NCBI GenBank assembly: GCA_016215115.1 | Contig: JACRLN010000016.1 | Location: 62,001-126,000, forward strand | Length of the DNA stretch: 64,000 nucleotides | From: Nitrospirota bacterium | GTDB lineage: Bacteria; Nitrospirota; Thermodesulfovibrionia; UBA6902 | Direction of reading: 5' to 3' | Shown: piece after piece, positions 1 to 64,000 of the stretch | Position numbering within the stretch: position 1 is the first letter of the stretch | How the letters are laid out: the number at the start of each line of letters is the position of its first letter | The notes under the pieces: model-generated | What the model was told of the DNA's origin: nothing | Database searches by the model: none | The model's input: the letters and a program-made list of their open reading frames with translations, nothing else | Made by a program: the position numbers and the translations under genes

Positions 1-701
1 TACGGATTATTCTGAACGTGTTTGATAACTGATTCTTCATGATGAAAATCAATAAACGCCTCATCAACGACAAGATAACATTTCATCTTTCTTGCGGCTT
101 CGGCGATCCTAAATACATCAGTTCTTTTAAGAAGATGCCCGGTCGGATTGTTGGGATTGCATAGGAAAATGAGTTTGGAGTTTAAAGAAAGTTTCTTGAT
201 TGCAGCTATGAATTCGTCAGTGATTATCCTGAAACTATTTTCTTCTCTTAACTCATAACTCTCAACTCTTAACTCACAACTCAATTTACACGCTCTTTCG
301 TATTCCGAAAAAGTCGGCGCAGGGATCAATGCAATCTCCGGCTTCAGTGCGCGCGGAATAAGATAAATAAGCTCTGTGCTTCCGTTTCCGCAGATGATTG
401 TTTCAGGATCAATGTCATGATATTGTGCCAAATTATTCCTCAAGCTATTTGTATCAGGGTCTGGATAATTCACCAGGTTGCGAAATTCTTTTTTAATGGC
501 ATCCAATACCTTCTTTGAAATTCCGAGAGAGTTGATCGATGCGCTGAAGTCAATAAGCTTGCTCTCAGGAATTCCAAGCTCTTTTGCAAGTTTGTAGATG
601 TTCCCGCCATGTTCGGAATCAGAACCAAGAGCACAGAACACAGAACACAGACTTTTCCTGCTCTTTTTATTATTTATGTCCTGTCCTTTAATTAATTCCA
701 T
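1..701 (-). CDS. cobD: Threonine-phosphate decarboxylase-like aminotransferase CobD (partial)
   Basis: A PLP-dependent class I/II aminotransferase-fold protein, read by hand from ATG at 701 to the window edge, so the C-terminal part with the PLP lysine is missing. The start reads MELIKGQD, followed by HGGNIYKLAKELGIP and DFSASINSLG, which are typical of L-threonine-O-3-phosphate decarboxylases that make aminopropanol phosphate for the cobalamin nucleotide loop. Later blocks are GNGSTELIYLIPRAL and FLCNPNNPTGHLL. The start overlaps the end of cbiB by 10 bp, consistent with translational coupling as the last visible gene of the B12 operon. Codons around 238-286 encode a low-complexity stretch (CELRVESYELREEN) that matches the degenerate heptamer repeats seen elsewhere in the operon and is probably an in-frame repeat insertion. 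HisC is the alternative, but the operon and N-terminus favour CobD. Confidence 0.85.
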   Translation of the reverse strand, partial: MELIKGQDINNKKSRKSLCSVFCALGSDSEHGGNIYKLAKELGIPESKLIDFSASINSLGISKKVLDAIKKEFRNLVNYPDPDTNSLRNNLAQYHDIDPETIICGNGSTELIYLIPRALKPEIALIPAPTFSEYERACKLSCELRVESYELREENSFRIITDEFIAAIKKLSLNSKLIFLCNPNNPTGHLLKRTDVFRIAEAARKMKCYLVVDEAFIDFHHEESVIKHVQNNP

Positions 702-1735
702 AATCTTGTCCTCAAATACAGCAATAATATGGTAAATCCAAAACCAAGCAAAGAAGTGAGTTTGATAATAGAGATCGCATCCTCTGTAGCATTAAGATAC
801 ATATGGTCGTACATCTGTTCTTTAACTTCTGACCTTTCTTCCCCGATATACGGTTTCTCAACGAGTATCCCTCCATACATCGAAGGGCCGCCGAGTCTAA
901 TCCCGAGCGCTCCTGCCATCGCAGCCTCCGGGATGCCGCTGTTGGGGCTTAAATGTTTCCTGCCGTCGCGGAGCATGGTCTTAAATGACAAGTGACAAGT
1001 GAAGAGTGACGTGTTAAGAATGAATGATGACGCCGCAATCATTATCCCGGTTATCCTCGCCGGAATGTAATTGGCGATGTCATCGAGTCTTGCTGCTGCC
1101 CATCCAAAGTTTTTGTACCTTTCATTTTTGTACCCGACCATAGAATCAAGTGTGTTGATAGCCTTGTACGTCATTGCCAGCGGCAGTCCGCCTATTGCAA
1201 AATAAAACATCGGCGCGATTATCCCGTCAGAGGTGTTTTCAGAAAGCGTTTCGATGGTCGCCTTCAGGATGCCTTTATTGTCAAGCAGATTTGTATCTCT
1301 GCCGACAATCATACCGAGTTTGTTCTGCGCATCTTCTTTTTCACCTGCATTTACGGCGTTTATTACAGCCTTGCCGGACGTTATGAGATCGTGTGTCGCA
1401 AAGGTTGTTGAAGTAAGATAGACAAGGATCGCAAGAAGCAAGTAAGAATTGAGAGGTGAGAAACGAGAAGTGAGAAAAAGCGAATTTAGCGCATTGAATA
1501 TTAAATATGTCGCACCGACAATTATTGCAACAAGTAATATCCCGTATAACTTTTCTGCCAGGATTTTTCCTTTTACTTCCGTGCTTCCGCACTTGCGTAC
1601 TTCTGCACTTCTCAGCACCCTTTCCACCTTCTCAATCGCCCATCCGATAATTCTCACGGGATGAGGCAGCCACCTCGGATCGCCGATCATCAGATCAAGA
1701 ATATATGCTGAGATAAATATTGCAATCTCGATCAT
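692..1735 (-). CDS. cbiB: Adenosylcobinamide-phosphate synthase CbiB
   Basis: An integral membrane enzyme that joins aminopropanol phosphate to adenosylcobyric acid. The 347 aa protein has the family start (YILDLMIGDPRWLPHPVRIIGW), the ATIETLSENTSDGIIAPMFY block, and a C-terminal half with HLSPNSGIPEAAMAGALGIRLGG. Several hydrophobic segments agree with a polytopic protein. The ATG overlaps the cobQ stop (ATGA), so translation is probably coupled. Three segments look repeat-derived rather than CbiB-like: residues about 43-57 (SAEVRKCGSTEV, 1575-1612), about 90-98 (TSRFSPLNSYL, 1450-1485) and about 243-251 (NTSLFTCHLSF, 985-1015). They keep the frame and lie in loops or at segment edges. Confidence 0.93.
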   Translation of the reverse strand: MIEIAIFISAYILDLMIGDPRWLPHPVRIIGWAIEKVERVLRSAEVRKCGSTEVKGKILAEKLYGILLVAIIVGATYLIFNALNSLFLTSRFSPLNSYLLLAILVYLTSTTFATHDLITSGKAVINAVNAGEKEDAQNKLGMIVGRDTNLLDNKGILKATIETLSENTSDGIIAPMFYFAIGGLPLAMTYKAINTLDSMVGYKNERYKNFGWAAARLDDIANYIPARITGIMIAASSFILNTSLFTCHLSFKTMLRDGRKHLSPNSGIPEAAMAGALGIRLGGPSMYGGILVEKPYIGEERSEVKEQMYDHMYLNATEDAISIIKLTSLLGFGFTILLLYLRTRLWN

Positions 1736-3363
1736 CTTATATCCTTAACAAGGTTTTCCTTGCAGTATTCCATGCCGATCTGCCGCAGCATAAAACAGAT
1801 GTCAACGCTGCTTTTTAGAACATTAGCCCATTTATTGATCGCCTCTTCTTTTTGGGCCTGATAGTTAAATCCGGCTTGAGCAGGAAGCCCTTTCTTTTTT
1901 CTAAGCGAATTCAACAGTGACGTGCGAAACTCATCGTTATCGAATATCCCATGTATATACGTGCCCCAGACGTTATCTTTTGCAGAACCATCAGGAATAA
2001 GTTCAGAGTTATGAGTTGTGAGTTTGGAGTTATTGGAAATTCTTCTCAGCTTAAATAAACCTATGTCGCCAGTGCTATCTCCCATATGGATTTCGTATCC
2101 CCGCAACAAACTTTTATCATAACTCTTAACTCCTAACTCTAAACTCTTAACTATTTCCGCTTCCACCTGACAGGTCGTCTTTGTTTTATCATAAGTTGTT
2201 TCAATATCAAGAAGTCCGAATCCTTTAATTTCTTTATGAGCGCTTTCAACGCCTTGCGGGTCGTAAATCTTTTTACCGAGCATCTGGTAGCCACCACACA
2301 CACCAACGAGAGGGATGCCTTTATTGACGGCAGCCTTCACGCATTCTTCCATTCCGTTTTCTCTTAATAAAAGTAAATCGCTCACCGTATTCTTTGAACC
2401 GGGGATTATGACGAGGTCGGCATTGTGGATGTCGTCTTCCCACAGAGAATATCTGAACTCGACATCCGGCTCGTGGAGGAATGGGGCGAAATCTGTAAAG
2501 TTGGAGATGTACTTCAGCCTTAAAACTACAATCTTTAATTGCTTTGGATTTGAAATTTGTCCCGACTTATTCGGGATGAAATTTGAAATTGACAATCCAT
2601 CTTCTTCATCCAGTCTCATATCGGATTGATAATACAAGGTGCCGATAACCGGTTTGCCCGTCTTATGCTCAATCATCCTCAATCCCGGCCTAAGGATGTC
2701 AATATTGCCCCGGAATTTATTAATGATAAACGCCTTGATGTAATCGGCATCACGTAACCCCTCCTTACTCCTCCCCTTATCTAAGGGGAGGATGGGTGGG
2801 GTTAAGATGGAGTCCTTCAACAATTCCACTGTCCCGTAAAAAGATGCAAACACCCCGCCTCTGTCAATGTCTCCAACAAGTATTACCGGTGCATCTGTGT
2901 AACGCGCCACCCGCATGTTTACCACTTCCTCTTTCTGGAGATTAATCTCTGCAGGACTGCCGGCGCCTTCAATAATAATAAGGTCATATTTTTTGGAAAG
3001 CCTGTCATATGCGGCGGTAATTACCTCCCACACCATATCTTTAATGGCATAATAATCTTCAGCCTTCATGGTTGCATATACTTTGCCGTTTAAAATCACC
3101 TGACTCCCTGCTTCACCAGTGGCCTTGAGCAACACAGGGTTTATGTCATTGCATGGTTCAATTCCCGCAGCTTCAGCCTGAAATGCCTGTGCCCGCCCTA
3201 TCTCGCCGCCTTCCTGGGTTATAAAGGAATTCAACGCCATGTTCTGCGCCTTGAAGGGTGCAACCTTGATTCCCAGGTCTCTGAATATCCTGCAGAGACC
3301 TGCGACAATGATGCTCTTGCCTGCGCCGGAACCTGTTCCCTGTATCATTAACGCTTTTGCCAT
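1732..3363 (-). CDS. cobQ: Cobyric acid synthase CobQ/CbiP
   Basis: A glutamine-dependent amidotransferase that amidates four side chains of adenosylcobyrinic a,c-diamide. The 543 aa protein starts with the ATP-binding P-loop-like MIQGTGSGAGKSIIVAG, followed by the KAQNMALNSF block. The C-terminal class I glutaminase domain has the nucleophile in GVCGGYQMLG and the histidine block GTYIHGIFDN. It is longer than usual because of in-frame insertions that resemble dispersed repeats: around residues 188-203 (LTPPILPLDKGRSKEG, 2755-2805), around 263-275 (2550-2592, with a CCCGA/TCGGG dyad), around 405-415 (2115-2157) and around 443-455 (2000-2040). The start ATG follows a 77 bp gap from cobC that contains tandem CAGTAGT-like units. 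Confidence 0.95.
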   Translation of the reverse strand: MAKALMIQGTGSGAGKSIIVAGLCRIFRDLGIKVAPFKAQNMALNSFITQEGGEIGRAQAFQAEAAGIEPCNDINPVLLKATGEAGSQVILNGKVYATMKAEDYYAIKDMVWEVITAAYDRLSKKYDLIIIEGAGSPAEINLQKEEVVNMRVARYTDAPVILVGDIDRGGVFASFYGTVELLKDSILTPPILPLDKGRSKEGLRDADYIKAFIINKFRGNIDILRPGLRMIEHKTGKPVIGTLYYQSDMRLDEEDGLSISNFIPNKSGQISNPKQLKIVVLRLKYISNFTDFAPFLHEPDVEFRYSLWEDDIHNADLVIIPGSKNTVSDLLLLRENGMEECVKAAVNKGIPLVGVCGGYQMLGKKIYDPQGVESAHKEIKGFGLLDIETTYDKTKTTCQVEAEIVKSLELGVKSYDKSLLRGYEIHMGDSTGDIGLFKLRRISNNSKLTTHNSELIPDGSAKDNVWGTYIHGIFDNDEFRTSLLNSLRKKKGLPAQAGFNYQAQKEEAINKWANVLKSSVDICFMLRQIGMEYCKENLVKDIR

Positions 3364-3440
3364 AAAACAGTAGTCAGCAGTCAGTAGTCAGTAGTCAGGA
3401 ATAAAAAAGTCCTGCATACTGCTTACTGTCTACTGTATTT
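3364..3440 (-). repeat. Degenerate CAGTAGT/ACTGTCT repeat between cobC and cobQ
   Basis: The intergenic gap contains short tandem units on one side (CAGTAGTCAGCAGTCAGTAG) and their inverted counterpart (ACTGCTTACTGTCTACTGT) on the other, giving an imperfect hairpin. It belongs to the heptamer-type low-complexity repeats that recur through the B12 operon, here outside a coding sequence. Confidence 0.7.
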
Positions 3441-4076
3441 TCACTCTATCCTTCCATTAATTAATTTAACCACAGGATAATTATCCCACAGTTCAACAAC
3501 ATTTATGCATCCGTAATCCTGTTCCACCCTGAAAATATTCTCAAGCGGTATACCGAGCAATTCACAAAGCATGATCCTGTTTATTCCGCCGTGAGAGACA
3601 ATTGCTATATTGTGTCCGTTATGTTGGACTGTAATTTTATCAAATGCCTTCAATGCCCTGTCCCTTACCTCAATTGTGCTTTCTCCCTGCATCGGGCTGA
3701 ATTTCAGCGGATTATCTGCCCAGGCATTAAACTCATTTGGATATTTATCTTTTATCTCATCAAAAGACATACCTTCCCAGATACCGAAATTTCTCTCTCT
3801 AAGCTCAGGCATGATTATCGGCTTCAATCCATGTGGTTCAGCGATGATCCCGGCGCTTTTCACAGCGCGGTTAAGGTCGGAGCAGTAGATAACAGATAGC
3901 TCGGAAGTTACTTCTGCGCTTCCGAGCTTTTGCACTTCCGCGCTGAGATATTCCGCTACCCGTTCCATCTGTCTGATGCCATTCTCTGACATCGGCACAT
4001 CTATATGTCCCTTGTAGCGCCTTGTTTCCGCACCTTCTGTCTCGCCGTGTCGTATTAAATAAAGCGTTGTGAGCAT
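3441..4076 (-). CDS. cobC: Alpha-ribazole phosphatase-like histidine phosphatase CobC
   Basis: A histidine phosphatase-superfamily protein of 211 aa with the phosphohistidine motif LIRHGETEG near residue 7, the Arg/Glu block ELRERNFGIWEGM, and the second catalytic histidine in IVSHGGINRIM. In this operon the expected reaction is removal of the 5' phosphate from alpha-ribazole phosphate or adenosylcobalamin phosphate. Its start overlaps the end of cobS by 22 bp. A repeat-like insertion (AEVQKLGSAEVTSELS, 3898-3950) sits just before the conserved VIYCSDLNRAVKSA segment. The phosphatase assignment is firm; CobC rather than a general phosphoglycerate mutase-like enzyme rests on the operon. Confidence 0.88.
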   Translation of the reverse strand: MLTTLYLIRHGETEGAETRRYKGHIDVPMSENGIRQMERVAEYLSAEVQKLGSAEVTSELSVIYCSDLNRAVKSAGIIAEPHGLKPIIMPELRERNFGIWEGMSFDEIKDKYPNEFNAWADNPLKFSPMQGESTIEVRDRALKAFDKITVQHNGHNIAIVSHGGINRIMLCELLGIPLENIFRVEQDYGCINVVELWDNYPVVKLINGRIE

Positions 4077-4933
4077 ATTACCGCCATTATCAAAAATAAT
4101 ATTTCTGAAATTTCAGAAACAGCGCCAAATGTATCACCGGTCATGCCGCCAAAGTTTTTGTTCGCAAACCATACTGCGATGATACAGAAAATATACAGAA
4201 CCGCCAAAATCAATGAGTAATACGTAATGAGTAATGCGTAATGAGAAACATGATTATCCGTAACAAATAATGCAATAAATGAAAACAATACTGTAAAAAA
4301 GGTGGCGCTGACCATCTCCTTTATCCCTGTGTGTTCAATAAATATTTTGCCGAGGCCCTCCTGCCTTGCTGACTTCGTGTGAAATATTGCAGAAACCATT
4401 ATCCACCGTGAGAAAACAGGCATTAAAAACAGTGACGAATAATAAATGACGCGTGACGAGTTAATGAACAACGCATTAAAAGAAAGATACTTCAATAAAA
4501 TTACAAGGACTATCGCCATTACGCCAAAGGGCCCAACAGTGCTGTCCTTCATGATTGCCAGTTTTTTCTCCTTGCTGCCCCGTGACGCAATTGCATCAAA
4601 TGTATCTGCAAGTCCGTCAAGATGAAGCCCCCCGGCAGTTATTACAAGTATAAGAACGACAAGGCCATTTGCCAATTCAACAGGAAAAACTTTTATGGCC
4701 GACGCTGCCGCTAATACAAGCAATGCTCCCTGAAAGGCGCCAACTAAAGGGAAGAATGCAGATGAGCTTCCAATTTCATTTTCAGAAACATTATCCATTC
4801 TCTTCAGGGGAATGATTGTTAAAAACTGGAATGCAAGCAAGAAACGAGTGAGGAGTGAAGATCGGCGGGTGAGGGATAAGTCCTCTAATGAATTGTTGTA
4901 CTTGTTTTTATAACTCATAACTCTTAACTCCAA
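4055..4933 (-). CDS. cobS: Adenosylcobinamide-GDP ribazoletransferase CobS
   Basis: The membrane cobalamin synthase that joins adenosylcobinamide-GDP and alpha-ribazole. The 292 aa protein has the family signature GGLHLDGLADTFDAIASRG followed by KDSTVGPFG, and multiple hydrophobic helices. The N-terminus is unusual: about 30 residues precede the typical FLLAFQFLTIIPL start, and the first codons (MELRVMSYK, 4906-4933) are encoded by the heptamer repeat, so the initiation region itself appears repeat-derived. A second repeat-like segment (VTDNHVSHYALLITYYSL, about 4203-4262) lies between late membrane helices. It is 3 bp downstream of cobT. Confidence 0.92.
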   Translation of the reverse strand: MELRVMSYKNKYNNSLEDLSLTRRSSLLTRFLLAFQFLTIIPLKRMDNVSENEIGSSSAFFPLVGAFQGALLVLAAASAIKVFPVELANGLVVLILVITAGGLHLDGLADTFDAIASRGSKEKKLAIMKDSTVGPFGVMAIVLVILLKYLSFNALFINSSRVIYYSSLFLMPVFSRWIMVSAIFHTKSARQEGLGKIFIEHTGIKEMVSATFFTVLFSFIALFVTDNHVSHYALLITYYSLILAVLYIFCIIAVWFANKNFGGMTGDTFGAVSEISEILFLIMAVICSQRFI

Positions 4934-4936
4934 ACT

Positions 4937-6016
4937 CTATCCTTTTTCCGACACTCCTGCTTCACCGAATGTCGCCATCTCTTTATAGATTTTAAGTCCA
5001 GCCTCGATGACGAGTATTGCAAGTGCTGCGCCTGTTCCCTCTCCAAGTCTCAAATCAAGGTCAAGAATTGGTCGTAAACCTATTTTCTCAAGAATTGTCT
5101 TATGCCCCACTTCCTGCGACATGTGTGCTGCAAACATATAGTCTTTTGTATTTGGCTCAATTGAATAGGCGATAAGCGCTCCGGCAGTTGATATAAAACC
5201 GTCAATAATAACAGGAATTCTATTTGCTGCAGCGCCTATAATCAGCCCCGCAATACCGCCAATCTCAGCTCCGCCAACCTTTGAAAGCACATCAACCGGG
5301 TCAGAGGGATTTGGCCTGTTTAATGCAATTGCATCTTTAATAACCTGCACTTTAATTTTCCAGGTGTCATCATTTATACCTGTTCCTCTTCCAGTAATTT
5401 CTTCAACAGATTTACCTGTCATTACAGCAGCTATAGCGCTTGAAGGCGTCGTGTTTGCAATGCCCATGTCACCTGTTCCGAATATCTTATAACCTCTTTT
5501 TGCATATCCATTCGCCATTTCTATCCCAACATCTATACATTTTATAGCCTCATCCCTTGTCATGGCAGCGCCTTTTCTCATATTCCTTGTGCCTGATACG
5601 ATTTTCCGGGAAATAAATAATCCACCTACGATAGGGGCAGGTTTTAGACCTTCCACTGCAAAATCATGATCAACTCCGATATCCACCACTACCACATCCG
5701 CCCCGGCATGCCGTGCAAGAACATTAATCCCTGCGCCTCCGTTCATGAAATTAAGAACCATCTGATGAGTTACTGCCTTTGGATAGGCAGAGACCCCTTC
5801 ATCTGCAACTCCGTGGTCTCCTGCAAAAGTAAAAACGACCTTTTTATCAAGCGAGGGCATGCTATTTTCGGTAATTGAGACAATCTGCTTTGCAAACTCC
5901 TCAAGCCTGCCAAGACTCCCCTGCGGCTTTGTTAGATTGTCCAGATGTTTCTGCGCATGCTCAATAAATTTGGCGTTGACCGCAGATATGCTGGATAAAA
6001 TTGTTTCTAATGCCAT
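4937..6016 (-). CDS. cobT: Nicotinate-nucleotide-dimethylbenzimidazole phosphoribosyltransferase CobT
   Basis: Makes alpha-ribazole phosphate from nicotinate mononucleotide and a lower-ligand base. The 359 aa length is normal. Seen motifs are [74 protein letters not shown], and the C-terminal [10 protein letters not shown] with the expected catalytic glutamate. Unlike its operon neighbours I see no clear repeat insertion in it. A palindrome CCGTTCAA...TTGAACGG (6046-6075) lies in the short gap to cobU. Confidence 0.96.
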
Positions 6017-6077
6017 AATTCCTCCATATTATTAATTGTTCAATCCGTTCAAATGGTTCAAACCGCTTGAACGGTAT

Positions 6078-6659
6078 CTATTTTATTTTTAAAGGTATGC
6101 CTGCAGTCACCAGATAGACTTCATCTGCAGCTTCTGCAACCTTTTGATTTAAAAATCCTGCCATATCCCTAAATCTTCTTGCCAGCTTGTTCTCCGGTAC
6201 AATGCCCATTCCGACCTCGTTGGAGACGATGAAGAGTTTAGAGTAGGGGCGAGGCGGCGCCTCGCCCTCACAGAGTTCAGAGTTATGATTTTGCCGTTGG
6301 GGCGATTCATGAATCGCCCTTACATTTTTTAATACATTGAGCAATATGCCGATCTCCTTATCACAATCCAAACCGTTAAGCATCAGGTTTGATAACCAGA
6401 TGGTAAGACAGTCGATTATTACAACCGAATACCTGCTTTTCAAATCTGAGAGAGCATCTGCGATCCTCACTGGTTCCTCATAAGTATCCCAATCTGCTCT
6501 CCTTTCCTTTTTGTGCTTCGCAATCCGTTCTTTCATTTCTTCATCAAGCGCTTCCGCTGTTGCCATATATGCCTTCTGCCCCTGTATTCTTGACGCTTCT
6601 TTCAGGGCAAATGAACTCTTACCGCTTCTTGCACCGCCAATGACAAATGTAATTTTCAT
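6078..6659 (-). CDS. cobU: Adenosylcobinamide kinase/guanylyltransferase CobU
   Basis: Phosphorylates adenosylcobinamide and transfers GMP to it. I start it at ATG 6659 (MKITFVIGGARSGKSSFAL, with the P-loop); the longer reading frame upstream runs back through the riboswitch terminator and is unlikely to be translated. Other motifs are AYMATAEALDEEM and IIDCLTIWLSNLM, then IVSNEVGMGIVPENKLARRFRD. Between the last two, codons 6238-6330 insert about 28 extra residues (ESPQRQNHNSELCEGEAPPRPYS) made from two GC-rich palindromes plus heptamer repeat. It is the first gene after the AdoCbl riboswitch. Confidence 0.94.
   Translation of the reverse strand: MKITFVIGGARSGKSSFALKEASRIQGQKAYMATAEALDEEMKERIAKHKKERRADWDTYEEPVRIADALSDLKSRYSVVIIDCLTIWLSNLMLNGLDCDKEIGILLNVLKNVRAIHESPQRQNHNSELCEGEAPPRPYSKLFIVSNEVGMGIVPENKLARRFRDMAGFLNQKVAEAADEVYLVTAGIPLKIK
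6247..6319. repeat. Two palindromes inserted in frame within cobU
   Basis: The first palindrome has 9 bp arms (GGGCGAGGC at 6247-6255 and GCCTCGCCC at 6259-6267). The second is a perfect 20 bp palindrome at 6300-6319 centred on TTCATGAA. Between them lie AGTTCAGAGTTATGA-type units of the heptamer repeat. Both palindromes belong to the GTAGGGGC family also seen at 49432, 52190 and 62185. The block contains no stop in the cobU frame and separates two conserved CobU motifs. Confidence 0.8.
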
Positions 6660-6660
6660 G

Positions 6661-6701
6661 ATTAAAAATAAAAACCCCAGCCTTCGTTTTGAAAGCTGGG
6701 G
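6661..6701 (-). terminator. Intrinsic terminator of the cobalamin riboswitch
   Basis: On the minus strand CCCCAGC (6701-6695) pairs with GCTGGGG (6681-6675) around a 13 nt loop, followed by TTTTTATTTTTAAT (6674-6661). It lies 2 nt upstream of the cobU start codon. The 5' part of AGCCTTCGT (6679-6687) overlaps the stem and is complementary to 6739-6747, giving the antiterminator alternative. Confidence 0.85.
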
Positions 6702-6721
6702 ATAAAAGTTCAAACCTTTAT

Positions 6722-6757
6722 CCTCACAACCTCGTACCACGAAGGCTTTTTGTGAGG
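6722..6757 (-). promoter_or_regulatory. Anti-antiterminator hairpin of the riboswitch expression platform
   Basis: CCTCACAA (6722-6729) and TTGTGAGG (6750-6757) are perfectly complementary and enclose ACGAAGGCT (6739-6747). That 9-mer is the exact reverse complement of AGCCTTCGT (6679-6687) in the terminator stem. Two exclusive folds are therefore readable: this hairpin plus the terminator, or a long-range antiterminator helix. Known AdoCbl riboswitches of this layout switch off when ligand binds; the direction here is inferred. Confidence 0.7.
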
Positions 6758-6759
6758 CG

Positions 6760-6934
6760 TTGCTCAGGCTGGTCTTCTGGCTCTCCTGACCTCTACCTGC
6801 CTTCCCAGTTGTTTCAACAAGTGGCGTGGTGGTACAGGCTCTTATTCCGAACTTGCGGAATCAGGATTACAGCGGCGGGTCCGCTCCCGTCTCTCACGGG
6901 ATTCCCCTTTAAGCCCCTCCGGGCACCTGAACAA
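6760..6934 (-). ncRNA. Cobalamin (AdoCbl) riboswitch aptamer
   Basis: Minus-strand RNA upstream of cobU with the cobalamin aptamer core: a GGTGCCC/GGGC block, AAAGGGGAATCCCGTGAGA, GACGGGAGCGGACCCGCCGC followed by TGTAATCC, and near the 3' side GGGAAGGCAGGTAGAGG and GCCAGAAGACC. The closing helix P1 can be placed exactly: TTGTTCAGG (6934-6926) with CCTGAGCAA (6768-6760), one G-U pair. It controls the cobU-cobT-cobS-cobC-cobQ-cbiB-cobD operon. Confidence 0.95.
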
Positions 6935-7122
6935 TATGTTCATGAATTATACCTTATCGGCTTTGCAATAAGTCAAGGCAGATAGGGAGATAGTCAAAAA
7001 TATAAAAATTATGTACACTATGGGCAATTATTTTATTAATTAACAATGAGCAATGAACAATGAGTAATTAATGAGTCCTTAATTACTCATTACTCTTTCA
7101 TAATTCTTTCATAAAAAGGCTG

Positions 7123-8013
7123 ATGAAGAATATTTACCACAAATTTACAGAACTGATAGGCAAAGCTTTAGAATATTTAGAAGGGGTGGCCCTTATCTTA
7201 ATAGTTGCTGTTGCGGTCCTTGGCATCATTGTTGGTTTTAAATACTACAGACATACTCAGGAAGACCCCCAATTCTGCATGTCATGCCACATAATGAAGG
7301 AGGCCTTTACAGAATGGTATAACGGCAAGCACAGGGATATAATCTGTCAGAAATGTCATCAATTAAGTATCCTTGAGCAGAACCAGCTTCTTGTGGCTTA
7401 TATTATGCAAGGGAAAAACAGACAATTTTCTCAAACCCATGGAAGGGAAAAACCATGGAATGCATGCAGGGGATGCCACGTGAATGAGGCCACACAAGGC
7501 TCAATAACCATGAAAAAAGCATACGGACATGCCAGGCATGTATTCATACAAAAAATAGATTGCAAGACATGTCATAAAGGGGCGCTGCATAAATTTGAGC
7601 CTAATGAGGCGGCATGTCAGAAATGTCATCGTGATAACGGTGTTCACGGACTTGGTATGGAGGCTTTTTCATGTCTCAAATGCCACTCCTACTCAGAAAA
7701 AACTCCTTCAATGGTTCCAAAAGATAGATGTATCAAGTGTCACACTAAAATTTCCAAAACAAGTCCAATGTCAGGACTGCTTTGTCACCAGTGTCACAAA
7801 CCACATGGAGAAATAATCCCGAAACCTTCTTCATGTGTCAGTGAATGTCATCAGAATGAAACTGCTGTAGGTCAACATGCACTACATCTTAAAAAAGGCC
7901 TGAACTGTCTTGACTGTCACAAGGCCCATACATGGGTTCTGGGGCAGGTTAATGCAAAGACTCTCTGCAGCCGCTGCCATCCTTATAAAGATCCCAAAAG
8001 ATTTATATACTAA
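7123..8013 (+). CDS. NapC-like membrane-anchored undecahaem cytochrome c
   Basis: A 296 aa protein with one N-terminal membrane helix (residues about 20-42, LILIVAVAVLGIIVGF) and the rest in the periplasm. It has ten CxxCH motifs (CMSCH, CQKCH, CRGCH, CKTCH, CQKCH, CLKCH, CIKCH, CHQCH, CLDCH, CSRCH) and one CxxxCH (CVSECH near residue 240). The start EDPQFCMSCHIMKEAFTEWYNGKHRDIICQKCH resembles NapC/NirT-type quinol-oxidising anchors, extended by about seven extra haems. It stands alone, divergent from the B12 operon. A degenerate ATGAGTAATTA repeat with inverted copies (7040-7100) lies just upstream. Quinol-to-periplasm electron transfer is the likely role; the terminal partner is unknown. 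Confidence 0.85.
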   Translation: MKNIYHKFTELIGKALEYLEGVALILIVAVAVLGIIVGFKYYRHTQEDPQFCMSCHIMKEAFTEWYNGKHRDIICQKCHQLSILEQNQLLVAYIMQGKNRQFSQTHGREKPWNACRGCHVNEATQGSITMKKAYGHARHVFIQKIDCKTCHKGALHKFEPNEAACQKCHRDNGVHGLGMEAFSCLKCHSYSEKTPSMVPKDRCIKCHTKISKTSPMSGLLCHQCHKPHGEIIPKPSSCVSECHQNETAVGQHALHLKKGLNCLDCHKAHTWVLGQVNAKTLCSRCHPYKDPKRFIY

Positions 8014-8188
8014 TGTAGTGCGTCCAATTCTTTACATATGTTTCGAGTGTCTTGAGCCGTCATTCCCGCAGTCCTTAAGCGGGAATCCAGAGTTTCCTGT
8101 TTTTTTACAGACACTGGATCCCCGATTACTACCTCGGGAATGACAATTTTCAAGAGCTTCAATGTAAAGGGATTTAAGACGCACTACA
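8014..8188. repeat. MITE-like element with 11 bp terminal inverted repeats
   Basis: TGTAGTGCGTC (8014-8024) and GACGCACTACA (8178-8188) are perfect inverted repeats, with a second inner match (CTTTACAT near 8030 and ATGTAAAG near 8162). CTAA occurs immediately outside both ends (8010-8013 and 8189-8192), compatible with a short target duplication. The core is the CGTCATTCCCG mosaic (8058-8145). The left end starts directly after the stop codon of the cytochrome gene. No transposase is encoded. The rest of the 8189-8351 gap holds a sigma54-like promoter and nothing else I can name. Confidence 0.7.
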
Positions 8189-8297
8189 CTAACCCTTTCT
8201 CCATTCCTTTTTGCAATCCTGCAAATTAAAAGTATTGTTTTTGCATTGCTGCAAACTTTCAATAAGCAAAGAACCTTAGAAATCAAGTAGTTTGTAA

Positions 8298-8312
8298 TGG
8301 CATGAAATATGC
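8298..8312 (+). promoter_or_regulatory. Sigma54-like -24/-12 promoter
   Basis: TGGCATGAAATATGC has GG and GC separated by exactly 10 nt, as in sigma54 promoters (TGGCAC-N5-TTGCA), with two departures from consensus. Transcription would start near 8324, giving a leader of about 28 nt that contains the strong GAAAGGAGG Shine-Dalgarno sequence of the next gene. Two sigma54 activators are encoded in the window. Confidence 0.5.
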
Positions 8313-8351
8313 TTCTATATTAAACAGAACAACGAAAGGAGGAAAGATAAA

Positions 8352-8675
8352 ATGAAAACAAGAGGAGAGATAGCAAAAAAAGGATTATATGTAGGGGCAG
8401 GTGCTGGTCTTGTATTATTTGCCCTCATAGGTCTGTTACCCGGTTCATTCATCGGTGGGGTAATCGGGCTTAATATCGCAGGCAGTATCTTTGGATATCC
8501 AGTAGGTCCGCAGATAGCTGCAAGAATGATAGTGGCAGCGGCAATGTTATGTGGCATATTAGTGTCAGGGATTGTATTTACTGCCGGCTTAGCCTTTATA
8601 GGATGGGCTATCGGGTATGCGATAGATTCTTTGATGGCGAAAAAACCGGTAGAGGAAGAGGTAAGAATTAAATAA
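8352..8675 (+). CDS. Small glycine-rich membrane protein, paralogue 1
   Basis: A 107 aa protein preceded by AAAGGAGG. It has a short charged start (MKTRGEIAKKGLYVG), two long hydrophobic glycine-rich segments (about residues 15-45 and 55-95) and a charged tail (MAKKPVEEEVRIK). It shares a pattern with the next gene: MK-R----G---GA, LPGSFIG---GLN-----FG-P, R--VA, G-A-GYA, KP-EE. I recognise no family. The tandem duplication, strong ribosome site and sigma54-like promoter suggest regulated expression at a high level, perhaps as a small envelope or stress protein; this is inference only. Confidence 0.75.
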   Translation: MKTRGEIAKKGLYVGAGAGLVLFALIGLLPGSFIGGVIGLNIAGSIFGYPVGPQIAARMIVAAAMLCGILVSGIVFTAGLAFIGWAIGYAIDSLMAKKPVEEEVRIK

Positions 8676-8720
8676 ATTCAGATTTACTGAAAACATTATA
8701 TCAAAAAGGAGGTAGATGAA

Positions 8721-9062
8721 ATGAAAGCAAGAAAAGACATGGTAAGAATGGGGACAAAGGTGGGCGCAGCTTTTGGAGCAATCGGGTTTCTATTAGTGGG
8801 TCTAATTCCCGGCTTCTATTTTGGCAGTTACGGTACTTTGGTTCTTTTAAACCATCTCTTCGGCGGCCCTCTTGAGGCGACAGTGCTGGTTAGAGTAGCA
8901 ATAGCGGTAGGAATCATACTTGGTATCGCTTGCGTAGCATCGGTTAGCATCGTAGTTGGCGCCGTAGTAGGAACAATTGCCGGTTATGCATCAGAGGCAG
9001 TTACAAATGCAGTAAGTGCAAAGCCTTCGTCTGAGGAACATGCTTCCGCAGAAGTGAAATAA
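8721..9062 (+). CDS. Small glycine-rich membrane protein, paralogue 2
   Basis: A 113 aa protein 45 bp after its paralogue and preceded by AAAAAGGAGG. It keeps the same order: MKARKDMVRMGTKVGAAFGAIGF, LIPGFYFGSYG, LFGGPLEATVLVRVAIAVG, VVGTIAGYASEAV and an acidic tail KPSSEEHASAEVK. There are two predicted membrane spans and no cysteine pair or catalytic motif. The two genes end at a strong terminator and so form a two-gene unit. Function unknown. Confidence 0.75.
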   Translation: MKARKDMVRMGTKVGAAFGAIGFLLVGLIPGFYFGSYGTLVLLNHLFGGPLEATVLVRVAIAVGIILGIACVASVSIVVGAVVGTIAGYASEAVTNAVSAKPSSEEHASAEVK

Positions 9063-9087
9063 AGATGTGCAAGATTATCTTCAAAAA

Positions 9088-9118
9088 GAAGCAGGAAATT
9101 TCCTGCTTCTTTTTTTTC
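9088..9118 (+). terminator. Intrinsic terminator after the paralogous membrane genes
   Basis: A perfect 22 bp palindrome at 9088-9109 (arms GAAGCAGGAAA and TTTCCTGCTTC) is followed directly by a run of nine T. It lies 26 bp after the stop codon of the 8721 gene. Confidence 0.9.
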
Positions 9119-9165
9119 TCACCTTTTTTTATTCTGGATTATTCATAAAGTTCTACATTAGCCCG

Positions 9166-9405
9166 AATAATGCAACTAACCACTGAGAACACAGAGTAAC
9201 ATATTGTTGCAAAAAGAAAAAAATTGTTTTTTTACTGCTTCTCTCTGTGCACTCCTTTATGCAAGGTTTTGTTTGATTATGTTTATCATTATTAAAGAGA
9301 GGACACAGAGAATTGTTTAATCATCGAAGTCGTTTAATATTTTAATAATCTCTCTGTGTGCTCTGTGGTTTTATTTAACTGCATTTTCTGGCTTAGTGCA
9401 ATCAG
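9166..9405. repeat. CCACAGAG-type repeat element, copy 1
   Basis: The left part has AATAATGCAACTAACCACTG then AGAACACAGAG. The right part has CTCTGTGTGCTCTGTGGTTT then AACTGCATTTTCTGG, in inverted orientation. Two more CTCTCTGTG/CACAGAG units lie inside. It matches the copies at 16479, 26311, 31664 and 57382. With the following 100 bp it fills the gap before the M56 gene; no gene is seen in it. Confidence 0.7.
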
Positions 9406-9511
9406 CTCCACATATAAATAACAAGCGCTGAAGCTACATGATATAATAAGCACGGTTATTATCTGATTAAAGCGGCGGTTGCAAAGATGAGAGGAGATTT
9501 ACGGCGAGTAA

Positions 9512-10504
9512 ATGAATCTTTCAGATTTTTTTAATTCCTATCCCGGCATGTACATAGCACAGTCATTTTTGCACTCGCTGATAGCTGCAATTATAGTAGA
9601 CAGGGCCATCCAATTGTGGGATATCAATAATCCATTAATAAGGCAGCGGTTTCGTCTCATAGTTGTTTTACTGCCTGTTTTATTATTTCCCCTATATCAG
9701 ATAATAAACCCTGACAGGGGGGACATATCTTTCAGACTGAACTCCCTTTTTGATATTAACAGATGGTTAAGCCTTGAATTATGGGGAGAAGTTTCGCTGG
9801 GATGGTTCTTTATAATCATCATAGTTATCGCAACGGGAATCTTCCTTTTCCAGGAAATGATACCTGTAATAAAACATATCTTTGAATCAAAGGAATCTGA
9901 TCTCGAAATAAAAGACTCCGATGACTACCCTATTATCCGACAGGCAATGGGGCCTCTGCCTGTGGAAAAGCCGGATGTCTTTATATTAGACGATGATGAA
10001 TTTGTGTTGTTTTCCAGAACAGGCAAGAATACCGCCGTCTTTATATCAACAGGAGTCATAAAAACACTTAACATGGAACAACTTCAGGCAGCTATAACCC
10101 ATGAGATAGCACATATAATAAGGAATAAAAGCCCCCTGCTAATAATAATGTTTCTTTTCAGAATAATAATGTTCTTTAATCCCGTGGTCCTTCTGGAATT
10201 CAGGCGCATTACCCAGGAAGAAGAAAAAATATGCGATGATATTACAGTTTCTTTAACAAAGAATCACCATGCACTATCTGAGGCCCTTAAAAGACTTTAT
10301 CACAAAGACAAGAACATTAATCCTTTGCAATTAGGGAATCTTTCTGAAATGAGAGATTCCATTGAAGAATACAGTCACAATGTACATATAGAGAACAGGA
10401 TCATCAGGCTCGAAAAGAGTTCTATGCAAAAACCGTATGGGGAATGGTTCAAGTTAATACTTACAGTCATTATAATCGTGGGAATAAGTTACTTTGTTGT
10501 ATGA
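9512..10504 (+). CDS. M56 (BlaR1-like) membrane metallopeptidase
   Basis: A 330 aa protein with four hydrophobic segments (about residues 13-30, 46-64, 95-113 and a C-terminal one 312-330). It has the zinc motif HEIAH in QAAITHEIAHIIRNKSP and a downstream acidic ligand region (EEEKICDDIT), preceded by VFISTGVIKTL, as in M56/M48-type peptidases. BlaR1-type proteins usually pair with a BlaI repressor, and none is seen here. The next gene overlaps or nearly touches it, so the two are probably coexpressed. Substrate unknown. Confidence 0.75.
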   Translation: MNLSDFFNSYPGMYIAQSFLHSLIAAIIVDRAIQLWDINNPLIRQRFRLIVVLLPVLLFPLYQIINPDRGDISFRLNSLFDINRWLSLELWGEVSLGWFFIIIIVIATGIFLFQEMIPVIKHIFESKESDLEIKDSDDYPIIRQAMGPLPVEKPDVFILDDDEFVLFSRTGKNTAVFISTGVIKTLNMEQLQAAITHEIAHIIRNKSPLLIIMFLFRIIMFFNPVVLLEFRRITQEEEKICDDITVSLTKNHHALSEALKRLYHKDKNINPLQLGNLSEMRDSIEEYSHNVHIENRIIRLEKSSMQKPYGEWFKLILTVIIIVGISYFVV

Positions 10505-10526
10505 GCGATACGGAGGGAAAAACAGC

Positions 10527-11054
10527 ATGGCTAAAAAATTTTTCAGTTTCTTTTATTTTGCGATAACAGTTGTAATTCTGATTGCAACCCTGAAGATTGC
10601 CAACTATCTGCCGATGGCTCTGCAGAAGGATACCATGAGGAAATACAAGAGCGTTGAAGAAGTTAAATCGAAATTAAACATCAGAGATGTCTATATTCCG
10701 TCTTATTTCCCCCAGAATCTTGTATGGCCTCCGTCCACAATACTGGCACAGGACAAGCCTTTTGTTGCAATAATATTAGAGGTTAACCGCACAGAAAAAG
10801 GAGATATCGCTCTCATCATATCCCAGAGCGCATCCACACATTTCACCCCTGATGAAAAAATAAAGATATTCCGGATCAACGAAAGGGTCAACTATCCTTT
10901 TAAAGGAAGAAATATGACACTGGAGGCAGGGATATGCAAAAAGGAAGAACCATGCAGCAGGATTATCTGGGATGAAGGAAGGTACAGAATTAACATTACG
11001 GCAAAATCAACGCCCCCGGACCTGATGAAGATCGCGGAGAGCATGATTAACTAA
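10527..11054 (+). CDS. Exported protein of unknown function, partner of M56 peptidase
   Basis: I start it at ATG 10527, which has CGGAGGGAAA at the right distance; an in-frame ATG at 10494 overlaps the peptidase stop but lacks a ribosome site. The 175 aa product has one N-terminal membrane segment or signal (FFSFFYFAITVVILIATL) and then a soluble region with SVEEVKSKLNIRDVYIPSYFPQNLVWPPS. A CKKEEPC pair near residue 137 is the only cysteine pair. I recognise no family. Its position suggests a substrate or regulator of the peptidase, which is inference. Confidence 0.65.
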   Translation: MAKKFFSFFYFAITVVILIATLKIANYLPMALQKDTMRKYKSVEEVKSKLNIRDVYIPSYFPQNLVWPPSTILAQDKPFVAIILEVNRTEKGDIALIISQSASTHFTPDEKIKIFRINERVNYPFKGRNMTLEAGICKKEEPCSRIIWDEGRYRINITAKSTPPDLMKIAESMIN

Positions 11055-11090
11055 GAACTGTCCTTCATTAACTTGAAACCTGATTACTTG

Positions 11091-12185
11091 TTAGATCGAT
11101 ACCGTGGGAGCCCACGCAAGACGCCGCTTCAGGTAATTACAGTGGCTATGATGAAGTTTGGCATCATGCTGAAGCCTTCCCACAACAATGCCGGGAGCAA
11201 TACCGAGTTCAGAAGCGAATGTCTGAATAGCAGCTTTGTTGCACTTTCTATCTTGGATGAACTGCCTGTACTGCTTCGGGGGAATCAGAAAATCAGAGGC
11301 AAACTGATCGGCCTCATCTTCTTTTGAACTCTTGCCATCCCCCTCAATAAAGACCTCTTTTTTACCATGCAGAAGGATATGTCCTGCCTCGTGGAAGAAA
11401 CTGAACCATAACTGGTCATCGGTTTTGTAACGGAGGCTCAGTTGAATAACGGCTTTAGCCGAATTCATCCACCATGTTGCACCTGAAGTCCCTATATGGG
11501 GGATCTCAGGCACAAAGGCAACGGCAACACCTGCCTCAGCACTTAAACTAACAACTTCCCCCTGAAAAAGCTCAAGCGGTTTAACCGTAAGCTGACGGAT
11601 GCCCAAAAGAGCATTCTTGAACTTTGAGGCGTCAAAAGGCTTACAGCTAACATCACGGGCGGTCAACTCGCCCATTCTAAGCCACGCGGCAACAGCATAA
11701 GGGTCCCCTTGAAATACAGGAGATTTCCGATATGAAACCCGGGCCCCACGCCATCTAAATTCCCATTGTTCAGGAGATGCAATGCCGAAGAAATTCAAAA
11801 CCTCCTGAAGCTGCTGAACACTATCAGCGTGCTTCTTGACCCATCCCTTATTGATGAGCGCATTCAAAGGAATTTTCTTCAGCCAGTTAATCTGCCGATG
11901 CAACCTCTTTTGTTCATTGATCCTTGCCAGCGTCTCCTGGTAATTGCGCTCCAGATTATTCCAAAAACCTGCGGGCATGCCCAAAACACGTTCAAATTGC
12001 AATGCAGTTTCAGGAGTGATAGCGGCCTTCCCTTTGATGATTTCATTGATTGTCTTTTTGGGTCTGCCGGTGCGCTCAGCAAGCTCTGACTGAGACATCC
12101 CTTTCGCCGCTATTGTTTCAAGAAGCGTTTCTCCAGGTGGTACTGCATAATCGGGCGCAAATTGGCTTTTTATATTCTTACTCAT
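11091..12185 (-). CDS. higA: HigA-type antitoxin fused to an ImmA/IrrE metallopeptidase domain
   Basis: The 364 aa protein begins like HigA antitoxins (AVPPGETLLETIAAKGMSQSELAERTGRPKKTINEIIKGKAAITPETALQFE), an XRE-type helix-turn-helix at residues about 25-75. The C-terminal half carries a zinc peptidase motif (WFSFFHEAGHILLHGKK, near residue 265) followed by EADQFASDFLIP, as in the ImmA/IrrE family. It overlaps the upstream toxin gene by 8 bp. The usual role is to bind toxin and repress its own promoter; what the peptidase domain does in such fusions is not established from this sequence. Confidence 0.85.
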   Translation of the reverse strand: MSKNIKSQFAPDYAVPPGETLLETIAAKGMSQSELAERTGRPKKTINEIIKGKAAITPETALQFERVLGMPAGFWNNLERNYQETLARINEQKRLHRQINWLKKIPLNALINKGWVKKHADSVQQLQEVLNFFGIASPEQWEFRWRGARVSYRKSPVFQGDPYAVAAWLRMGELTARDVSCKPFDASKFKNALLGIRQLTVKPLELFQGEVVSLSAEAGVAVAFVPEIPHIGTSGATWWMNSAKAVIQLSLRYKTDDQLWFSFFHEAGHILLHGKKEVFIEGDGKSSKEDEADQFASDFLIPPKQYRQFIQDRKCNKAAIQTFASELGIAPGIVVGRLQHDAKLHHSHCNYLKRRLAWAPTVSI

Positions 12186-12420
12186 GTGTATCCTCCATGC
12201 CGATAATTCTCACCTTAGTTACATTATTCCATTCAAGCCCACCATCAGACTTCTCCGGAATTGGGTTATTTGCCGGCTCGAAAATCAGACGATACGGATG
12301 ATCAAGATCAACAGAGAGCTGTCCTTTTCTATTGCCTTTAAGTTCGTGGCACCGGGCCTGGGGAAGATTCTCATTGTTGCACTCTTTCTCAAGTTTGGCT
12401 GTCTTAAATAGGATAACCAT
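12178..12420 (-). CDS. higB: HigB-like toxin, apparently internally deleted
   Basis: The 80 aa protein opens as MVILFKTAKLEKECNNE and continues directly with NLPQARCHELKGNRKGQLSVDLDHPYRLIFEPANNPIP and GLEWNNVTKVRIIGMEDTHE, which is the C-terminal two thirds of plasmid-maintenance killer/HigB proteins. From memory such proteins run about 110-115 residues, with a helical segment of about 35 residues between these blocks. That segment is absent here although the frame is kept. The gene precedes and overlaps the antitoxin. It may be a toxin inactivated by an in-frame deletion, or a short variant; activity is doubtful. Confidence 0.75.
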   Translation of the reverse strand: MVILFKTAKLEKECNNENLPQARCHELKGNRKGQLSVDLDHPYRLIFEPANNPIPEKSDGGLEWNNVTKVRIIGMEDTHE

Positions 12421-12450
12421 AGTTTAGATGACTTGTCAAGAAATTAATTA

Positions 12451-12461
12451 ACCCTTAGGGT
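12451..12461. promoter_or_regulatory. Candidate HigA operator palindrome
   Basis: ACCCTTAGGGT is a perfect 5+1+5 dyad 31 bp upstream of the toxin start, inside an AT-rich stretch fit for a promoter. HigA-type proteins bind such dyads at their own promoters. Assignment rests on position and symmetry only. Confidence 0.35.
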
Positions 12462-12571
12462 AAATAATAATATTCGCAACTTTTGAATAAGTTATTAACG
12501 TTAGAAACTTCTACCATCGTCCCCTTCAAAATCCAATGCTTAATTTTAATTAAATACAGAATAAACGGCAA

Positions 12572-12775
12572 GTGGGGAAATAGCGCCTGTGGGGAAATAG
12601 CGCCTGTCAAGCCACAGTGCAGAAGTACAAAAGTTCAAAAGAGGAAAAGTGCGGAAGACCGGAAGATAAAAAGCGCGCAAGTGCGGAATAACAGGAGAGC
12701 AAAAGTTTGAAAGCACGCATATATGAAAGCGTGAAAGCGCCTTTTCCCCTCTCTCATACACTTTTCGCCTCTATC
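12572..12775. repeat. Tandem and degenerate repeats in the gap before 12889
   Basis: GTGGGGAAATAGCGCCT occurs twice in tandem (12572-12605). Then follow about 150 bp of purine-rich units of the AAGTGCGGAAG/AAAGTGCAGAAGTAC type, closing with inverted pyrimidine-rich text. The same unit type is found in frame inside cbiB and cobC. The remaining parts of the 12421-12888 gap hold no gene I can support. Confidence 0.65.
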
Positions 12776-12888
12776 TAAGAAACAATTCCTACTTGAACTA
12801 AGAACTTCTTCCAATATTCCTTCCCCTCTATTATGTCGTATTCTTTAATCAAGAAGAAAAGATTCCAACAGAAAGGAGGTGAAAAAAC

Positions 12889-13140
12889 ATGGTCACATAC
12901 GATGAAAGACATAGGGAAGGTAAAGGTAAGGAGATAGCCGCGTTGTTGTTAGGACCGGTTGTCGGACTGGTGTATTTCATATCTCTGCCCTTTATCGCCA
13001 TAGCAACAGTAGTAGCTTTGGTTGGCAAGAAGGTATTGATCGGCACACTGGGCGTGGCGAGAAATCTTGCATCCTTTGGATGGAGACCTACAGAGGCGTA
13101 TCTGGCGGGCAAGAAAAAGAAGATAAGAGATAAAGATTAA
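12889..13140 (+). CDS. Small membrane protein with FGWRPxEAYLxGKKK tail, paralogue 1
   Basis: An 83 aa protein after AAAGGAGGTG. It has a charged start (MVTYDERHREGKGKE), a long hydrophobic region (about residues 21-50, LLGPVVGLVYFISLPFIAIATVVALVG) and the tail ASFGWRPTEAYLAGKKKKIRD. The same core and tail occur in the next gene. No known family comes to mind. It precedes the cytochrome/Fe-S/NrfD genes in the same orientation and could be an accessory of that complex, which is inference. Confidence 0.75.
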   Translation: MVTYDERHREGKGKEIAALLLGPVVGLVYFISLPFIAIATVVALVGKKVLIGTLGVARNLASFGWRPTEAYLAGKKKKIRDKD

Positions 13141-13186
13141 TTTATCAGTTATGGCTATTAACTGATATAAAAAAAGGAGGTAGAAA

Positions 13187-13603
13187 ATGAATAGTCTATT
13201 TGATTTTATAACCCATATCAAAACCGTTGAGTATCTAATGGCAGTTGGAGCGATTGCACTTTATATCCTTTACTGGGAAGTGCTGAAACCCAAACCATTC
13301 AAGTCTTTGGTGGAGACCGGCAAAGAAGACATAGACTATATCAGGAACACAGGATATAAGAACACGATGAAAACAGTCGGGAAGGTAATGGCCGCCCCTG
13401 TTATCGGCCTGGCATATATTGTTTTTCTGCCATTTACTTTCGCGTATGCACTTGGTTCAGCGGTTATTGAACGTGTGCTCACCCTGGCCGGCAAAGAGGC
13501 AGCCTTCGGATGGAGACCCATGGAGGCCTATCTATCAGGCAAGAAAAAGAGGAAAAAGGAAAAAAAGGAGGAGGATAGTGCCAAGAAAGATGAAAATCAG
13601 TAA
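13187..13603 (+). CDS. Small membrane protein with FGWRPxEAYLxGKKK tail, paralogue 2
   Basis: A 138 aa protein after AAAAAAGGAGG. It adds an N-terminal membrane helix (VEYLMAVGAIALYILYW) and a linker to the domain shared with the previous gene: APVIGLAYIVFLPFTFAYALG, then AAFGWRPMEAYLSGKKKRKKEKK and an extended charged tail. Duplication followed by N-terminal extension is likely. Function unknown; position just upstream of a redox complex is the only clue. Confidence 0.75.
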   Translation: MNSLFDFITHIKTVEYLMAVGAIALYILYWEVLKPKPFKSLVETGKEDIDYIRNTGYKNTMKTVGKVMAAPVIGLAYIVFLPFTFAYALGSAVIERVLTLAGKEAAFGWRPMEAYLSGKKKRKKEKKEEDSAKKDENQ

Positions 13604-13621
13604 AGCTGTATCGATGGTCTC

Positions 13622-13670
13622 ATTGCGAGGAACGAGGCCCTGAGCGATTGTTTGGGCTTCTACTCGCAAT
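13622..13670. repeat. ATTGCGAG...CTCGCAAT inverted repeat
   Basis: ATTGCGAG (13622-13629) and CTCGCAAT (13663-13670) are perfect inverted repeats in the gap before the cytochrome gene at 13734. The sequence resembles a widespread dispersed repeat beginning CATTGCGAGGA. It could fold as a hairpin in the leader, but no terminator T-tract follows. Confidence 0.55.
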
Positions 13671-13733
13671 AGGATGCCTGAAAGTCCCATTTACGGGAGC
13701 TAACAACTGGATCTATATGGACAAGGAGGTAAA

Positions 13734-14195
13734 ATGAAGAAATTCTTAATCCTGGTAATTGCAATAATTTTTTGCTTTTTCCTCTCCCTATCTATATTTG
13801 CAGGCAAAAATCCCGGGGTTGTAACGCTGGATACTCTATCAGATAAATATGAATCAGTGAGGTTTAACCATGAGAGCCATACCTCCATGGCGGGCAATTG
13901 CGGGACCTGTCACCATGAGCACGGTAACAGCGCGGCGCTGCCATGTAAAGACTGTCATTCTATAACTCCCGCAGCCTTCAAAAATTCTGTTGTCAATAAT
14001 TTTGTAGCATGCAAAAATTGCCACGCTGTTTCCGACCCTGATAATCCAGTCATGCCCGGACTGAAGGTTGCTTATCACAAAACCTGCTTCCAGTGCCATA
14101 GGGGGATGGGCAATGTGGGGGTAGACCCGAAGGGCTGTGCAGAGATGTGCCATGCAAAAAAAGAACAGAGAGTCAGCATGAAAGTTAAAAAGTGA
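13734..14195 (+). CDS. Class III-like periplasmic cytochrome c of a cyt c/Fe-S/NrfD complex
   Basis: A 153 aa protein with a signal peptide (FLILVIAIIFCFFLSLSIFAG), preceded by AAGGAGG. It has four CxxCH motifs (CGTCH, CKDCH, CKNCH, CFQCH) and one CxxxCH (CAEMCH near the end). VRFNHESHTSMAGNCGTCHHEH is typical of cytochrome c3/c7-type domains, where upstream histidines serve as distal ligands. It is followed by an Fe-S protein and an NrfD-type membrane protein, an arrangement like CbcS of the Geobacter CbcSTU complex or DsrJ of DsrMKJOP; the haem number fits CbcS better. Probable role: periplasmic end of a quinone-linked redox complex. Confidence 0.85.
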   Translation: MKKFLILVIAIIFCFFLSLSIFAGKNPGVVTLDTLSDKYESVRFNHESHTSMAGNCGTCHHEHGNSAALPCKDCHSITPAAFKNSVVNNFVACKNCHAVSDPDNPVMPGLKVAYHKTCFQCHRGMGNVGVDPKGCAEMCHAKKEQRVSMKVKK

Positions 14196-14222
14196 AGTCT
14201 TTCTTGAAAAGGAGGATTACTT

Positions 14223-15200
14223 ATGGATGGAACAGTTAAAAAACCTGAAACAGAAAATATATCAGAAGAAAAAGAAAACACGTGTGAAATCAGTCGCAGG
14301 GGATTTTTAGCGGGGTCGGCAACGGCAGCGGGGGCCCTTTTATTAGGAAGCTGCGAGCATGCATATGCCAGTATGGAATTTTCCAACTCGAAAGACCGCT
14401 ATGGCTGCCTCACCGATTTAACAGCATGCGTGGGCTGCCGGAGTTGTGAGAAGGCATGTAATGAAGCGAATAACCTGCCAACACCTGATGTCTCTTTTGA
14501 CGATGCCTCTGTCTTTAAAGAAAAAAGGAGACCGACTTCAAAGGCATACACTGTGGTCAATCAATACAAAAATCCAAAGGATGAGAGCAAACCCATCTAC
14601 CGTAAAATTCAGTGCAACCACTGTAATGAACCCGGATGCGCCTCTGCATGTCCTGTTCATGCATACACAAAGACAAAAGAAGGCGCTGTGCTTTATGACG
14701 CTGACAAATGTTTCGGGTGCCGGTATTGCATGGTAGCCTGTCCATTTTATGTCCCGGCATACGATTATGAAAGTGCGCTGGAGCCAAAGATCGCAAAATG
14801 TATCCTTTGCTACGACAGAATAAAGACCGGCGGAATCCCGGCATGTGCTGAGGCCTGTCCTGGCGGAGCCATAACATTCGGCAAGAGAAATGAGCTGATC
14901 AATATAGCGCGGAAGAAAATAGTGGAAAAGCCTGACAGGTATATTGACCATATTTACGGAGAACAGGAAGCCGGAGGGACGAGTTGGATTTATATCTCGG
15001 GTGTCCCCTTTGAGCAGTTGGACTTTCCCACGAATCTTACTAAAAGGCCTCTCATTGAGGAAACAAAGGGATTCCTCGGCGCGGTGCCGGTAGTGCTTAC
15101 TGTATGGCCTGCCTTTTTCGGGATGGTCTACGCAGCCCTGCAACATAGAGAGGGACCACATAAAGGTCAAAAAAACGAAAAAGAGGAGGAGAAAAAATGA
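14223..15200 (+). CDS. Tat-exported HybA-like protein with four [4Fe-4S] clusters
   Basis: The 325 aa protein has a twin-arginine signal (SRRGFLAGSATAAGALLLG, about residues 28-46) and four cysteine groups: CVGCRSCEKAC, CNHCNEPGCASACP, CFGCRYCMVACP and CILC-x11-CAEACP. That gives sixteen ligands for four cubanes. A C-terminal hydrophobic segment (AVPVVLTVWPAFFGMVYAAL, about residues 287-306) anchors it from the periplasm, as in HybA and DsrO. It starts 27 bp after the cytochrome gene and overlaps the NrfD gene by 4 bp. It should pass electrons between the membrane subunit and the cytochrome. Confidence 0.88.
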   Translation: MDGTVKKPETENISEEKENTCEISRRGFLAGSATAAGALLLGSCEHAYASMEFSNSKDRYGCLTDLTACVGCRSCEKACNEANNLPTPDVSFDDASVFKEKRRPTSKAYTVVNQYKNPKDESKPIYRKIQCNHCNEPGCASACPVHAYTKTKEGAVLYDADKCFGCRYCMVACPFYVPAYDYESALEPKIAKCILCYDRIKTGGIPACAEACPGGAITFGKRNELINIARKKIVEKPDRYIDHIYGEQEAGGTSWIYISGVPFEQLDFPTNLTKRPLIEETKGFLGAVPVVLTVWPAFFGMVYAALQHREGPHKGQKNEKEEEKK

Positions 15201-16435
15201 GCAACGGAACTTCAATAAAAACAGATAATTTTCGCTCAAAGTTTATGGATAAACTCCTTATGGGGATGTCCTGGTCTGAATACAGTAAAACACTCATTAC
15301 CCCCTTCAATATTGTTGCGGCGCTTATACTGAGCATAGGGATTCCTACTATTGCGATCCGCTTTATGTACGGGCTTGCTACGGTTACCCATGCCTCAAAT
15401 GAATACCCATGGGGACTCTTTTTAGGATGGGGGCTTTTTGGAGGGGTACCTCTATCAGCCGCCGGATTTGTAGTGGGGACTGCCTATTACATTTTTGGCT
15501 TTAAGGGATTTAAGCCCCTTGTGAGGCTTGCAATCCTTACGGGTTTCCTTGGTTATCTCTTTGCCTGTCTTTATCTTTTGACCGATCTTGGAAGACCCTG
15601 GCGCATTTATTATCCGATGTTTATTGGTTTTGGCACAGCCTCGGTGCTTTTCCTTGTAGCCTGGCATGTCGCTACCTACTTAACAGTTCAGCTGCTTGAA
15701 TTCAGTGAAGCTATACTGGAATGGGTTAAGTCAAGAAGGGTATATAAATGGGCCACAATGATAGTTATCGGAATGACCATTGCGGGGATAATCCTTTCAA
15801 CTCTGCATCAGTCCGCTCTCGGTGCAATGTTCCTGCTCGCTCCCGGTAAACTCCATCCCCTATGGTATTCACCATTTCTGCCTCACCTGTTCCTTAGCTC
15901 GAGCATTTATGCCGCCCTTTGCATGGTAATCGTAGTCAGCACCCTCATTGCCCGCTTCCTGAGAGGCGCCGCTGATAATAATTTCCTGGGAAATCTCGAC
16001 AGAATGACCCTTGGACTTGGAAAGGGTGCATGTGTTGCAATGTTCGTCTATTTTGTATTGAAGCTTGTGGGTGTGGCGCACGACGACAACTGGTATCTTC
16101 TGAGTTCGCCTTACGGAAAATGGTTTCTTGTTGAGATATTAGGGTTTGTCCTTCTGCCTGCAGCGATATTAACTTATGGTGTAAAAAATAGCAGTGCAGG
16201 AGTTGTGAGATTTGGGGCCTTCTATGCGGTGTTGGGAATAATAATGAACAGGATGAATGTTTCCATAATAGCATTTAACTGGAATTTGCCCGAGCATCTG
16301 CATCATATCATCCCGCCATGGCGGGAGGTTATCGTCGTCTTAACCCTGGTAACAATTCATATCATGATCTTCAGATGGATTTTAAATCGTATGCCCGTGG
16401 TACGCGAAGATCCGGAATATATGGAGTACCATTAA
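15197..16435 (+). CDS. NrfD/HybB-like integral membrane subunit
   Basis: A polytopic 412 aa protein with about nine or ten hydrophobic helices. Typical features are EYPWGLFLGWGLFGGVPLSAAGF, the LTDLGRPWRIYYP loop and LSTLHQSALGAMFLLAPGKLHPLWYSP, as in NrfD/PsrC family proteins that bind quinone. ATG overlaps the previous stop (ATGA). Together with the two preceding genes it makes a three-subunit complex, with electron flow between menaquinone and the periplasmic cytochrome; direction cannot be read from the sequence. Confidence 0.9.
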   Translation: MSNGTSIKTDNFRSKFMDKLLMGMSWSEYSKTLITPFNIVAALILSIGIPTIAIRFMYGLATVTHASNEYPWGLFLGWGLFGGVPLSAAGFVVGTAYYIFGFKGFKPLVRLAILTGFLGYLFACLYLLTDLGRPWRIYYPMFIGFGTASVLFLVAWHVATYLTVQLLEFSEAILEWVKSRRVYKWATMIVIGMTIAGIILSTLHQSALGAMFLLAPGKLHPLWYSPFLPHLFLSSSIYAALCMVIVVSTLIARFLRGAADNNFLGNLDRMTLGLGKGACVAMFVYFVLKLVGVAHDDNWYLLSSPYGKWFLVEILGFVLLPAAILTYGVKNSSAGVVRFGAFYAVLGIIMNRMNVSIIAFNWNLPEHLHHIIPPWREVIVVLTLVTIHIMIFRWILNRMPVVREDPEYMEYH

Positions 16436-16475
16436 AATGGTTGTTTTGAAGAATTTTGAAAAAAGAGAAGAATAA

Positions 16476-16573
16476 TATGAAACCACAGAGGGCACAGAGG
16501 GGAGGGAATAAATTTTCTTTTAACTCATTTATTTTTAATACGTTCTCTGTGTTCTCTGTGGTTAGATTTTGAC
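16476..16573. repeat. CCACAGAG-type repeat element, copy 2
   Basis: AAACCACAGAGGGCACAGAG on the left and TCTCTGTGTTCTCTGTGGTT on the right are inverted, with about 50 bp between. It separates the NrfD gene from the 13-haem cytochrome gene. It is the shortest copy in the window. Confidence 0.7.
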
Positions 16574-16601
16574 AATGTGGCGATTCAGGAAAGGAGTATT
16601 T

Positions 16602-18047
16602 ATGAGATGTCCGAAAATTATAATTTTCATACAACTCTTTATTATTGTCTTTATGATAATCTTTATCAGACAGGCGATGGCGGAAGATATAATCTTTTCT
16701 GATGAGGGGCAGAGATGCCTGGAATGTCATTCAAAGCATGGGCTAATTAAAAAGTTTGAAAATGGTGAATCCGCGGAAGCATTTGTGGATGCTGATAAAT
16801 TCAAGACATCTGTTCATAATTCACTGAACTGTTCTGATTGCCATACCGATTTTTCTGCAGATAATCACCCCCAAAGAAGATTCAGAAGCAAAGAACAATA
16901 CAAAATAAAGTCCTCCCTTGTATGCAGGAAGTGCCATCCCCGCGAAGAGAACAAGGCAAAGTCCCTTCATGACAAGTTGTTAAGTGAAGAATATGAAGGC
17001 AAACCACATCCATGCACTAACTGTCATAGTACACACTCAATAACAGCTGTAAGCAAAAAAACATATAAGAATGAAGGGCAGTATTGCATGAAATGTCATA
17101 CTCAAAATTTAAGCATGGAGTTTAAAGACGGAAAAACACAGATGCTGACTACCGATGTGTCCTTGCTTTTGACTTCTGTCCATAAATCGCTTAATTGCTC
17201 AGACTGCCATTTTGGTTTTTCTAATTCACAGCATCCCCAGAGAAATTTCAAGAGCAAAAGGGCCTTCTCCATAGCCAACTCAGAGACGTGCAGACGCTGT
17301 CACTACGATAAATATGCCAAGGAGATGGAAAGTATTCACTACACCGTACTGAGCCAGGGGAACCTCAATGCACCTGTATGTACTGACTGTCATGGCTCTC
17401 ATTTAATACTGTCTTCCGGCAAAGAAAAGTCCTACATAACCCAGAGATGCCAGAAGTGTCATACAGAGGCATATGAAACATACGCAAAGAGCGTCCATGG
17501 CAAGGCCCTCTTTGATGAGCACAATCAGGATGTGCCTATATGTATAGATTGCCATTTGGCCCACAATATTAAAAACCCTCTCACACAGGATTACAGGGAG
17601 ATGATCCCGGATATGTGCAGCAACTGCCACGCCAATAAAGATATAGTAAGCAAATATGGACTTTCAACAGATGTTGTAAAGACCTATCTATCGGATTTCC
17701 ATGGAATTACTCTTGGTTTTTACATAAAGCAGAGAGAAGAATTTAACAGGCCCGCAAGGCTGATTGCCGTATGCACAGACTGTCATGGCACCCACAACAT
17801 AATCAGCACCAGAAGCATGGCCCCTGCAGTGGTAAAGGCCAACCTTGTGAAGAGGTGTCAACAATGTCATAAGGACGCAGCTAAAAATTTTCCTGATGCA
17901 TGGCTTTCACATTATACGCCGACTCCGGACCATGCATCGATGATCTTTATCATTAACTTGATATACAGCATTTTCACACCAATTATGGTAACAGGAATAA
18001 TCCTGCAGATCCTGTTGCACATCTGGAGATATGCGGTCAACAGATGA
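16602..18047 (+). CDS. Thirteen-haem membrane-anchored cytochrome c
   Basis: I start it at ATG 16602 after GAAAGGAGT; an ATG 33 bp upstream has no ribosome site. The 481 aa product has a signal peptide (IIIFIQLFIIVFMIIFIRQAMA), thirteen CxxCH motifs (CLECH, CSDCH, CRKCH, CTNCH, CMKCH, CSDCH, CRRCH, CTDCH, CQKCH, CIDCH, CSNCH, CTDCH, CQQCH) and a C-terminal helix (LIYSIFTPIMVTGIILQILLHIW). Two halves repeat a pattern (SVHNSLNCSDCH and SVHKSLNCSDCHFGFS), suggesting internal duplication. It overlaps a cytochrome b gene by 4 bp, so the two probably form a quinol-oxidising or quinone-reducing pair, like CbcAB or the fused CbcL of Geobacter. Confidence 0.88.
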   Translation: MRCPKIIIFIQLFIIVFMIIFIRQAMAEDIIFSDEGQRCLECHSKHGLIKKFENGESAEAFVDADKFKTSVHNSLNCSDCHTDFSADNHPQRRFRSKEQYKIKSSLVCRKCHPREENKAKSLHDKLLSEEYEGKPHPCTNCHSTHSITAVSKKTYKNEGQYCMKCHTQNLSMEFKDGKTQMLTTDVSLLLTSVHKSLNCSDCHFGFSNSQHPQRNFKSKRAFSIANSETCRRCHYDKYAKEMESIHYTVLSQGNLNAPVCTDCHGSHLILSSGKEKSYITQRCQKCHTEAYETYAKSVHGKALFDEHNQDVPICIDCHLAHNIKNPLTQDYREMIPDMCSNCHANKDIVSKYGLSTDVVKTYLSDFHGITLGFYIKQREEFNRPARLIAVCTDCHGTHNIISTRSMAPAVVKANLVKRCQQCHKDAAKNFPDAWLSHYTPTPDHASMIFIINLIYSIFTPIMVTGIILQILLHIWRYAVNR

Positions 18048-18748
18048 AAGGAGGTTTTATGACAATGGATAATACAGATAATATAAAAATCAGAAGGTTC
18101 AGCGCCTTCCGTATTGTTGAACACTGGGGGTATATGTTAGCCTTTGTGCTTTTAGCTATAACGGGATTGTCCCAGAAATTTTACTACCTCGATGTCTCCA
18201 CGTGGGTTATCCTCCATTCAGGAGGGATTGACTATGTCAGATTAATCCACCGGTACACAGGAATAATATTTTCAGTTGCTACTTTCATGCATATAATAGT
18301 TGGAATAATCGGCATTACTTTGAAAAAATGGACTCCGTCAATGCTTATCAATAAAAAGGATTTCAGTGATGTTGTTCACAATATCAGGTATTACCTCGGG
18401 GTGGAGGACCATCAGGCAACCTGTGATCGTTATAGCTACAGGCAGAAGTTTGAATATTGGGGCGTACTTATTGGAGCCGTTATTATAATTTTTTCAGGGG
18501 TTGCACTATGGTTTCCTGTGTTTATCACCCAATTTCTGCCCGGAGAGGTTATACCAGCCGCGAAGGTGCTGCATACGAATCAGGCAATTTTAATATTTAT
18601 CATGATCGCTTTATTGCATATTTACAACTCTATATTCAGCCCGGAGGTGTTTCCACTTGATACAAGCATATTCACAGGTCATATATCAAGGGAAAGGATG
18701 GCGCGGGAACATCCTGCTGAGCTTGAGAAAATGGAAGGCAAGCAATAA
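18044..18748 (+). CDS. Cytochrome b (FdnI/HupC-like), partner of the 13-haem cytochrome
   Basis: A 234 aa membrane protein with four predicted helices. Histidines lie in FRIVEHWGYMLAF, LIHRYTGIIFSVATFMHIIVG and LIFIMIALLHIYNSIF, as in dihaem cytochrome b subunits of formate dehydrogenase and hydrogenase. The tail HISRERMAREHPAELEKMEGK is shared in style with the second cytochrome b in this window (22708). AAAGGAGG lies within the end of the upstream gene. Expected role: exchange electrons between menaquinone and its c-type partner. Confidence 0.88.
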   Translation: MKGGFMTMDNTDNIKIRRFSAFRIVEHWGYMLAFVLLAITGLSQKFYYLDVSTWVILHSGGIDYVRLIHRYTGIIFSVATFMHIIVGIIGITLKKWTPSMLINKKDFSDVVHNIRYYLGVEDHQATCDRYSYRQKFEYWGVLIGAVIIIFSGVALWFPVFITQFLPGEVIPAAKVLHTNQAILIFIMIALLHIYNSIFSPEVFPLDTSIFTGHISRERMAREHPAELEKMEGKQ

Positions 18749-18760
18749 CCCTTTCTATAT

Positions 18761-18788
18761 TTGACTTTTAGTTTTTTGCTCTTATAAT
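18761..18788 (+). promoter_or_regulatory. Sigma70-type promoter of the 18795 kinase, possibly leaderless
   Basis: TTGACT (18761-18766), a 16 nt spacer and a perfect TATAAT (18783-18788). The kinase ATG begins at 18795, only 7 nt beyond the -10 box, so transcription may start at or near the initiation codon. No Shine-Dalgarno sequence precedes that ATG. Confidence 0.55.
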
Positions 18789-18794
18789 TTAGCT

Positions 18795-20645
18795 ATGGCA
18801 GAAAGGGGAAGCCTTAAGAAGAGAATAACCTTAACAATAATCCTTGGCATGTCAGTTATTTTGCTAAGTTCAGGGATTGTAAGCTATAACATTATACAAA
18901 AAAGCATCGAAGCCACCATTAACAAAAAACTCGCCTTCGCCAGATTAATCCGTGATAACATAGACAGTGTTCTAAAGGATAATATCAATCGCCTCTACGA
19001 CATATCCCTTTCAGGCAGTGTAGACCTTAACGATAATGATATGGGGCCTGAAAGTAATGCCCTTAATACAGCATACAGATATTCTATATTTAGAGACGGG
19101 ATATTCCTTCTTGATAAGGGTGGAAATGTTATTTTAAATTATCCTGAAAAGATAGCGAATCTTAATCTTAATTTGTTAAGTGTTGAGCCCATAAGCAGGG
19201 CTATTGCTACAGGAAGGCCTGTTGTATCAAACATTTACCTTACCGAGATGGCAAAGAAAAGGGTTTTATTTATAATAGTACCTTTAAAGGATAAAAACGG
19301 CAGCCATGTAGGCATTGTTGTGGGCGAGATTGATCCCACAAATCCTGTTCTTACAAGTTCGCTCAAGTTAACGGAGGCAGGCCAGAATTCATTTATAGAT
19401 ATCCTTGATTCTAATGGTATAGTCATTGCGTCCTCCAGTCCTGTCAGAACACTGACCTACTGCTGTGAACATAATAAATTTTTCAGCACAATAATAAGCT
19501 CCAGAAAAGAGCATGTGGCAACCTGCCATCAATGTCACGAGGCTCAAAAGAGAAAAAAATCAAAAAATGTTGCTATTTTTGTCCCCCTTGAGATGGCGCC
19601 CTGGGGTATATCAATACAGGAACCTGAGAAAGATGTTTTTGCGCCCGCTACGCAGCTTAAGATCACCTTCGTTGCACTTGGCATAATCTTTATGGGGACC
19701 GCATTCATACTTTCAACGGGAATAACAAGGAGTGTAGTAAATCCCATAAAGGAGCTTATAAAAGCAACCGACAGGATAGCAAAGGGAGATATGACAAAAC
19801 CCGTTGCTGTATATAGCAGTGATGAAATCGGGAGTTTAAGTCAGAGTTTTGATACCATGAGGGTAAAGCTTAATGAGTCCCTTGGGAGCATAAGGAATTA
19901 CAACTTTGAACTTGAAAACAGGGTTAAAGAGCGGACCAAACAGATAAGAGATAGCCAGCAAAGAATAACGATGCTGTTAAAGAAGGTTATTTCAACACAG
20001 GAAGATGAAAGGAAGAGAATAGCAAGGGAACTCCACGATGAAACAGTGCAGTATCTATCAGCGCTTCTTATGAAGATCGAGCTATGCAAACTCCAACCAG
20101 ATGATATCTCACCGCAAAAAATTGAAGAGGTTTGGCAAATCGTTTTAAAAACGATGGATGGATTAAATATCATTATAAAAAACTTAAGGCCCCCGTTATT
20201 GGATGACCTCGGGCTGGAGTCTGCAATAATGTGGCTTATTGATGCGCATTTTAGTCCAAAAAATATAAACTGTTTCTGCAATATAACAGACGCTGAATAT
20301 AAAAGATTCAGCCCGGAGATTGAGATAAATCTTTTCAGAATTGCACAGGAGGCCATTGTTAATATTTCCAAACACGCAACTGCTCAAAATGTATTTATAT
20401 TTTTAAGAATTGCTGATAACTGTATTTATATGGATCTGGAAGATGATGGAGACGGTTTTGATGTTGAAGCTATGCTTCATAAATCAACTTATTTCACAAA
20501 AGACCTTAGGGGGATAGGGCTTTTAGACATGAAAGAAAGGGCGGCCCTGATTGGAGGAAAATTACAGATTTGCTCATCGCCCGGAAGTGGTACGAGGGTA
20601 AGTCTAAATATCCCGATAGGCTCATCAGGAGGTAAAAATGCCTAA
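18795..20645 (+). CDS. NarX/LiaS-type sensor histidine kinase with periplasmic CxxCH motif
   Basis: The 616 aa protein has an N-terminal helix (about 13-32), a Cache-like periplasmic domain to about residue 285, a second helix, HAMP, a coiled coil, a HisKA_3 box (ERKRIARELHDETVQYLSALLMKIE, near residue 410) and a C-terminal ATPase domain (DDGDGFD, DLRGIGLLDMKERA). The periplasmic part ends with EHVATCHQCHEAQK, a haem c-type CxxCH motif, preceded by a CC pair (TYCCEH). Such a domain could bind haem and sense redox state or a small ligand. It overlaps the response regulator gene at 20638 by 8 bp. Position between two cytochrome c/b operons suggests it controls them. Confidence 0.87.
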   Translation: MAERGSLKKRITLTIILGMSVILLSSGIVSYNIIQKSIEATINKKLAFARLIRDNIDSVLKDNINRLYDISLSGSVDLNDNDMGPESNALNTAYRYSIFRDGIFLLDKGGNVILNYPEKIANLNLNLLSVEPISRAIATGRPVVSNIYLTEMAKKRVLFIIVPLKDKNGSHVGIVVGEIDPTNPVLTSSLKLTEAGQNSFIDILDSNGIVIASSSPVRTLTYCCEHNKFFSTIISSRKEHVATCHQCHEAQKRKKSKNVAIFVPLEMAPWGISIQEPEKDVFAPATQLKITFVALGIIFMGTAFILSTGITRSVVNPIKELIKATDRIAKGDMTKPVAVYSSDEIGSLSQSFDTMRVKLNESLGSIRNYNFELENRVKERTKQIRDSQQRITMLLKKVISTQEDERKRIARELHDETVQYLSALLMKIELCKLQPDDISPQKIEEVWQIVLKTMDGLNIIIKNLRPPLLDDLGLESAIMWLIDAHFSPKNINCFCNITDAEYKRFSPEIEINLFRIAQEAIVNISKHATAQNVFIFLRIADNCIYMDLEDDGDGFDVEAMLHKSTYFTKDLRGIGLLDMKERAALIGGKLQICSSPGSGTRVSLNIPIGSSGGKNA

Positions 20646-21296
20646 AACGAGAGTCCTTATTGTAGATGACCATGCCCTTGTCAGAGAGGGTATCACAGCA
20701 TTTCTGAAAATGTATGATGACATAGAAGTTGTTGCTGAGGCATCAGACGGACTCGAAGCCATTGAAAAAGTAAAAAAATTCACCCCGACATTATTTTAAT
20801 GGATATAAGCATGCCTAAACTCGGTGGGTTTGAAGCAGTTACAGAAATAAAAAAAATTACACCTCATGCAAAGATACTCGTTCTTACACAGTATGATGAC
20901 AAGGAATATATATCCAGATTCCTGAAGGCCGGCGTGTCGGGTTATCTGCTTAAAAAGGCGGTAGGAAGCGACCTCATTACAGCAATACGGGCCGTTACCA
21001 GGGGAGAATTGTATCTTCATCCTTCAATTACTTCTGAGGTGGTTGCAGGGTATTTGCGCAGAGGCAAACAGGTGATAGTGAAAGACCCTTATGAAAAACT
21101 GACGGACAGGGAAAAACAGGTTTTAAAATTAATAGCCGAGGGCCATACTCATAAGGAGATGGCCGAAATATTGAATATCAGCGTGAAAACAGTCATCGCC
21201 CATCAGACCAATATAAGTGAAAAGCTTGACATGCATACAAAGTCGGATCTTATCAAATTTGCCATCCAGAAAGGAATTATAAAAATAGATTTTTAA
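20638..21296 (+). pseudogene. NarL/LuxR-type response regulator with a frameshift in the receiver domain
   Basis: Starting at ATG 20638 after GGAGG, the first frame reads MPKTRVLIVDDHALVREGITAFL and DGLEAIEKVKKFTPTLF, then stops. The neighbouring frame then gives LMDISMPKLGGFEAVTEIKK, completing the receiver domain, and the HTH LTDREKQVLKLIAEGHTHKEMAEILNISVKTV. One extra base in the A7 run at 20772-20778 would restore VKKIHPDIILMDISMP, with the phosphoacceptor Asp. It is therefore a one-base indel in an otherwise intact gene paired with the 18795 kinase: a sequencing error, a real pseudogene or slippage-dependent expression. Start and end given span both frames. Confidence 0.85.
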
Positions 21297-21699
21297 GGTT
21301 TCAACGATCAATCAGTTTGCAAGAATACTCCTAACCCGGGTTATTCATGGCGAGCTCCCTGCCAATAGTCCTCTGCCGTCATTCCCGCAGTCCTTAAGCG
21401 GGAACCCATGGTCCGACAAGCTCATTCTTTTGCAAAAATGCAAATAAATTTCGCAAAATTGCGAAGTATTCATTGCCATTTTCTATAAAAATCAATCAGT
21501 TTTGTCCCGGCACGATTGATGCTAAATTTAACCTAATCTTTAATCATAGGAGTAATCGGGCTGAACCATATGAGGTGCTCTTTTGGGTGCGCCGGTTGAC
21601 CCGGTATCTTTCCGAGCATGATAACAGCTCATTGGAATGCTTACAGCAATTCTGCTTGATGCTGCTGTATGTGAGAATTTTTTATAACAGTATTTTGTA
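21297..21699. other. Intergenic region with one CGTCATTCCCG half-repeat
   Basis: The only recognisable element is ATTCCCGCAGTCC...GCGGGAAC (21381-21405), a left half of the mosaic repeat without its right half. AT-rich text with TTCGCAAAATTGCGAA (a perfect palindrome near 21449) follows. No coding sequence here is supportable. Confidence 0.5.
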
Positions 21700-21728
21700 T
21701 TGCGGGCGAGAGTACTAATTTGTATAAT
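21700..21728 (+). promoter_or_regulatory. Sigma70-type promoter of the 7-haem cytochrome operon
   Basis: TTGCGG (21700-21705), a 17 nt spacer and a perfect TATAAT (21723-21728). The predicted start near 21735 gives a leader of about 54 nt ending in GGGAGGGG before the ATG at 21789. Confidence 0.55.
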
Positions 21729-21788
21729 TGGTTTGCTATCGTTAACCATAAATGTTAAATAAATATTTTTAAACGGGAGGGGTTTGAA

Positions 21789-22715
21789 ATGAAAGGATTT
21801 TTTGCAACAGTTTTTTTGTGGTTTCCTTTACTGTTTTTTGCCTATTCAGTGAATGCAGAAACCTGTCTTGTATGCCATTCTGCCATGACGGGAAAGGTGA
21901 GAACGGAGAAAGGACCCTTTATTGAGCTTAATATTGATGAAACCCGCTTCTCTAAATCTGTTCATGGCGGCATGGATTGCACAATGTGTCATAAAACTTA
22001 TACGAATAATCCACATGGATCGCCGGCAGGGGAAGTCTCAAAAAATATTTCCGGGTTAGCGAACCTTATCTCTCACAAAGTCAAGACAGATCCTTTAGCA
22101 TATGCATCATGTGTTGAATGTCATGAGGATATATACAAAAGTCTGTCAGAAAGTATACATGGTAAAAATATCATGGAAAAGAAAGAGAAGGACGGACCTC
22201 TCTGCCTGGACTGTCACGGCTCTCCGCACTATATCATGCCGGTCAGCTCTGAGGAATCCCTGGTAAACAAGTGGAAAGTTGTAAGCACATGTGGAGGATG
22301 CCATGAGAAAAAGGATCTGGCGGAAAAATACAAATTCGGGCTGCACATAATAGAAAAATATAATGAGAGTTTTCACGGGAAGAAACACAAATTGGGACAT
22401 TCGGGTGCGCCGACATGCGTTGATTGTCACGGCGCTCATGCAATAAAAAAGTGGGATGACCCTGCATCACCCGTTTCGTGGGAGAAAAGGACTGAAACAT
22501 GCGGGAAGTGTCACAAAGGCGCCAATAAAAAGTTTGTTGCTGCAATAACCCATAAGCCCGTTGGGAAGGATAACCCCATACCCTTTTATGGTGAAAAGGG
22601 GCTGATTATTTTAACTGCGGCAACCCTTATCTTTGTAATTATGCATGTTGCTCTTGAGATATATGCAGATATCAGAGACAATGTCTTCAGAAAGAAGGAG
22701 GAACCCCATGACTAA
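21789..22715 (+). CDS. Seven-haem membrane-anchored cytochrome c (CbcA-like)
   Basis: The 308 aa protein has a signal peptide (FFATVFLWFPLLFFAYSVNA), seven CxxCH motifs (CLVCH, CTMCH, CVECH, CLDCH, CGGCH, CVDCH, CGKCH) and a C-terminal helix (GLIILTAATLIFVIMHVALEIY). SVHGGMDCTMCH and SESIHGKNI repeat the haem-spacer style of the 13-haem protein at 16602. It overlaps the cytochrome b gene at 22708. The 7-haem c plus cytochrome b pairing matches CbcAB of Geobacter, where it acts in quinol oxidation for extracellular electron transfer; equivalence here is inference. Confidence 0.88.
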   Translation: MKGFFATVFLWFPLLFFAYSVNAETCLVCHSAMTGKVRTEKGPFIELNIDETRFSKSVHGGMDCTMCHKTYTNNPHGSPAGEVSKNISGLANLISHKVKTDPLAYASCVECHEDIYKSLSESIHGKNIMEKKEKDGPLCLDCHGSPHYIMPVSSEESLVNKWKVVSTCGGCHEKKDLAEKYKFGLHIIEKYNESFHGKKHKLGHSGAPTCVDCHGAHAIKKWDDPASPVSWEKRTETCGKCHKGANKKFVAAITHKPVGKDNPIPFYGEKGLIILTAATLIFVIMHVALEIYADIRDNVFRKKEEPHD

Positions 22716-23436
22716 TGAAAGCCCCTTGGAATATCAGCGCTTTAATTTAACCCTCAGGATTCAGCATGTAATACTGATGGTAACATTCTTACTTCTTGCA
22801 TTTACAGGGTGGTCTTTAAAGTACCCGGAGACGGCCCTTGAGCACGCCGGCTGGTGGATAAGGATGTGGGGGGGGCCAAAGACAGCAGGACAGATCCACA
22901 GAATTGCAGGCGTTACCATGGTCCTGGATTTCCTCTGGCATTGCATATACATAGCATATGCATTGCTTACAGGGAAGATGAAATTCCATCCTTCGACAAC
23001 CATAGTCCCTCTTCCAAAGGATATAATGGATGCTGTTCAGAATATCAATTATTTTATCGGGCTTGGCAAAACCAAACCGAAATTCGGTAAATTCAACTAT
23101 ATTCAGAAGTTCGATTATTGGGCGCCTTTCTGGGGCATGGCTATCATCGGTTTATCAGGATTAGTCCTTGCATTCCCTACAAAGGCAGCCGTTCTTTTCC
23201 CGCAATGGAGCGTAAACTGGATATGGGAACTCTTATTTGTCCTTCACAGTGATGAGGCCCTTCTTGCCATTACCTATGTCTTCATCATGCATTTTTATTC
23301 TGAACATCTCAAATGGAAAAATTTCCCTATGAGCATGACCTGGATTACAGGCAAAATTCCTGTTGAAGAGATGAAGCATGAACATCCCATCGAATATGAA
23401 CTTGAATTCGGTAAAAATAAGGGAGAAGATAAATGA
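22708..23436 (+). CDS. Cytochrome b (FdnI/HupC-like), partner of the 7-haem cytochrome
   Basis: Starts at ATG 22708 after AAGGAGGAACCCC; the same frame is open upstream but only as overlap with the cytochrome gene. The 242 aa protein has helices with histidines in RIQHVILMVTFLLLAFTGW, IHRIAGVTMVLDFLWHCIYI, LLFVLHSDEALLAIT and FIMHFYSEHLKW. The tail VEEMKHEHPIEYELEFGKNK parallels that of the cytochrome b at 18044, so the two b/c pairs arose by duplication or share ancestry. It overlaps the next gene by 4 bp. Confidence 0.88.
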   Translation: MTNESPLEYQRFNLTLRIQHVILMVTFLLLAFTGWSLKYPETALEHAGWWIRMWGGPKTAGQIHRIAGVTMVLDFLWHCIYIAYALLTGKMKFHPSTTIVPLPKDIMDAVQNINYFIGLGKTKPKFGKFNYIQKFDYWAPFWGMAIIGLSGLVLAFPTKAAVLFPQWSVNWIWELLFVLHSDEALLAITYVFIMHFYSEHLKWKNFPMSMTWITGKIPVEEMKHEHPIEYELEFGKNKGEDK

Positions 23437-24200
23437 GATGGACGGCACTGATTATAATCATCAGCGTACTGACAATTGGTTGTTCTCCGAAAGCTGATAA
23501 AGCTAAGACTGAAGAACAACTTCTTGAAAAAATAATTTCAATGGATGAAGCAGTGGGTAGTATCCCCTGCTTCAGGTGCCATTCGTATCAAAAGTTTTCT
23601 TCATCACAAAAAGGAGAATTCCCTCACCAGTTACATAAAAGTACAGGCTATCACTGCAACCAGTGTCATAATTTCATGTGGCATAAGGATATGAGCATGA
23701 TTATTAAATGGGACGTCTGCGGTAATTGTCACAGCATGAAGCAGATAATCTTCAACAAGACCACTTTGCCTTCTAAATTCAACCATGATTTGCATTCTAA
23801 GTTGTCCGGTTGTAAAGGATGTCATCCCAGGATATTTCCAATGAATGCAGGGGCTACACGGGTTATAATGCAAGACCTGAGTAAGGGTCTATACTGTGGA
23901 GCATGCCATAATGGGGAAAAGGCTTTTTCTTCCTCTGAATGTACAAGATGTCATAATATGACAGGTTTTGACAAAGAGCTTGGGTATAAGGTTGAAGGCA
24001 TGGGTGCGGTGTCATTCAGCCACAAGTTCCACGGAGGTGTGTTTGCCTGTAAGGAATGTCATCCGAAATTGTTCGAGATGAAAAAGACACAGGGTAAGAT
24101 GACGATGGATGAGATAAATAAAGGGAGGTTCTGCGGTTCGTGCCATAACGGGAATATAGCATCATCTGTGACAGATTGCGATAAGTGCCATAAATCATGA
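23433..24200 (+). CDS. Nine-haem c7-repeat cytochrome lipoprotein
   Basis: A 255 aa protein with a lipoprotein signal (LIIIISVLTIGCSPK; LTIGC lipobox) and nine CxxCH motifs: CFRCH, CNQCH, CGNCH, CKGCH, CGACH, CTRCH, CKECH, CGSCH, CDKCH. They fall into three similar triheme blocks. The last two show FNHDLHSKLSGCKGCH...LYCGACH...CTRCH and FSHKFHGGVFACKECH...FCGSCH...CDKCH, as in c(7)-type triheme repeats. A lipid anchor would place it at the inner or outer membrane facing the periplasm, a natural acceptor for the cytochrome b/c pair encoded just upstream. Confidence 0.85.
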   Translation: MRWTALIIIISVLTIGCSPKADKAKTEEQLLEKIISMDEAVGSIPCFRCHSYQKFSSSQKGEFPHQLHKSTGYHCNQCHNFMWHKDMSMIIKWDVCGNCHSMKQIIFNKTTLPSKFNHDLHSKLSGCKGCHPRIFPMNAGATRVIMQDLSKGLYCGACHNGEKAFSSSECTRCHNMTGFDKELGYKVEGMGAVSFSHKFHGGVFACKECHPKLFEMKKTQGKMTMDEINKGRFCGSCHNGNIASSVTDCDKCHKS

Positions 24201-24235
24201 ATAGTTGATCTCAGAACATTGAGGCGGCGTGCTCT

Positions 24236-24417
24236 GTCATTCCCGAAGTTTTTTATCGGGAATCCAGCATGTTAAAAAGCAATTGCTTCCGGATTTCAGC
24301 TCTTTGGGTACCATCTTTTTGAACAAGCTTTATAGCAATAATGATTATAACCTGTTTTTTTACAAGAGACTCATTTATATTCACTGGATTCCCGCTCAAC
24401 AGACTGCGGGAATGACA
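24236..24417. repeat. CGTCATTCCCG mosaic repeat in the 24201-24501 gap
   Basis: Left arm GTCATTCCCGAAG...CGGGAATCCAG (24236-24267) and right arm CTGGATTCCCGCTC...GCGGGAATGAC (24383-24415) are inverted and separated by about 115 bp of AT-rich text. The rest of the gap shows a TATACT-like box near 24483 just ahead of the next gene and no further gene. Confidence 0.75.
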
Positions 24418-24501
24418 CTGTTTCAGCCTGGAATCAACCTACACGATTACGTGATGACCCACTTATTTTTAATTTCCGCATGATATACTATGTAATATCT
24501 G

Positions 24502-26304
24502 ATGAATCCTCTTTTCAGACATATTACAAAGTCCCTTGCAGGCAAATTAATAATAACCATCGGCCTGCTTATTATAATTGGAGGGGGCATATCGTGGTAT
24601 ATACTAATCGATAACGGTAGAAAGGCTCTCGTAGACAACGCTACCCAGTCTACAGCATCCTATTCGGAGCTCATCAGGAAAGGCACACGTTACGCGATGC
24701 TTACGTTTCAAAGGGAATCAATCCAGCATACCATAGACAACATAGGCGCTGCGGAGAATGTTAAAAGAATACGGATATTTGATAGTAAGGGAAAGATTTT
24801 CTATTCATCCAGACATAATGAAATCGGCCCTATGGTTGACAGAAGTTCAACTGCATGTATTGGTTGTCATTCCGGCACAGGAAAGACATCTGCAACACTG
24901 ACAGGCAAGAATCAATGGACCATATATGAAGGCAGCGAGGGTGACAGGATTTTGGCATTTGTTGAACCTGTTTACAATGAGTCTTCATGTTATAATTCCT
25001 CTTGCCATGCCCACTCTCCTGAACAGAAAGTATTAGGTATTATCGAGACGGATTTCTCGCTTTCTCCGGTTGATAAAAACATCCGGAAATTAATCATAAA
25101 TACAACTATCTATGCCCTTTTCTTTTTAAGTCTAAGCTCGCTGGTCCTCTATTTTATCCTCAGGAGATTTGTCCTGACACCTGTTTCGACTCTTTCAGAC
25201 GCAATGGAAAAGGTTGCATCCGGGGACCTGAATCAGATGGTTAAAATATCCTCGGCGGACGAAATGAGCATCCTCTCCAATACCTTCAATGTGATGACAG
25301 AAGAGTTGAGAATAGCGAGGGAGAATATGAAAAACTGGACCCAGACCCTTGAAGCAGAAGTTTCGAAAAAGACCGAGGATTTAAGAAAATCACAGAACAA
25401 GCTGATCCAGGCGGAGAAAATGGCATCACTCGGGAGACTTACTGCAGATGTGGCACATGAGATAAGAAACCCGCTTACTGCAATAGGGGGCTTTGCACGC
25501 AGGCTCCATAAGATAGTTGTTGCAGGGAAAGAGAAAGAGTACGCGGAAGTTGTGGTAACAGAGGTGGACCGGCTTGAAAAAATACTGAGGGATGTCCTTG
25601 TATTTTCAAGGGAGGCGAAATACCATCTTGAAAGGCATAACATAGGAAATGTTGTTCGGGATATGATGAAGACATATGAGGGTTTATGCAGGGAACAGTC
25701 TATAAATGTAGAGATAAAAATTGAGAAAGATCTCCCAGCTGTTTTGTTAGACATGGAGCAGGGAAGACAGGCTATTGCCAATCTTATTACCAATGCAATA
25801 GACGCAATGCCGGCTAGCGGCACCTTAACGATAACAGCAGGCCAAGAGGTCCTGCATGATGCGGCCTATGTCTTCCTGAAGGTTTCTGATACCGGGCGCG
25901 GGATCCCCGAGAATAAACTCCCCTTTATCTTTGAACCCTTCTTTTCCACAAAAGAGATCGGCTATGGAACAGGCCTTGGACTTTCAATAACAAGAAAGAT
26001 CATGGAAGAACACGGAGGCTTTATAAAGGCAGAAAGCGGGGTTGAAAAAGGCTCCTCATTCAGCCTGTATTTCCCATACCAGAATGAAGCAGACTCCATG
26101 AAGATAAGATGCTGGGAATACATGAAATGCAGGAGGGATAAAGATGCAACGATAAAGTGCCCTGCATACCCCCATTTTGGAAGGATGTGCTGGGCCGTAG
26201 CAGGGACGTTCTGCGAGGGAAAGGCACAGGGGACCTTTGCGCAGAAATACGACGATTGCAGAAAATGCGAGTTCTATCAGAAGATGAGAAATAAAGAAGT
26301 ATGA
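24502..26304 (+). CDS. Sensor histidine kinase with CxxCH periplasmic domain and C-terminal two-CW cysteine domain
   Basis: The 600 aa protein has an N-terminal helix (about 17-33), a periplasmic domain with CIGCH (near residue 118) and a rarer CYNSSCH (CX4CH, near 165), a second helix, HAMP, a coiled coil, HisKA (ADVAHEIRNPLTAIGGFARRL) and an ATPase domain (DTGRGIPENKLPFIFEPFFSTK, GTGLGLSITRKIMEEHGG). The last 65 residues carry CWEYMKC, CPAYPHFGRMCW, GTFCEG and CRKCEFYQ, a cysteine-rich module known as a two-CW domain that may bind metal. ATG has no clear ribosome site. No response regulator is adjacent in the same direction, so its partner is uncertain. Confidence 0.87.
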   Translation: MNPLFRHITKSLAGKLIITIGLLIIIGGGISWYILIDNGRKALVDNATQSTASYSELIRKGTRYAMLTFQRESIQHTIDNIGAAENVKRIRIFDSKGKIFYSSRHNEIGPMVDRSSTACIGCHSGTGKTSATLTGKNQWTIYEGSEGDRILAFVEPVYNESSCYNSSCHAHSPEQKVLGIIETDFSLSPVDKNIRKLIINTTIYALFFLSLSSLVLYFILRRFVLTPVSTLSDAMEKVASGDLNQMVKISSADEMSILSNTFNVMTEELRIARENMKNWTQTLEAEVSKKTEDLRKSQNKLIQAEKMASLGRLTADVAHEIRNPLTAIGGFARRLHKIVVAGKEKEYAEVVVTEVDRLEKILRDVLVFSREAKYHLERHNIGNVVRDMMKTYEGLCREQSINVEIKIEKDLPAVLLDMEQGRQAIANLITNAIDAMPASGTLTITAGQEVLHDAAYVFLKVSDTGRGIPENKLPFIFEPFFSTKEIGYGTGLGLSITRKIMEEHGGFIKAESGVEKGSSFSLYFPYQNEADSMKIRCWEYMKCRRDKDATIKCPAYPHFGRMCWAVAGTFCEGKAQGTFAQKYDDCRKCEFYQKMRNKEV

Positions 26305-26306
26305 GG

Positions 26307-26482
26307 CATTAACCCAAATAATGCATTTAAAAAAACCACAGAGGGCACAGAGATGAAAATGCAAATTTATTATTGCAAAGTTATCAATTCAAATTTGAAA
26401 TGCTAATTGATAATTTTACAATTTGAAATGAATAAAATATTTCTCTGTGTACTCTGTGGTTCATTAAATTTTTCAGGTTAAT
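26307..26482. repeat. CCACAGAG-type repeat element, copy 3
   Basis: Left end AACCCAAATAATGCATTTAA then AAACCACAGAGGGCACAGAG; right end TTCTCTGTGTACTCTGTGGTT then TTTTTCAGGTTAATT. The outer sequences match, in opposite roles, those of the copy at 31664, which identifies the true ends of the element. It lies between convergent genes. Confidence 0.75.
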
Positions 26483-26503
26483 TGTAAACGATGAAAGAGA
26501 ATC

Positions 26504-26785
26504 TTATTTTGTTAGCATCTTAAAAAGACGGGCTGTCATTACAAAAAACACGCCGCCGACAAAGCTTCCAAAAAGCCCAATAAAGCTTATAACAACTATC
26601 ACGCCGATAATTACAATAAAGTGATGATCGGATAGATTAATCTTAAACAACTGATTCAGGTCATGTGCAACTGCGCTGCTCCATCCACCGCCAATACTCT
26701 GACCTAAAAGGAGATCCATGCTAAGTGCAACTACAATACCTGAAATACCACCTAAAACAGCACCGACATAAAATGCCTTTTTCAC
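26504..26785 (-). CDS. Small two-helix membrane protein of unknown function
   Basis: A 93 aa protein starting directly after the stop of the NtrC-type regulator gene. It has two hydrophobic segments (about residues 5-27, FYVGAVLGGISGIVVALSMDLLL, and 55-88, FIVIIGVIVVISFIGLFGSFVGGVFFVMTARLF) separated by a short polar loop. No family recognised. Being last in the kinase-regulator operon it could be an accessory membrane protein or simply a cotranscribed passenger. Confidence 0.65.
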   Translation of the reverse strand: MKKAFYVGAVLGGISGIVVALSMDLLLGQSIGGGWSSAVAHDLNQLFKINLSDHHFIVIIGVIVVISFIGLFGSFVGGVFFVMTARLFKMLTK

Positions 26786-28132
26786 TTATTCCTCTATCCC
26801 GTATTTTTTAAACTTCCTGTAAAGTGTCGCAAGGTCTATTCCGAGAGCTTTGGCGGTCTCTTCTTTATTTTTATTATGGTCCTCATACATCTTCAAAAGA
26901 AGATTTTTTTCATAGCCGTTGATATTAGCTTTCAGTGTTGAGGACTCTATGTGATGTTCAATATTTCTGATTTTTTCCGGAAGATCGGCAGGAGTTAAGT
27001 AATTCCCCTCTGCAAGGACGATGGCCCTTTCCACCACATTCCCCAGTTCCCTTACATTGCCGGGCCAGGAATAATCCATAAAATGAGATAATGCCTTCCT
27101 GTCAATCCCTTGAATATTTTTATTGTGTTCCTTTGAAAATTTCTCTATAAAATGCTTTGTGAGGATTTCAATATCGTCCTTTCGTTCTCTCAAAGGCGGG
27201 ATCTTTATCTCTATCACATTTAATCGCCAGTAAAGGTCTTCTCGGAACTTGCCCTCTTTTACCCTTGCTTCTATATCCACATTGGTTGCAGAGATTATCC
27301 TTATATCAACTATTTTGTGCTTTGTGTCTCCAAGCGGATAAACTTCTCCTGTCTCTAACACCTTAAGAAGCTTTGCCTGAAGATTAATCGGCATATCACC
27401 TATTTCATCTAAAAATAATGTTCCTTGATGAGCAAGCGTGATAAGTCCCAATTTGTCAGATACAGCACCTGTGAACGCCCCTTTTTTATATCCGAAAAGC
27501 TCTGACTCAAGAAGGCCCTCGGGAATGGCAGAACAGTTTATGGAAATAAACGGTTTATCACGTCTGGGGCTGTTAGTGTGAATCATCTCTGCTATAAGCC
27601 CTTTTCCCGTTCCGCTTTCACCTAATAAGATAATATTGCTTTTTGTAGGGATTATTTTTTCAAGGGTTTCAAGAATCTTCAGCATTGAATCAGAATTTGC
27701 GGCTAACTCCCTGTAAGTCATGCGCTGGCTTATTTGTTGTTTGAGGGCAATATTTTCCGTGATTAATTTTTTCTGCTCCAGAAGCCTTCTTACCGTGAGC
27801 TTTATCTCTTCATTCAGAAACGGTTTAACAATGTAATCAGTCGCCCCTTTTTTCATCGCATCCACTGCTGACTCTATGGAAGCAAAGGCTGTCATCATTA
27901 TAACTGCCGTGCCTGGATTTATCTCTTTTGCCTTCTCTATCACGGCCATGCCGTCAACACTGCCCATTTTGAGGTCCGTCAGAACTACATCAAATGTCGT
28001 CTTTTCCATTTTAGCAATAGCGTTTTCCCCGCTGCATGCGGTGTTGACGTCGTAGCCCTCTCTCGTCAGCAGGAACTCCAGGGCCCTGCAAATATCAGGC
28101 TCGTCATCAACTATTAGTATCTTTGGTTTCAT
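26786..28132 (-). CDS. NtrC-family sigma54-dependent response regulator
   Basis: The 448 aa protein has a receiver domain (ILIVDDEPDICRALEFLL; phosphoacceptor in VVLTDLKMGSVDGMAV), an AAA+ domain with Walker A GESGTGKGLI, the sigma54-contacting loop GAFTGA and Walker B GTLFLDEIGDMP, and a Fis-type HTH at the C-terminus (KEETAKALGIDLATLYRKFKKYGIEE). It overlaps the kinase gene by 4 bp and is certainly its cognate partner. Candidate targets include the sigma54-like promoter at 8298. It is a separate system from the regulator at 37107. Confidence 0.95.
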   Translation of the reverse strand: MKPKILIVDDEPDICRALEFLLTREGYDVNTACSGENAIAKMEKTTFDVVLTDLKMGSVDGMAVIEKAKEINPGTAVIMMTAFASIESAVDAMKKGATDYIVKPFLNEEIKLTVRRLLEQKKLITENIALKQQISQRMTYRELAANSDSMLKILETLEKIIPTKSNIILLGESGTGKGLIAEMIHTNSPRRDKPFISINCSAIPEGLLESELFGYKKGAFTGAVSDKLGLITLAHQGTLFLDEIGDMPINLQAKLLKVLETGEVYPLGDTKHKIVDIRIISATNVDIEARVKEGKFREDLYWRLNVIEIKIPPLRERKDDIEILTKHFIEKFSKEHNKNIQGIDRKALSHFMDYSWPGNVRELGNVVERAIVLAEGNYLTPADLPEKIRNIEHHIESSTLKANINGYEKNLLLKMYEDHNKNKEETAKALGIDLATLYRKFKKYGIEE

Positions 28133-30153
28133 TGGATATTACATGGTATCGTTACTGTAAATACGCTGCCCTTGCCAACTTCACTCTCAACGGTTATGGA
28201 CCCGTTCATCTTTTTGATTATGTCATAACTTACAGCAAGTCCTAAACCAGTGCCTTTCTCTTTAGTTGTATAAAATGGATCAAATATTTTTGGTAAATCT
28301 TCTTTTGGAATCCCAAATCCTGTGTCTTCGAATTGTATTTTAATATTACCATCTTGTAGCATACTCCTTACAGTAAGAGTCCCGCCATCAGACATGGAAT
28401 CAATGGCATTCAGTGTAAGATTGACAAAAACCTGTGATAACTGGTTACTGTCACAAATGCAGGTGTAATTGGATAGTTCAGATGACAGCTCTTTTATAAT
28501 AGCAATACCCTTTGACTTTTTGTCGAAATGGATGATGTTGACAGATGTCTCTATAACTTCATTAATATTACATTCTTTTATTTCTCCCCTGGGCATCTTT
28601 GTAAACCCCGAAAGTTGTTTTAAGATGTCCGATATCCTGTTTATATGGAAGTGCACAGTCTCCAGGCTTTCTTTTTTGAATTTGTCTTCCTCAGCCTCTT
28701 TTAGTATCTGCACAAATGAAAATATGGATGTCAGGGGATTTCCTATCTCATGTGCGATACCGGCTGCAAGCCTGCCGAGAGAAGCAAGTTTTTCTGAATG
28801 CCCTATCTGCTCTTCCATCTTCTTCATTTCAGTCACATCCTGTATAAGTCTTATATAGCCGTGTATTCCTCCATCTTCTCCTTTTACAGGCGCAGTAGTT
28901 ATCTGAAAATATTTATCCTTCTTCCCAAAAAGATTTGATACTATTATTGTATTAATACCGGCCCTGTTATGTTCACCTGAAATATGGCAATCAGGACAAA
29001 TATCTTCGCAGGCCTTGCCTGTAACATCCATACCGGCCATATCTTTTATTGTCTGATTGGTCCATTGAATTATCCCGTGTTTGTCAATGAGCACAATGCC
29101 GCCGCCTATTGCGCTGACTATCGTATTTAATTTCTCTTTTTCACTGACAAGCTCCGTGGTTCTTTCTTTTACTTTTTCCTCTAATTTAGTTGCATACCTT
29201 TCCAGTTCCTGTTTTCTTTTTACCATCTCCTCTGCCTGTATATGTTTTTTGTTAAATATTATCAGCCAGATTGAGATTATAGTGGTTGTCGTAAAAATAG
29301 AGAGAATAAGATAGGAATAAAGCCTCATACTGCTTTTCGTTGCATAAGTTACTTCGGAGTATGGCGCGGAGGCAGCGACTATCCATGAGATATTGTCTAT
29401 GCTTGCAGTAGAAAATGCAATAATTTTATCTTCCCCGGTCGGCGCAATATACCGGCCAAAATCCTTTGCCTTTCCTTCAATTATTGTTTTTTCAAGATTA
29501 AAACTCTGGTGGCAGTTAAAACATGTAGTGTCGGTTTTATAAAGATTTCTTCCAACCATTCCCTGCTGTGATGGATGATACAGAAGGTCGCCTTCCTTAT
29601 CCATTATCCATGCATATCCCCTGGGGCCTGTTTTAATAGCGCTGACAAAATGATTTGCTATATCATTTATACTGACTGACAATAATGCCACACCGCTAAA
29701 CTGATCCTGTCTGTATATCGGAGATATTGCATAAGCTATGGAGGCTCTCTTCATTATAGTGGTAGAGCCCGGGGTCATTGTTTTTGATTGTTCCAATATA
29801 TCCGGGACAGCCTGCTTTAATGAGTTTTTATTACCTTTAAACAAGATTACATTACCTTTTGAGTCCAGGATGCCAATATGATGTTTTATTATCTCTTTCT
29901 TTTGTAATTCATCATATGTCTTCTCAGGTATTTCAAGTTTGGACAGCATACCTGCTAAATGAAGGACATCCTGTTTTAGAAAAGAAAGATATGTTGTGAT
30001 ATTGTCAGTTATGGTTTGTGAAAGCAGGAGCTGCTGTTTGCTGAACTGCTCTGCCATCTCCATCTGGAGAGATTCCTGAAAGAACATGCTGAGAGTAATA
30101 AGCGCAGAGATTATTACAATAAGAGTGACGATTATTAATAGATAGCCTTTCAT
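28129..30153 (-). CDS. Sensor histidine kinase with dCache-like domain, CxxCH motif and PAS
   Basis: The 674 aa protein has an N-terminal helix (YLLIIVTLIVIISALITLSMF), a large periplasmic sensory domain with GPRGYAWIMDKEGDLLYHPSQQGMVGRN (Cache fold) and DTTCFNCHQSF (haem c motif near residue 215), and a second helix near 285-303. A coiled coil and a cytoplasmic PAS domain follow, the latter with its own cysteine cluster CEDICPDCH. Then come HisKA (AAGIAHEIGNPLTSIFSFVQIL) and an ATPase domain (DTGFGIPKEDLPKIFDPFYTTKEKGTGLGLAV). It pairs with the NtrC-type regulator downstream. A periplasmic haem suggests redox or gas sensing; the ligand is unknown. Confidence 0.9.
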   Translation of the reverse strand: MKGYLLIIVTLIVIISALITLSMFFQESLQMEMAEQFSKQQLLLSQTITDNITTYLSFLKQDVLHLAGMLSKLEIPEKTYDELQKKEIIKHHIGILDSKGNVILFKGNKNSLKQAVPDILEQSKTMTPGSTTIMKRASIAYAISPIYRQDQFSGVALLSVSINDIANHFVSAIKTGPRGYAWIMDKEGDLLYHPSQQGMVGRNLYKTDTTCFNCHQSFNLEKTIIEGKAKDFGRYIAPTGEDKIIAFSTASIDNISWIVAASAPYSEVTYATKSSMRLYSYLILSIFTTTTIISIWLIIFNKKHIQAEEMVKRKQELERYATKLEEKVKERTTELVSEKEKLNTIVSAIGGGIVLIDKHGIIQWTNQTIKDMAGMDVTGKACEDICPDCHISGEHNRAGINTIIVSNLFGKKDKYFQITTAPVKGEDGGIHGYIRLIQDVTEMKKMEEQIGHSEKLASLGRLAAGIAHEIGNPLTSIFSFVQILKEAEEDKFKKESLETVHFHINRISDILKQLSGFTKMPRGEIKECNINEVIETSVNIIHFDKKSKGIAIIKELSSELSNYTCICDSNQLSQVFVNLTLNAIDSMSDGGTLTVRSMLQDGNIKIQFEDTGFGIPKEDLPKIFDPFYTTKEKGTGLGLAVSYDIIKKMNGSITVESEVGKGSVFTVTIPCNIQ

Positions 30154-30226
30154 TTAAGTGTTATTCTACCAAATCTGATATAAACTAAAAAACAACACTC
30201 TTGCCTCACGGGCAACATCATCTTTT

Positions 30227-30412
30227 TCAGGCTATAACTTTGCCTTCCGAGAGCATGCATTTTTCCGTAACAATGCCGTTTGCAGACTGTATCTCAAAGC
30301 TGTAGCTGTCTATAACGCCGTCTGCTTTGAGTTTTTCGCAAATCTCATTGAGTATGCGCTGTGATTCTTCCGTGGATGCCGATTTTAAATTCAGTGTTAT
30401 AACGGCTCTCAT
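30227..30412 (-). CDS. Small protein at the end of the arsenic operon
   Basis: A 61 aa soluble protein starting 9 bp after arsC. It reads MRAVITLNLKSASTEESQRILNEICEKLKADGVIDSYSFEI with a tail containing one cysteine (EKCMLSEGKVIA). The alternating pattern suggests a small beta-alpha-beta fold. No family recognised and the ribosome site is weak. Close spacing supports cotranscription with arsC. Confidence 0.55.
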   Translation of the reverse strand: MRAVITLNLKSASTEESQRILNEICEKLKADGVIDSYSFEIQSANGIVTEKCMLSEGKVIA

Positions 30413-30421
30413 TGTATATCT

Positions 30422-30841
30422 CTAATTACTTCTTAATTTATTAATAAGACGTCCGATTTTGCCCTTTATCTCATCCCGTGCCTTCCTGAAGGCTTTCATA
30501 ATTTCTTCTTCTGTTCCTATAGCGCCGACCGGGTCATCAATGGGCCAATGAATCTTTTTTATCTCCGGCGGAGTCATCGGACACATTGCCTCTGCGTGTC
30601 CGCACAGGGTGACGATAACATCCATCTGTTTAAGCAGATCTTCGTCAATTGCCTTTGATTTCTGAGATGATATATCAATCCCGACCTCTTTCATAACTTC
30701 TATCGTCCGAGGTTGTACACGGGAAGGCGTAAGCCCCGCGCTGTGAGCTTCTATTAACCCTTTGCCGAGATCCCGTGCAAAGCCCTCCGCCATCTGGGAG
30801 CGGCAGGAATTGCCGGTGCAAAGAAACATTACTTTTTTCAT
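30422..30841 (-). CDS. arsC: Arsenate reductase ArsC, LMW phosphatase (thioredoxin-coupled) type
   Basis: Reduces cytoplasmic arsenate to arsenite. The 139 aa protein has the P-loop FLCTGNSCRSQMAEGFAR with nucleophile Cys8 and Cys13, and the redox pair in VTLCGHAEAMCP (Cys80 and Cys87). These spacings match Staphylococcus aureus ArsC (10, 15, 82, 89) with a constant offset of two. WPIDDPVGAIGTEEEIMKAFRKARDEI completes the fold. Its start overlaps the arsM stop by 4 bp. Confidence 0.95.
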   Translation of the reverse strand: MKKVMFLCTGNSCRSQMAEGFARDLGKGLIEAHSAGLTPSRVQPRTIEVMKEVGIDISSQKSKAIDEDLLKQMDVIVTLCGHAEAMCPMTPPEIKKIHWPIDDPVGAIGTEEEIMKAFRKARDEIKGKIGRLINKLRSN

Positions 30842-31641
30842 TTATTCCCTTCTGCACACACGCTGACTACATAGTCCTGAATAGATTCTCCTTTTTTCAG
30901 GCCACCCAATATTTTCCCTTCCCCCGGGTCTTCGGTATATGAATCAGTGTACAACGATAATCCTTTCACCGCTATCTTCACATTCTTTAAACCCGATGCC
31001 TCGACTATCTTTTTATATTCATCAACAAGGATGGCACCGGAAATACAGCCTACATATGCCAGCATGTTTTCCCGGATTTTTTTTGGAAGTTTTTTCAACA
31101 GGGCGATATCCGAAATTGATATCCTTCCGCCCGGTTTCAATACCCTGTAGATTTCCTGAAAGACCCTCTTCTTATCCGCTGACAGATTGATTACGCAATT
31201 ACTTATTACTACGTCAACCGAGTTGTCTGCAGCCGGCAGGTTCTCGATCTCGCCAAGCCTGAATTCAACATTCTTCACTACGTTTCTTTTCGCGTTTTCC
31301 CTTGCCTTCTCTATCATCTCAGGTGTCATATCAACACCGATGACTTTCCCTTTTGATCCGACTTTTGAGGCAGCCAAAAAACAGTCGAATCCTGCGCCGG
31401 CGCCGAGGTCCAGTACTGTTTCGCCTTTTTTCAGACGGGCCAAAGCTGTCGGATTGCCGCAACTGAGGGCAAGGTTTGCATCGTCCGGGATTACCTTCAA
31501 TTCTTCTTCCGAATATCCGATGGATTTCGCATACTCCTTTGCATCAGGGATACAGCATGTGCCGCACCCGCACCCCTTCTGCCCCTTTGCGATTTTTCCA
31601 TAAGCATCTCTCACGATTTTTATTGTTTTATCTCTGTTCAT
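30838..31641 (-). CDS. arsM: Arsenite S-adenosylmethionine methyltransferase ArsM
   Basis: A 267 aa SAM-dependent methyltransferase. Motif I is VLDLGAGAGFDCFLAA with GVDMTPEMIEKAREN after it. Family cysteines are visible in GCGCGTCC (near residues 24-30), LSCGNPTAL (near 61), VISNCVINL (near 147) and YVGCISGA (near 198); the last two are the usual As(III)-binding pair in ArsM. AAAAGGAGGATATT precedes the ATG. It methylates arsenite for detoxification, and here lies between acr3 and arsC. Confidence 0.93.
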   Translation of the reverse strand: MNRDKTIKIVRDAYGKIAKGQKGCGCGTCCIPDAKEYAKSIGYSEEELKVIPDDANLALSCGNPTALARLKKGETVLDLGAGAGFDCFLAASKVGSKGKVIGVDMTPEMIEKARENAKRNVVKNVEFRLGEIENLPAADNSVDVVISNCVINLSADKKRVFQEIYRVLKPGGRISISDIALLKKLPKKIRENMLAYVGCISGAILVDEYKKIVEASGLKNVKIAVKGLSLYTDSYTEDPGEGKILGGLKKGESIQDYVVSVCAEGNK

Positions 31642-31663
31642 AATATCCTCCTTTTGTTGTTTA

Positions 31664-31904
31664 TTAACCTGAAAAATGCAGTTAAAAAACCACTGAGAAC
31701 ACAGAGATGAGTGTTGATTTTTTAAAAGAATCTGATTTTAAAAGGCTTCTCAGTGTTCTCATTATTTTTAAACTTTAAGAGTCTTTAAACATAACTATTG
31801 CATAAAAGAGTGCACAGAGTAAAAAGAGAAATATTGTGTTTTCTTTTTTATTTCAATAAATTTCTCTGTGACCTCTGTGGCTAAATGCATTATTTGGGTT
31901 AAAT
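31664..31904. repeat. CCACAGAG-type repeat element, copy 4, inside the arsenic operon
   Basis: Left end TTAACCTGAAAAATGCAGTT then AACCACTGAGAACACAGAG; right end TTCTCTGTGACCTCTGTGGC then AAATGCATTATTTGGGTTAA. An inner CTCAGTGTTCTCATT unit is also present. The right end runs into the last codons of acr3. The element separates acr3 from arsM by about 250 bp, which may affect cotranscription. Confidence 0.75.
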
Positions 31905-32948
31905 AGTCCTGAAATAGCGCCGCTGAAACCAGAGGGCCACATTTACCAGCCCGATCATCACCGGTACCTCCACAAGCGGCCCGATAACCGCGGCAAAGGC
32001 CGCCCCGGAATTAATGCCGAAAACAGCAATAGCAACCGCTATGGCCAGTTCAAAATTGTTACTTGCAGCGGTAAAGGCGAGGGTAGTGGTTTTGGAATAA
32101 TCGGCGCCAATTTTTTCCCCCATATAGAATGAAACGAGGAACATCAGAATGAAATAGAGCATAAGCGGAATCGCAATGCGGACCACATCCATCGGAATCT
32201 TAACAATAAGGTTTCCTTTCAGGCTGAACATAACCACGATTGTGAAGAGGAGGGCGATTAGGGTAATAGGACTGATCTTTGGAATGAAATGAGAATGATA
32301 CCACTCCCTGTCCCTGACTTTTATCAGAACAAACCGGGTGAGCATCCCGGAAATAAACGGAATGCCGAGATAGATAAAGACGCTTTTTGCCAACGCTCCT
32401 ATGCTTACCTGGACGATGTTCCCTTTAAGCCCAAAGAGCGGGGGCAGCACGGTGATGAAGACATAGGCGTAGACGCTGTAAAAAAGTACCTGAAAAACAC
32501 TGTTGAAGGCTACGAGGCCTGCAGCGTATTCGGTGTTCCCTTTTGCAATCTCATTCCATACAACTACCATGGCGATACAGCGTGCCAGTCCGATCATAAT
32601 CAGTCCCACCATATATTCAGGATAGTTATGGAGAAAAATTATTGCCAGAAGAAACATAAGGACGGGACCAACTATCCAGTTCTGAATAAGGGAGAGTCCG
32701 AGCACTTTCCTGTCCTTGAAAACATCCCCTAATTCCTCATATCTAACCTTGGCAAAAGGCGGATACATCATCAGGATCAATCCAGCGGCAATGGGGATGT
32801 TGGTAGTGCCGGCCTGAAAACTGTTTATTAACCCCTCGACCCCGGGGATAAAGTAGCCGAGCCCCACTCCAAGCGCCATTGCAGCGAATATCCAGATAGT
32901 GAGATATCTGTCGATAAAAGAAAGCCTCTCTACCATTTGCCCGGCCAT
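31899..32948 (-). CDS. acr3: Arsenite efflux permease Acr3
   Basis: A membrane protein of the BART superfamily that exports As(III). I start it at ATG 32948 ([21 protein letters not shown]) after AAAGGGAAATAAC, giving 349 aa; ten more codons upstream are open but lack a ribosome site. It has about ten helices. The conserved cysteine lies in [20 protein letters not shown], followed by [14 protein letters not shown], and the C-terminal [20 protein letters not shown] block is typical of Acr3. Confidence 0.95.
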
Positions 32949-32999
32949 GTTATTTCCCTTTTGTTTTGAGTGTATCAATTACGTTGATCATTCCTTAAC

Positions 33000-33170
33000 C
33001 CAAAAAGTGCAATTAGAAAATGCAGATGTTGCGAAGAAATATATTTTTCGATACCTTAACGTGATTTTAATTAATTAACCGGTGCATATTTTAATCCAAA
33101 GCCATAAGCATAATTTAATAAAAATTTATCGAGTTAAAGATATTTCTGAGTAATGTCTGCATTTTCCGCG
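33000..33170. repeat. Repeat element between arsR and acr3
   Basis: GAAAATGCAGA (33016-33026) and TCTGCATTTTC (33156-33166) form a perfect 11 bp inverted repeat around AT-rich text. TTAACCCAAAAAGTGCAATT just outside the left end resembles the outer ends of the CCACAGAG elements, so this may be a degenerate relative. It fills most of the arsR-acr3 gap. Confidence 0.5.
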
Positions 33171-33184
33171 TTAATCATTCCCTT

Positions 33185-33529
33185 TCATTCACAACATTTG
33201 TTCTTGTTTTTCATGTTTTGTACCTTTACCAGTCTTGAAAGATATCCCTTTATGGTTTCATCTGTGATTTTTTCCGTAACTGAAAGAACAAGAAACCTCC
33301 TGAATATGTCCGAGCCGTTAATGCTGTAATGGACCCATTTCCCCTGCTTCCTGTCCCTGATAAGTCCTGCTTCCTTCAATACATTGAGGTGAAACGATAT
33401 CTTAGGCTGGCTCATGTCCAGGACACTGACGAGGTCGCATACGCAAATCTCCCCTTTTTCAAGAATTTTCAGAAGCTTGAGCCTCGTCTCGTCAGAAAGC
33501 GCCTTGAAAATACTTAACAGTTCCTGCAT
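33185..33529 (-). CDS. arsR: ArsR-family arsenite-responsive repressor
   Basis: A 114 aa winged-helix protein. The metalloid site motif is visible as ICVCDLV (two cysteines in the alpha-3 region, as in ELCVCDL of enteric ArsR), followed by SQPKISFHLNVLKEAGLIRDRKQGKWVHYSI. An additional CC pair ends the protein (NKCCE). It should repress the ars operon until As(III) binds. It is the first gene of the minus-strand operon and is divergent from the PhnD-like sensor gene at 33755, with 225 bp between. Confidence 0.95.
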   Translation of the reverse strand: MQELLSIFKALSDETRLKLLKILEKGEICVCDLVSVLDMSQPKISFHLNVLKEAGLIRDRKQGKWVHYSINGSDIFRRFLVLSVTEKITDETIKGYLSRLVKVQNMKNKNKCCE

Positions 33530-33634
33530 TATATATTTCTCCTTTTCAGCGTGTTTATATCAATATTATTTTATTATTATTAACTTTTTAATCTCTTAGT
33601 ACTCATCTTGGCATCACCACTTAGTTATAAGTGT

Positions 33635-33664
33635 CATATAAACATAAATTGATTTGATTGTCAA
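33635..33664 (-). promoter_or_regulatory. Promoter of the arsR operon with flanking direct repeats
   Basis: On the minus strand a perfect -35 TTGACA (33664-33659), an 18 nt spacer and TATATG (33640-33635). AAGTGTCA occurs as a direct repeat at 33629-33636 and 33663-33670, bracketing the -10 and -35 boxes, a possible ArsR binding arrangement. Operator assignment is by position only. Confidence 0.45.
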
Positions 33665-33689
33665 GTGTCAGAATGGCATTTGGATGAAA

Positions 33690-33719
33690 TTGACCATGTT
33701 TGTGATTGGAGAATATAAT
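33690..33719 (+). promoter_or_regulatory. Sigma70-type promoter of the PhnD-like sensor gene
   Basis: TTGACC (33690-33695), an 18 nt spacer and a perfect TATAAT (33714-33719). The start would be near 33726. GGAGG lies at 33738-33742 ahead of the ATG at 33755. It is back to back with the arsR promoter, so one regulator could act on both. Confidence 0.6.
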
Positions 33720-33754
33720 AATTTATAATTGATAACTGGAGGCATTCTGGAATC

Positions 33755-35455
33755 ATGGGAAAATTCAATCTGAGGGTAATATTAATTCTTGCTTTAATTA
33801 TTTTATTTTCCCCCATCAGCTCTTCCCCCCAGCAGGACAAAACAGTAAAGATCGGTGTTGCTTCCATGATCACACCGGTTGACGCCGTGAAATATTATCA
33901 GGACGTCATCGACTATATCGGGGAGAAGATCGGTCAGCCGGTCGAGATGGTTCATCGGCGTACATATAAAGAGATGGATTCGCTTCTTGAGCGTGGGGAA
34001 GTAAAGGTAGCCTTTATCTGCTCTGCTCCGTACGTAAAGAACCGCGAGAAATTCGGTGTTGAGCTCCTCGTTGCGCCCAGCGTAAACGGCAGCCCTACAT
34101 ATAATTCATATATTATCGTTCATAACGACAGCGCTATCAAATCCTTTTCAGGGCTTAAAGGGAAAGTATTTGCCTTTACCGATCCGGAATCGAACTCGGG
34201 CAAGCTTTATCCCACCTATCTTCTGAAAACCATGAGGCAGACACCCGAGAAATTTTTTATGCGATTTATCTACAGCTACAGCCATAACAAGTCCGTCGAG
34301 ATGGTAGCGAAACGAATTGTGGACGGCGCGGCAGTGGAAAGCATTGTATACGAGCACATGCTGAAGACAGGGTCGCCGTATGCAAAGGAGGTAAAGATCA
34401 TAAAGCGTTCTCCTGCTTACGGCATTCCTCCCGTTGTCGTTACCAATGACATCGGTCCTGCCCTCAAGGAAAAACTCCGTGCTGCCTTCCTGGGCATGAG
34501 CAAGACATCAAAAGGCCGGGCGGTCCTCGACGCCATGATGATAGACGGTTTCGTAGAGGTTCCTGATAAGAACTATGATTCCATACGGGAAATGGAGCGG
34601 GTCGTTGGCGGCAACTTTAAGCCTTCGGAAAAATTAAAAGACAGGAAAGTTGTCTATTTCGGGGTAATTCCGAGGGACAACCCGCGGATCATGTATGAGA
34701 AATACCAGCCCCTCCTCGATTATCTTTCCGAACAGACGCCTTATACCTATGAACTCGTACTTAAGAAAACCTATGAAGAGACGGTAAACGCGCTGGGGAG
34801 AGGCGAGACGGATGTTGCCCTGCTCGGGCCCTTGACCTACCTGGAAGCCCGCGCCAAATACGGTGCAATAAGCATCTTAAAATCTAAAGGAGCGGAGGAC
34901 GGCACAACGAGCTATAAGAGCGTCATTATCAAAAAGAAGGATTCGCCTGTCAGGAGCCTTTCAGACCTCAAAGGGAAAAGTGTTGCCTTTGCCTCCTCAA
35001 AGTCAACGTCCGGAAACCTCATCCCCCGCTATCTCCTCGCAAATTCGGGAATACATCTCAATGACCTCAGCGAATATGCCAATTTCGATTATCACGACTC
35101 AGTGGTTAAGGCAATTTTGAAAGGACAATACACTGCCGGTGCCGTACGGGATTCAGTTGCAAAAAAGTATATGAAGCTCGGCATTGACGTTATTGCTGAG
35201 TCTGAGGCCATTCCCACAGGACCGCTTGTAATCGGACCGGGCACCCCCTATGCAGTCACCGAAAACATAAAAAAAGCGCTTCTCGCTTTAAACCCTCAAA
35301 ACGACAGCGGGCAGAAGGTGCTCAAGCGCCTTGATGAGGATTTCAGGAACGGCTTCACCGAGGCTGCCGACGAGGACTATGTCGATATACGGGCAAAAAT
35401 CAATGCCGTCCCTCAGACCTGCGGCAGGAGCTGTCATCCGAAGATAAAGCTATGA
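33755..35455 (+). CDS. Periplasmic protein with two tandem PhnD-like (phosphonate-binding) domains
   Basis: The 566 aa protein has a signal peptide (LRVILILALIILFSPISSS). Two consecutive substrate-binding domains follow (about 31-285 and 295-545). The first shows VKIGVASMITPVDAVKYYQDVIDYIGE and AFICSAPYVKNREKFGVELLVAP with Cys89 in the binding pocket region; the second shows VALLGPLTYLEARAKYG and LKGKSVAFASSKSTSGNLIPRYLL. It ends in TCGRSCHPKIKL, a CX3CH motif (C556, C560, H561). Proteins of this fold act as the arsenite sensor AioX and as the input domain of TtrS (tetrathionate), not only in transport. No ABC transporter genes are present, and a kinase gene overlaps it by 4 bp. Divergence from arsR favours an arsenic ligand. 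Confidence 0.85.
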   Translation: MGKFNLRVILILALIILFSPISSSPQQDKTVKIGVASMITPVDAVKYYQDVIDYIGEKIGQPVEMVHRRTYKEMDSLLERGEVKVAFICSAPYVKNREKFGVELLVAPSVNGSPTYNSYIIVHNDSAIKSFSGLKGKVFAFTDPESNSGKLYPTYLLKTMRQTPEKFFMRFIYSYSHNKSVEMVAKRIVDGAAVESIVYEHMLKTGSPYAKEVKIIKRSPAYGIPPVVVTNDIGPALKEKLRAAFLGMSKTSKGRAVLDAMMIDGFVEVPDKNYDSIREMERVVGGNFKPSEKLKDRKVVYFGVIPRDNPRIMYEKYQPLLDYLSEQTPYTYELVLKKTYEETVNALGRGETDVALLGPLTYLEARAKYGAISILKSKGAEDGTTSYKSVIIKKKDSPVRSLSDLKGKSVAFASSKSTSGNLIPRYLLANSGIHLNDLSEYANFDYHDSVVKAILKGQYTAGAVRDSVAKKYMKLGIDVIAESEAIPTGPLVIGPGTPYAVTENIKKALLALNPQNDSGQKVLKRLDEDFRNGFTEAADEDYVDIRAKINAVPQTCGRSCHPKIKL

Positions 35456-36927
35456 AGACGCTGTTACCTTCCTTCCCCCGTCTGGGCCTTCAGTATAAAT
35501 TCATACTAATCACCACCTGTGCGATTATTGCGGTCATGAGCTTAGGGGGATACCTTGCAGTAGAAAGAGAAACGAAGATCCTCTATGCTGAAGTTGAAAA
35601 ACAGGGCCGTTTGCTTGGAGAAACCCTTGCGATCCCCATCATTAATGACCTCATATATGAAAGGCTCGGACTTGTGGAAGAAGGAGGCCTTCTTGATAAC
35701 TATATTCTCGAGATCTTCAGCAGACAGGATGCCGACTTGCTGTATATTGCAATCCTGGATGAAGAAGGCAGGGTAATTTCCCACAATAACATCACCGAAT
35801 ACGGGAAAGTCTATGCTGACCCTTTGTCAAAAAAGGCGCTGAAAGCCGACAGCACAATCATACAGCATTTTTCAAAAAACGAACATAACGCCCTTGATTT
35901 CGGCGTTCCTCTCTCCATCGGTAAAAAGAGATGGGGAACCCTCAAATTCGGGATATCCCTTGAAAAGGTCGAGCATGAAATATTAGCTACTGTCAAAAGG
36001 ATTATCGGTTTAACGATAGCGCTTCTTATTGCAGGCTTCGCAATTATACTGCTTTTAAGCAGACGGTTCATCAGCCCCATCACTCAGCTTGCCAATACCA
36101 TGGAAAAGGCAAGAGGTGATTATCTTGACATAAAAGTTGATGTTACAGGGCATGATGAGCTTGCGGTGCTGGGAGAACGGTTCAACAGCATGATCGAGAG
36201 AATACGGCAGGCAAATGAGGAATTAAGGAAGACCCATGAAAAACTGATCCAGTCAGAAAAACTTGCCTCAGTTGGAATACTTGCCGCCGGGGTCGCACAT
36301 GAGATAAATAATCCTCTCGGCGGTATCTTTAACTGTATCCAGATGCTCAAGCAGAACGGCGGCAATCCGGAGCTCAGGGAGAAATATCTGGATCTTGTGA
36401 AAGAGGGGCTGGACCGAATAGAAAATACAGTCAGCAAGTTGTTGTGGATGTCACGGAAAGCCGAGCATGCGCCTGTCGATATAAATATCAGAAACATGGT
36501 GGACAGTGTTTATTTCTTCCTTGAATATAAAATGAAAAAAGGGAAGGTTGCGTTCAGGAATGAGGTTCCGGACGCCCTGCGCTTTACTTGTGACGTACAC
36601 GATTTCCAGCAATTACTGCTCAATCTCTTCATCAATGCGATTCATGCCATGCAACACGGCGGAATCCTTGAGATCAGGGGATACAATGAAGATTCGGCGG
36701 TCACGATAGAAGTTATTGATACCGGCTGCGGGATCGAGCACGGGCATATCGGCAAAATATTCGATCCTTTCTTTACTACAAAACCGACGGGTGAAGGAAC
36801 CGGGCTCGGGCTCTGGTTGACTTATGAAATAGTCAGAAACTACAATGGAGAAATTTCAGTAGAAAGTGAGACGGGTAAAGGGAGCAGATTTATAATGCGT
36901 TTCCCGGTAGGTAGTGACTGTCTGTAA
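35452..36927 (+). CDS. Sensor histidine kinase of the oxyanion-sensing system (AioS-like)
   Basis: The 491 aa protein has an N-terminal helix (about 14-30), a periplasmic domain of about 150 residues (with ILDEEGRVISHNNITEYGKVY), a second helix (IIGLTIALLIAGFAIILLL, about 182-200), HAMP, HisKA (LAAGVAHEINNPLGGIFNCIQML) and an ATPase domain (DTGCGIEHGHIGKIFDPFFTTK, GTGLGLWLTYEIVRNYNG). ATG overlaps the stop of the PhnD-like gene. By analogy with AioX-AioS it would read the ligand state of the periplasmic protein and phosphorylate the regulator at 37107. Confidence 0.9.
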   Translation: MKTLLPSFPRLGLQYKFILITTCAIIAVMSLGGYLAVERETKILYAEVEKQGRLLGETLAIPIINDLIYERLGLVEEGGLLDNYILEIFSRQDADLLYIAILDEEGRVISHNNITEYGKVYADPLSKKALKADSTIIQHFSKNEHNALDFGVPLSIGKKRWGTLKFGISLEKVEHEILATVKRIIGLTIALLIAGFAIILLLSRRFISPITQLANTMEKARGDYLDIKVDVTGHDELAVLGERFNSMIERIRQANEELRKTHEKLIQSEKLASVGILAAGVAHEINNPLGGIFNCIQMLKQNGGNPELREKYLDLVKEGLDRIENTVSKLLWMSRKAEHAPVDINIRNMVDSVYFFLEYKMKKGKVAFRNEVPDALRFTCDVHDFQQLLLNLFINAIHAMQHGGILEIRGYNEDSAVTIEVIDTGCGIEHGHIGKIFDPFFTTKPTGEGTGLGLWLTYEIVRNYNGEISVESETGKGSRFIMRFPVGSDCL

Positions 36928-36948
36928 ATATCGGCGATGGTCTCGAAT

Positions 36949-37072
36949 CGTCATTCCCGCAGTCTTTTGAGCGGGAATCCAGCCCTTCGACAAGCTCAGG
37001 GTGACAAGGCAAGCTTGTCATGGTGAGTCTGTCGAACCATGGATTCCGGCTAAAGGATTGCCGGAATGACAG
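36949..37072. repeat. CGTCATTCCCG mosaic repeat between kinase and regulator
   Basis: CGTCATTCCCGCAGTC...GAGCGGGAATCCAG starts it, then CCCTTCGACAAGCTCAGGG and an inverted GGTGAGTCTGTCGAACC unit, then GGATTCCGGC...GCCGGAATGAC. It is a nested mosaic of at least two repeat types and splits the kinase and regulator genes, so the regulator probably has its own promoter (TATAAT at 37083-37088, 19 bp before its ATG). Confidence 0.75.
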
Positions 37073-37106
37073 ACAAACGGATTATAATAGATTCTGATTA
37101 ATATAT

Positions 37107-38435
37107 ATGAAAGAAACCATACTCCTGATAGAAGATGACAAGATAATGCGCATCAGCCTTGAAGACGCCCTGAGATCAGCAGGGTATGATGTCACATCAT
37201 TTGAGGCTGGTACCGGGGCCTTAAACGCCCTGAAAACCAACTCCTTTGATATTGTAGTTACCGACATCAGACTGCCCGATATTGACGGTTTCGATATTGT
37301 AAGGGAAATCACTCCGATAAAAGATACCCAGGTAATCGTAATGACGGCCTTCGGCACGATAAAAGATGCGGTTGAAGCAATGAGACTGGGAGCATTTGAT
37401 TATATAACCAAGCCGTTTGCCCTGGACGAATTTCTCCTGCTCATTAAAAGGGCGCTCGAAATAAAACATCTTAAAGAGGAAAATATAAGGCTGAAAAAAG
37501 ACCTCAGCAAGTATTACGGTTTCCCCAATATTGTCGGTGAAAGCGGGGAAATGAAAAAGGTCTTTTCTTTAATCGAGAAAGTTGCCGGATCAGATTCATC
37601 TATACTCATACTCGGGGAAAGCGGAACAGGCAAGGAACTTATAGCCACAACTATTCATTATCAGAGCAATCGGAGAAATAAACCTTTAATAAAAGTCAAC
37701 TGTGCAGCTCTGCCCGAAGGGCTTATAGAGAGTGAGTTGTTCGGGCATGAAAAAGGGGCTTTTACAGGTGCAATAAAGAGAAAACCCGGAAGATTTGAAC
37801 TCGCCGATGGCGGCACCATTTTTCTTGATGAAGTCGGCGATCTCCCCCTTTCCACACAGGCAAAACTTTTAAGGGTAATTCAGGAAAAGGCCTTTGAGAG
37901 GGTGGGTGGAACAGCTACATTCAGTGTTGATATAAGGATAATTACTGCGACGAATAAAAACCTCCAGGAAGAAGTTAAGAAAGGACACTTCAGGGAAGAC
38001 ATTTATTATCGTCTGAATGTAATACCGATAACGCTTCCATCTCTGAGAGAACGAAAAGAAGATATACCTCACCTAATCGATTTCTTTTTCAATAAGTTAT
38101 CAAGCAATATCCGCTTTTCCATGGATGCCATGGATGCACTGCTTGAATATAATTATCCCGGGAATGTAAGAGAACTCGAAAACATCATAGAAAGATGCGT
38201 GATTCTCTCTGCTTCGGATATAATTGAAAAGGATGATTTGCCCGCTTTTATACTAAAAAAAGATAATAAAACCAGCCAGATGTTGCTGTCGGATGTGGCA
38301 GCAAACGCGGAGAAGGAACATATCATCAGAGTGCTGAAGAGTACAAAAGGGAGCAAATCAAGAGCTGCTGAACTTCTTGGGATAAGCAGAAAGACTCTAT
38401 GGGAGAGAATAAATGCATATGAAATTAACCTGTAA
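37107..38435 (+). CDS. Sigma54-dependent response regulator (AioR/ArxR-like)
   Basis: The 442 aa protein has a receiver domain (TILLIEDDKIMRISLEDALRSAGYDV; phosphoacceptor in IVVTDIRLPDIDGFD), an AAA+ domain with Walker A GESGTGKELI, the GAFTGA loop and Walker B GTIFLDEVGDLP, and a Fis-type HTH (GSKSRAAELLGISRKTLWERINAYEI). No ribosome site precedes the ATG and a TATAAT box lies close, so it may have a very short leader. It ends where the first of two upstream repeats begins, and a sigma54 promoter lies 153 bp further on. It is the obvious activator of the molybdoenzyme operon. Confidence 0.94.
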   Translation: MKETILLIEDDKIMRISLEDALRSAGYDVTSFEAGTGALNALKTNSFDIVVTDIRLPDIDGFDIVREITPIKDTQVIVMTAFGTIKDAVEAMRLGAFDYITKPFALDEFLLLIKRALEIKHLKEENIRLKKDLSKYYGFPNIVGESGEMKKVFSLIEKVAGSDSSILILGESGTGKELIATTIHYQSNRRNKPLIKVNCAALPEGLIESELFGHEKGAFTGAIKRKPGRFELADGGTIFLDEVGDLPLSTQAKLLRVIQEKAFERVGGTATFSVDIRIITATNKNLQEEVKKGHFREDIYYRLNVIPITLPSLRERKEDIPHLIDFFFNKLSSNIRFSMDAMDALLEYNYPGNVRELENIIERCVILSASDIIEKDDLPAFILKKDNKTSQMLLSDVAANAEKEHIIRVLKSTKGSKSRAAELLGISRKTLWERINAYEINL

Positions 38436-38544
38436 TCTGTTTCTAATTCGTAACGCCCCTTTTATTATAAATAACCCATCCTTTACCTAATAATTTAAAA
38501 GAGTTAGGCAGTTTTTTCTTCTCTATCTGTTTCTTTTCTGTAAC
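38435..38544 (+). promoter_or_regulatory. Two candidate enhancer sites for the sigma54 activator
   Basis: ATCTGTTTCT-N5-GTAAC occurs twice, at 38435-38454 and 38525-38544, 90 bp apart and 44 to 134 bp upstream of the -24 element. Fifteen of fifteen specified bases match between copies. Position and pairing fit upstream activator sequences for an NtrC-type protein. No such pair is noted elsewhere in the window. Confidence 0.5.
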
Positions 38545-38587
38545 AAAGTCAAAATAAGTATCCCTTTGAATCCAAATAGTTATTGTA

Positions 38588-38604
38588 TGGCACAAGAGTT
38601 GCAT
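38588..38604 (+). promoter_or_regulatory. Sigma54 (-24/-12) promoter of the molybdoenzyme operon
   Basis: TGGCACAAGAGTTGCAT matches the consensus TGGCAC-N5-TTGCA at every specified position, with exactly 10 nt between GG and GC. Transcription would begin near 38614, about 357 nt before the first gene at 38971. The long leader holds an inserted repeat element. Confidence 0.8.
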
Positions 38605-38711
38605 CTTATTAAGAGGTTTTTTTGTACCTAATTTTCCTAACAGGGTGACACTTAATATTAACTTGATGTGCCAAAGAGATGCTGAATGAATTTCTGCATA
38701 ACAGATGCGGT

Positions 38712-38895
38712 TCTTGCAAAAGTCTTTATTCGTCATTCCCGAGGTCTTTATCGGGAATCCAGTATTCTTAAAAACCAAAGACCCCCGATTAAGACCTTCG
38801 AGGGCAGGCTTCTGGATACCCGCCGGAGTTTACCCCGTACTCTGATACGGGGCGGGTATGACGGCAAAAACGATTACTTCAATACATTTGCAAGA
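38712..38895. repeat. TCTTGCAAA-ended repeat element with CGTCATTCCCG core in the operon leader
   Basis: TCTTGCAAA (38712-38720) and TTTGCAAGA (38887-38895) are inverted ends. Between them lie CGTCATTCCCGAGG...CGGGAATCCAG, an inner CCCCGTACTCTGATACGGGG hairpin and CGGGTATGACGGCAAAAACGATT. The right part recurs at 62640-62695 (GGGTATGACGGCAAAAGCGATT ... TTTGCAAGAG). It sits between the sigma54 promoter and the first gene, so it must be transcribed through. Confidence 0.75.
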
Positions 38896-38970
38896 GACTT
38901 ATATGAGAGATATTTTAGGGAAGAGAACTTATGAGTTCTTAATTCAAATAAACTGTAAAGGAGGAAAATT

Positions 38971-39324
38971 ATGAAGAAGGCTTTAACTGTGTGTTTAGTT
39001 CTGTTGTTTGCCTCTGCAGCAATGGCAGCAGAAAAAAACCTTATTGAATTGCATAAGAATGCAGGAAAACTGAGCAATAAGGAATGCCTTGCATGTCATG
39101 CCAACATAAACAAGGATGTTTCCCTCAATAAGAAGATTAAAACATATCACAGGGAGCATCTTGAATCAAAGCTCGCAACACCAAAGAATTGCGCTGACTG
39201 CCATCAGTCAATTGATTTAAGGGAAGGTTCTGCGTCTGCATTGAGAAAGCAGGTGGACCCACAGATCTGCGCCGGATGCCACAGTGGCGGCATGAAGGAT
39301 GCAAAGGTATTATTTGTAAAATAA
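38971..39324 (+). CDS. Small triheme periplasmic cytochrome c of the molybdoenzyme operon
   Basis: A 117 aa protein after AAAGGAGG. It has a signal peptide (MKKALTVCLVLLFASAAMAA) and three CxxCH motifs (CLACH near residue 39, CADCH near 76, CAGCH near 101). First gene behind the sigma54 promoter and 13 bp ahead of the catalytic subunit gene. It probably exchanges electrons with the Fe-S subunit in the periplasm, replacing a membrane quinol subunit as the redox partner. It resembles small multihaem cytochromes of other molybdoenzyme operons only in general layout. Confidence 0.85.
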   Translation: MKKALTVCLVLLFASAAMAAEKNLIELHKNAGKLSNKECLACHANINKDVSLNKKIKTYHREHLESKLATPKNCADCHQSIDLREGSASALRKQVDPQICAGCHSGGMKDAKVLFVK

Positions 39325-39337
39325 AGGAGGGATACTA

Positions 39338-41848
39338 ATGAACGAAAAAAGAGTTATTACTGAAGATGAAAAAGATCTCTTTGAGAAAGCTACAGGGAAA
39401 GAATTTACAAGAAGGTCTTTTCTTAAATGGGCGTCCGCGCTTGCCGGGACAGTTGTTGCCAGCGGTCTTCTATGGGACGACAAACTGGGCCTTTTCAGAG
39501 AGGCTAATGCCCAGGAAAGAAGCTTAAAAGAGGGTGAGTGGATTAACAGCAACTGCAATATGTGCGGCGGCCAATCCGGCATTAAGGTTAAGGTTGTCAA
39601 CGGCAGGGCCGTAAAGATTGAAGCGCTTGCTAACCCTGTTAATGTTGCCAATATATCCACTAATTATGAGACGGTAATAAACGAGCTTGGCGCTTTGTAC
39701 AATGATAAAGATTGTGCTGCAAGGATATGTCCCAAGGGGAATTCGGGACTAAGATCACTTTATGACCCTGACAGACTTAAAACTCCCATGGTAAGGGTTG
39801 GAGAAAGGGGCAGCGGTAAATGGAAGGCTATTTCATGGGAAGAAGCAGTAACCCAGGTTGCTGAGAATCTCCAGAAAATTAAAGATAAATACGGCGCTGA
39901 AAGCCTTGTATGGTTCAGCGAAGACCATTCCTTTACCCATATACAGCAGGACTTCTGCAAAATGTATGGAACCCCAAATTACCATAACCATGCTAACCTC
40001 TGTGACGTATCAAGAAAAGCATCTTTCAAACTATTGATGGGGGATGAGCGTCCCCTTGCAAGTTTTGAAGATACATCTTACGCCCTTGTATTTGGATGGA
40101 ATCCTCTTGGCGCGATGAAATGGACGCATCTGCCAGGAACATGGAACAGGGGCAGGGCCAAAGGCGCGAAAATGGTAATTGTTGACCCTGTCATGAGCCA
40201 GACTGCCTCAAAAGCCGATGAATGGGTTCCTATCAGACCGGGGGCAGATGGAGCAATGGCTCTTGCAATAGGCAATGTTCTTATAAACAAAGGGCTCATT
40301 GACAAAGCCTTTATAGACGAATGGTGCGTAGGTTTTGATGAGTATGCAAAATATGTTGCCGACAAGACACCTGAATGGGCAGAAAAGATAACCAGCGTTC
40401 CTGCAAAGACTATTGAAAGGATCGCTACAGAGATGGGCGAGACTGCAAAGGCGGGAAAATCCGTTATCGTTGATGCCTGGAGCGGACCGGGACATCACAC
40501 TAATGCTACACTCGGCGGTTATGCAATAGCCAACCTGTGCGCTCTTCTTGGGATGGTGGACAAGAAAGGGACTATGATGAACCCAAGCAAGAAGGGCAAT
40601 GCGTATCATGCGATTGATTGGGACATACCTTCTTTGAAGAAGCCGAGGGTTGACGGAAAGGGTACAAAATATATATTAGGCCACGGCTCCGGCATCTATG
40701 TTGAGACAAGGAACGCAGTTGTAGAAGGTAAATACTGGAGTCCTGATGTGACTCCGCCGAAGGCGGGCGTGTTTGTATTCCAGAATTTTGTTATGTCAGT
40801 TCCAAACGTTAAGAAGAATATTGAGTTTATGAACAAGCTCGAGTATGTAGTGGTTAACGATACGCACATGAGTGAGACCGCGGAGATGGCCGATATAATA
40901 ATTCCCGGTTCAGTATATCTGGAAAGATATGACTTTACCGGTTATTGGGTAACATGGCCTGTACTGGGTTTGAGGAAGCCTGTTGTTAAGTCGGTTATAA
41001 ACGGCATGACCGAGGTTGAGTTTGTAATGGCGCTTATGAAGAAGATGGGGATGAAAGACAAGATCGGATATTCTCCCGCTGATTTTTCTTATGACGCCTA
41101 TTATGCCGATGAATATACCCCGACATCATATTCCAAAGAACAGGACTGGGAGACTTATAAAAAATCGACCCTTGCAATGACCGGCAAGACTGAGTATGAA
41201 AAATTCAGAAAAGAGGTCAAAATGCCTGATGGCGGAAGTGTTGACGAAAAGACAGGCGTTGTAAAGGAGATGCCCGGTAAGGACGGCAAAGCCAAGGCAG
41301 TGGGTCTTAAAGTTGGAGACAAGATCGTTAAAGGTTTTGAGACGCCGACAAGAAAGCTTGAATTGACCTCGACATTCCTGAAAAAGAACAATTACAGCGG
41401 GCTGCCTGAATACAGCGACCCTGAGGACAAGCCGACGTCGGACTTCCCCTACTACCTTGTTAACTTCAAACAGGCTGAACATACCCATTCAAGGACGTTT
41501 AATAACGACTACCTGATGGAGATGAAGCCTGACAACCCTTTACTTATGAATTCAGCAACCGCAACTAAACTTGGACTGAAAGATGGAGACGCCATATGGA
41601 TAGAGTCCCCTCATGCAAAGGCAAAGGGAACGGTTCAGGTAACTGAAAGGATTCACCCTGAGGTTGTAGCGCTGCAGCATGGCTATGGCCACTGGGCCTT
41701 TGGTAAAGTGGCAAAAGGCTCCATGAATAAACTCAACAAATGGTCGCCCGGGGGCACTGCTGATGGACAGTTTTTAGCGGGTAAAGCTGAGAAGTTATCC
41801 GGCATGGCAGTTCACAAAGAAATCGGCGTTAAAGTGACAAAGGCATAG
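39338..41848 (+). CDS. Tat-exported molybdopterin oxidoreductase catalytic subunit (Psr/Phs/Arr/Arx-type clade)
   Basis: The 836 aa protein has a twin-arginine signal (FTRRSFLKWASALAGTVVASG, from residue 23). The N-terminal Fe-S motif reads C73-NM-C76-GGQ-S80: the usual third cysteine is Ser. The fourth, C131, lies in ICPKGNSG, with an extra C126. YDPDRLKTPMVRVGERGSGKWKAISWEEA is typical of the polysulfide/thiosulfate/arsenate reductase branch. The likely Mo-ligand Cys is in NHANLCDVSRKAS (near 220). DPVMSQTASKADEWVPIRPGADGAMALAIG and the C-terminal pterin block HTHSRTFNNDYLMEM follow. Length is near that of ArrA and ArxA. Neighbouring sensor and ars genes suggest As(V)/As(III); thiosulfate, polysulfide or tetrathionate remain possible. 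Confidence 0.85.
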   Translation: MNEKRVITEDEKDLFEKATGKEFTRRSFLKWASALAGTVVASGLLWDDKLGLFREANAQERSLKEGEWINSNCNMCGGQSGIKVKVVNGRAVKIEALANPVNVANISTNYETVINELGALYNDKDCAARICPKGNSGLRSLYDPDRLKTPMVRVGERGSGKWKAISWEEAVTQVAENLQKIKDKYGAESLVWFSEDHSFTHIQQDFCKMYGTPNYHNHANLCDVSRKASFKLLMGDERPLASFEDTSYALVFGWNPLGAMKWTHLPGTWNRGRAKGAKMVIVDPVMSQTASKADEWVPIRPGADGAMALAIGNVLINKGLIDKAFIDEWCVGFDEYAKYVADKTPEWAEKITSVPAKTIERIATEMGETAKAGKSVIVDAWSGPGHHTNATLGGYAIANLCALLGMVDKKGTMMNPSKKGNAYHAIDWDIPSLKKPRVDGKGTKYILGHGSGIYVETRNAVVEGKYWSPDVTPPKAGVFVFQNFVMSVPNVKKNIEFMNKLEYVVVNDTHMSETAEMADIIIPGSVYLERYDFTGYWVTWPVLGLRKPVVKSVINGMTEVEFVMALMKKMGMKDKIGYSPADFSYDAYYADEYTPTSYSKEQDWETYKKSTLAMTGKTEYEKFRKEVKMPDGGSVDEKTGVVKEMPGKDGKAKAVGLKVGDKIVKGFETPTRKLELTSTFLKKNNYSGLPEYSDPEDKPTSDFPYYLVNFKQAEHTHSRTFNNDYLMEMKPDNPLLMNSATATKLGLKDGDAIWIESPHAKAKGTVQVTERIHPEVVALQHGYGHWAFGKVAKGSMNKLNKWSPGGTADGQFLAGKAEKLSGMAVHKEIGVKVTKA

Positions 41849-41862
41849 GAGGTAATATAAAA

Positions 41863-42438
41863 ATGGCAAAGAATCCGAATCAAACAGGATGGTATTACAA
41901 CGAAAACAATTGCATTGCCTGCAGGGCTTGCGAAGCAGGCTGCAAGCAGGAGTTTGATCTACCGATAGGAGTGAGACGCAGAAGGGTCATAATTAAGGAA
42001 GAGGGGAAATATCCTGATGTAAAAGTGCGGTATATATCTACTGCATGCAACCATTGCGAAGAACCGGCATGTCTGAAGGCTTGTCCTGTCGGCGCATACA
42101 CAAAAGAACAGGAGTTTGGGGTTGTTCTGCATGATCAGGAAAAGTGTATCGGCTGCAAACGCTGCGCTGGTGCATGCCCTTATGGGGCGCCTCAGTTTGA
42201 TGAGACGAAGAAAAAGATGGATAAATGTTCACTCTGTTATCACAGACTGAAGGAAGGACTTCCTCCTGCATGTGTAAGAACATGTCTTGGGTATTCCTTA
42301 TGGCATGGAAAACTGTCCGATATCGAGGCACAAAAAACGCCTCCTGAGGTATACAGAAGACCGTTAAAGGACAAATTGCCGGGTTTCGCAGACCCTAAAT
42401 TAACAATCCCATCAGTAAAGTTTTCTGATAATAAGTAA
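41863..42438 (+). CDS. Four-cluster [4Fe-4S] electron-transfer subunit
   Basis: The 191 aa protein has four cysteine groups: CIACRACEAGC, CNHCEEPACLKACP, CIGCKRCAGACP and CSLC-x11-CVRTC, so sixteen ligands. It has no signal peptide and would be carried across the membrane by the Tat signal of the catalytic subunit. It resembles DmsB/PsrB/ArrB, at the short end of their length range. AGGAGG precedes the ATG, 14 bp after the catalytic gene. No NrfD or DmsC-type anchor follows, so electrons probably leave through the triheme cytochrome or another partner. Confidence 0.92.
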   Translation: MAKNPNQTGWYYNENNCIACRACEAGCKQEFDLPIGVRRRRVIIKEEGKYPDVKVRYISTACNHCEEPACLKACPVGAYTKEQEFGVVLHDQEKCIGCKRCAGACPYGAPQFDETKKKMDKCSLCYHRLKEGLPPACVRTCLGYSLWHGKLSDIEAQKTPPEVYRRPLKDKLPGFADPKLTIPSVKFSDNK

Positions 42439-42450
42439 GAAGAGCAGGAA

Positions 42451-42475
42451 GCGGGGCAGAAGTTTTCTGCCCCGC
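42451..42475 (+). terminator. Strong hairpin between Fe-S subunit and chaperone genes
   Basis: GCGGGGCAGAA (42451-42461) and TTCTGCCCCGC (42465-42475) are perfect 11 bp arms with a GTT loop. Only CTTTC follows, not a full T-run, so partial termination or mRNA processing and stabilisation is more likely than complete termination. It would lower expression of the chaperone and receiver genes relative to the enzyme subunits. Confidence 0.55.
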
Positions 42476-42487
42476 CTTTCAAAAAAT

Positions 42488-43093
42488 ATGACCATAATGA
42501 CATTAGGTTTTCCAGAGGTATTGAATTTATTAAGCAGTATGTATTTGTGCAAGCCAACAAAAGAGGCTTTGGAGAACTGGAAAATATTGCTTTCTGAAGG
42601 CATCCCTGATTTCATGTCGGACTTAAAAGACGCTATTGATGAAATAGACATTACTTCTGAACAGGAGCTTGACGATCTGCTCTGGGAATATACCAGGCTT
42701 TTTATTGGTCCGTATAAACTTCCGTGTCCGCCCTGGGAATCTGTTTACACATCGCCAAAAAAATTAATGATGCAAAATGCATATGATGAGGTGCTGGATT
42801 TTTATGTCAAGTCGGGTCTGACGGTCAATAACCCTGATATCATGCCGGATCATATAGGGGCGGAACTGAATTTTCTTGCAGTTTTGCTTCAAAGGATTAA
42901 TGATGATCCTGAAAAAAGATCACACTGCCTTGACACCGCAAACAGGTTTTTGAATACGCATGTCATAACATGGATCCCCAAATTCACCCGTGATATGGAA
43001 GATGCCGCAGATTCTTCTCTTTATAAAGAGCTGGCAAAAGTGACAAGGCATATTTTACTGGATACGATTAATCCTCAATTCCAGGTTTATTAA
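42488..43093 (+). CDS. TorD/DmsD-family molybdoenzyme chaperone
   Basis: A 201 aa all-helical cytoplasmic protein with the family signature ELDDLLWEYTRLFIGPYKLPCPPWESVY (about residues 58-86) and DHIGAELNFLAVLLQ near residue 120. Such proteins bind the Tat signal of a specific molybdoenzyme and assist cofactor insertion. Its partner is almost certainly the 39338 product. The ATG lacks a clear Shine-Dalgarno sequence and follows a hairpin. Confidence 0.9.
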   Translation: MTIMTLGFPEVLNLLSSMYLCKPTKEALENWKILLSEGIPDFMSDLKDAIDEIDITSEQELDDLLWEYTRLFIGPYKLPCPPWESVYTSPKKLMMQNAYDEVLDFYVKSGLTVNNPDIMPDHIGAELNFLAVLLQRINDDPEKRSHCLDTANRFLNTHVITWIPKFTRDMEDAADSSLYKELAKVTRHILLDTINPQFQVY

Positions 43094-43113
43094 ATAATGA
43101 GAGCAATCTCATT

Positions 43114-43479
43114 ATGAAACCATCAATTCTGATCGTCGATGATGAAGTCCTTATCCGGGATAGTCTCACGAGGCTTCTATATCCTGATTATACGATCTAT
43201 CAGGCTTCTAACGGCCGGGAGGCAATTCAGATACTTAGAGAAAATAAAGGCATTGAACTTGTCTTGAGCGACATAAAGATGCCTGAAATGGATGGGATCG
43301 AATTGCTGGAAACGATACGTTCTGACAATAGTGATATGGTTGTAATTTTAATGACAGCTTTCTCTACAATCGAATCAGTAACGGATGTAAAGAGAAAAGG
43401 CGCCTACGACTGTTTGTCCAAACCCCTTGATCTCACTAAACTTGAAATAACAATAAAAAATGCCCTTGGTTTAATTTAG
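43114..43479 (+). CDS. Stand-alone receiver (CheY-like) protein
   Basis: A 121 aa single receiver domain: ILIVDDEVLIRDSLTRLL, phosphoacceptor in LVLSDIKMPEMDGIELL, VVILMTAF, and the lysine in YDCLSKPLDL. No output domain follows. It is 20 bp after the chaperone gene in the same operon. It could be a phosphate sink or a second target of the 35452 kinase, giving feedback on the system, which is inference. Confidence 0.88.
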   Translation: MKPSILIVDDEVLIRDSLTRLLYPDYTIYQASNGREAIQILRENKGIELVLSDIKMPEMDGIELLETIRSDNSDMVVILMTAFSTIESVTDVKRKGAYDCLSKPLDLTKLEITIKNALGLI

Positions 43480-43671
43480 TTTCATTAGTTTGATTGGTTT
43501 TATTAGTTGTATTGGTTAGATTGGTTAACAAAAAAACTAATAGAACCAATTAAAGCAATTGAACTAATACAAACGAAATTAATAATGTTACATTTGCTGT
43601 CATACCCGCGAAGGCGGGTATCCAGAAGTCCTTAAAAATACTGGATTCCCGTTTTCACGGGAATGACGACA
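43480..43671. repeat. Two repeats in the gap after the molybdoenzyme operon
   Basis: 43488-43580 is a low-complexity inverted repeat built of TTGATTGGTTTTATTAG-like units and their complements (CTAATAGAACCAATTAAAGC). 43599-43669 is a CGTCATTCCCG mosaic, here GTCATACCCGCGAAGGCGGG and CTGGATTCCCG...CGGGAATGACG. The first could form a long weak hairpin at the operon end. No gene is seen up to 43731. Confidence 0.7.
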
Positions 43672-43731
43672 CTAATTGTTAATGTCAATTTATTTAATGC
43701 GTTTGTATTAATAAAACCGGCTGAAGCAGAT

Positions 43732-44196
43732 TTAAGTTTTATTTTTACTTTGAATCCTTTTAATTATATCGGTCGTTGAAATCCCCTCAACAAACGGAAT
43801 AGTCCGCACCTCTTTTACAATATCCGCACCGACGATATTTTTTAGGTCCCAGTCCGCGCCTTTAACAAGGACATCCGGCTGAACTTCTTTGATAAGCTCG
43901 TATGGCGTATCTTCATCAAAAAGCGTTACATAATCAACCATGTATAATGCGGCAAGAACTTCCGCACGGTCTTTCTCTGAATTGATCGGCCTGCCGGGCT
44001 TTATCCCTGATACAGACTTGTCTGAATTCAAACCTATTACAAGAATATCTCCAAGTTTTTTTGCCTCAGTCAGATACCGGACATGTCCGACGTGGATAAG
44101 ATCAAAACATCCGTTTGTGAAAACAATCTCTTTGCCTTCTTTTTTTAGTCGTGCAATGATGTCCTTAAGTTCTGCCCTGTCAACGACTTTATTCAT
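43732..44196 (-). CDS. rfaE2: D-glycero-beta-D-manno-heptose 1-phosphate adenylyltransferase
   Basis: A 154 aa stand-alone nucleotidyltransferase domain of the HldE/RfaE type, for ADP-heptose synthesis in lipopolysaccharide core assembly. The start region [19 protein letters not shown] holds the HxGH motif; [22 protein letters not shown]-like [18 protein letters not shown] and [12 protein letters not shown] follow, the last matching the ISTT/S signature. The kinase domain is absent and should be encoded elsewhere. Confidence 0.93.
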
Positions 44197-44287
44197 GGCA
44201 GTTTTAATTTTAAATTTTAAATTTTATTTTTGCAATTCAAACTATTACTCCGCAGATTTCCATTCATCCTTTTTCACGGCTCCTCTT

Positions 44288-44755
44288 TTACTTTCCTGTC
44301 AACCGTTTGCGCACCCTGAGCTTGGCGTCGATGAAATCCTTATGGGACACATGGATCAGGCTGGAGATCTTTCGGACCATGTGCTCTTCATGTTTATCAA
44401 GGGCCGCATCCGCAAAGGCTATCTCCCACAGGTGTTCTATAATTAATTTTTTCTGTTCATGGGAAAAACCATTATTGATGAGCGAAGTAAACTGAAAATA
44501 TCCGGTGGCCTGCCAGATTTCTTCTTCAGCAAGTTTTATCAGCTCATGCGTCTCCTCTTCAGAAAGTTCGAATTTTGACTGAATAGTCTTTGATATTGCA
44601 TCCTGCTCAACTTCAGTAATTTCTGAATCCGCACGCATCATTTCTATAAGAAGAGCGGCTGTGGCGATCCGGAGGGAGTGTTCAGATACCCTGTCAGCGG
44701 TCTCCGAACTGGGTTTGACATATTTTTCAAAAAATTGTCTGACAGCGCTTACCAT
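44288..44755 (-). CDS. TerB-family protein
   Basis: A 155 aa alpha-helical protein with the TerB-like pattern RIATAALLIEMMRADSEITEVEQDAISKTIQSKF, then EQKKLIIEHLWEIAFADAALDKHEEHMVRKISSLIHVSHKDFIDAKLRVR. Acidic residues at the helix turns (DSEIT, DAALD) are the conserved metal-binding positions of the family. The biochemical role is not known. It stands as a single gene. Confidence 0.8.
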   Translation of the reverse strand: MVSAVRQFFEKYVKPSSETADRVSEHSLRIATAALLIEMMRADSEITEVEQDAISKTIQSKFELSEEETHELIKLAEEEIWQATGYFQFTSLINNGFSHEQKKLIIEHLWEIAFADAALDKHEEHMVRKISSLIHVSHKDFIDAKLRVRKRLTGK

Positions 44756-44864
44756 GCTACAAAAGTACTAATTCCACTCTTAATATGTCAACCCCGGCGC
44801 TTAATATTGGCGAAGCTTATTTTCATGATGGTATAATTCATGATATAAATTAAGAGGAGGCGTA

Positions 44865-46238
44865 ATGATAAACCCGGCCATTTTCAGGCAATACGACATT
44901 AGGGGCGTTTGGAAAAAAGATTTAACTCCTGAAGTTGTCGAACTTATAGGAAAAGGGTTTGCCTCGTATCTGCTGAAAACCATTAATAAAGAGAAGGCGA
45001 AGATAAGTGTCGGCAGGGACGCAAGACTCCATTCTCCGGCAATCAGGGACAGCCTGATAAAAGGGTTAACCGGATCCGGCATTGACGTCATAGACCTCGG
45101 TGTTTGTCCTACACCGCTGCAATATTACTCCATGTACAAATTAGCGCTTGACGGAGGCGTTATGATTACAGGCAGTCATAATCCACCGGAATTCAACGGG
45201 TTTAAATTGAGCGTCGGCAAGACCACAATTTTTGGGGAAGCGATTCAGGATATCAGAAAGATCATAGATGCAAATGAGTTTAAAAACGGGAGTGGCAGTG
45301 TTGAAGAATACCCTGTGACCGATGACTACATTAATTATTTAAAAGAAAAATTCGGGAGTCTCTCCGGCATTAAAGTTGTTGTTGATGCAGGTAACGGCAC
45401 GGGAGGGCTTGTTGCGCCGGAGATTATGAAAGCGCTTGGGGCAGATGTAGTTGAGCTTTATTGTGAGCCAGATGGCAACTTTCCACATCATCATCCTGAT
45501 CCGACAGTTGAAAAATATCTCACAGCCCTCATTGCAAAGGTAAAAGAAGTAAAAGCTCACGTTGGTATAGGTTATGACGGAGACGCCGACCGGATTGGCG
45601 CTATTGACGAGGATGGCAATATAATCTGGGGCGACAAATTAATGATAATATTTTCGAGAGACATCCTGAAAGACAACCCCGGCGCAAAAATTATCGGTGA
45701 GGTAAAATGCTCGCAGACCCTTTATGACGACATTGCTGCTCACGGTGGTACGCCTGTTATGTGGAAGACGGGACATTCATTGATTAAAGAAAAATTAAAG
45801 AAGGAACACGCCCTGCTCGCAGGCGAGATGAGCGGGCATCTTTTTTTTGCACACAGGTATTTCGGCTATGATGACGCCGTCTATGCAAGCCTCAGACTTC
45901 TCGAAATTATAAAAAATGCCGGCGAGCCGTACAGCATGAAGGCGCTTTTAAAAGATGTTCCACATACGGTTGCAACACCTGAAATCAGGTTTGACTGCCC
46001 TGATGAGATAAAATTTATAATCGTCGAGAAGGCACAGGAGGCATTTAATGAATATCCGTCAATCACTATTGATGGAATACGCATTCAATTCGATGACGGC
46101 TGGGCGCTCATCCGCGCATCCAACACCCAGCCGGTTTTAGTCTTACGTTTTGAAGCACAAAGCGAAAAACGCCTTTCAGAGATAAAAAGTTTTGTTGAAG
46201 AAAGGCTTAATAAAATTATTGAAGGATATACTAAGTAG
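44865..46238 (+). CDS. Phosphomannomutase/phosphoglucomutase
   Basis: A 457 aa alpha-D-phosphohexomutase starting after AAGAGGAGG. Active-site serine loop is VMITGSHNPPEFNGFK (near residue 105), metal loop GYDGDADRIGAIDE (near 240), sugar-binding GEMSGHLFFAHRYFGYDD (near 325) and the C-terminal phosphate loop RASNTQPVLVLRFEA. It interconverts hexose 1- and 6-phosphates for glycogen, exopolysaccharide or LPS precursors. Confidence 0.94.
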   Translation: MINPAIFRQYDIRGVWKKDLTPEVVELIGKGFASYLLKTINKEKAKISVGRDARLHSPAIRDSLIKGLTGSGIDVIDLGVCPTPLQYYSMYKLALDGGVMITGSHNPPEFNGFKLSVGKTTIFGEAIQDIRKIIDANEFKNGSGSVEEYPVTDDYINYLKEKFGSLSGIKVVVDAGNGTGGLVAPEIMKALGADVVELYCEPDGNFPHHHPDPTVEKYLTALIAKVKEVKAHVGIGYDGDADRIGAIDEDGNIIWGDKLMIIFSRDILKDNPGAKIIGEVKCSQTLYDDIAAHGGTPVMWKTGHSLIKEKLKKEHALLAGEMSGHLFFAHRYFGYDDAVYASLRLLEIIKNAGEPYSMKALLKDVPHTVATPEIRFDCPDEIKFIIVEKAQEAFNEYPSITIDGIRIQFDDGWALIRASNTQPVLVLRFEAQSEKRLSEIKSFVEERLNKIIEGYTK

Positions 46239-46260
46239 TTCATAAGTAAGAATACATAAG

Positions 46261-46333
46261 CGTCATTCCCGCAGTCTGTTGAGCGGGAATCCAGAAAGGC
46301 ACTGGATGCCCGCTTACTACCTGCGGGCATGAC
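46261..46333. repeat. CGTCATTCCCG mosaic repeat
   Basis: A compact copy of about 73 bp: CGTCATTCCCGCAGTCTGTT then GAGCGGGAATCCAG, and ACTGGATGCCCG...CGGGCATGAC. The two hairpins stand side by side with 10 bp between, which makes this a good reference copy for the family. Confidence 0.8.
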
Positions 46334-46382
46334 AAACGTGTCTTCATACTAATAAACTGATTGGTAAGAGCGGGGATAAAAA

Positions 46383-47057
46383 ATGACTATTGAGACAGGT
46401 CTTCTTATACTCGAATCGGTTTTGCTTGTTGTAACTATCACACTTCTTGTTTACAGCATCAGGGAAGGCAGGCAGAGAGACAAACTGTTAATGGAAATAG
46501 GTAGGACTACCAAGATACTTACGCGGCAGGAATATTTTATGACAGTTCTTGATTCCATGCTTAATGCAAAAGAGGAGATAGTAGGCTGTATTACAGGGAG
46601 AATTCCGGCCGGTAATGATAAGCAAATGACGAGAGATATTATTTCCACTCTCGAAGTCCTTGCCAATAAAAGAGTCCGTGTAAAGTATCTTTTGCCAAAA
46701 TTCCCCGACAGGTTGCATATAGGATATCTTTACACAAAAGCAGGCGCAGAGATTTTATACAGCAGTTGCCTTATGGTACATAATATGCGTTTCATTATTG
46801 TGGATGAAAAAATTGTTGTGATCGGCATCCCGGAGATCATAGGCGAGACAGAAGCGACTAAAAAGGGATACAGGATTCCGTCTGAAGGACTGGCGATGGT
46901 GCTCGGGAATTATTTTAACACCTGTGAGAGGCAGACATCTTTTCATGATTACATAAAAGAGGTAATGAGTCAGACAGGCGCAACACTCCAGCACCTTGCA
47001 CTGGAGTATAAAATAGATGAAGAAGCGTTAAAGAGGTTGGTGGAAAATGCAAATTGA
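46383..47057 (+). CDS. Membrane-anchored degenerate PLD-like protein
   Basis: A 224 aa protein with one N-terminal helix (TGLLILESVLLVVTITLLVYSI) and a cytoplasmic domain. EEIVGCITGRIPAGNDKQMTRDII, RVRVKYLLPKFPDRLHIGYLYTKAGAEI and VHNMRFIIVDEKIVVIGIPE resemble a phospholipase D-type domain. In the HKD-like motif the lysine position is Met (HNMRFIIVD), so catalysis is doubtful. A helical C-terminal tail follows. Probably a binding or regulatory protein; no close function can be named. Confidence 0.6.
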   Translation: MTIETGLLILESVLLVVTITLLVYSIREGRQRDKLLMEIGRTTKILTRQEYFMTVLDSMLNAKEEIVGCITGRIPAGNDKQMTRDIISTLEVLANKRVRVKYLLPKFPDRLHIGYLYTKAGAEILYSSCLMVHNMRFIIVDEKIVVIGIPEIIGETEATKKGYRIPSEGLAMVLGNYFNTCERQTSFHDYIKEVMSQTGATLQHLALEYKIDEEALKRLVENAN

Positions 47058-47132
47058 TCTTAAAAAAATATTCGGGGAGACACTGTTGGTTATATTTTGT
47101 CTCGTGATAAGATTCCTATAGGAGGTGATAAG

Positions 47133-47639
47133 ATGAAAACTAAACTGTTTATATTTACAATTGTTCTTTTTCCGATTATGGGCATTGCAGTCGCACAGCA
47201 ACAGAAAGCACAGCCTGCGCCGAACGGCATTATCATGCCGGAGGGTTATAAAGACTGGCGGTTGATTGCTTCGTCAGTCCGCTCAGACAACAATACTATG
47301 AGGGTCATACTGGGGAATGATATTGCAATCAACGCCGCAAGAAGCGGCAAAACTAATCCCTGGCCTGATGGAACTGTTTTCGCAAAGCTTGTATGGAAGA
47401 ATAAGACTCACGAGAAATGGCCGACCGCCACAATACCCGGGGACTTTGTACACGCGGAATTTATGATAAAGGACTCGAAAAAATATGCGTCAACCGGGGG
47501 ATGGGGTTTCGCACGCTGGCTGGGAATGGAGCAGAAGCCTTATGGCAAAGATGCAGAATTTGTGCAGGAATGTTTTGGATGTCATACGCCGATGAAGGAC
47601 AATGATTACGTATTTACGCATCCGGCGGTGCTGCCATAA
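47133..47639 (+). CDS. Cytochrome P460-family periplasmic protein
   Basis: I start it at ATG 47133 after ATAGGAGGTG; the longer frame has no other support. The 168 aa product has a signal peptide (LFIFTIVLFPIMGIAVAQ), the P460 domain pattern MPEGYKDWRLIASSVRSDNNTMRVILGNDIAINAA, WPDGTVFAKLVWK and GFARWLGMEQKPYGKD, and one haem c motif (CFGCH) near residue 148. Family members include hydroxylamine- and NO-oxidising haem enzymes, but many relatives are uncharacterised. It ends at a MITE-like element that overlaps its stop. Confidence 0.85.
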   Translation: MKTKLFIFTIVLFPIMGIAVAQQQKAQPAPNGIIMPEGYKDWRLIASSVRSDNNTMRVILGNDIAINAARSGKTNPWPDGTVFAKLVWKNKTHEKWPTATIPGDFVHAEFMIKDSKKYASTGGWGFARWLGMEQKPYGKDAEFVQECFGCHTPMKDNDYVFTHPAVLP

Positions 47640-47789
47640 TTAGTGTCTGTGTATAAATTGCAAGTTTTCAATTTCGTCATGCCCGAAGTCTGTAATCGGG
47701 CATCCAGAACTTATTAAAAAAACTGGATTCCCGCTCAAAGGACTGCGGGAATGAATCTTCAATATTTGAATTTATACACAGACACTAAT
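47639..47789. repeat. MITE-like element with perfect 21 bp terminal inverted repeats
   Basis: The ends 47639-47659 (starting ATTAGTGTCTGTGTATAAA) and 47769-47789 are exact reverse complements over 21 bp. The core is the mosaic CGTCATGCCCG...CGGGCATCCAG plus CTGGATTCCCG...GCGGGAATGA. The left end overlaps the stop codon of the P460 gene and the right end touches the stop codon of hflX on the other strand, so the element exactly fills a convergent gene junction. It may serve as a bidirectional transcription barrier. Confidence 0.85.
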
Positions 47790-49417
47790 CACAACGGCCA
47801 GAGCTTTGCCTCTATTGCATTGAGCAGTTTATGGAACGTCACAGGATGTTTGGCTGAAATAGAAAGGCCTTCAAACCTTCTGCATACATTCATAACTTCT
47901 TCCCTGTTTACCATATCTTCCTTGTTAAAGACCAGAAGCTGCTGTTTTTGAGAAACCTTCAGATCGCTGAGTATCTTCTCAACAGATTTAATATGCTGTT
48001 CAAACCGCGGGTTTGATATATCCACGACATGAAGCAGTAAATCTGCGTCTTCAAGTTCTTCAAGCGTTGTGCGGAACGCAGCAAAAAGATCTTTCGGGAG
48101 GTCGCGAATAAAACCGACGGTATCAGTAATTATCACATCTCTTTCTTTTGGGAATCTCAGTCTCCTGCTTGCGGTATCGAGTGTTGCAAACATCTTGTCT
48201 TCCACAAAGGTTACGCTTTTGGTGAGGTTGTTCAGCAAAGTCGATTTCCCCGCATTTGTATAGCCGATGATAGATATTATAGGAAGCCCCTGTTCAACCC
48301 TGCGCGCCTTTCTCTGTTGTCTTGCGCGGCTCAGGGATTCGAGCTGTTTTTCGAGCAGGGTTATCCTGTCCCTCACCCGTCTCCTGTCGACCTCAAGCTT
48401 CATTTCACCGGGGCCTCTTCCACCGATACCACCCATCAAACGGGACATCGCAGAGCCTTTGCCTGTGAGTCTCGGAAGCCGGTAACGCAGCTGCGCAAGC
48501 TCGACCTGGACTTTTCCGTCCCTGCTGTGCGCCCGGCGCGCGAATATATCAAGAATGAGCTGTGAACGGTCAATGACTTTCAATTCCGTCAAGTCACCGA
48601 GCGCTTTCATTTGGGAGGGATTCAGGTCCTGATCAAAAATAAGCAGGGTTGCGCCCTTGTTTAGTGCATTGATAACAAGCTCTTTTATTTTCCCTCCGCC
48701 CATAAGATATTTAGGATTAATCTGTTTCGGCCTTTGCATTACAGTATCAAGCACCACTACATCGCTTGAATAGGCGAGTTCTTTCAGTTCTTCCAGGGAT
48801 TCTTCCTGTTCAGACCTGGGCCCTGTTGAGACACTGACGAGGATAGACCGCTCCCGCTTGTCTTTTATATCAAAGCCTGTCCTGCGTGATTGCAGGTCAT
48901 TCTCGACCAAAGATATCACGCTGTCGAAATCTTCAAAGGAAGTATCGATCTTTTGAAATGGCACAGGGCCTTCAATTACGTGGGATACTCCTGATTCGGA
49001 CGGAGACAGGCGGGCAAGGGAAATATTATCAGGTTGGCTGTCTTTTAAACCAATGACGATAAGGGCGTCGAACCTCAAAAGTGAAAGGTCTGTAATGTCA
49101 TCCTGATTTATTGCCTCACTTTTGAGATGTGTATGGATCAATCTCAGTCCGCGGAGGACTTTTCTGCCGAGAGGGTAATTAGTAAGTTCAGGGATGAATA
49201 TCCCTTTGGCGTCTCCAATAATTACATGACTGATATCGCCATCTCTGTCGGCAAGCACGCCAATCTGCCTGCCGATTGCGCTTGAACACTCAGCCATGTA
49301 CCGCGCAAGTTCAGCAGTCAGCGGCCTGTCTTTCGGTATGCGCCTTCTGTATATTCTCTCAAGCGCCTTAAGCTCGCTTCCTTTTAAGCCGGAGATGTTG
49401 CCGTAAACAGTTGGAAT
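47789..49417 (-). CDS. hflX: GTPase HflX, with an apparent ATT start codon
   Basis: A ribosome-associated GTPase that splits stalled ribosomes. The first in-frame ATG is at 49297, but 40 conserved-looking codons precede it (PTVYGNISGLKGSELKALERIYRRRIPKDRPLTAELARY), which I recall as the usual HflX N-terminus. This stretch contains no ATG, GTG or TTG. AAAGGAGG stands just upstream of ATCATT, so ATT at 49417-49415 is the best start. Later motifs are the glycine-rich GGIGGRGPGEMKLE, the G1 GYTNAGKSTLLNNL, G3 DTVGFIRDLP and G4 NKED. Protein is 542 aa from ATT and 502 aa from the ATG. Confidence 0.9.
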   Translation of the reverse strand: MPTVYGNISGLKGSELKALERIYRRRIPKDRPLTAELARYMAECSSAIGRQIGVLADRDGDISHVIIGDAKGIFIPELTNYPLGRKVLRGLRLIHTHLKSEAINQDDITDLSLLRFDALIVIGLKDSQPDNISLARLSPSESGVSHVIEGPVPFQKIDTSFEDFDSVISLVENDLQSRRTGFDIKDKRERSILVSVSTGPRSEQEESLEELKELAYSSDVVVLDTVMQRPKQINPKYLMGGGKIKELVINALNKGATLLIFDQDLNPSQMKALGDLTELKVIDRSQLILDIFARRAHSRDGKVQVELAQLRYRLPRLTGKGSAMSRLMGGIGGRGPGEMKLEVDRRRVRDRITLLEKQLESLSRARQQRKARRVEQGLPIISIIGYTNAGKSTLLNNLTKSVTFVEDKMFATLDTASRRLRFPKERDVIITDTVGFIRDLPKDLFAAFRTTLEELEDADLLLHVVDISNPRFEQHIKSVEKILSDLKVSQKQQLLVFNKEDMVNREEVMNVCRRFEGLSISAKHPVTFHKLLNAIEAKLWPL

Positions 49418-49431
49418 GATGCCTCCTTTTT

Positions 49432-49460
49432 GTAGGGGCGACCCGCCGGGTCGCCCCTAC
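49432..49460. repeat. GTAGGGGC palindrome between polA and hflX
   Basis: Arms of 13 bp (GTAGGGGCGACCC and GGGTCGCCCCTAC) around a GCC loop. It lies 10 bp after the polA stop and just upstream of the hflX ribosome site, both genes being on the minus strand. No T-tract follows. It belongs to the palindrome family found at 52190, 62185 and inside cobU. Confidence 0.8.
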
Positions 49461-49470
49461 GCGTAACTCT

Positions 49471-52128
49471 TCAATGCGCTTCTGCCCAGTTTTTGCCGAT
49501 GCAGATTTCAACTTTCAGAGGGACCTCGATTTTGACTGCGTTCTCCATTTCTTCTTTGACAAGCGGCATGATTACAGCTTTCTCTTCTTCAGGCACCTCA
49601 AATAATAATTCGTCATGGACCTGCAGGAGCATCCTCGTTTTGAGATTTTCCTTTTTCAGTCTTCTCCAAATGTTCAGCATTGATATTTTAATTATATCAG
49701 CCGCTGAGCCCTGCACAGGAGAATTGATTGCGAGCCTCTCTCCGAGCTGGCTTGTATTTTTATTTGAGCTTTTAAGTTCAGGTATCTGCCTTTTCCTGCC
49801 GAATAAGGTCACAACAAATCCTGTTCCGGTTGCCTGTTCGATGGTCCTGTCCATGAATCCTTTAACGCCTGCGTGTTTTGCAAAATAAGTATCTATATAA
49901 TCTCTTGATTCGTCAGGTGGAATCCCAAGTTCCTTGCTCAGTCCGTACGGGCTGATGCCGTAAACAATGCCGAAGTTCACTGTCTTGGCCCTCCTCCTCA
50001 TTTCTGCAGTGACCTCATTGGCGGAAACGCCAAAAAGTTCCAGGGCAGTTCTCGTGTGTATGTCTCCGTCACGCTGAAAGACCTCGATAAGTCCCGGGTC
50101 CCGGCTCAGGTGGGCCAGCACGCGGAGCTCAATCTGTGAATAGTCGGATGAAAGAAGCAGGCATCCCTCTTCCGCTATAAATGCCTCTCTGATTTTCGTG
50201 CCCCATTCGCCTCTAACGGGAATGTTCTGGAGATTAGGTTCTGAACTGCTGAGCCGTCCTGTGGCTGTAATCGTCTGATTGAATGATGTGTGGAGTCTGC
50301 CGGTCCCGGGATTTACAATCCTGGGAAGCGCGTCAACATACGTGTTTTTCAGCTTTGATAAACCGCGATATTCAATAATCTCTCGTGGAAGCTCATGTTC
50401 AAGCGCCAATTGTTCAAGGACATCAATGTCTGTTGAAAATCCGGTCTTGGTCTTTTTAATGGTCCTGAGGCCGAGCTTTTCAAAGAGGATCTCCTGCAAT
50501 TGCTTTGGTGAATTGATATTAAATTCTTCACCCGCAATAAAATAAATCCTTTTTTCAATACTTGCAAGCTCATTTGTAAGTCTTTTAGAGAGAAGGTCCA
50601 TCAATGAAATGTCGATCTTTACACCTGCCATTTCCATGTCTGCAAGGACTTCAATCAGCGGCATTTCTATCTCATGGAATAATTTTGAAAGTCCTTCTTT
50701 CTCTATTTCAGGCTCAAGATGTTTTTTCAGTTTCAATGTTGACGCAGCGTCTTCCCCGGAGTATTTTGCGGCGCTTTCCACAGTAACTTCTCTGAAATTC
50801 AGTTTACCTTTATCAGAGACATCATTGTAAGAAAGTTTTTTAATTCCGAGATATTCCATACAGACATCTTCAAGATTATGATTCGTCTTATTCGGGTTTA
50901 AAAGATAAGAGGCAATTATTGTGTCAAAGTCAATACCTTGCAAACCCATTCCCTCATTCTTCAAAACGATGAGATCATATTTAATATTATGACCCGTCTT
51001 CTTAATCCCGGAATTTTCAAGAACCGGTTTTAAATTTTCGAGAACATATTCCTTTGACAATTGTTCCGGTACTCCCAAATATGAATGAGTGAGCGGAATG
51101 TAATAAGCTTTCTCGGGATTTGCAGAAAAAGAAATTCCTACAAGCTCTGCTGTCACCGGTGATTTAGAGGTTGTCTCTGTATCAATTGCAACTTCAGCAG
51201 ATATTGAAAGCAGCGCCTGCTCCAGTCCTTCTTTATCAAGGACTGTCACATACTCTGTTTTTACAGAGGCAGATGAATCCTGTTCCGGGATTAACTTCAT
51301 CAGGCTGCTGAAATTAAATTTGCGGAAGAACTCCAACAGTAAAGCCCAGTCCGGTTCGCCCTGTTTAAGCTCTTTTACCGGTACATCCAGAGGGACCTCG
51401 GGATGTATGGTTGCAAGTTCCCTGCTGAGTTTAATGTTTTCGATATCCTCAGAGACGGCCTTTTGGGCCTTGGCGTTTTTTATTTGAGAACAATCCTTTA
51501 GGAGCCTGTCGAGGCTCCCGAATTCCTGTAAAAGCTTTACAGCGGTTTTTTCCCCGATACCGCGCGCGCCCGGGATATTATCAGATGCATCCCCCATTAG
51601 CGCAATGATTTCGGGAAAGCGCGAAGGCTCAACGCCGAAGCGTTCGATTACATCTTTCTCTTCCGTAATTTTCTCCTTCATTGTGTCATACAATCTAATC
51701 CTGGGACTGACGACCTGACACATATCTTTGTCTCCTGTTACGATATAGACATCAAGTCCTTCTGTCTCAGCCTCTTTTGCAATAGCTCCCAATATGTCAT
51801 CAGCCTCATAACCGGGTTTCTCAATGCTCATAATTTTAAAGGCATTAACAATCTCCTTGATGAATGGGATCTGTATCTTGAGATCATCCGGCATTCCCGG
51901 CCTGTGCGCCTTATACGCCTCGTATGCTTCATGTCTTTTCGTCGTCTCAGGAGAATCAAAGACAATGGCGAAGTAGTCGGGATTTTTCTCCCGCAATATC
52001 TTCATTATCATGTTTGTGAAACCGAAAATGGCATTCGTGGGAAAACCGTCTGAGGAAGAAAGATTCCTTATTGCATAAAAGGCGCGGTACAGATAAGAGT
52101 TGCCGTCAATTAAATATAATGTTGGCAT
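49471..52128 (-). CDS. polA: DNA polymerase I
   Basis: The 885 aa protein has all three domains. The 5' nuclease domain starts LYLIDGNSYLYRAFYAI and has YEADDILGAIA, VTGDKDMCQ and GDASDNIPGARGIGEKTA. The 3'-5' exonuclease region shows VAIDTETTSKSPVTAELVGISFS with the DxE acids. The polymerase domain has LLSSDYSQIELRVLAHLS, RRRAKTVNFGIVYGISPYGLS and LLQVHDELLFEVP. Length is normal for a full Pol I. Confidence 0.97.
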   Translation of the reverse strand: MPTLYLIDGNSYLYRAFYAIRNLSSSDGFPTNAIFGFTNMIMKILREKNPDYFAIVFDSPETTKRHEAYEAYKAHRPGMPDDLKIQIPFIKEIVNAFKIMSIEKPGYEADDILGAIAKEAETEGLDVYIVTGDKDMCQVVSPRIRLYDTMKEKITEEKDVIERFGVEPSRFPEIIALMGDASDNIPGARGIGEKTAVKLLQEFGSLDRLLKDCSQIKNAKAQKAVSEDIENIKLSRELATIHPEVPLDVPVKELKQGEPDWALLLEFFRKFNFSSLMKLIPEQDSSASVKTEYVTVLDKEGLEQALLSISAEVAIDTETTSKSPVTAELVGISFSANPEKAYYIPLTHSYLGVPEQLSKEYVLENLKPVLENSGIKKTGHNIKYDLIVLKNEGMGLQGIDFDTIIASYLLNPNKTNHNLEDVCMEYLGIKKLSYNDVSDKGKLNFREVTVESAAKYSGEDAASTLKLKKHLEPEIEKEGLSKLFHEIEMPLIEVLADMEMAGVKIDISLMDLLSKRLTNELASIEKRIYFIAGEEFNINSPKQLQEILFEKLGLRTIKKTKTGFSTDIDVLEQLALEHELPREIIEYRGLSKLKNTYVDALPRIVNPGTGRLHTSFNQTITATGRLSSSEPNLQNIPVRGEWGTKIREAFIAEEGCLLLSSDYSQIELRVLAHLSRDPGLIEVFQRDGDIHTRTALELFGVSANEVTAEMRRRAKTVNFGIVYGISPYGLSKELGIPPDESRDYIDTYFAKHAGVKGFMDRTIEQATGTGFVVTLFGRKRQIPELKSSNKNTSQLGERLAINSPVQGSAADIIKISMLNIWRRLKKENLKTRMLLQVHDELLFEVPEEEKAVIMPLVKEEMENAVKIEVPLKVEICIGKNWAEAH

Positions 52129-52189
52129 GTGTTAATTATACAAAAGAAAGGGTTATTTAAGCAGGTTAATAAAGAACCTTTGCGCTAAA

Positions 52190-52276
52190 GTAGGGGCAAT
52201 TCATGAATTGCCCCTACTGGATTCCGGATTAAGCCTGTCCCCGAAGGACGTAATCGGGGAGACTGCCGGAATGACA
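52190..52276. repeat. 28 bp palindrome followed by a CGTCATTCCCG-type repeat
   Basis: 52190-52217 is a perfect 28 bp palindrome of the GTAGGGGC family centred on TTCATGAA. Immediately next to it, 52217-52276 is GGATTCCGGATT...CCCCGAAGGACGTAATCGGGG...GCCGGAATGACAG, a mosaic unit. The rest of the 52129-52515 gap, upstream of polA and the MCP gene, shows no gene. Confidence 0.8.
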
Positions 52277-52515
52277 GCTTTAAAGGCGTTTTCGGGTCAA
52301 TGACACAAGATATCATCTCCCGCACGATTCCCTGAAGAAACTTAATTTTTATTAAAGTTTGCATGGAAAAGACCGATAGTAGATGAAAAGGTTGAATAAA
52401 TACCTTATGTCTCTAAATATTACGTATTCAAACAGGATATGGTATAAACATTTTTAACATTTATGGTACGCACAAAAGTTCACACATCTGTTTTTGAGAA
52501 AAAAGGAAGCCTGAT

Positions 52516-53679
52516 ATGAAGAAAAACCATATTTTCTTTTGCCTTATCATAATTGCGTCAGTGGCTGGGATTATAGTGGGACAGGGAATTCTTAAAGACT
52601 CTCATGTCTTAAAGGTTGGGTATATTGCCGGAGGGATGCTTACTGTAGCATTACTTTTATTCGTTTCTGCACGTATTTTGAATGGAGTGACGAAGCCTGT
52701 AGATGCAATTACAAATGCCTTTCATCACATGGCGAAAGGAGACTTTACGGATATCGTTATAGACATACATGATAAAAAGGAAATGAAGGAAATGGACCAT
52801 GCTTTTCATGAATTCAGAGATGGGCTAAATGATATGGCGGCCAACATAAAGAAAGGCATTACTGATCTATCGTCAATGACCGAGAACCTTTCTTCTGTTT
52901 CCAATGAACTCATGAGTAATACTGACAAAAAAATGCATGAGACCAGGGAAGCGATAAGTTCAATATCAATAATGTCTCAAACCATGACCGATTTGGCGAC
53001 TAATGCAACGGGCATTTCTGAAATAATAGATGAAATTTCAGAGCTTGTTTCATATGGAAAAGATACAAACAATTATACGTTAACCTCACTGAATAATATT
53101 TCTACTGTAGTTAACGATACCGCTGAGACAATTAATATTCTTGGAAGCAGTTCGGGAGAAATTGGGAACATAATATCGGTAATTACTGACATTGCCAGCC
53201 AGACAAACCTGCTTGCGCTAAATGCGGCAATAGAGGCAGCAAGGGCAGGAGAACATGGCAGGGGTTTTGCCGTTGTAGCCAGTGAAGTAAAAAAGCTTGC
53301 GGATAAAACAGCAAAATCAACTGACGAGATTACCCAGAAAATCAAGTTAATACAAGCAGAGTCACAGACGTCAGTAGAAAAAGTTGGAAAGAGCAAAAAA
53401 GAGGTTGACAAGACCATAAAACTAATGACAGCAATTACTCAATGCTTTGATTCCATCACATCAACTACTAATAAGGCCGTAGAAGCAGCTAAGGACATAA
53501 CTAAACTGATCGATGGCAGAATAGAATTAAAAGGAAATGTTGTCGAAGATATCAGCAATTCTTTTAAAGAAACACTGAATGAAATGAATAAACTGAAACA
53601 AACTACATCCAAATTCCCTGATATCGTTGAAGAGTTAAAAAGACAGGCAAACTGGTTTAAAAATGGAACAACTGTGTAA
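52516..53679 (+). CDS. Methyl-accepting chemotaxis-like signalling protein
   Basis: The 387 aa protein has two adjacent N-terminal helices ([18 protein letters not shown] and [19 protein letters not shown]) with almost no periplasmic domain, then HAMP (residues about 57-110) and an MCP signalling domain. The hairpin tip is [45 protein letters not shown]. Lacking an external sensor, it may respond to membrane or cytoplasmic cues or act in a chemosensory pathway other than motility. No che genes adjoin. Confidence 0.9.
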
Positions 53680-53728
53680 TATTTTGCACCTCTCTTGACT
53701 AATCATCCCCTGCAGGTTATATTTTTGT

Positions 53729-54685
53729 GTGGCTAAAAAATACAAACCTATCTCCCTGAAGGATATAAAAACCTGTAAGCTTAAATCGAGAAAGAGCAAG
53801 GTTCAACTCGACAAGGTCGGAAAACCTTTCTGCAGGGGAAGCTTCAGTGACTTTCTTTCCGGTCTTCCCGATATACTCGCGGCAAAAGATTTTAAAGCGG
53901 TAGTAAACGCCATAATCAGTGCAAGAAAAAAGGACAGGCCTGTAATCCTCGGGATGGGTGCGCATCCAATTAAAGTCGGCCTCTCGCCAATTATTATTAA
54001 CCTGATTGAGAATAAAATGATTACTGCTGTTGCCATGAACGGCGCATGCATTGTCCACGATTTTGAAATGAGCCTGATAGGGCACACATCAGAGGATGTT
54101 GACATTGAGTTGTGCAGGGGTACCTTCGGCATGGCAGAGGAAACAGGCAGGGATCTGAACAGGGCGATTAATGAAGGAGTTAAGAAAGGTTACGGAATCG
54201 GCAAGGCAGTTGGTGAATATATATTAAAGAGCAAGGCAAACTATAAGGAATTAAGTATTATTGCAGCCGCAGAGCGATTGAACGTTCCGGCAACAGTGCA
54301 TGTTGCCGTAGGAACAGATATCATCCATATGCATCCGGCGGCAGACGGCAAATCGATTGGCGAAGGAAGCATGAAAGACTTCAGGCTTTTTTCATCTGTT
54401 GTTTCGGACCTCAAAGGAGGCGTTTATATTAACCTTGGTTCAGCAGTGATTATGCCGGAGGTGTTTTTAAAGGCAATCGCTGTTACGAGGAATCTTAAAT
54501 ATGACGTGAAGAATTTTACCACTGTAAACATGGATTTTATCCAGCATTACAGGACCCGTGAAAATGTCCTGAGACGGCCGGTCCTTTCAGGCGGCAAATC
54601 ATACGCATTGACCGGTCATCATGAGATAATGTTTCCGTTGTTGGCGGCAGCGGTGATGGAAAAAAAAGATGAGACCCGTTGTTGA
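53729..54685 (+). CDS. Deoxyhypusine synthase-like protein
   Basis: A 318 aa protein starting at GTG 53729. Features are PVILGMGAHPIKVGLSPIIINLIE, MNGACIVHDFEMSLIGHTSEDVD, VPATVHVAVGTDIIHMHPAADGKSIG and YALTGHHEIMFPLLAAAV. The layout (Rossmann-like core, a HDFE stretch, late lysine-poor active-site region) matches a bacterial group annotated as deoxyhypusine synthase family. Bacteria lack eIF5A, so the substrate is unlikely to be the eukaryotic one. A ferredoxin gene overlaps its end by 17 bp, implying a functional link. Confidence 0.7.
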   Translation: MAKKYKPISLKDIKTCKLKSRKSKVQLDKVGKPFCRGSFSDFLSGLPDILAAKDFKAVVNAIISARKKDRPVILGMGAHPIKVGLSPIIINLIENKMITAVAMNGACIVHDFEMSLIGHTSEDVDIELCRGTFGMAEETGRDLNRAINEGVKKGYGIGKAVGEYILKSKANYKELSIIAAAERLNVPATVHVAVGTDIIHMHPAADGKSIGEGSMKDFRLFSSVVSDLKGGVYINLGSAVIMPEVFLKAIAVTRNLKYDVKNFTTVNMDFIQHYRTRENVLRRPVLSGGKSYALTGHHEIMFPLLAAAVMEKKDETRC

Positions 54686-54863
54686 CGAAGACTTATGCAT
54701 AGGATGCGGCAATTGCGCAGAGATATGCCCGGCAGTCTTTCAGCTTATTGACGAAAAATCAAAGGTGGTTGACCCGGAAGGGTGCGAGATTGCGGACTGC
54801 TGCGAAGCGGCTGAAGAGAATTGTCCAGTTGAGGCCATAACGCTTATTGAAGATGATGAGTAA
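54669..54863 (+). CDS. Single-cluster [4Fe-4S] ferredoxin
   Basis: A 64 aa acidic protein with CIGCGNCAEICP near the start and CEIADCCEAAEENCPVEAI near the end. That is the pattern of Desulfovibrio-type one-cluster ferredoxins, in which the remaining cysteines can form a disulfide. It overlaps the deoxyhypusine synthase-like gene by 17 bp, so translation is coupled. It would supply low-potential electrons in the cytoplasm; partner unknown. Confidence 0.92.
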   Translation: MRPVVDEDLCIGCGNCAEICPAVFQLIDEKSKVVDPEGCEIADCCEAAEENCPVEAITLIEDDE

Positions 54864-54921
54864 ATCAAAGTCTTGCGATTTCCAAATCGGGATTTGTGTC
54901 ATATACCAAGGAGTTTATAAA

Positions 54922-55055
54922 TAAAGCCACATTGTTTGTCATTCCCGCAGTCAGTAAGCGGGAATCCAGACAGTTAAGAGGAACTGGATGCCCGATTAAG
55001 ACCTTCGGGCATGACGGATGAAGTTATACGTGGCTTTACTAATGAACTCATTAGT
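54922..55055. repeat. CGTCATTCCCG mosaic repeat with AAAGCCAC ends, reaching the next reading frame
   Basis: AAAGCCAC (54923-54930) and GTGGCTTT (55030-55037) are inverted ends around GTCATTCCCGCAGTC...GCGGGAATCCAG and CTGGATGCCCG...CGGGCATGACG. ACTAATGAACTCATTAGT (55038-55055) is an adjoining palindrome. The open frame of the downstream protease extends into this element up to 55011, but that part is repeat-derived. Confidence 0.65.
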
Positions 55056-55079
55056 AAGCCATTAAGAGAGAATAAAGAC

Positions 55080-55919
55080 ATGTATATTAGAGCAGGGAAA
55101 ATCTTACTGACGGCATGTATTCTGTTATTTATTACAGGAGCAATCTATTTAAATGCCGAACAGCCCCCCCGATCTTTTACTAATGAAGATCTTGAAAAAT
55201 ACGGAGGCAGTTCATCATCCTCTAATTCTTCAGAAACCTCAAAAGTTCAACCAGAAGAAAACAATCCGAAAATAACTGAACGACCCCTGAAAAAGTATGC
55301 GATACCATATGCAGGAGGATCAAGGAGGATCATAATTCCGGTAACATTCAATGGACGTGTGACAGCAAATATGCTGCTTGATACCGGCGCTCCGGGTATG
55401 CACATTTCATACGAACTGGCACAGAAACTTTATCTGTTAAACAGCAGCGAGAGCAATCTTCTGGTTATGATTGGCGGTATCGGGGGATCGGTTCCAGCGA
55501 TATTTACCATTATGGACAGCATCCGTGTTGGAGAAGCAGAAGACCATTTCATTCCCACCTTTATCTCTCCCAGGATATCCAATGAATTTGAAGGCCTTAT
55601 CGGCATGGACTTCATGGCTAATTACTCGATCCGGATAGATACAAAACAACAGGTTGTGATATTTGAACAGCTTCCCGAAAGTTCTGACATGCCGGCCGGG
55701 CACGACGAACGTTGGTGGAAGACTACTTTTCAGCAATTTAAATCGTTACGGATGACATGGGAAGGTTACAGGGACAAGATTGCCGGACAGGGAAGCTACA
55801 CTGACAAAGAAAAGGATATAAGAACGTTTGTTGACCGTCAATACAGGAAAGCAAATGAACTAAATGACAAACTTTCAGTATACGCCAGCGAACATTCAGT
55901 CCCGCTTGAGTGGCGGTAG
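55080..55919 (+). CDS. Membrane-anchored retropepsin-like aspartic protease
   Basis: I choose ATG 55080 because the frame before it lies in a repeat; the product is 279 aa. It has an N-terminal anchor (ILLTACILLFITGAIYL), a serine-rich linker, and a clan AA protease domain with the catalytic triad in MLLDTGAPGMHISYELAQKLYL, then a Gly-rich flap-like VMIGGIGGSVPAIF and EGLIGMDFMANYSIRID. The C-terminal part is helical (RTFVDRQYRKANELNDKLSVYASEHSVPLEW). Probably acts in the periplasm; substrate unknown. Confidence 0.8.
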   Translation: MYIRAGKILLTACILLFITGAIYLNAEQPPRSFTNEDLEKYGGSSSSSNSSETSKVQPEENNPKITERPLKKYAIPYAGGSRRIIIPVTFNGRVTANMLLDTGAPGMHISYELAQKLYLLNSSESNLLVMIGGIGGSVPAIFTIMDSIRVGEAEDHFIPTFISPRISNEFEGLIGMDFMANYSIRIDTKQQVVIFEQLPESSDMPAGHDERWWKTTFQQFKSLRMTWEGYRDKIAGQGSYTDKEKDIRTFVDRQYRKANELNDKLSVYASEHSVPLEWR

Positions 55920-56030
55920 CTAATCTTTTTATGTCTCACCTCTGACGTTTCTTTGACATCTCTCAAAGAATTATTGTTAAATAAATATCGCATTTTTGGC
56001 AGCCGTAATTTTTAGGTTACGTATAATAAA

Positions 56031-56048
56031 CGCAGGCTGAAGCCTGCG
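56031..56048. repeat. CGCAGGCT palindrome upstream of hemL
   Basis: CGCAGGCTGAAGCCTGCG has 8 bp arms with a 2 nt centre, followed by GCTACA. It is of a type commonly dispersed in related genomes. It lies 31 bp before the hemL start and may fold in its leader. Confidence 0.7.
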
Positions 56049-56078
56049 GCTACAATTTATTTATAACAGGAGCCGGTC

Positions 56079-57374
56079 ATGTCGAAACTTAGTCACAAAA
56101 AATCAATAGCACTTTTTAACAAAGCCAAACGCATTATTCCCGGAGGCGTGAACAGTCCAGTCAGGGCCTTCAAAGCAGTAGGCGGAAGTCCATTGTTTAT
56201 ACAATCAGCAAAAGGTTCAAAAATTTATGACGTTGACGGAAATGAATACTTAGACTATGTCCTCTCATGGGGGCCCATGATACTTGGTCATTCCCATCCT
56301 GTGGTTATCAAAGCATTGCAAAGAGCATGTGAAAAAGGCACAAGCTACGGCGCACCGACGCCCCTTGAGATAGAGCTTGCAGAAATGATACTAAAGGCAT
56401 ATCCATCTGTGGAGATCGTAAGGATGGTTAATTCAGGCACAGAGGCGACCATGAGCGCAATAAGGGTTGCGCGCGGATTTACCGGAAGGGACAAGGTGAT
56501 AAAATTTGAAGGCTGTTATCACGGTCACGCAGACGGACTTCTTGTAAAGGCAGGCTCCGGCGCTGCGACCTTTGGCGTGCCTGACAGTTCGGGTGTTCCC
56601 AGGGATTATGCAAAAAATACAATAACCCTTCCTTATAATGATCTGAAGGCGGTCAAGACAGTTCTTGAGAAGAACGCAAAAAATATTGCATGCATTATTA
56701 TTGAACCTGTCGTTGGAAACATCGGCTGTGTACTGCCGAAACCGGGGTTTCTTGAAGGGTTGAGAAAGCTGACAAAGAAGTACGGCGTAATTTTAATATT
56801 TGATGAAGTGATGACGGGATTCAGGGTATCATACGGTGGGGCGCAGAAAGCGTTCAGAATAAAACCTGACATGACCTGCCTCGGAAAGGTAATCGGCGGC
56901 GGTCTGCCTGTGGGAGCATTTGGCGGCAGAAAAGATATCATGAAGATGGTTGCTCCAGAGGGCCCTGTGTATCAGGCAGGGACGCTTTCAGGAAACCCGC
57001 TTGCAATGACCGCAGGAATAGAGACATTAAAAATTTTATCCAGGCCGGAAAATTACAAAAAGCTTCTAAGTAAGTCAGCGGCTCTTGAAGAGGCTTTGAA
57101 AGATGCCGCAAAACGTGCAGGCATAAAGACTAAGTTCTACAGGGCAGGAACAATGTTCTGTACGTACTTTACAGATACAGAAGTCGTTGACTACTCTACA
57201 GCCAAAAAAGCAGATGCACAAAAGTTTGCAAAATTCTTCAGAAAGATGCTTGAAAAGGGAATCAATCTTGCCCCCTCCCAGTTTGAGGCAGGGTTCATGT
57301 CTCTTGCACATTCAAGCGCTGACATAAATAAGACCGCACGGGCGGCCTTTGAGGCATTTAAGGAGGTAGCTTAA
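56079..57374 (+). CDS. hemL: Glutamate-1-semialdehyde 2,1-aminomutase HemL
   Basis: The last step of the C5 route to 5-aminolevulinate, needed for the many haems and cobalamin implied by this window. The 431 aa protein has [18 protein letters not shown] at the start, [46 protein letters not shown] and the PLP lysine in [26 protein letters not shown] lies ahead of the ATG. Confidence 0.97.
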
Positions 57375-57381
57375 TAGAAAT

Positions 57382-57536
57382 AACCACAGAGGACACAGAG
57401 GGAATACCATAGTATTATGAAAAGAAGGATTCCCGACGCCTCCCGACTTGTTCGGGGCTTGCGGGAATCACATAGTGTCTGTCATTCCGGCTTGTCCGGA
57501 ATCTTTCTTTTTTCTCTGTGATCTCTGTGGTTTTGT
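57382..57536. repeat. CCACAGAG-type element with nested mosaic repeats, copy 5
   Basis: AACCACAGAGGACACAGAGG and TTCTCTGTGATCTCTGTGGTTT are the inverted ends. Inside are GGATTCCCGACGCC...GCGGGAATCA and GTCATTCCGGCTTGTCCGGAATC, members of the CGTCATTCCCG family. This copy shows one family nested in another. Confidence 0.75.
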
Positions 57537-57547
57537 CTGGAATTACC

Positions 57548-58657
57548 ATGAAATTAACAATCACAGGCTTTTCAAATTCCGGCAAGACAACCGTTTTTAA
57601 TGCCCTCACCGGATTGAACCTTGCCACAACTACATACCCGACAGTGATTGCTCCCGAGCTGGAGCCGCAGATCGGAATGGTCAAGGTCCCTGATGCGCGC
57701 ATTGAGAGGCTGACCGCTGTCTACAACCCGAAGAAGACCACATATGCAACCGTAGAATACGTGGACTATGCCGGTATTACCTCCGGTGATGTTGCTCAAA
57801 ATACAAAGGTCTTCAATTTAATGAAAGACGCTGACGCGGTCGTGCATGTTGTCAGGGCCTTTGAGGATGAATCGATCGTTCATCCCATGCAGGGCATTGA
57901 CCCGGTCAGGGATGTGAAATCATTTGAGGCAGAGCTGATTTTAGGGGACCTTGAGCTTGTCGAGAAACGTCTTCAGAAGATAGAAGAACAGGCAAGAAAG
58001 GGGAAGAAACAGGATGAGGCGGACAGGGGTCTTTTGCTGAAATGCAGAAAGGCTCTTGAGGATGAGATCTCCCTCAGGAATCTTGAATTCACTGACGAGG
58101 AAAAGCGGCTTATGCTGCCCTACCAGTTTCTTTCAACAATGCCGGAGATAATCGTGCTCAATATCGATGAAAGAGATATTAATTCCGGGAAGGTGAAAAA
58201 TTATCAGAATGAAATAGAGGCTTATTTCAAAGCAGTGGGGCAAAGCGTAATCCCGCCTGTTCTTGCGCTTTGCGGAAAGATCGAGATGGAAATTGTTCAA
58301 CTCCCGGCGGACGAGGCAAAGGCCTTCCTCGACGATCTGGGAATTGACGAACCTGCAATGCATAAACTTTGCAGAATATCCTACGATGCACTCGGACTCA
58401 TTCCATTTTTCACTGTCGGAAAAGATGAGGTCAGGGCCTGGACGATACAAAAGGGGACCACCGCACAGCAGGCCGCGGGAAAGATACATTCTGATATTGA
58501 ACGGGGCTTCATCCGCGCAGAGGTTGTGAGCTACGATGACTTTATATCGTCCGAAGAGGACATGAACAGGGTAAAGGAAAAAGGGCTTGCGAGACTTGAA
58601 GGCAAGACATATCTGGTCCGGGACGGGGATATTATTAATATTAAGTTTAATGTGTGA
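57548..58657 (+). CDS. ychF: YchF/OLA1-type P-loop ATPase
   Basis: I start it at ATG 57548 (MKLTITGFSNSGKTTVFNALTG); ten codons upstream lie in a repeat. The 369 aa protein has Walker A GFSNSGKTT, switch regions in TYPTVIAPELEPQIGMVKVPD and VEYVDYAGIT, NIDERD at the base-recognition position, and the C-terminal TGS-like domain (LGLIPFFTVGKDEVRAWTIQKGTTAQQAAGKIHSDIERGFIRAEV). YchF proteins hydrolyse ATP and bind ribosomes. Confidence 0.94.
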   Translation: MKLTITGFSNSGKTTVFNALTGLNLATTTYPTVIAPELEPQIGMVKVPDARIERLTAVYNPKKTTYATVEYVDYAGITSGDVAQNTKVFNLMKDADAVVHVVRAFEDESIVHPMQGIDPVRDVKSFEAELILGDLELVEKRLQKIEEQARKGKKQDEADRGLLLKCRKALEDEISLRNLEFTDEEKRLMLPYQFLSTMPEIIVLNIDERDINSGKVKNYQNEIEAYFKAVGQSVIPPVLALCGKIEMEIVQLPADEAKAFLDDLGIDEPAMHKLCRISYDALGLIPFFTVGKDEVRAWTIQKGTTAQQAAGKIHSDIERGFIRAEVVSYDDFISSEEDMNRVKEKGLARLEGKTYLVRDGDIINIKFNV

Positions 58658-58678
58658 GGGGATTAGGTTTAAAACGTC

Positions 58679-59908
58679 TTATGACAGGTAATAGATGACT
58701 GATTCTTTTAGAGCAGGCAGCTCTTCTTCTGAGAGTTCAAATAACTCGAAACTTTCCTGGTTAGCTTGAGGGATGCGGAAATTACCGCTTGCTCCCAGCT
58801 CAAACCTTTGCACCAGCACGTTAGCAACATGCACCGCCGAGACAATATCGATGTCAATTTTACACAAATGCGGGTTATGGTGCCAACGAATGGCATTAAC
58901 CAAAAACGAAGGCATGCTCCACCACTCAGCAAGATGTCTGCCGATCTCCTCATGAGTGGTCTCCAATACATCATACTCTGCTTCTAATAACAACGTTTTT
59001 TTCTGACGGGCCGTGTCAATAATTTTCCTGAAATTTTCAGTGAGGTGTCCTTCTTCAACCAGTTTTCCCATGTCATGCAGTAAACCCGCGGTAAAGGCCC
59101 GGTCAACATTTTTGGGCTCCTCGTGCGATATCCTGGCAATAAGCAGCTTTGCCAGGATGCCGCATGAAAGAGAGTGAGTCTGAAAATCCTTCAAATTGAA
59201 ACCTGTTAAAACCCGGGAACCTGAGGATATGGAACTAAAGATAGAATTTGAAAGCACCAGCCCTTCGACAATATCAATTCCAAGGATCATCAGCGCCCGT
59301 TCGACGGTGTCAACTTTATACATTTGCCCGAAAAGTGCAGAATTAGACCAGCGCAGGAGTTCTGCAGAGACCGAGGCATCCTGCTCAATGATTTCCGCAA
59401 GACTTTCTATGGACAAAGTATTTTTATGTGAAAAACATTTTTTTATTTCAAGATAGGTTTGCGGTGTTGCACTCAGGGTAGATAGGGAGTTGATGATTTT
59501 CTGAAGCCCGATATTTTTCTTTTTCAGTTCCTCAGCTTGCAGGAGTGCATCGCGAATAACCCCTTTCAGTTCATCATCATCCCACGGCTTTGGGAGGAGT
59601 TGCTGTGCGCATCCTTCGGACAGCGCGGTCACAATCGCAGTCCGGTCTGCATACCCGCTCAGGAAAATACGAACGATATGGGGATAAATTTTCTTCACCT
59701 GTTTCAGAAAGGTTAATCCATCCATGACGGGCATGCGCACGTCTGATATAACAAGATCGACTTTTTCCTTCTTAAGAATTTCCAGTCCTTTGCTGCCGCT
59801 GTCTGCAAAAAACAGATTCCAGGGTTCATCATAGAGTAAACGACGCAAGGAATTAAGGACATTCTCTTCATCATCTACAAAGAGTATGGTCTGGTTCTTA
59901 TTATTCAT
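58679..59908 (-). CDS. Receiver-HDOD signalling protein
   Basis: Starts at ATG 59908; two more codons are open from a TTG. The 409 aa protein has an N-terminal receiver (TILFVDDEENVLNSLRRLL; phosphoacceptor in LVISDVRMPVMDGLTF) and, after a short helix, an HDOD domain (about residues 135-340: LSIESLAEIIEQDASVSAELLRWSNSALFG, AFTAGLLHDMGKLVEE, EEIGRHLAEWWSMPSFLVNAIRWHH). HDOD proteins act in signalling to chemosensory or second-messenger pathways. It faces ychF tail to tail. Confidence 0.9.
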   Translation of the reverse strand: MNNKNQTILFVDDEENVLNSLRRLLYDEPWNLFFADSGSKGLEILKKEKVDLVISDVRMPVMDGLTFLKQVKKIYPHIVRIFLSGYADRTAIVTALSEGCAQQLLPKPWDDDELKGVIRDALLQAEELKKKNIGLQKIINSLSTLSATPQTYLEIKKCFSHKNTLSIESLAEIIEQDASVSAELLRWSNSALFGQMYKVDTVERALMILGIDIVEGLVLSNSIFSSISSGSRVLTGFNLKDFQTHSLSCGILAKLLIARISHEEPKNVDRAFTAGLLHDMGKLVEEGHLTENFRKIIDTARQKKTLLLEAEYDVLETTHEEIGRHLAEWWSMPSFLVNAIRWHHNPHLCKIDIDIVSAVHVANVLVQRFELGASGNFRIPQANQESFELFELSEEELPALKESVIYYLS

Positions 59909-60086
59909 AAACAATTCAGGACAATTATAATATTCCTCTTATATGCTTATTACTTAGTATGTTAACAAAAATAAACATAATCATGGCAAGAAGAAAAATA
60001 AGTCTAATAAAAATTTTGAAATAAATTAATTAAACCCCGTATAATATATAACTTTTTATTATAATAAGCTTTTCAGGAGGAGAAAG

Positions 60087-61262
60087 TTGCGAAAAAAATT
60101 TTCCATAGACCTGTCCCACAGGGTGAAAGATCTTCCACCTTATCTTTTTGCGGCTATTGACAAGATGAAACAGGAAGCTGTCAGGAAAGGTGTGGACCTG
60201 ATAGATTTAAGTATCGGCGATCCGGATATACCGACACCAAAACACATTGTCCAAAAAATGAAAAAGGCTGTAGAGAATCCAGCGCATCACCGTTATCCAT
60301 CATATGAAGGGATGCTTTCTTTCAGACAGGCAGTAGCGGGCTGGTACAAAAAAAGATTCAATGTATCATTGGACGCAAAAACAGAAGTCCTTTCGCTCAT
60401 AGGCTCAAAAGAAGGCATCGGACATATTCCTCTTGCATTTATAAATCCTGGAGATGTTGTGCTCGTGCCTTCTCCCGGATATCCTGTTTATCCTGTCGCA
60501 ACGCTTTTTGCCGGCGGTAAAAGCCATATCATGCCTCTGCTTGATAAAAACAACTACCTTCCTGACCTTAAGGCGATCCCGAAGAGTGTTCTGAAAAAGG
60601 CAAAGCTCATGTTTATTAATTATCCCAACAACCCCACATCTGCTGTTGCAGGCGGAAACTTTTATAAAGAGGTAATCGGGTTTGCCGCTAAAAATAATAT
60701 TCTCGTATGTCATGATGCGGCCTATTCAGAAATTTATTATGACAACAAAAAGCCTTTGAGCTTTCTCCAGATACCGGGCGCTAAAGACGTGGGAATAGAA
60801 TTTCACTCACTCTCAAAAACATACAACATGACAGGCTGGAGGATTGGCTTTGCCGTTGGAAACGCAAACGCACTGTTCGGGCTCGGAAAGATCAAGACAA
60901 ATCTTGATTCCGGAGTGTTTCAGGCCATTCAGGAAGCATCTATTGAAGCGCTGAATACTGGAGAGGCAGTTCTAAAAAATATAAGAGATACCTATCAGGA
61001 AAGAAGAGATGTTTTATACAATGGATTGAAAGCTCTTGGCTTTGAGCTTCAAAAACCAGGGGCGACATTCTACCTCTGGACAAAAGTGCCGAAAGGTTTT
61101 ACATCATCCAGTTTTGTTACACACCTTCTTGAAAATGCAGGTGTACTCGGGACCCCGGGCAATGGCTTCGGCGCTCCCGGAGAAGGCTACATAAGATTCG
61201 CCCTCACTGTTTCAACAAAGAGAATGAAAGAGGCCGTGGAGAGGATAGGAAAGGTTATTTAG
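60087..61262 (+). CDS. dapL: LL-diaminopimelate aminotransferase DapL-type
   Basis: Starts at TTG 60087 behind CAGGAGGAG. The 391 aa class I aminotransferase has [87 protein letters not shown] and the PLP lysine in [20 protein letters not shown]. The LSIGDPD and GYP blocks fit the DapL branch used for lysine and peptidoglycan in several anaerobic phyla. Other aminotransferases of the family are the alternative. Confidence 0.88.
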
Positions 61263-61398
61263 TGTGTGTTTATAAACACACATATTGCGCCGTCATTCCC
61301 GCAGTCTGTTAAGCGGGAATCCAGTCTTTACAATAATTTCTGGATGCCCGATTACAGCCCCCCGATTACGACATTCGAGGGCAGGCTTCGGGCATGAC
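61259..61398. repeat. TAGTG-ended element overlapping the dapL stop codon
   Basis: The sequence from the stop onward, TTAGTGTGTGTTTATAAACA, matches the terminal repeat of the element at 47639 (TTAGTGT-TGT-TATAAA). GTGTGTTTATAAACACAC is itself a perfect palindrome. The mosaic core CGTCATTCCCG (61291) to GGGCATGAC (61398) follows. I see no right terminal repeat, so this copy may be truncated. Confidence 0.6.
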
Positions 61399-61467
61399 AA
61401 AAATAAGAAATGGCAATCGAGGATTAGAGTGAAGCTCCCTTGGATCCTTGAACCCCCGAACCCTTTT

Positions 61468-61932
61468 ATGTCTACAGCTTACATCGGCATAGGCTCCAAT
61501 CTTGGCTACAGGGAAGATAATTGCGAGAGGGCGATTAAGCTTCTCATCGCTAATGGAATAATGGTTACAAAACGTTCATCCATGACAGAGACCGAGCCGT
61601 GGGGAGTTAAGGAACAGCCGAATTTTATCAATATGGCTGTTGAAATTAAAACCGGTTTAACGCCTGACGAACTATTGCGTCTTCTTAAAAATATAGAGGT
61701 TGATGTCGGAAGATTGCCGACTTCACACTGGGGCCCGCGGATCATTGATCTCGATATTCTGCTTTATGATGATGTAATTATGAAAACTCCTGATTTGGAA
61801 ATACCTCATCCGGGCATTAGCGAGAGGGAATTTGTCCTGAAGCCGCTTGCAGAAATAGCCCCGGATAAAATGCATCCAATCTTTAAAAAAAGTATTAAAG
61901 ACCTTTTGTTACAATATCACCAAAATTCCTGA
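61468..61932 (+). CDS. folK: 2-amino-4-hydroxy-6-hydroxymethyldihydropteridine pyrophosphokinase FolK
   Basis: I start it at ATG 61468 (MSTAYIGIGSNLGYREDNCERAI) because the frame upstream is repeat sequence. The 154 aa protein has the family motifs TETEPWGVKEQPNFINMAVEI and GPRIIDLDILLYDD (metal-binding DLD), then IPHPGISEREFVLKPLAEIAP. It makes the pyrophosphorylated pterin for folate. Its end overlaps hisH on the other strand by 38 bp. Confidence 0.95.
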   Translation: MSTAYIGIGSNLGYREDNCERAIKLLIANGIMVTKRSSMTETEPWGVKEQPNFINMAVEIKTGLTPDELLRLLKNIEVDVGRLPTSHWGPRIIDLDILLYDDVIMKTPDLEIPHPGISEREFVLKPLAEIAPDKMHPIFKKSIKDLLLQYHQNS

Positions 61933-62545
61933 GCACCTGCAATCCCATCGCCTGACTTTTCTCCGGGTGGAACTGAACTGCAAAGATATTGTCTTTCCGG
62001 ACCGAAGATGTAAATTCAATACCGTAATCAGTAGTGGTTGAGATAATTGATGTGTCTTCCGGGACAACATAAAAGGAATGAACAAAATAGAAATAGCTCT
62101 TGTCGGGAATTCCCTCAAACAGCGGATTGTTCTTCTGTATTTTTATCTCATTCCAGCCCATGTGAGGGACCTTTAGAGTTGAGAGTAGGGGCGTTGCATG
62201 CAACGCCCCTACACCGAAATCAAACTTCACCACGCTTCCACGTAAGACATCAATGCCCCTGCATTTCCCGAATTCTTCTGATTCACTGAACAGCACCTGA
62301 AGACCGAGACATATGCCAAGGTAAGGCTTCCCCTTTTTTATGGCATCAACAACAGTATCTACCAATGCAAGATTTGTCAGTTCCCTCATGCAATCTTTAA
62401 AAGCTCCTACACCGGGAAGTACAACACCGTTTGCTTCTTGAACCACTTCCGGATTGTTTGTTACCCTGACGTCAACGCCAACTTTCAGAAACCCCTTTTC
62501 AACACTCCTGAGATTTCCCATTCCATAATCAATTATCGCAATCAT
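61895..62545 (-). CDS. hisH: Imidazole glycerol phosphate synthase glutaminase subunit HisH
   Basis: Supplies ammonia to HisF in histidine biosynthesis. The 216 aa protein has IIDYGMGNLRSVEKGF at the start, GVVLPGVGAFKDCM, the nucleophile in YLGICLGLQVLF and the catalytic histidine block VQFHPEKSQ. Between GSVVKFDF and LKVPHMGWNEI lies an extra stretch (GVGALHATPLLST) encoded by a perfect 28 bp palindrome at 62185-62212, an in-frame repeat insertion. No other his genes are visible in the window. Confidence 0.95.
   Translation of the reverse strand: MIAIIDYGMGNLRSVEKGFLKVGVDVRVTNNPEVVQEANGVVLPGVGAFKDCMRELTNLALVDTVVDAIKKGKPYLGICLGLQVLFSESEEFGKCRGIDVLRGSVVKFDFGVGALHATPLLSTLKVPHMGWNEIKIQKNNPLFEGIPDKSYFYFVHSFYVVPEDTSIISTTTDYGIEFTSSVRKDNIFAVQFHPEKSQAMGLQVLRNFGDIVTKGL
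62185..62212. repeat. 28 bp GTAGGGGC palindrome inside hisH
   Basis: A perfect palindrome with the same ends (GTAGGGGC...GCCCCTAC) and length as the one at 52190-52217, centred here on TTGCATGCAA. It keeps the hisH frame and encodes about nine extra residues ahead of the conserved LKVPHMGW block. Confidence 0.85.
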
Positions 62546-62578
62546 ACTGGTATATTATGAGTTTGAATTAATAAATTC

Positions 62579-62695
62579 AACGAGGTCTTTATCGGGAATC
62601 CAGTATTCTTTAAAACCAAAGACTTCTGGATACCCGCCTTCGCGGGTATGACGGCAAAAGCGATTTCCACGATACTTTTGCAAGAGGCTCATGTT
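62579..62695. repeat. TCTTGCAAA-type repeat element, second (left-truncated) copy
   Basis: ACGAGGTCTTTATCGGGAAT then CCAGTATTCTT and AAACCAAAGAC, then GGGTATGACGGCAAAAGCGATT and TTTTGCAAGAG, match the element at 38712-38895 nearly base for base on both sides of a shorter middle. The left inverted end is missing. It fills most of the gap between hisH and the binding-protein gene. Confidence 0.75.
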
Positions 62696-62737
62696 ATTGA
62701 CAATAGTTGTATTTTAAATTAATTTAACATCTACTTT

Positions 62738-64000
62738 ATGAAATCTCTGTATATCGTATATCTGCTTTTATTAATAGGTGTTATTTTCTGTGGAAGTTCA
62801 GGCTTAACATCTCAGCAACCCGTTGTCGATACTGAGAAGTCCGACCAGCCCACTTATGGAGATACCCTGATAACAGGTTCTATCGGCGAACCGAGCATTC
62901 TCATTCCAATGCTGGCCGGCGACAGCGCGTCACATGATGTAGCGGGTTTGGTATTCAACGGCCTTGTCAAATATGATACGGATCTTAGCGTTATAGGAGA
63001 CCTTGCGGAATCATGGGATATTTCTCCAGACGGGCTGATTATTACATTTCACTTAAAGAAAGGAGTGAAATGGACAGACGGTGTCGAATTGACGGCTGAT
63101 GACGTGATATTCGGTTACAAGACTATTATAGATGAAAAAACGCCCACGCCGTACAAGGAAGATTATCTTCAGGTAAAAAAGGCGGAAACACCTGACAGGT
63201 ACACGTTCAAAGTCACTTATGAGAAACCATTTGCCCCTGCCCTTACAACATGGGGAAACCTGATTGTCCTTCCCAAACATCTGCTCGAAGGGAAAGATAT
63301 AACAAAAACTGATTTTGCAAGAAATCCGATCGGCATGGGCCCGTACATATTAAACAAATGGACTTCCGGGCAGGAGGTTATTCTTGATTCAAACAAGAAT
63401 TATTTTGAAGGAAGGCCGTATATTGACAGATATGTTTATAAGATAATACCCGACCCTGCAACAATGTTTCTCGAACTGCGGTCAGGCGGAGTTGATATGA
63501 TGGGACTAACGCCAATTCAGTATACAAAGCAGACGAACACCAATTTTTTTAAAGAGAATTTCCAGAAATTCCGTTACCCGGTATTCTCTTACACCTATAT
63601 GGGGTTTAATCTGAAGCATCCGTGGTTTAAAGACAAGCGCGTGAGACAGGCAATCGCATATGCCATTGATAAAGGAGAAATCGTGGATGTGGTGCTGTTC
63701 GGACTCGGAAGCCCTGCCACAGGCCCGTATGTCCCGAACACGTGGGTTTATAATCCAAATGTGAATAAATATTATTATGATCTGGATAAGTCCAGGCAAC
63801 TGCTTAAAGAGGCGGGGTGGCAAGATACGGACGGGGATGGAATACTTGACAAGGACGGGGAAAAATTTGAATTTACAGTGCGTACAAATATGGGTAACCG
63901 TTCAAGGGAGCAGACAGCAACAATCGTTCAATACAGACTCAAGAAAATCGGGATAAAGATGAACATACAGGTATTAGAATGGAGCACGTTTATAAATGAA
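62738..64000 (+). CDS. Peptide/nickel-type ABC transporter substrate-binding protein (partial)
   Basis: Read by hand from ATG 62738 to the window end (421 codons, no stop), so the C-terminus is missing. It has an N-terminal signal (LYIVYLLLLIGVIFCGSSG, with a cysteine but an atypical lipobox). The family 5 solute-binding protein pattern follows: SIGEPSILIPMLAGDSASHDVAGLVFNGLVKYD, DLAESWDISPDGLIITFHLKKGVKWTDG, GMGPYILNKWTSG, FNLKHPWFKDKRVRQAIAYAIDKGEIV and DLDKSRQLLKEAGWQDTDGDGILDKDG. Transport genes would be expected downstream outside the window. Confidence 0.93.
   Translation, partial: MKSLYIVYLLLLIGVIFCGSSGLTSQQPVVDTEKSDQPTYGDTLITGSIGEPSILIPMLAGDSASHDVAGLVFNGLVKYDTDLSVIGDLAESWDISPDGLIITFHLKKGVKWTDGVELTADDVIFGYKTIIDEKTPTPYKEDYLQVKKAETPDRYTFKVTYEKPFAPALTTWGNLIVLPKHLLEGKDITKTDFARNPIGMGPYILNKWTSGQEVILDSNKNYFEGRPYIDRYVYKIIPDPATMFLELRSGGVDMMGLTPIQYTKQTNTNFFKENFQKFRYPVFSYTYMGFNLKHPWFKDKRVRQAIAYAIDKGEIVDVVLFGLGSPATGPYVPNTWVYNPNVNKYYYDLDKSRQLLKEAGWQDTDGDGILDKDGEKFEFTVRTNMGNRSREQTATIVQYRLKKIGIKMNIQVLEWSTFINE

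Follow-up and report, generated by a model that had tools for sequence, protein, structure and literature searches.

The 147-bp element that fills the junction between the cytochrome P460 and hflX genes of the window (the whole stretch of 64,000 nucleotides analysed here) is very probably a MITE with the ends of an ISNCY-family, ISDol1-group IS, moved in trans and brought onto stop codons by its target motif, TAANTA. The ends, the direct repeats, the conserved ancestral stop codon, an IS with matching ends and target, the enrichment at stop codons and the absence from coding DNA were all observed directly. We propose that an ISNCY/ISDol1 transposase would move the non-coding derivative in trans, would prefer a target that is short, near-palindromic and rich in A+T (TAANTA in this lineage, TAR-N(0-2)-YTA family-wide) and would leave that target on either side of the element as a direct repeat. 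Such a target reads as a stop codon, in many cases from either strand, so that an insertion at the stop of a gene should rebuild the stop at the edge of the element and leave the protein unaltered. Purifying selection would then act as the chief filter, with copies left near gene 3' ends. A simple motif of this kind explains why small elements appear to seek out stop codons.

Elements at stop codons in the window

The inverted repeats at 47639-47659 and 47769-47789 are 21 nt long, 100% complementary and enclose 109 bp; this short, non-coding copy has perfect ends of 17-21 bp (Table 1). The cytochrome P460 gene (47097-47639) stops with the TAA at 47637-47639, which is the first half of TAATTA, and hflX (47789-49297, minus strand; product at 438 bits against TIGR03156) stops with the TGA read as TCA at 47789-47791, the last half of TAATCA. 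An earlier note, made from the sequence of the window, had described this copy as sharing the A of TAA and as ending on the opposite-strand stop of hflX between convergent genes, and both descriptions are confirmed.

Table 1. Positions of the elements and their target copies in the window
Feature	Positions	Strand	Remarks
Type A MITE	47641-47787	+	147 bp, TAG...CTA; nonautonomous relative of ISNCY/ISDol1-group IS
Left target copy TAATTA, type A	47637-47642	+	Its TAA is the cytochrome P460 stop codon
Left terminal inverted repeat TAGTGTCTGTGTATAAA, type A	47641-47657	+	
Right terminal inverted repeat, type A	47771-47787	-	
Inner core, type A	47675-47754	+	Two CCCGA/CCCGC palindromes, GTCATGCCCG...CGGGCATCCAG and CTGGATTCCCGC...GCGGGAATGA
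Right target copy TAATCA, type A	47786-47791	+	Contains TCA, read on the opposite strand as hflX stop TGA
Type B MITE	8014-8188	+	175 bp, ends TGTAGTGCGTC; separate family
Left 4-bp target copy CTAA, type B	8010-8013	+	Contains stop TAA of multihaem cytochrome gene
Right 4-bp target copy CTAA, type B	8189-8192	+	
Decayed type A copy	61260-61410	+	Retains left end and core; right terminal repeat lost
Left target TATTTA of decayed copy	61256-61261	+	TA plus next G is the dapL stop TAG

The right target copy differs from TAATTA at a single base, a TAA-to-TGA change from stop to stop. As hflX of the relative G004 has TAA at the codon where hflX of the window has TGA, TAATCA looks like TAATTA after one such step. 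The TAA of the cytochrome gene lies at the same codon in the orthologues of four genomes (G001-G004), none of which has an element there, and the gap between the two genes without the element is 16 bp in G004 and 31 bp in G002, both relatives of the genus of the window. To judge from this one site, the original target was probably a pair of back-to-back convergent stops, TAA/TTA, and both genes most likely kept their own stops after insertion.

The opposite reading, in which elements inserted inside genes and ended the truncated reading frames with their own TAG, has in its favour that this TAG serves as the stop of a gene in 11 of 61 copies. However, six of these copies retain TAA or TAG in the reconstructed empty site, HflX, DapL and cytochrome P460 match their models through the C-terminus, and relatives that lack the element have the same cytochrome stop, and we consider stops supplied by the element very improbable.

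The two other elements of the earlier note also lie where it had placed them, the one beginning directly after the TAA at 8011-8013 of a multihaem cytochrome gene and the other sharing the TAG of dapL, the gene for LL-diaminopimelate aminotransferase. In the latter the end TAGTGTGTGTTTATAAA begins at 61260 and its first three bases are the stop codon (61260-61262); no right end matching this left end was found, and it is therefore a decayed copy. The treatment of all three as one kind does not hold: the elements at 47639 and 61260 form one family, whereas that at 8014 differs in ends, target and probably transposase. The 11-bp ends of this type B element, TGTAGTGCGTC and GACGCACTACA, are perfect at 8014-8024 and 8178-8188. 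It has nine copies with repeats of CTAA, ATAG, CTAT or GTAG/GTAA, and two of the nine are at stop codons. In the congener G007, three contig ends carry a type B end that is preceded by CTAG and leads into the start of a helix-turn-helix protein with a weak resemblance to an IS630 model (E 0.0023 over 64 aa). The type B element is probably a MITE of an IS630-type element with NTAR-like targets, and it meets stop codons because such targets contain TAA or TAG.

Type A copies, their target duplication and the autonomous IS

The host assembly (G000) is a 2.82-Mb draft in 57 contigs, of which the window is C41:62001-126000. With the 47639 sequence as query, this genome gave some 40 scored places, along with 304 first-look candidates. 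At most two mismatches being allowed, the end motif TAGWGTCTGTNNATAAA is present 175 times versus 31 times for a reversed-pattern control, so the count is not due to chance. Pairing of ends at the listed places left 61 plausible elements, most of 145-176 bp, with up to 96% identity to the query and grading into decayed ones; none lies within a gene as called by our own search for open reading frames. An exact-pattern search that required a spacing of 60-90 bp between the two ends gave no match because the copies have ~110 bp between their ends.

When the element is taken as G...C, identical 6-mers are present on both sides of 25 of the 61 copies (TAATTA in 13, TAAATA in 9, TATTTA in 2 and TAACTA in 1), and the other pairs differ mostly by one base. 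The family thus has a target-site duplication, with flanks that fit TAANTA/TANTTA and with Y favoured before the target and R after it. The repeat is direct rather than inverted, because TAAATA/TAAATA and TAACTA/TAACTA are not palindromic; as the element starts with TAG and ends with CTA, duplications of 2, 4 or 6 bp within TAANTA are indistinguishable. TA is present in the ends and flanks, and TA ends are frequent among bacterial MITEs (PMC2229807), as would be expected of an IS630- or Correia-like element with a TA duplication. A duplication of TA only would, however, require the ten-base target TAANTAANTA every time, and the IS with type A ends encodes a transposase of the ISNCY and not the IS630 type. 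The flanking 6-mers together with this IS rule out a TA-only duplication, and we give an IS630- or Correia-like origin of type A almost no credence.

A single scan of 84,980 genomes for the type A end with its target found at least 115 loci in Nitrospirota, Bacteroidota, Treponema, Neomarinimicrobiota, Cloacimonadota and others. Most are MITEs with unrelated interiors and the same ends and TAANTA repeats. One locus from Ignavibacteria (L135) is a complete IS of 2.0 kb that has type A ends, is flanked by TAATTA on each side and encodes a transposase of 443 aa, and a second homologue of this transposase is present in L144. A further IS of 1627 bp (L246), with the same ends, TAATTA repeats and a 57% identical transposase, was found in G035, a member of the window's own family. 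The three transposases score 379 (L135), 358 (L246) and 336 bits (L144) against the NCBIfam ISNCY model NF033593 (cut-off, 325), and those of L135 and L144 match Pfam DDE_Tnp_1. The congeners G008 and G007 (L248 and L255) have the left end of the IS and the start of the transposase, broken off at a contig end, as repeated IS copies would be expected to behave in short-read assemblies. The left end of the IS and the arm of the MITE share the 24-bp TAGTGTCTGTTTATAAACTCAAAC, which extends past the inverted repeat, and in some copies the differences between IS and MITE are confined to its variable NN positions.

The term 'MITE-like' in the earlier note was therefore apt: the family has direct repeats, is polymorphic in its presence and shares its ends with autonomous ISs (L135 and L246) that make the same duplication. 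The transposase with matching ends for which that note proposed a search exists in these other genomes; none was detected in the host assembly in searches that included DDE_Tnp_1, so that mobilisation in the host is something we infer. The 57-contig draft may have lost the IS. Single type A ends in the host (e.g., C9:88772) have ordinary genes or decayed MITEs as neighbours and no transposase, the single-contig relatives G022, G023 and G033 have too few copies to reveal an IS, and neither phage records nor solved structures gave a match to the transposase. Type A is, on this well-supported evidence, a MITE family of the ISNCY/ISDol1 group, a known kind of element; a widespread family that had no name is now linked to a transposase group and a target rule.

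Stop codons, gene ends and transcription

Type A elements touch a gene end in 21 of 61 copies and in two registers only. In 10 of these copies the target supplies TAA as the stop, and in the other 11 the stop is made up of its TA and the R that follows. Empty sites were rebuilt in silico from the 36 copies with near-perfect repeats, with stops made by the element excluded. A stop codon was hit by 14 of these 36 sites versus 34 of the 322 TAANTA sites that lie in non-coding parts of the same DNA (p = 4e-5), or versus 16 of 104 non-coding sites under a stricter null with flanks of Y...R (p = 0.005). The null is sensitive to the flank preference, rising from 11% up to 13-15%, and the enrichment is modest. 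Genes are strongly avoided: coding DNA contains 61% of motif sites but none of the 36 rebuilt sites (p = 5e-15). Among copies from other taxa, 15 of 57 non-coding copies are on stops versus 66 of 661 motif sites (p = 8e-4). The 'stop-codon targeting' of the earlier note stands to the extent that TAANTA contains stops and that seating is 2-4 times that of motif sites; most of the clean copies (22 of 36) lie elsewhere in intergenic DNA.

Recognition of gene ends by the transposase or a host partner, for example through termination complexes or open convergent ends, would add a preference for stops or 3' ends beyond the 6-bp motif. Copies do favour gene 3' ends, with 41 of 90 intergenic copies within 30 bp of one versus 204 of 983 motif sites (odds ratio 3.2, p = 6e-7, pooled), and among sites near 3' ends the stop register is favoured when the sets are pooled (odds ratio 2.5, p = 0.016), although not significantly in either set alone. 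However, the same 3' bias is to be expected if insertions into promoters and coding DNA are removed by purifying selection, and the Y/R flank preference lifts the null as noted above; we regard active recognition as unlikely. The motif and purifying selection largely account for the seating on stop codons, with a small residue, and the habit is mostly a property of the target motif. If the residual preference holds without selection, the transposase group would represent a compact, protein-only, low-damage bacterial insertion system.

The earlier note had also suggested selection as transcription barriers, i.e., that copies are retained as barriers or terminators between genes. The hairpin folds are very stable (-63 kcal/mol, z -9.4) and one copy lies exactly between convergent genes, but the strong fold of the 47639 element is one that any long inverted repeat must adopt, and a terminator scan of that copy alone found no terminator-like hairpin with a T run. 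Nor do the copies favour convergent junctions: the genes around them are convergent in 10, divergent in 11 and codirectional in 36 cases, and 6 of 33 placeable clean copies are at convergent junctions versus 47 of 260 motif sites, with no visible surplus. Across 20 aligned copies, the hairpin pairing is broken in 65 cells versus 16 changed on both sides, and position 4/149 varies independently between copies. Terminal pairing is thus not maintained between copies, and selection on an RNA or cruciform structure was rejected. A barrier role is not supported and is very improbable.

The target rule across the ISDol1 group, known systems and the inner core

Plasmid-borne relatives with transposases about 35% identical are annotated as the rhizobial ISRm17, ISRtr6 and ISMlo5, and ISRm17 has been placed in the ISDol1 group of ISNCY (PMC10194956). 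Among 15 IS loci fetched, 6 have 7-bp direct repeats, TAGTCTA or TAGACTA, and 6 (L290, L296, L298-L300 and L303) read TAGC/TAGT...ACTA/GCTA, i.e., a 6-bp TAGCTA repeat, in a register assigned by eye. A Skermanella copy (L301) has TAGTACTA on both sides, and of the remaining loci one has unequal flanks and one yielded no ends. The non-rhizobial complete IS copies inspected were few (L135, L246 and L301). The named members thus have their type of end and of target in common with the family of the window: they match the same NCBIfam model, are 1.6-1.7 kb long and have TAGTG..TCCATAAAC ends and TAR-N-YTA repeats, like its IS. Their target is TAG-N-CTA, whereas that of the window element, a 147-bp non-coding derivative, is TAANTA. 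As read from these flanks, the shared rule is TAR followed by up to two bases and then YTA, a stop codon from either strand. This rule is the interesting part of the analysis, and in the open literature searched on stop-codon targeting and on TAATTA targets no description of a stop-codon target was found. A tentative extension is that the group settled on this both-strand target as a safe harbour encoded by the motif, which may have helped its MITEs to spread through Nitrospirota, Bacteroidota, spirochaetes and other phyla; coding frames would seldom carry TAR-N-YTA in frame, and an insertion would rebuild the stop of a gene hit at its end.

RUP/IS630-Spn1, Correia and MITEAba12 are likewise short, non-coding and mostly intergenic, with inverted ends shared with an IS and with direct repeats. 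RUP and Correia have TA targets and MITEAba12 has 9-bp repeats (PMC2229807, PMC6382973, PMC10969869); in type A, unlike these, the target is itself a stop codon. The IS1202 family, also placed under ISNCY and targeting dif, has a TnsB-like transposase, TGT ends and duplications that are 3-5 bp or long (PMC10132070). Membership of type A in that family was rejected, as it has a DDE_Tnp_1 transposase, TAG ends and 6-bp direct repeats instead. Tn7 inserts at attTn7 after glmS by means of a protein that recognises one gene. Both Tn7 and type A are harmless at a gene 3' end; for type A a short motif suffices for most of the effect. Neisseria dRS3-type repeats have the form ATTCCC...GGGAAT, and the inner core of type A contains a palindrome of the same type, ATTCCCGC...GCGGGAAT; this is a resemblance only, and here the palindrome lies inside transposon ends.

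The inner core, GTCATTCCCGC...GCGGGAATCCAG with its partner, is a separate module; type B contains it too, as do other repeats that lack type A ends. It occurs on unrelated types of end (type A, type B, CATAGCGTCATAAATAATTGCGC.., and TAGTTAGAGTCTG.. paired with CTTATCCACACAATTTCCGGAAG) at about 300 first-look places in the host genome (e.g., L042, L052, L053, L055 and L060), as if a single palindromic repeat had been captured by several transposons. A third MITE-like kind in the window (43565-43710), with ends of about TACAAACG...CGTTTGTA, has the same core and likewise lies at a convergent junction; its roughly nine genomic copies are 97-99% identical, and it has apparently been active very recently. 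At L133:2197-2501, the core of a type A element is expanded into a series of tandem CCGGAACTTGTTGAAAAGAATAGATTCCGGCTTAAGGACTGCCGGAATGACAG units. At L237:6611-7051 (Bacterium BMS3Bbin05) and L162:5-339 (Anaerophaga), type A MITEs stand in rows of two or three, in which neighbours share a 6-bp target copy, later copies having inserted into the earlier duplication. The window also has a 31-nt inverted repeat (81%) enclosing 89 nt at 33016-33166.
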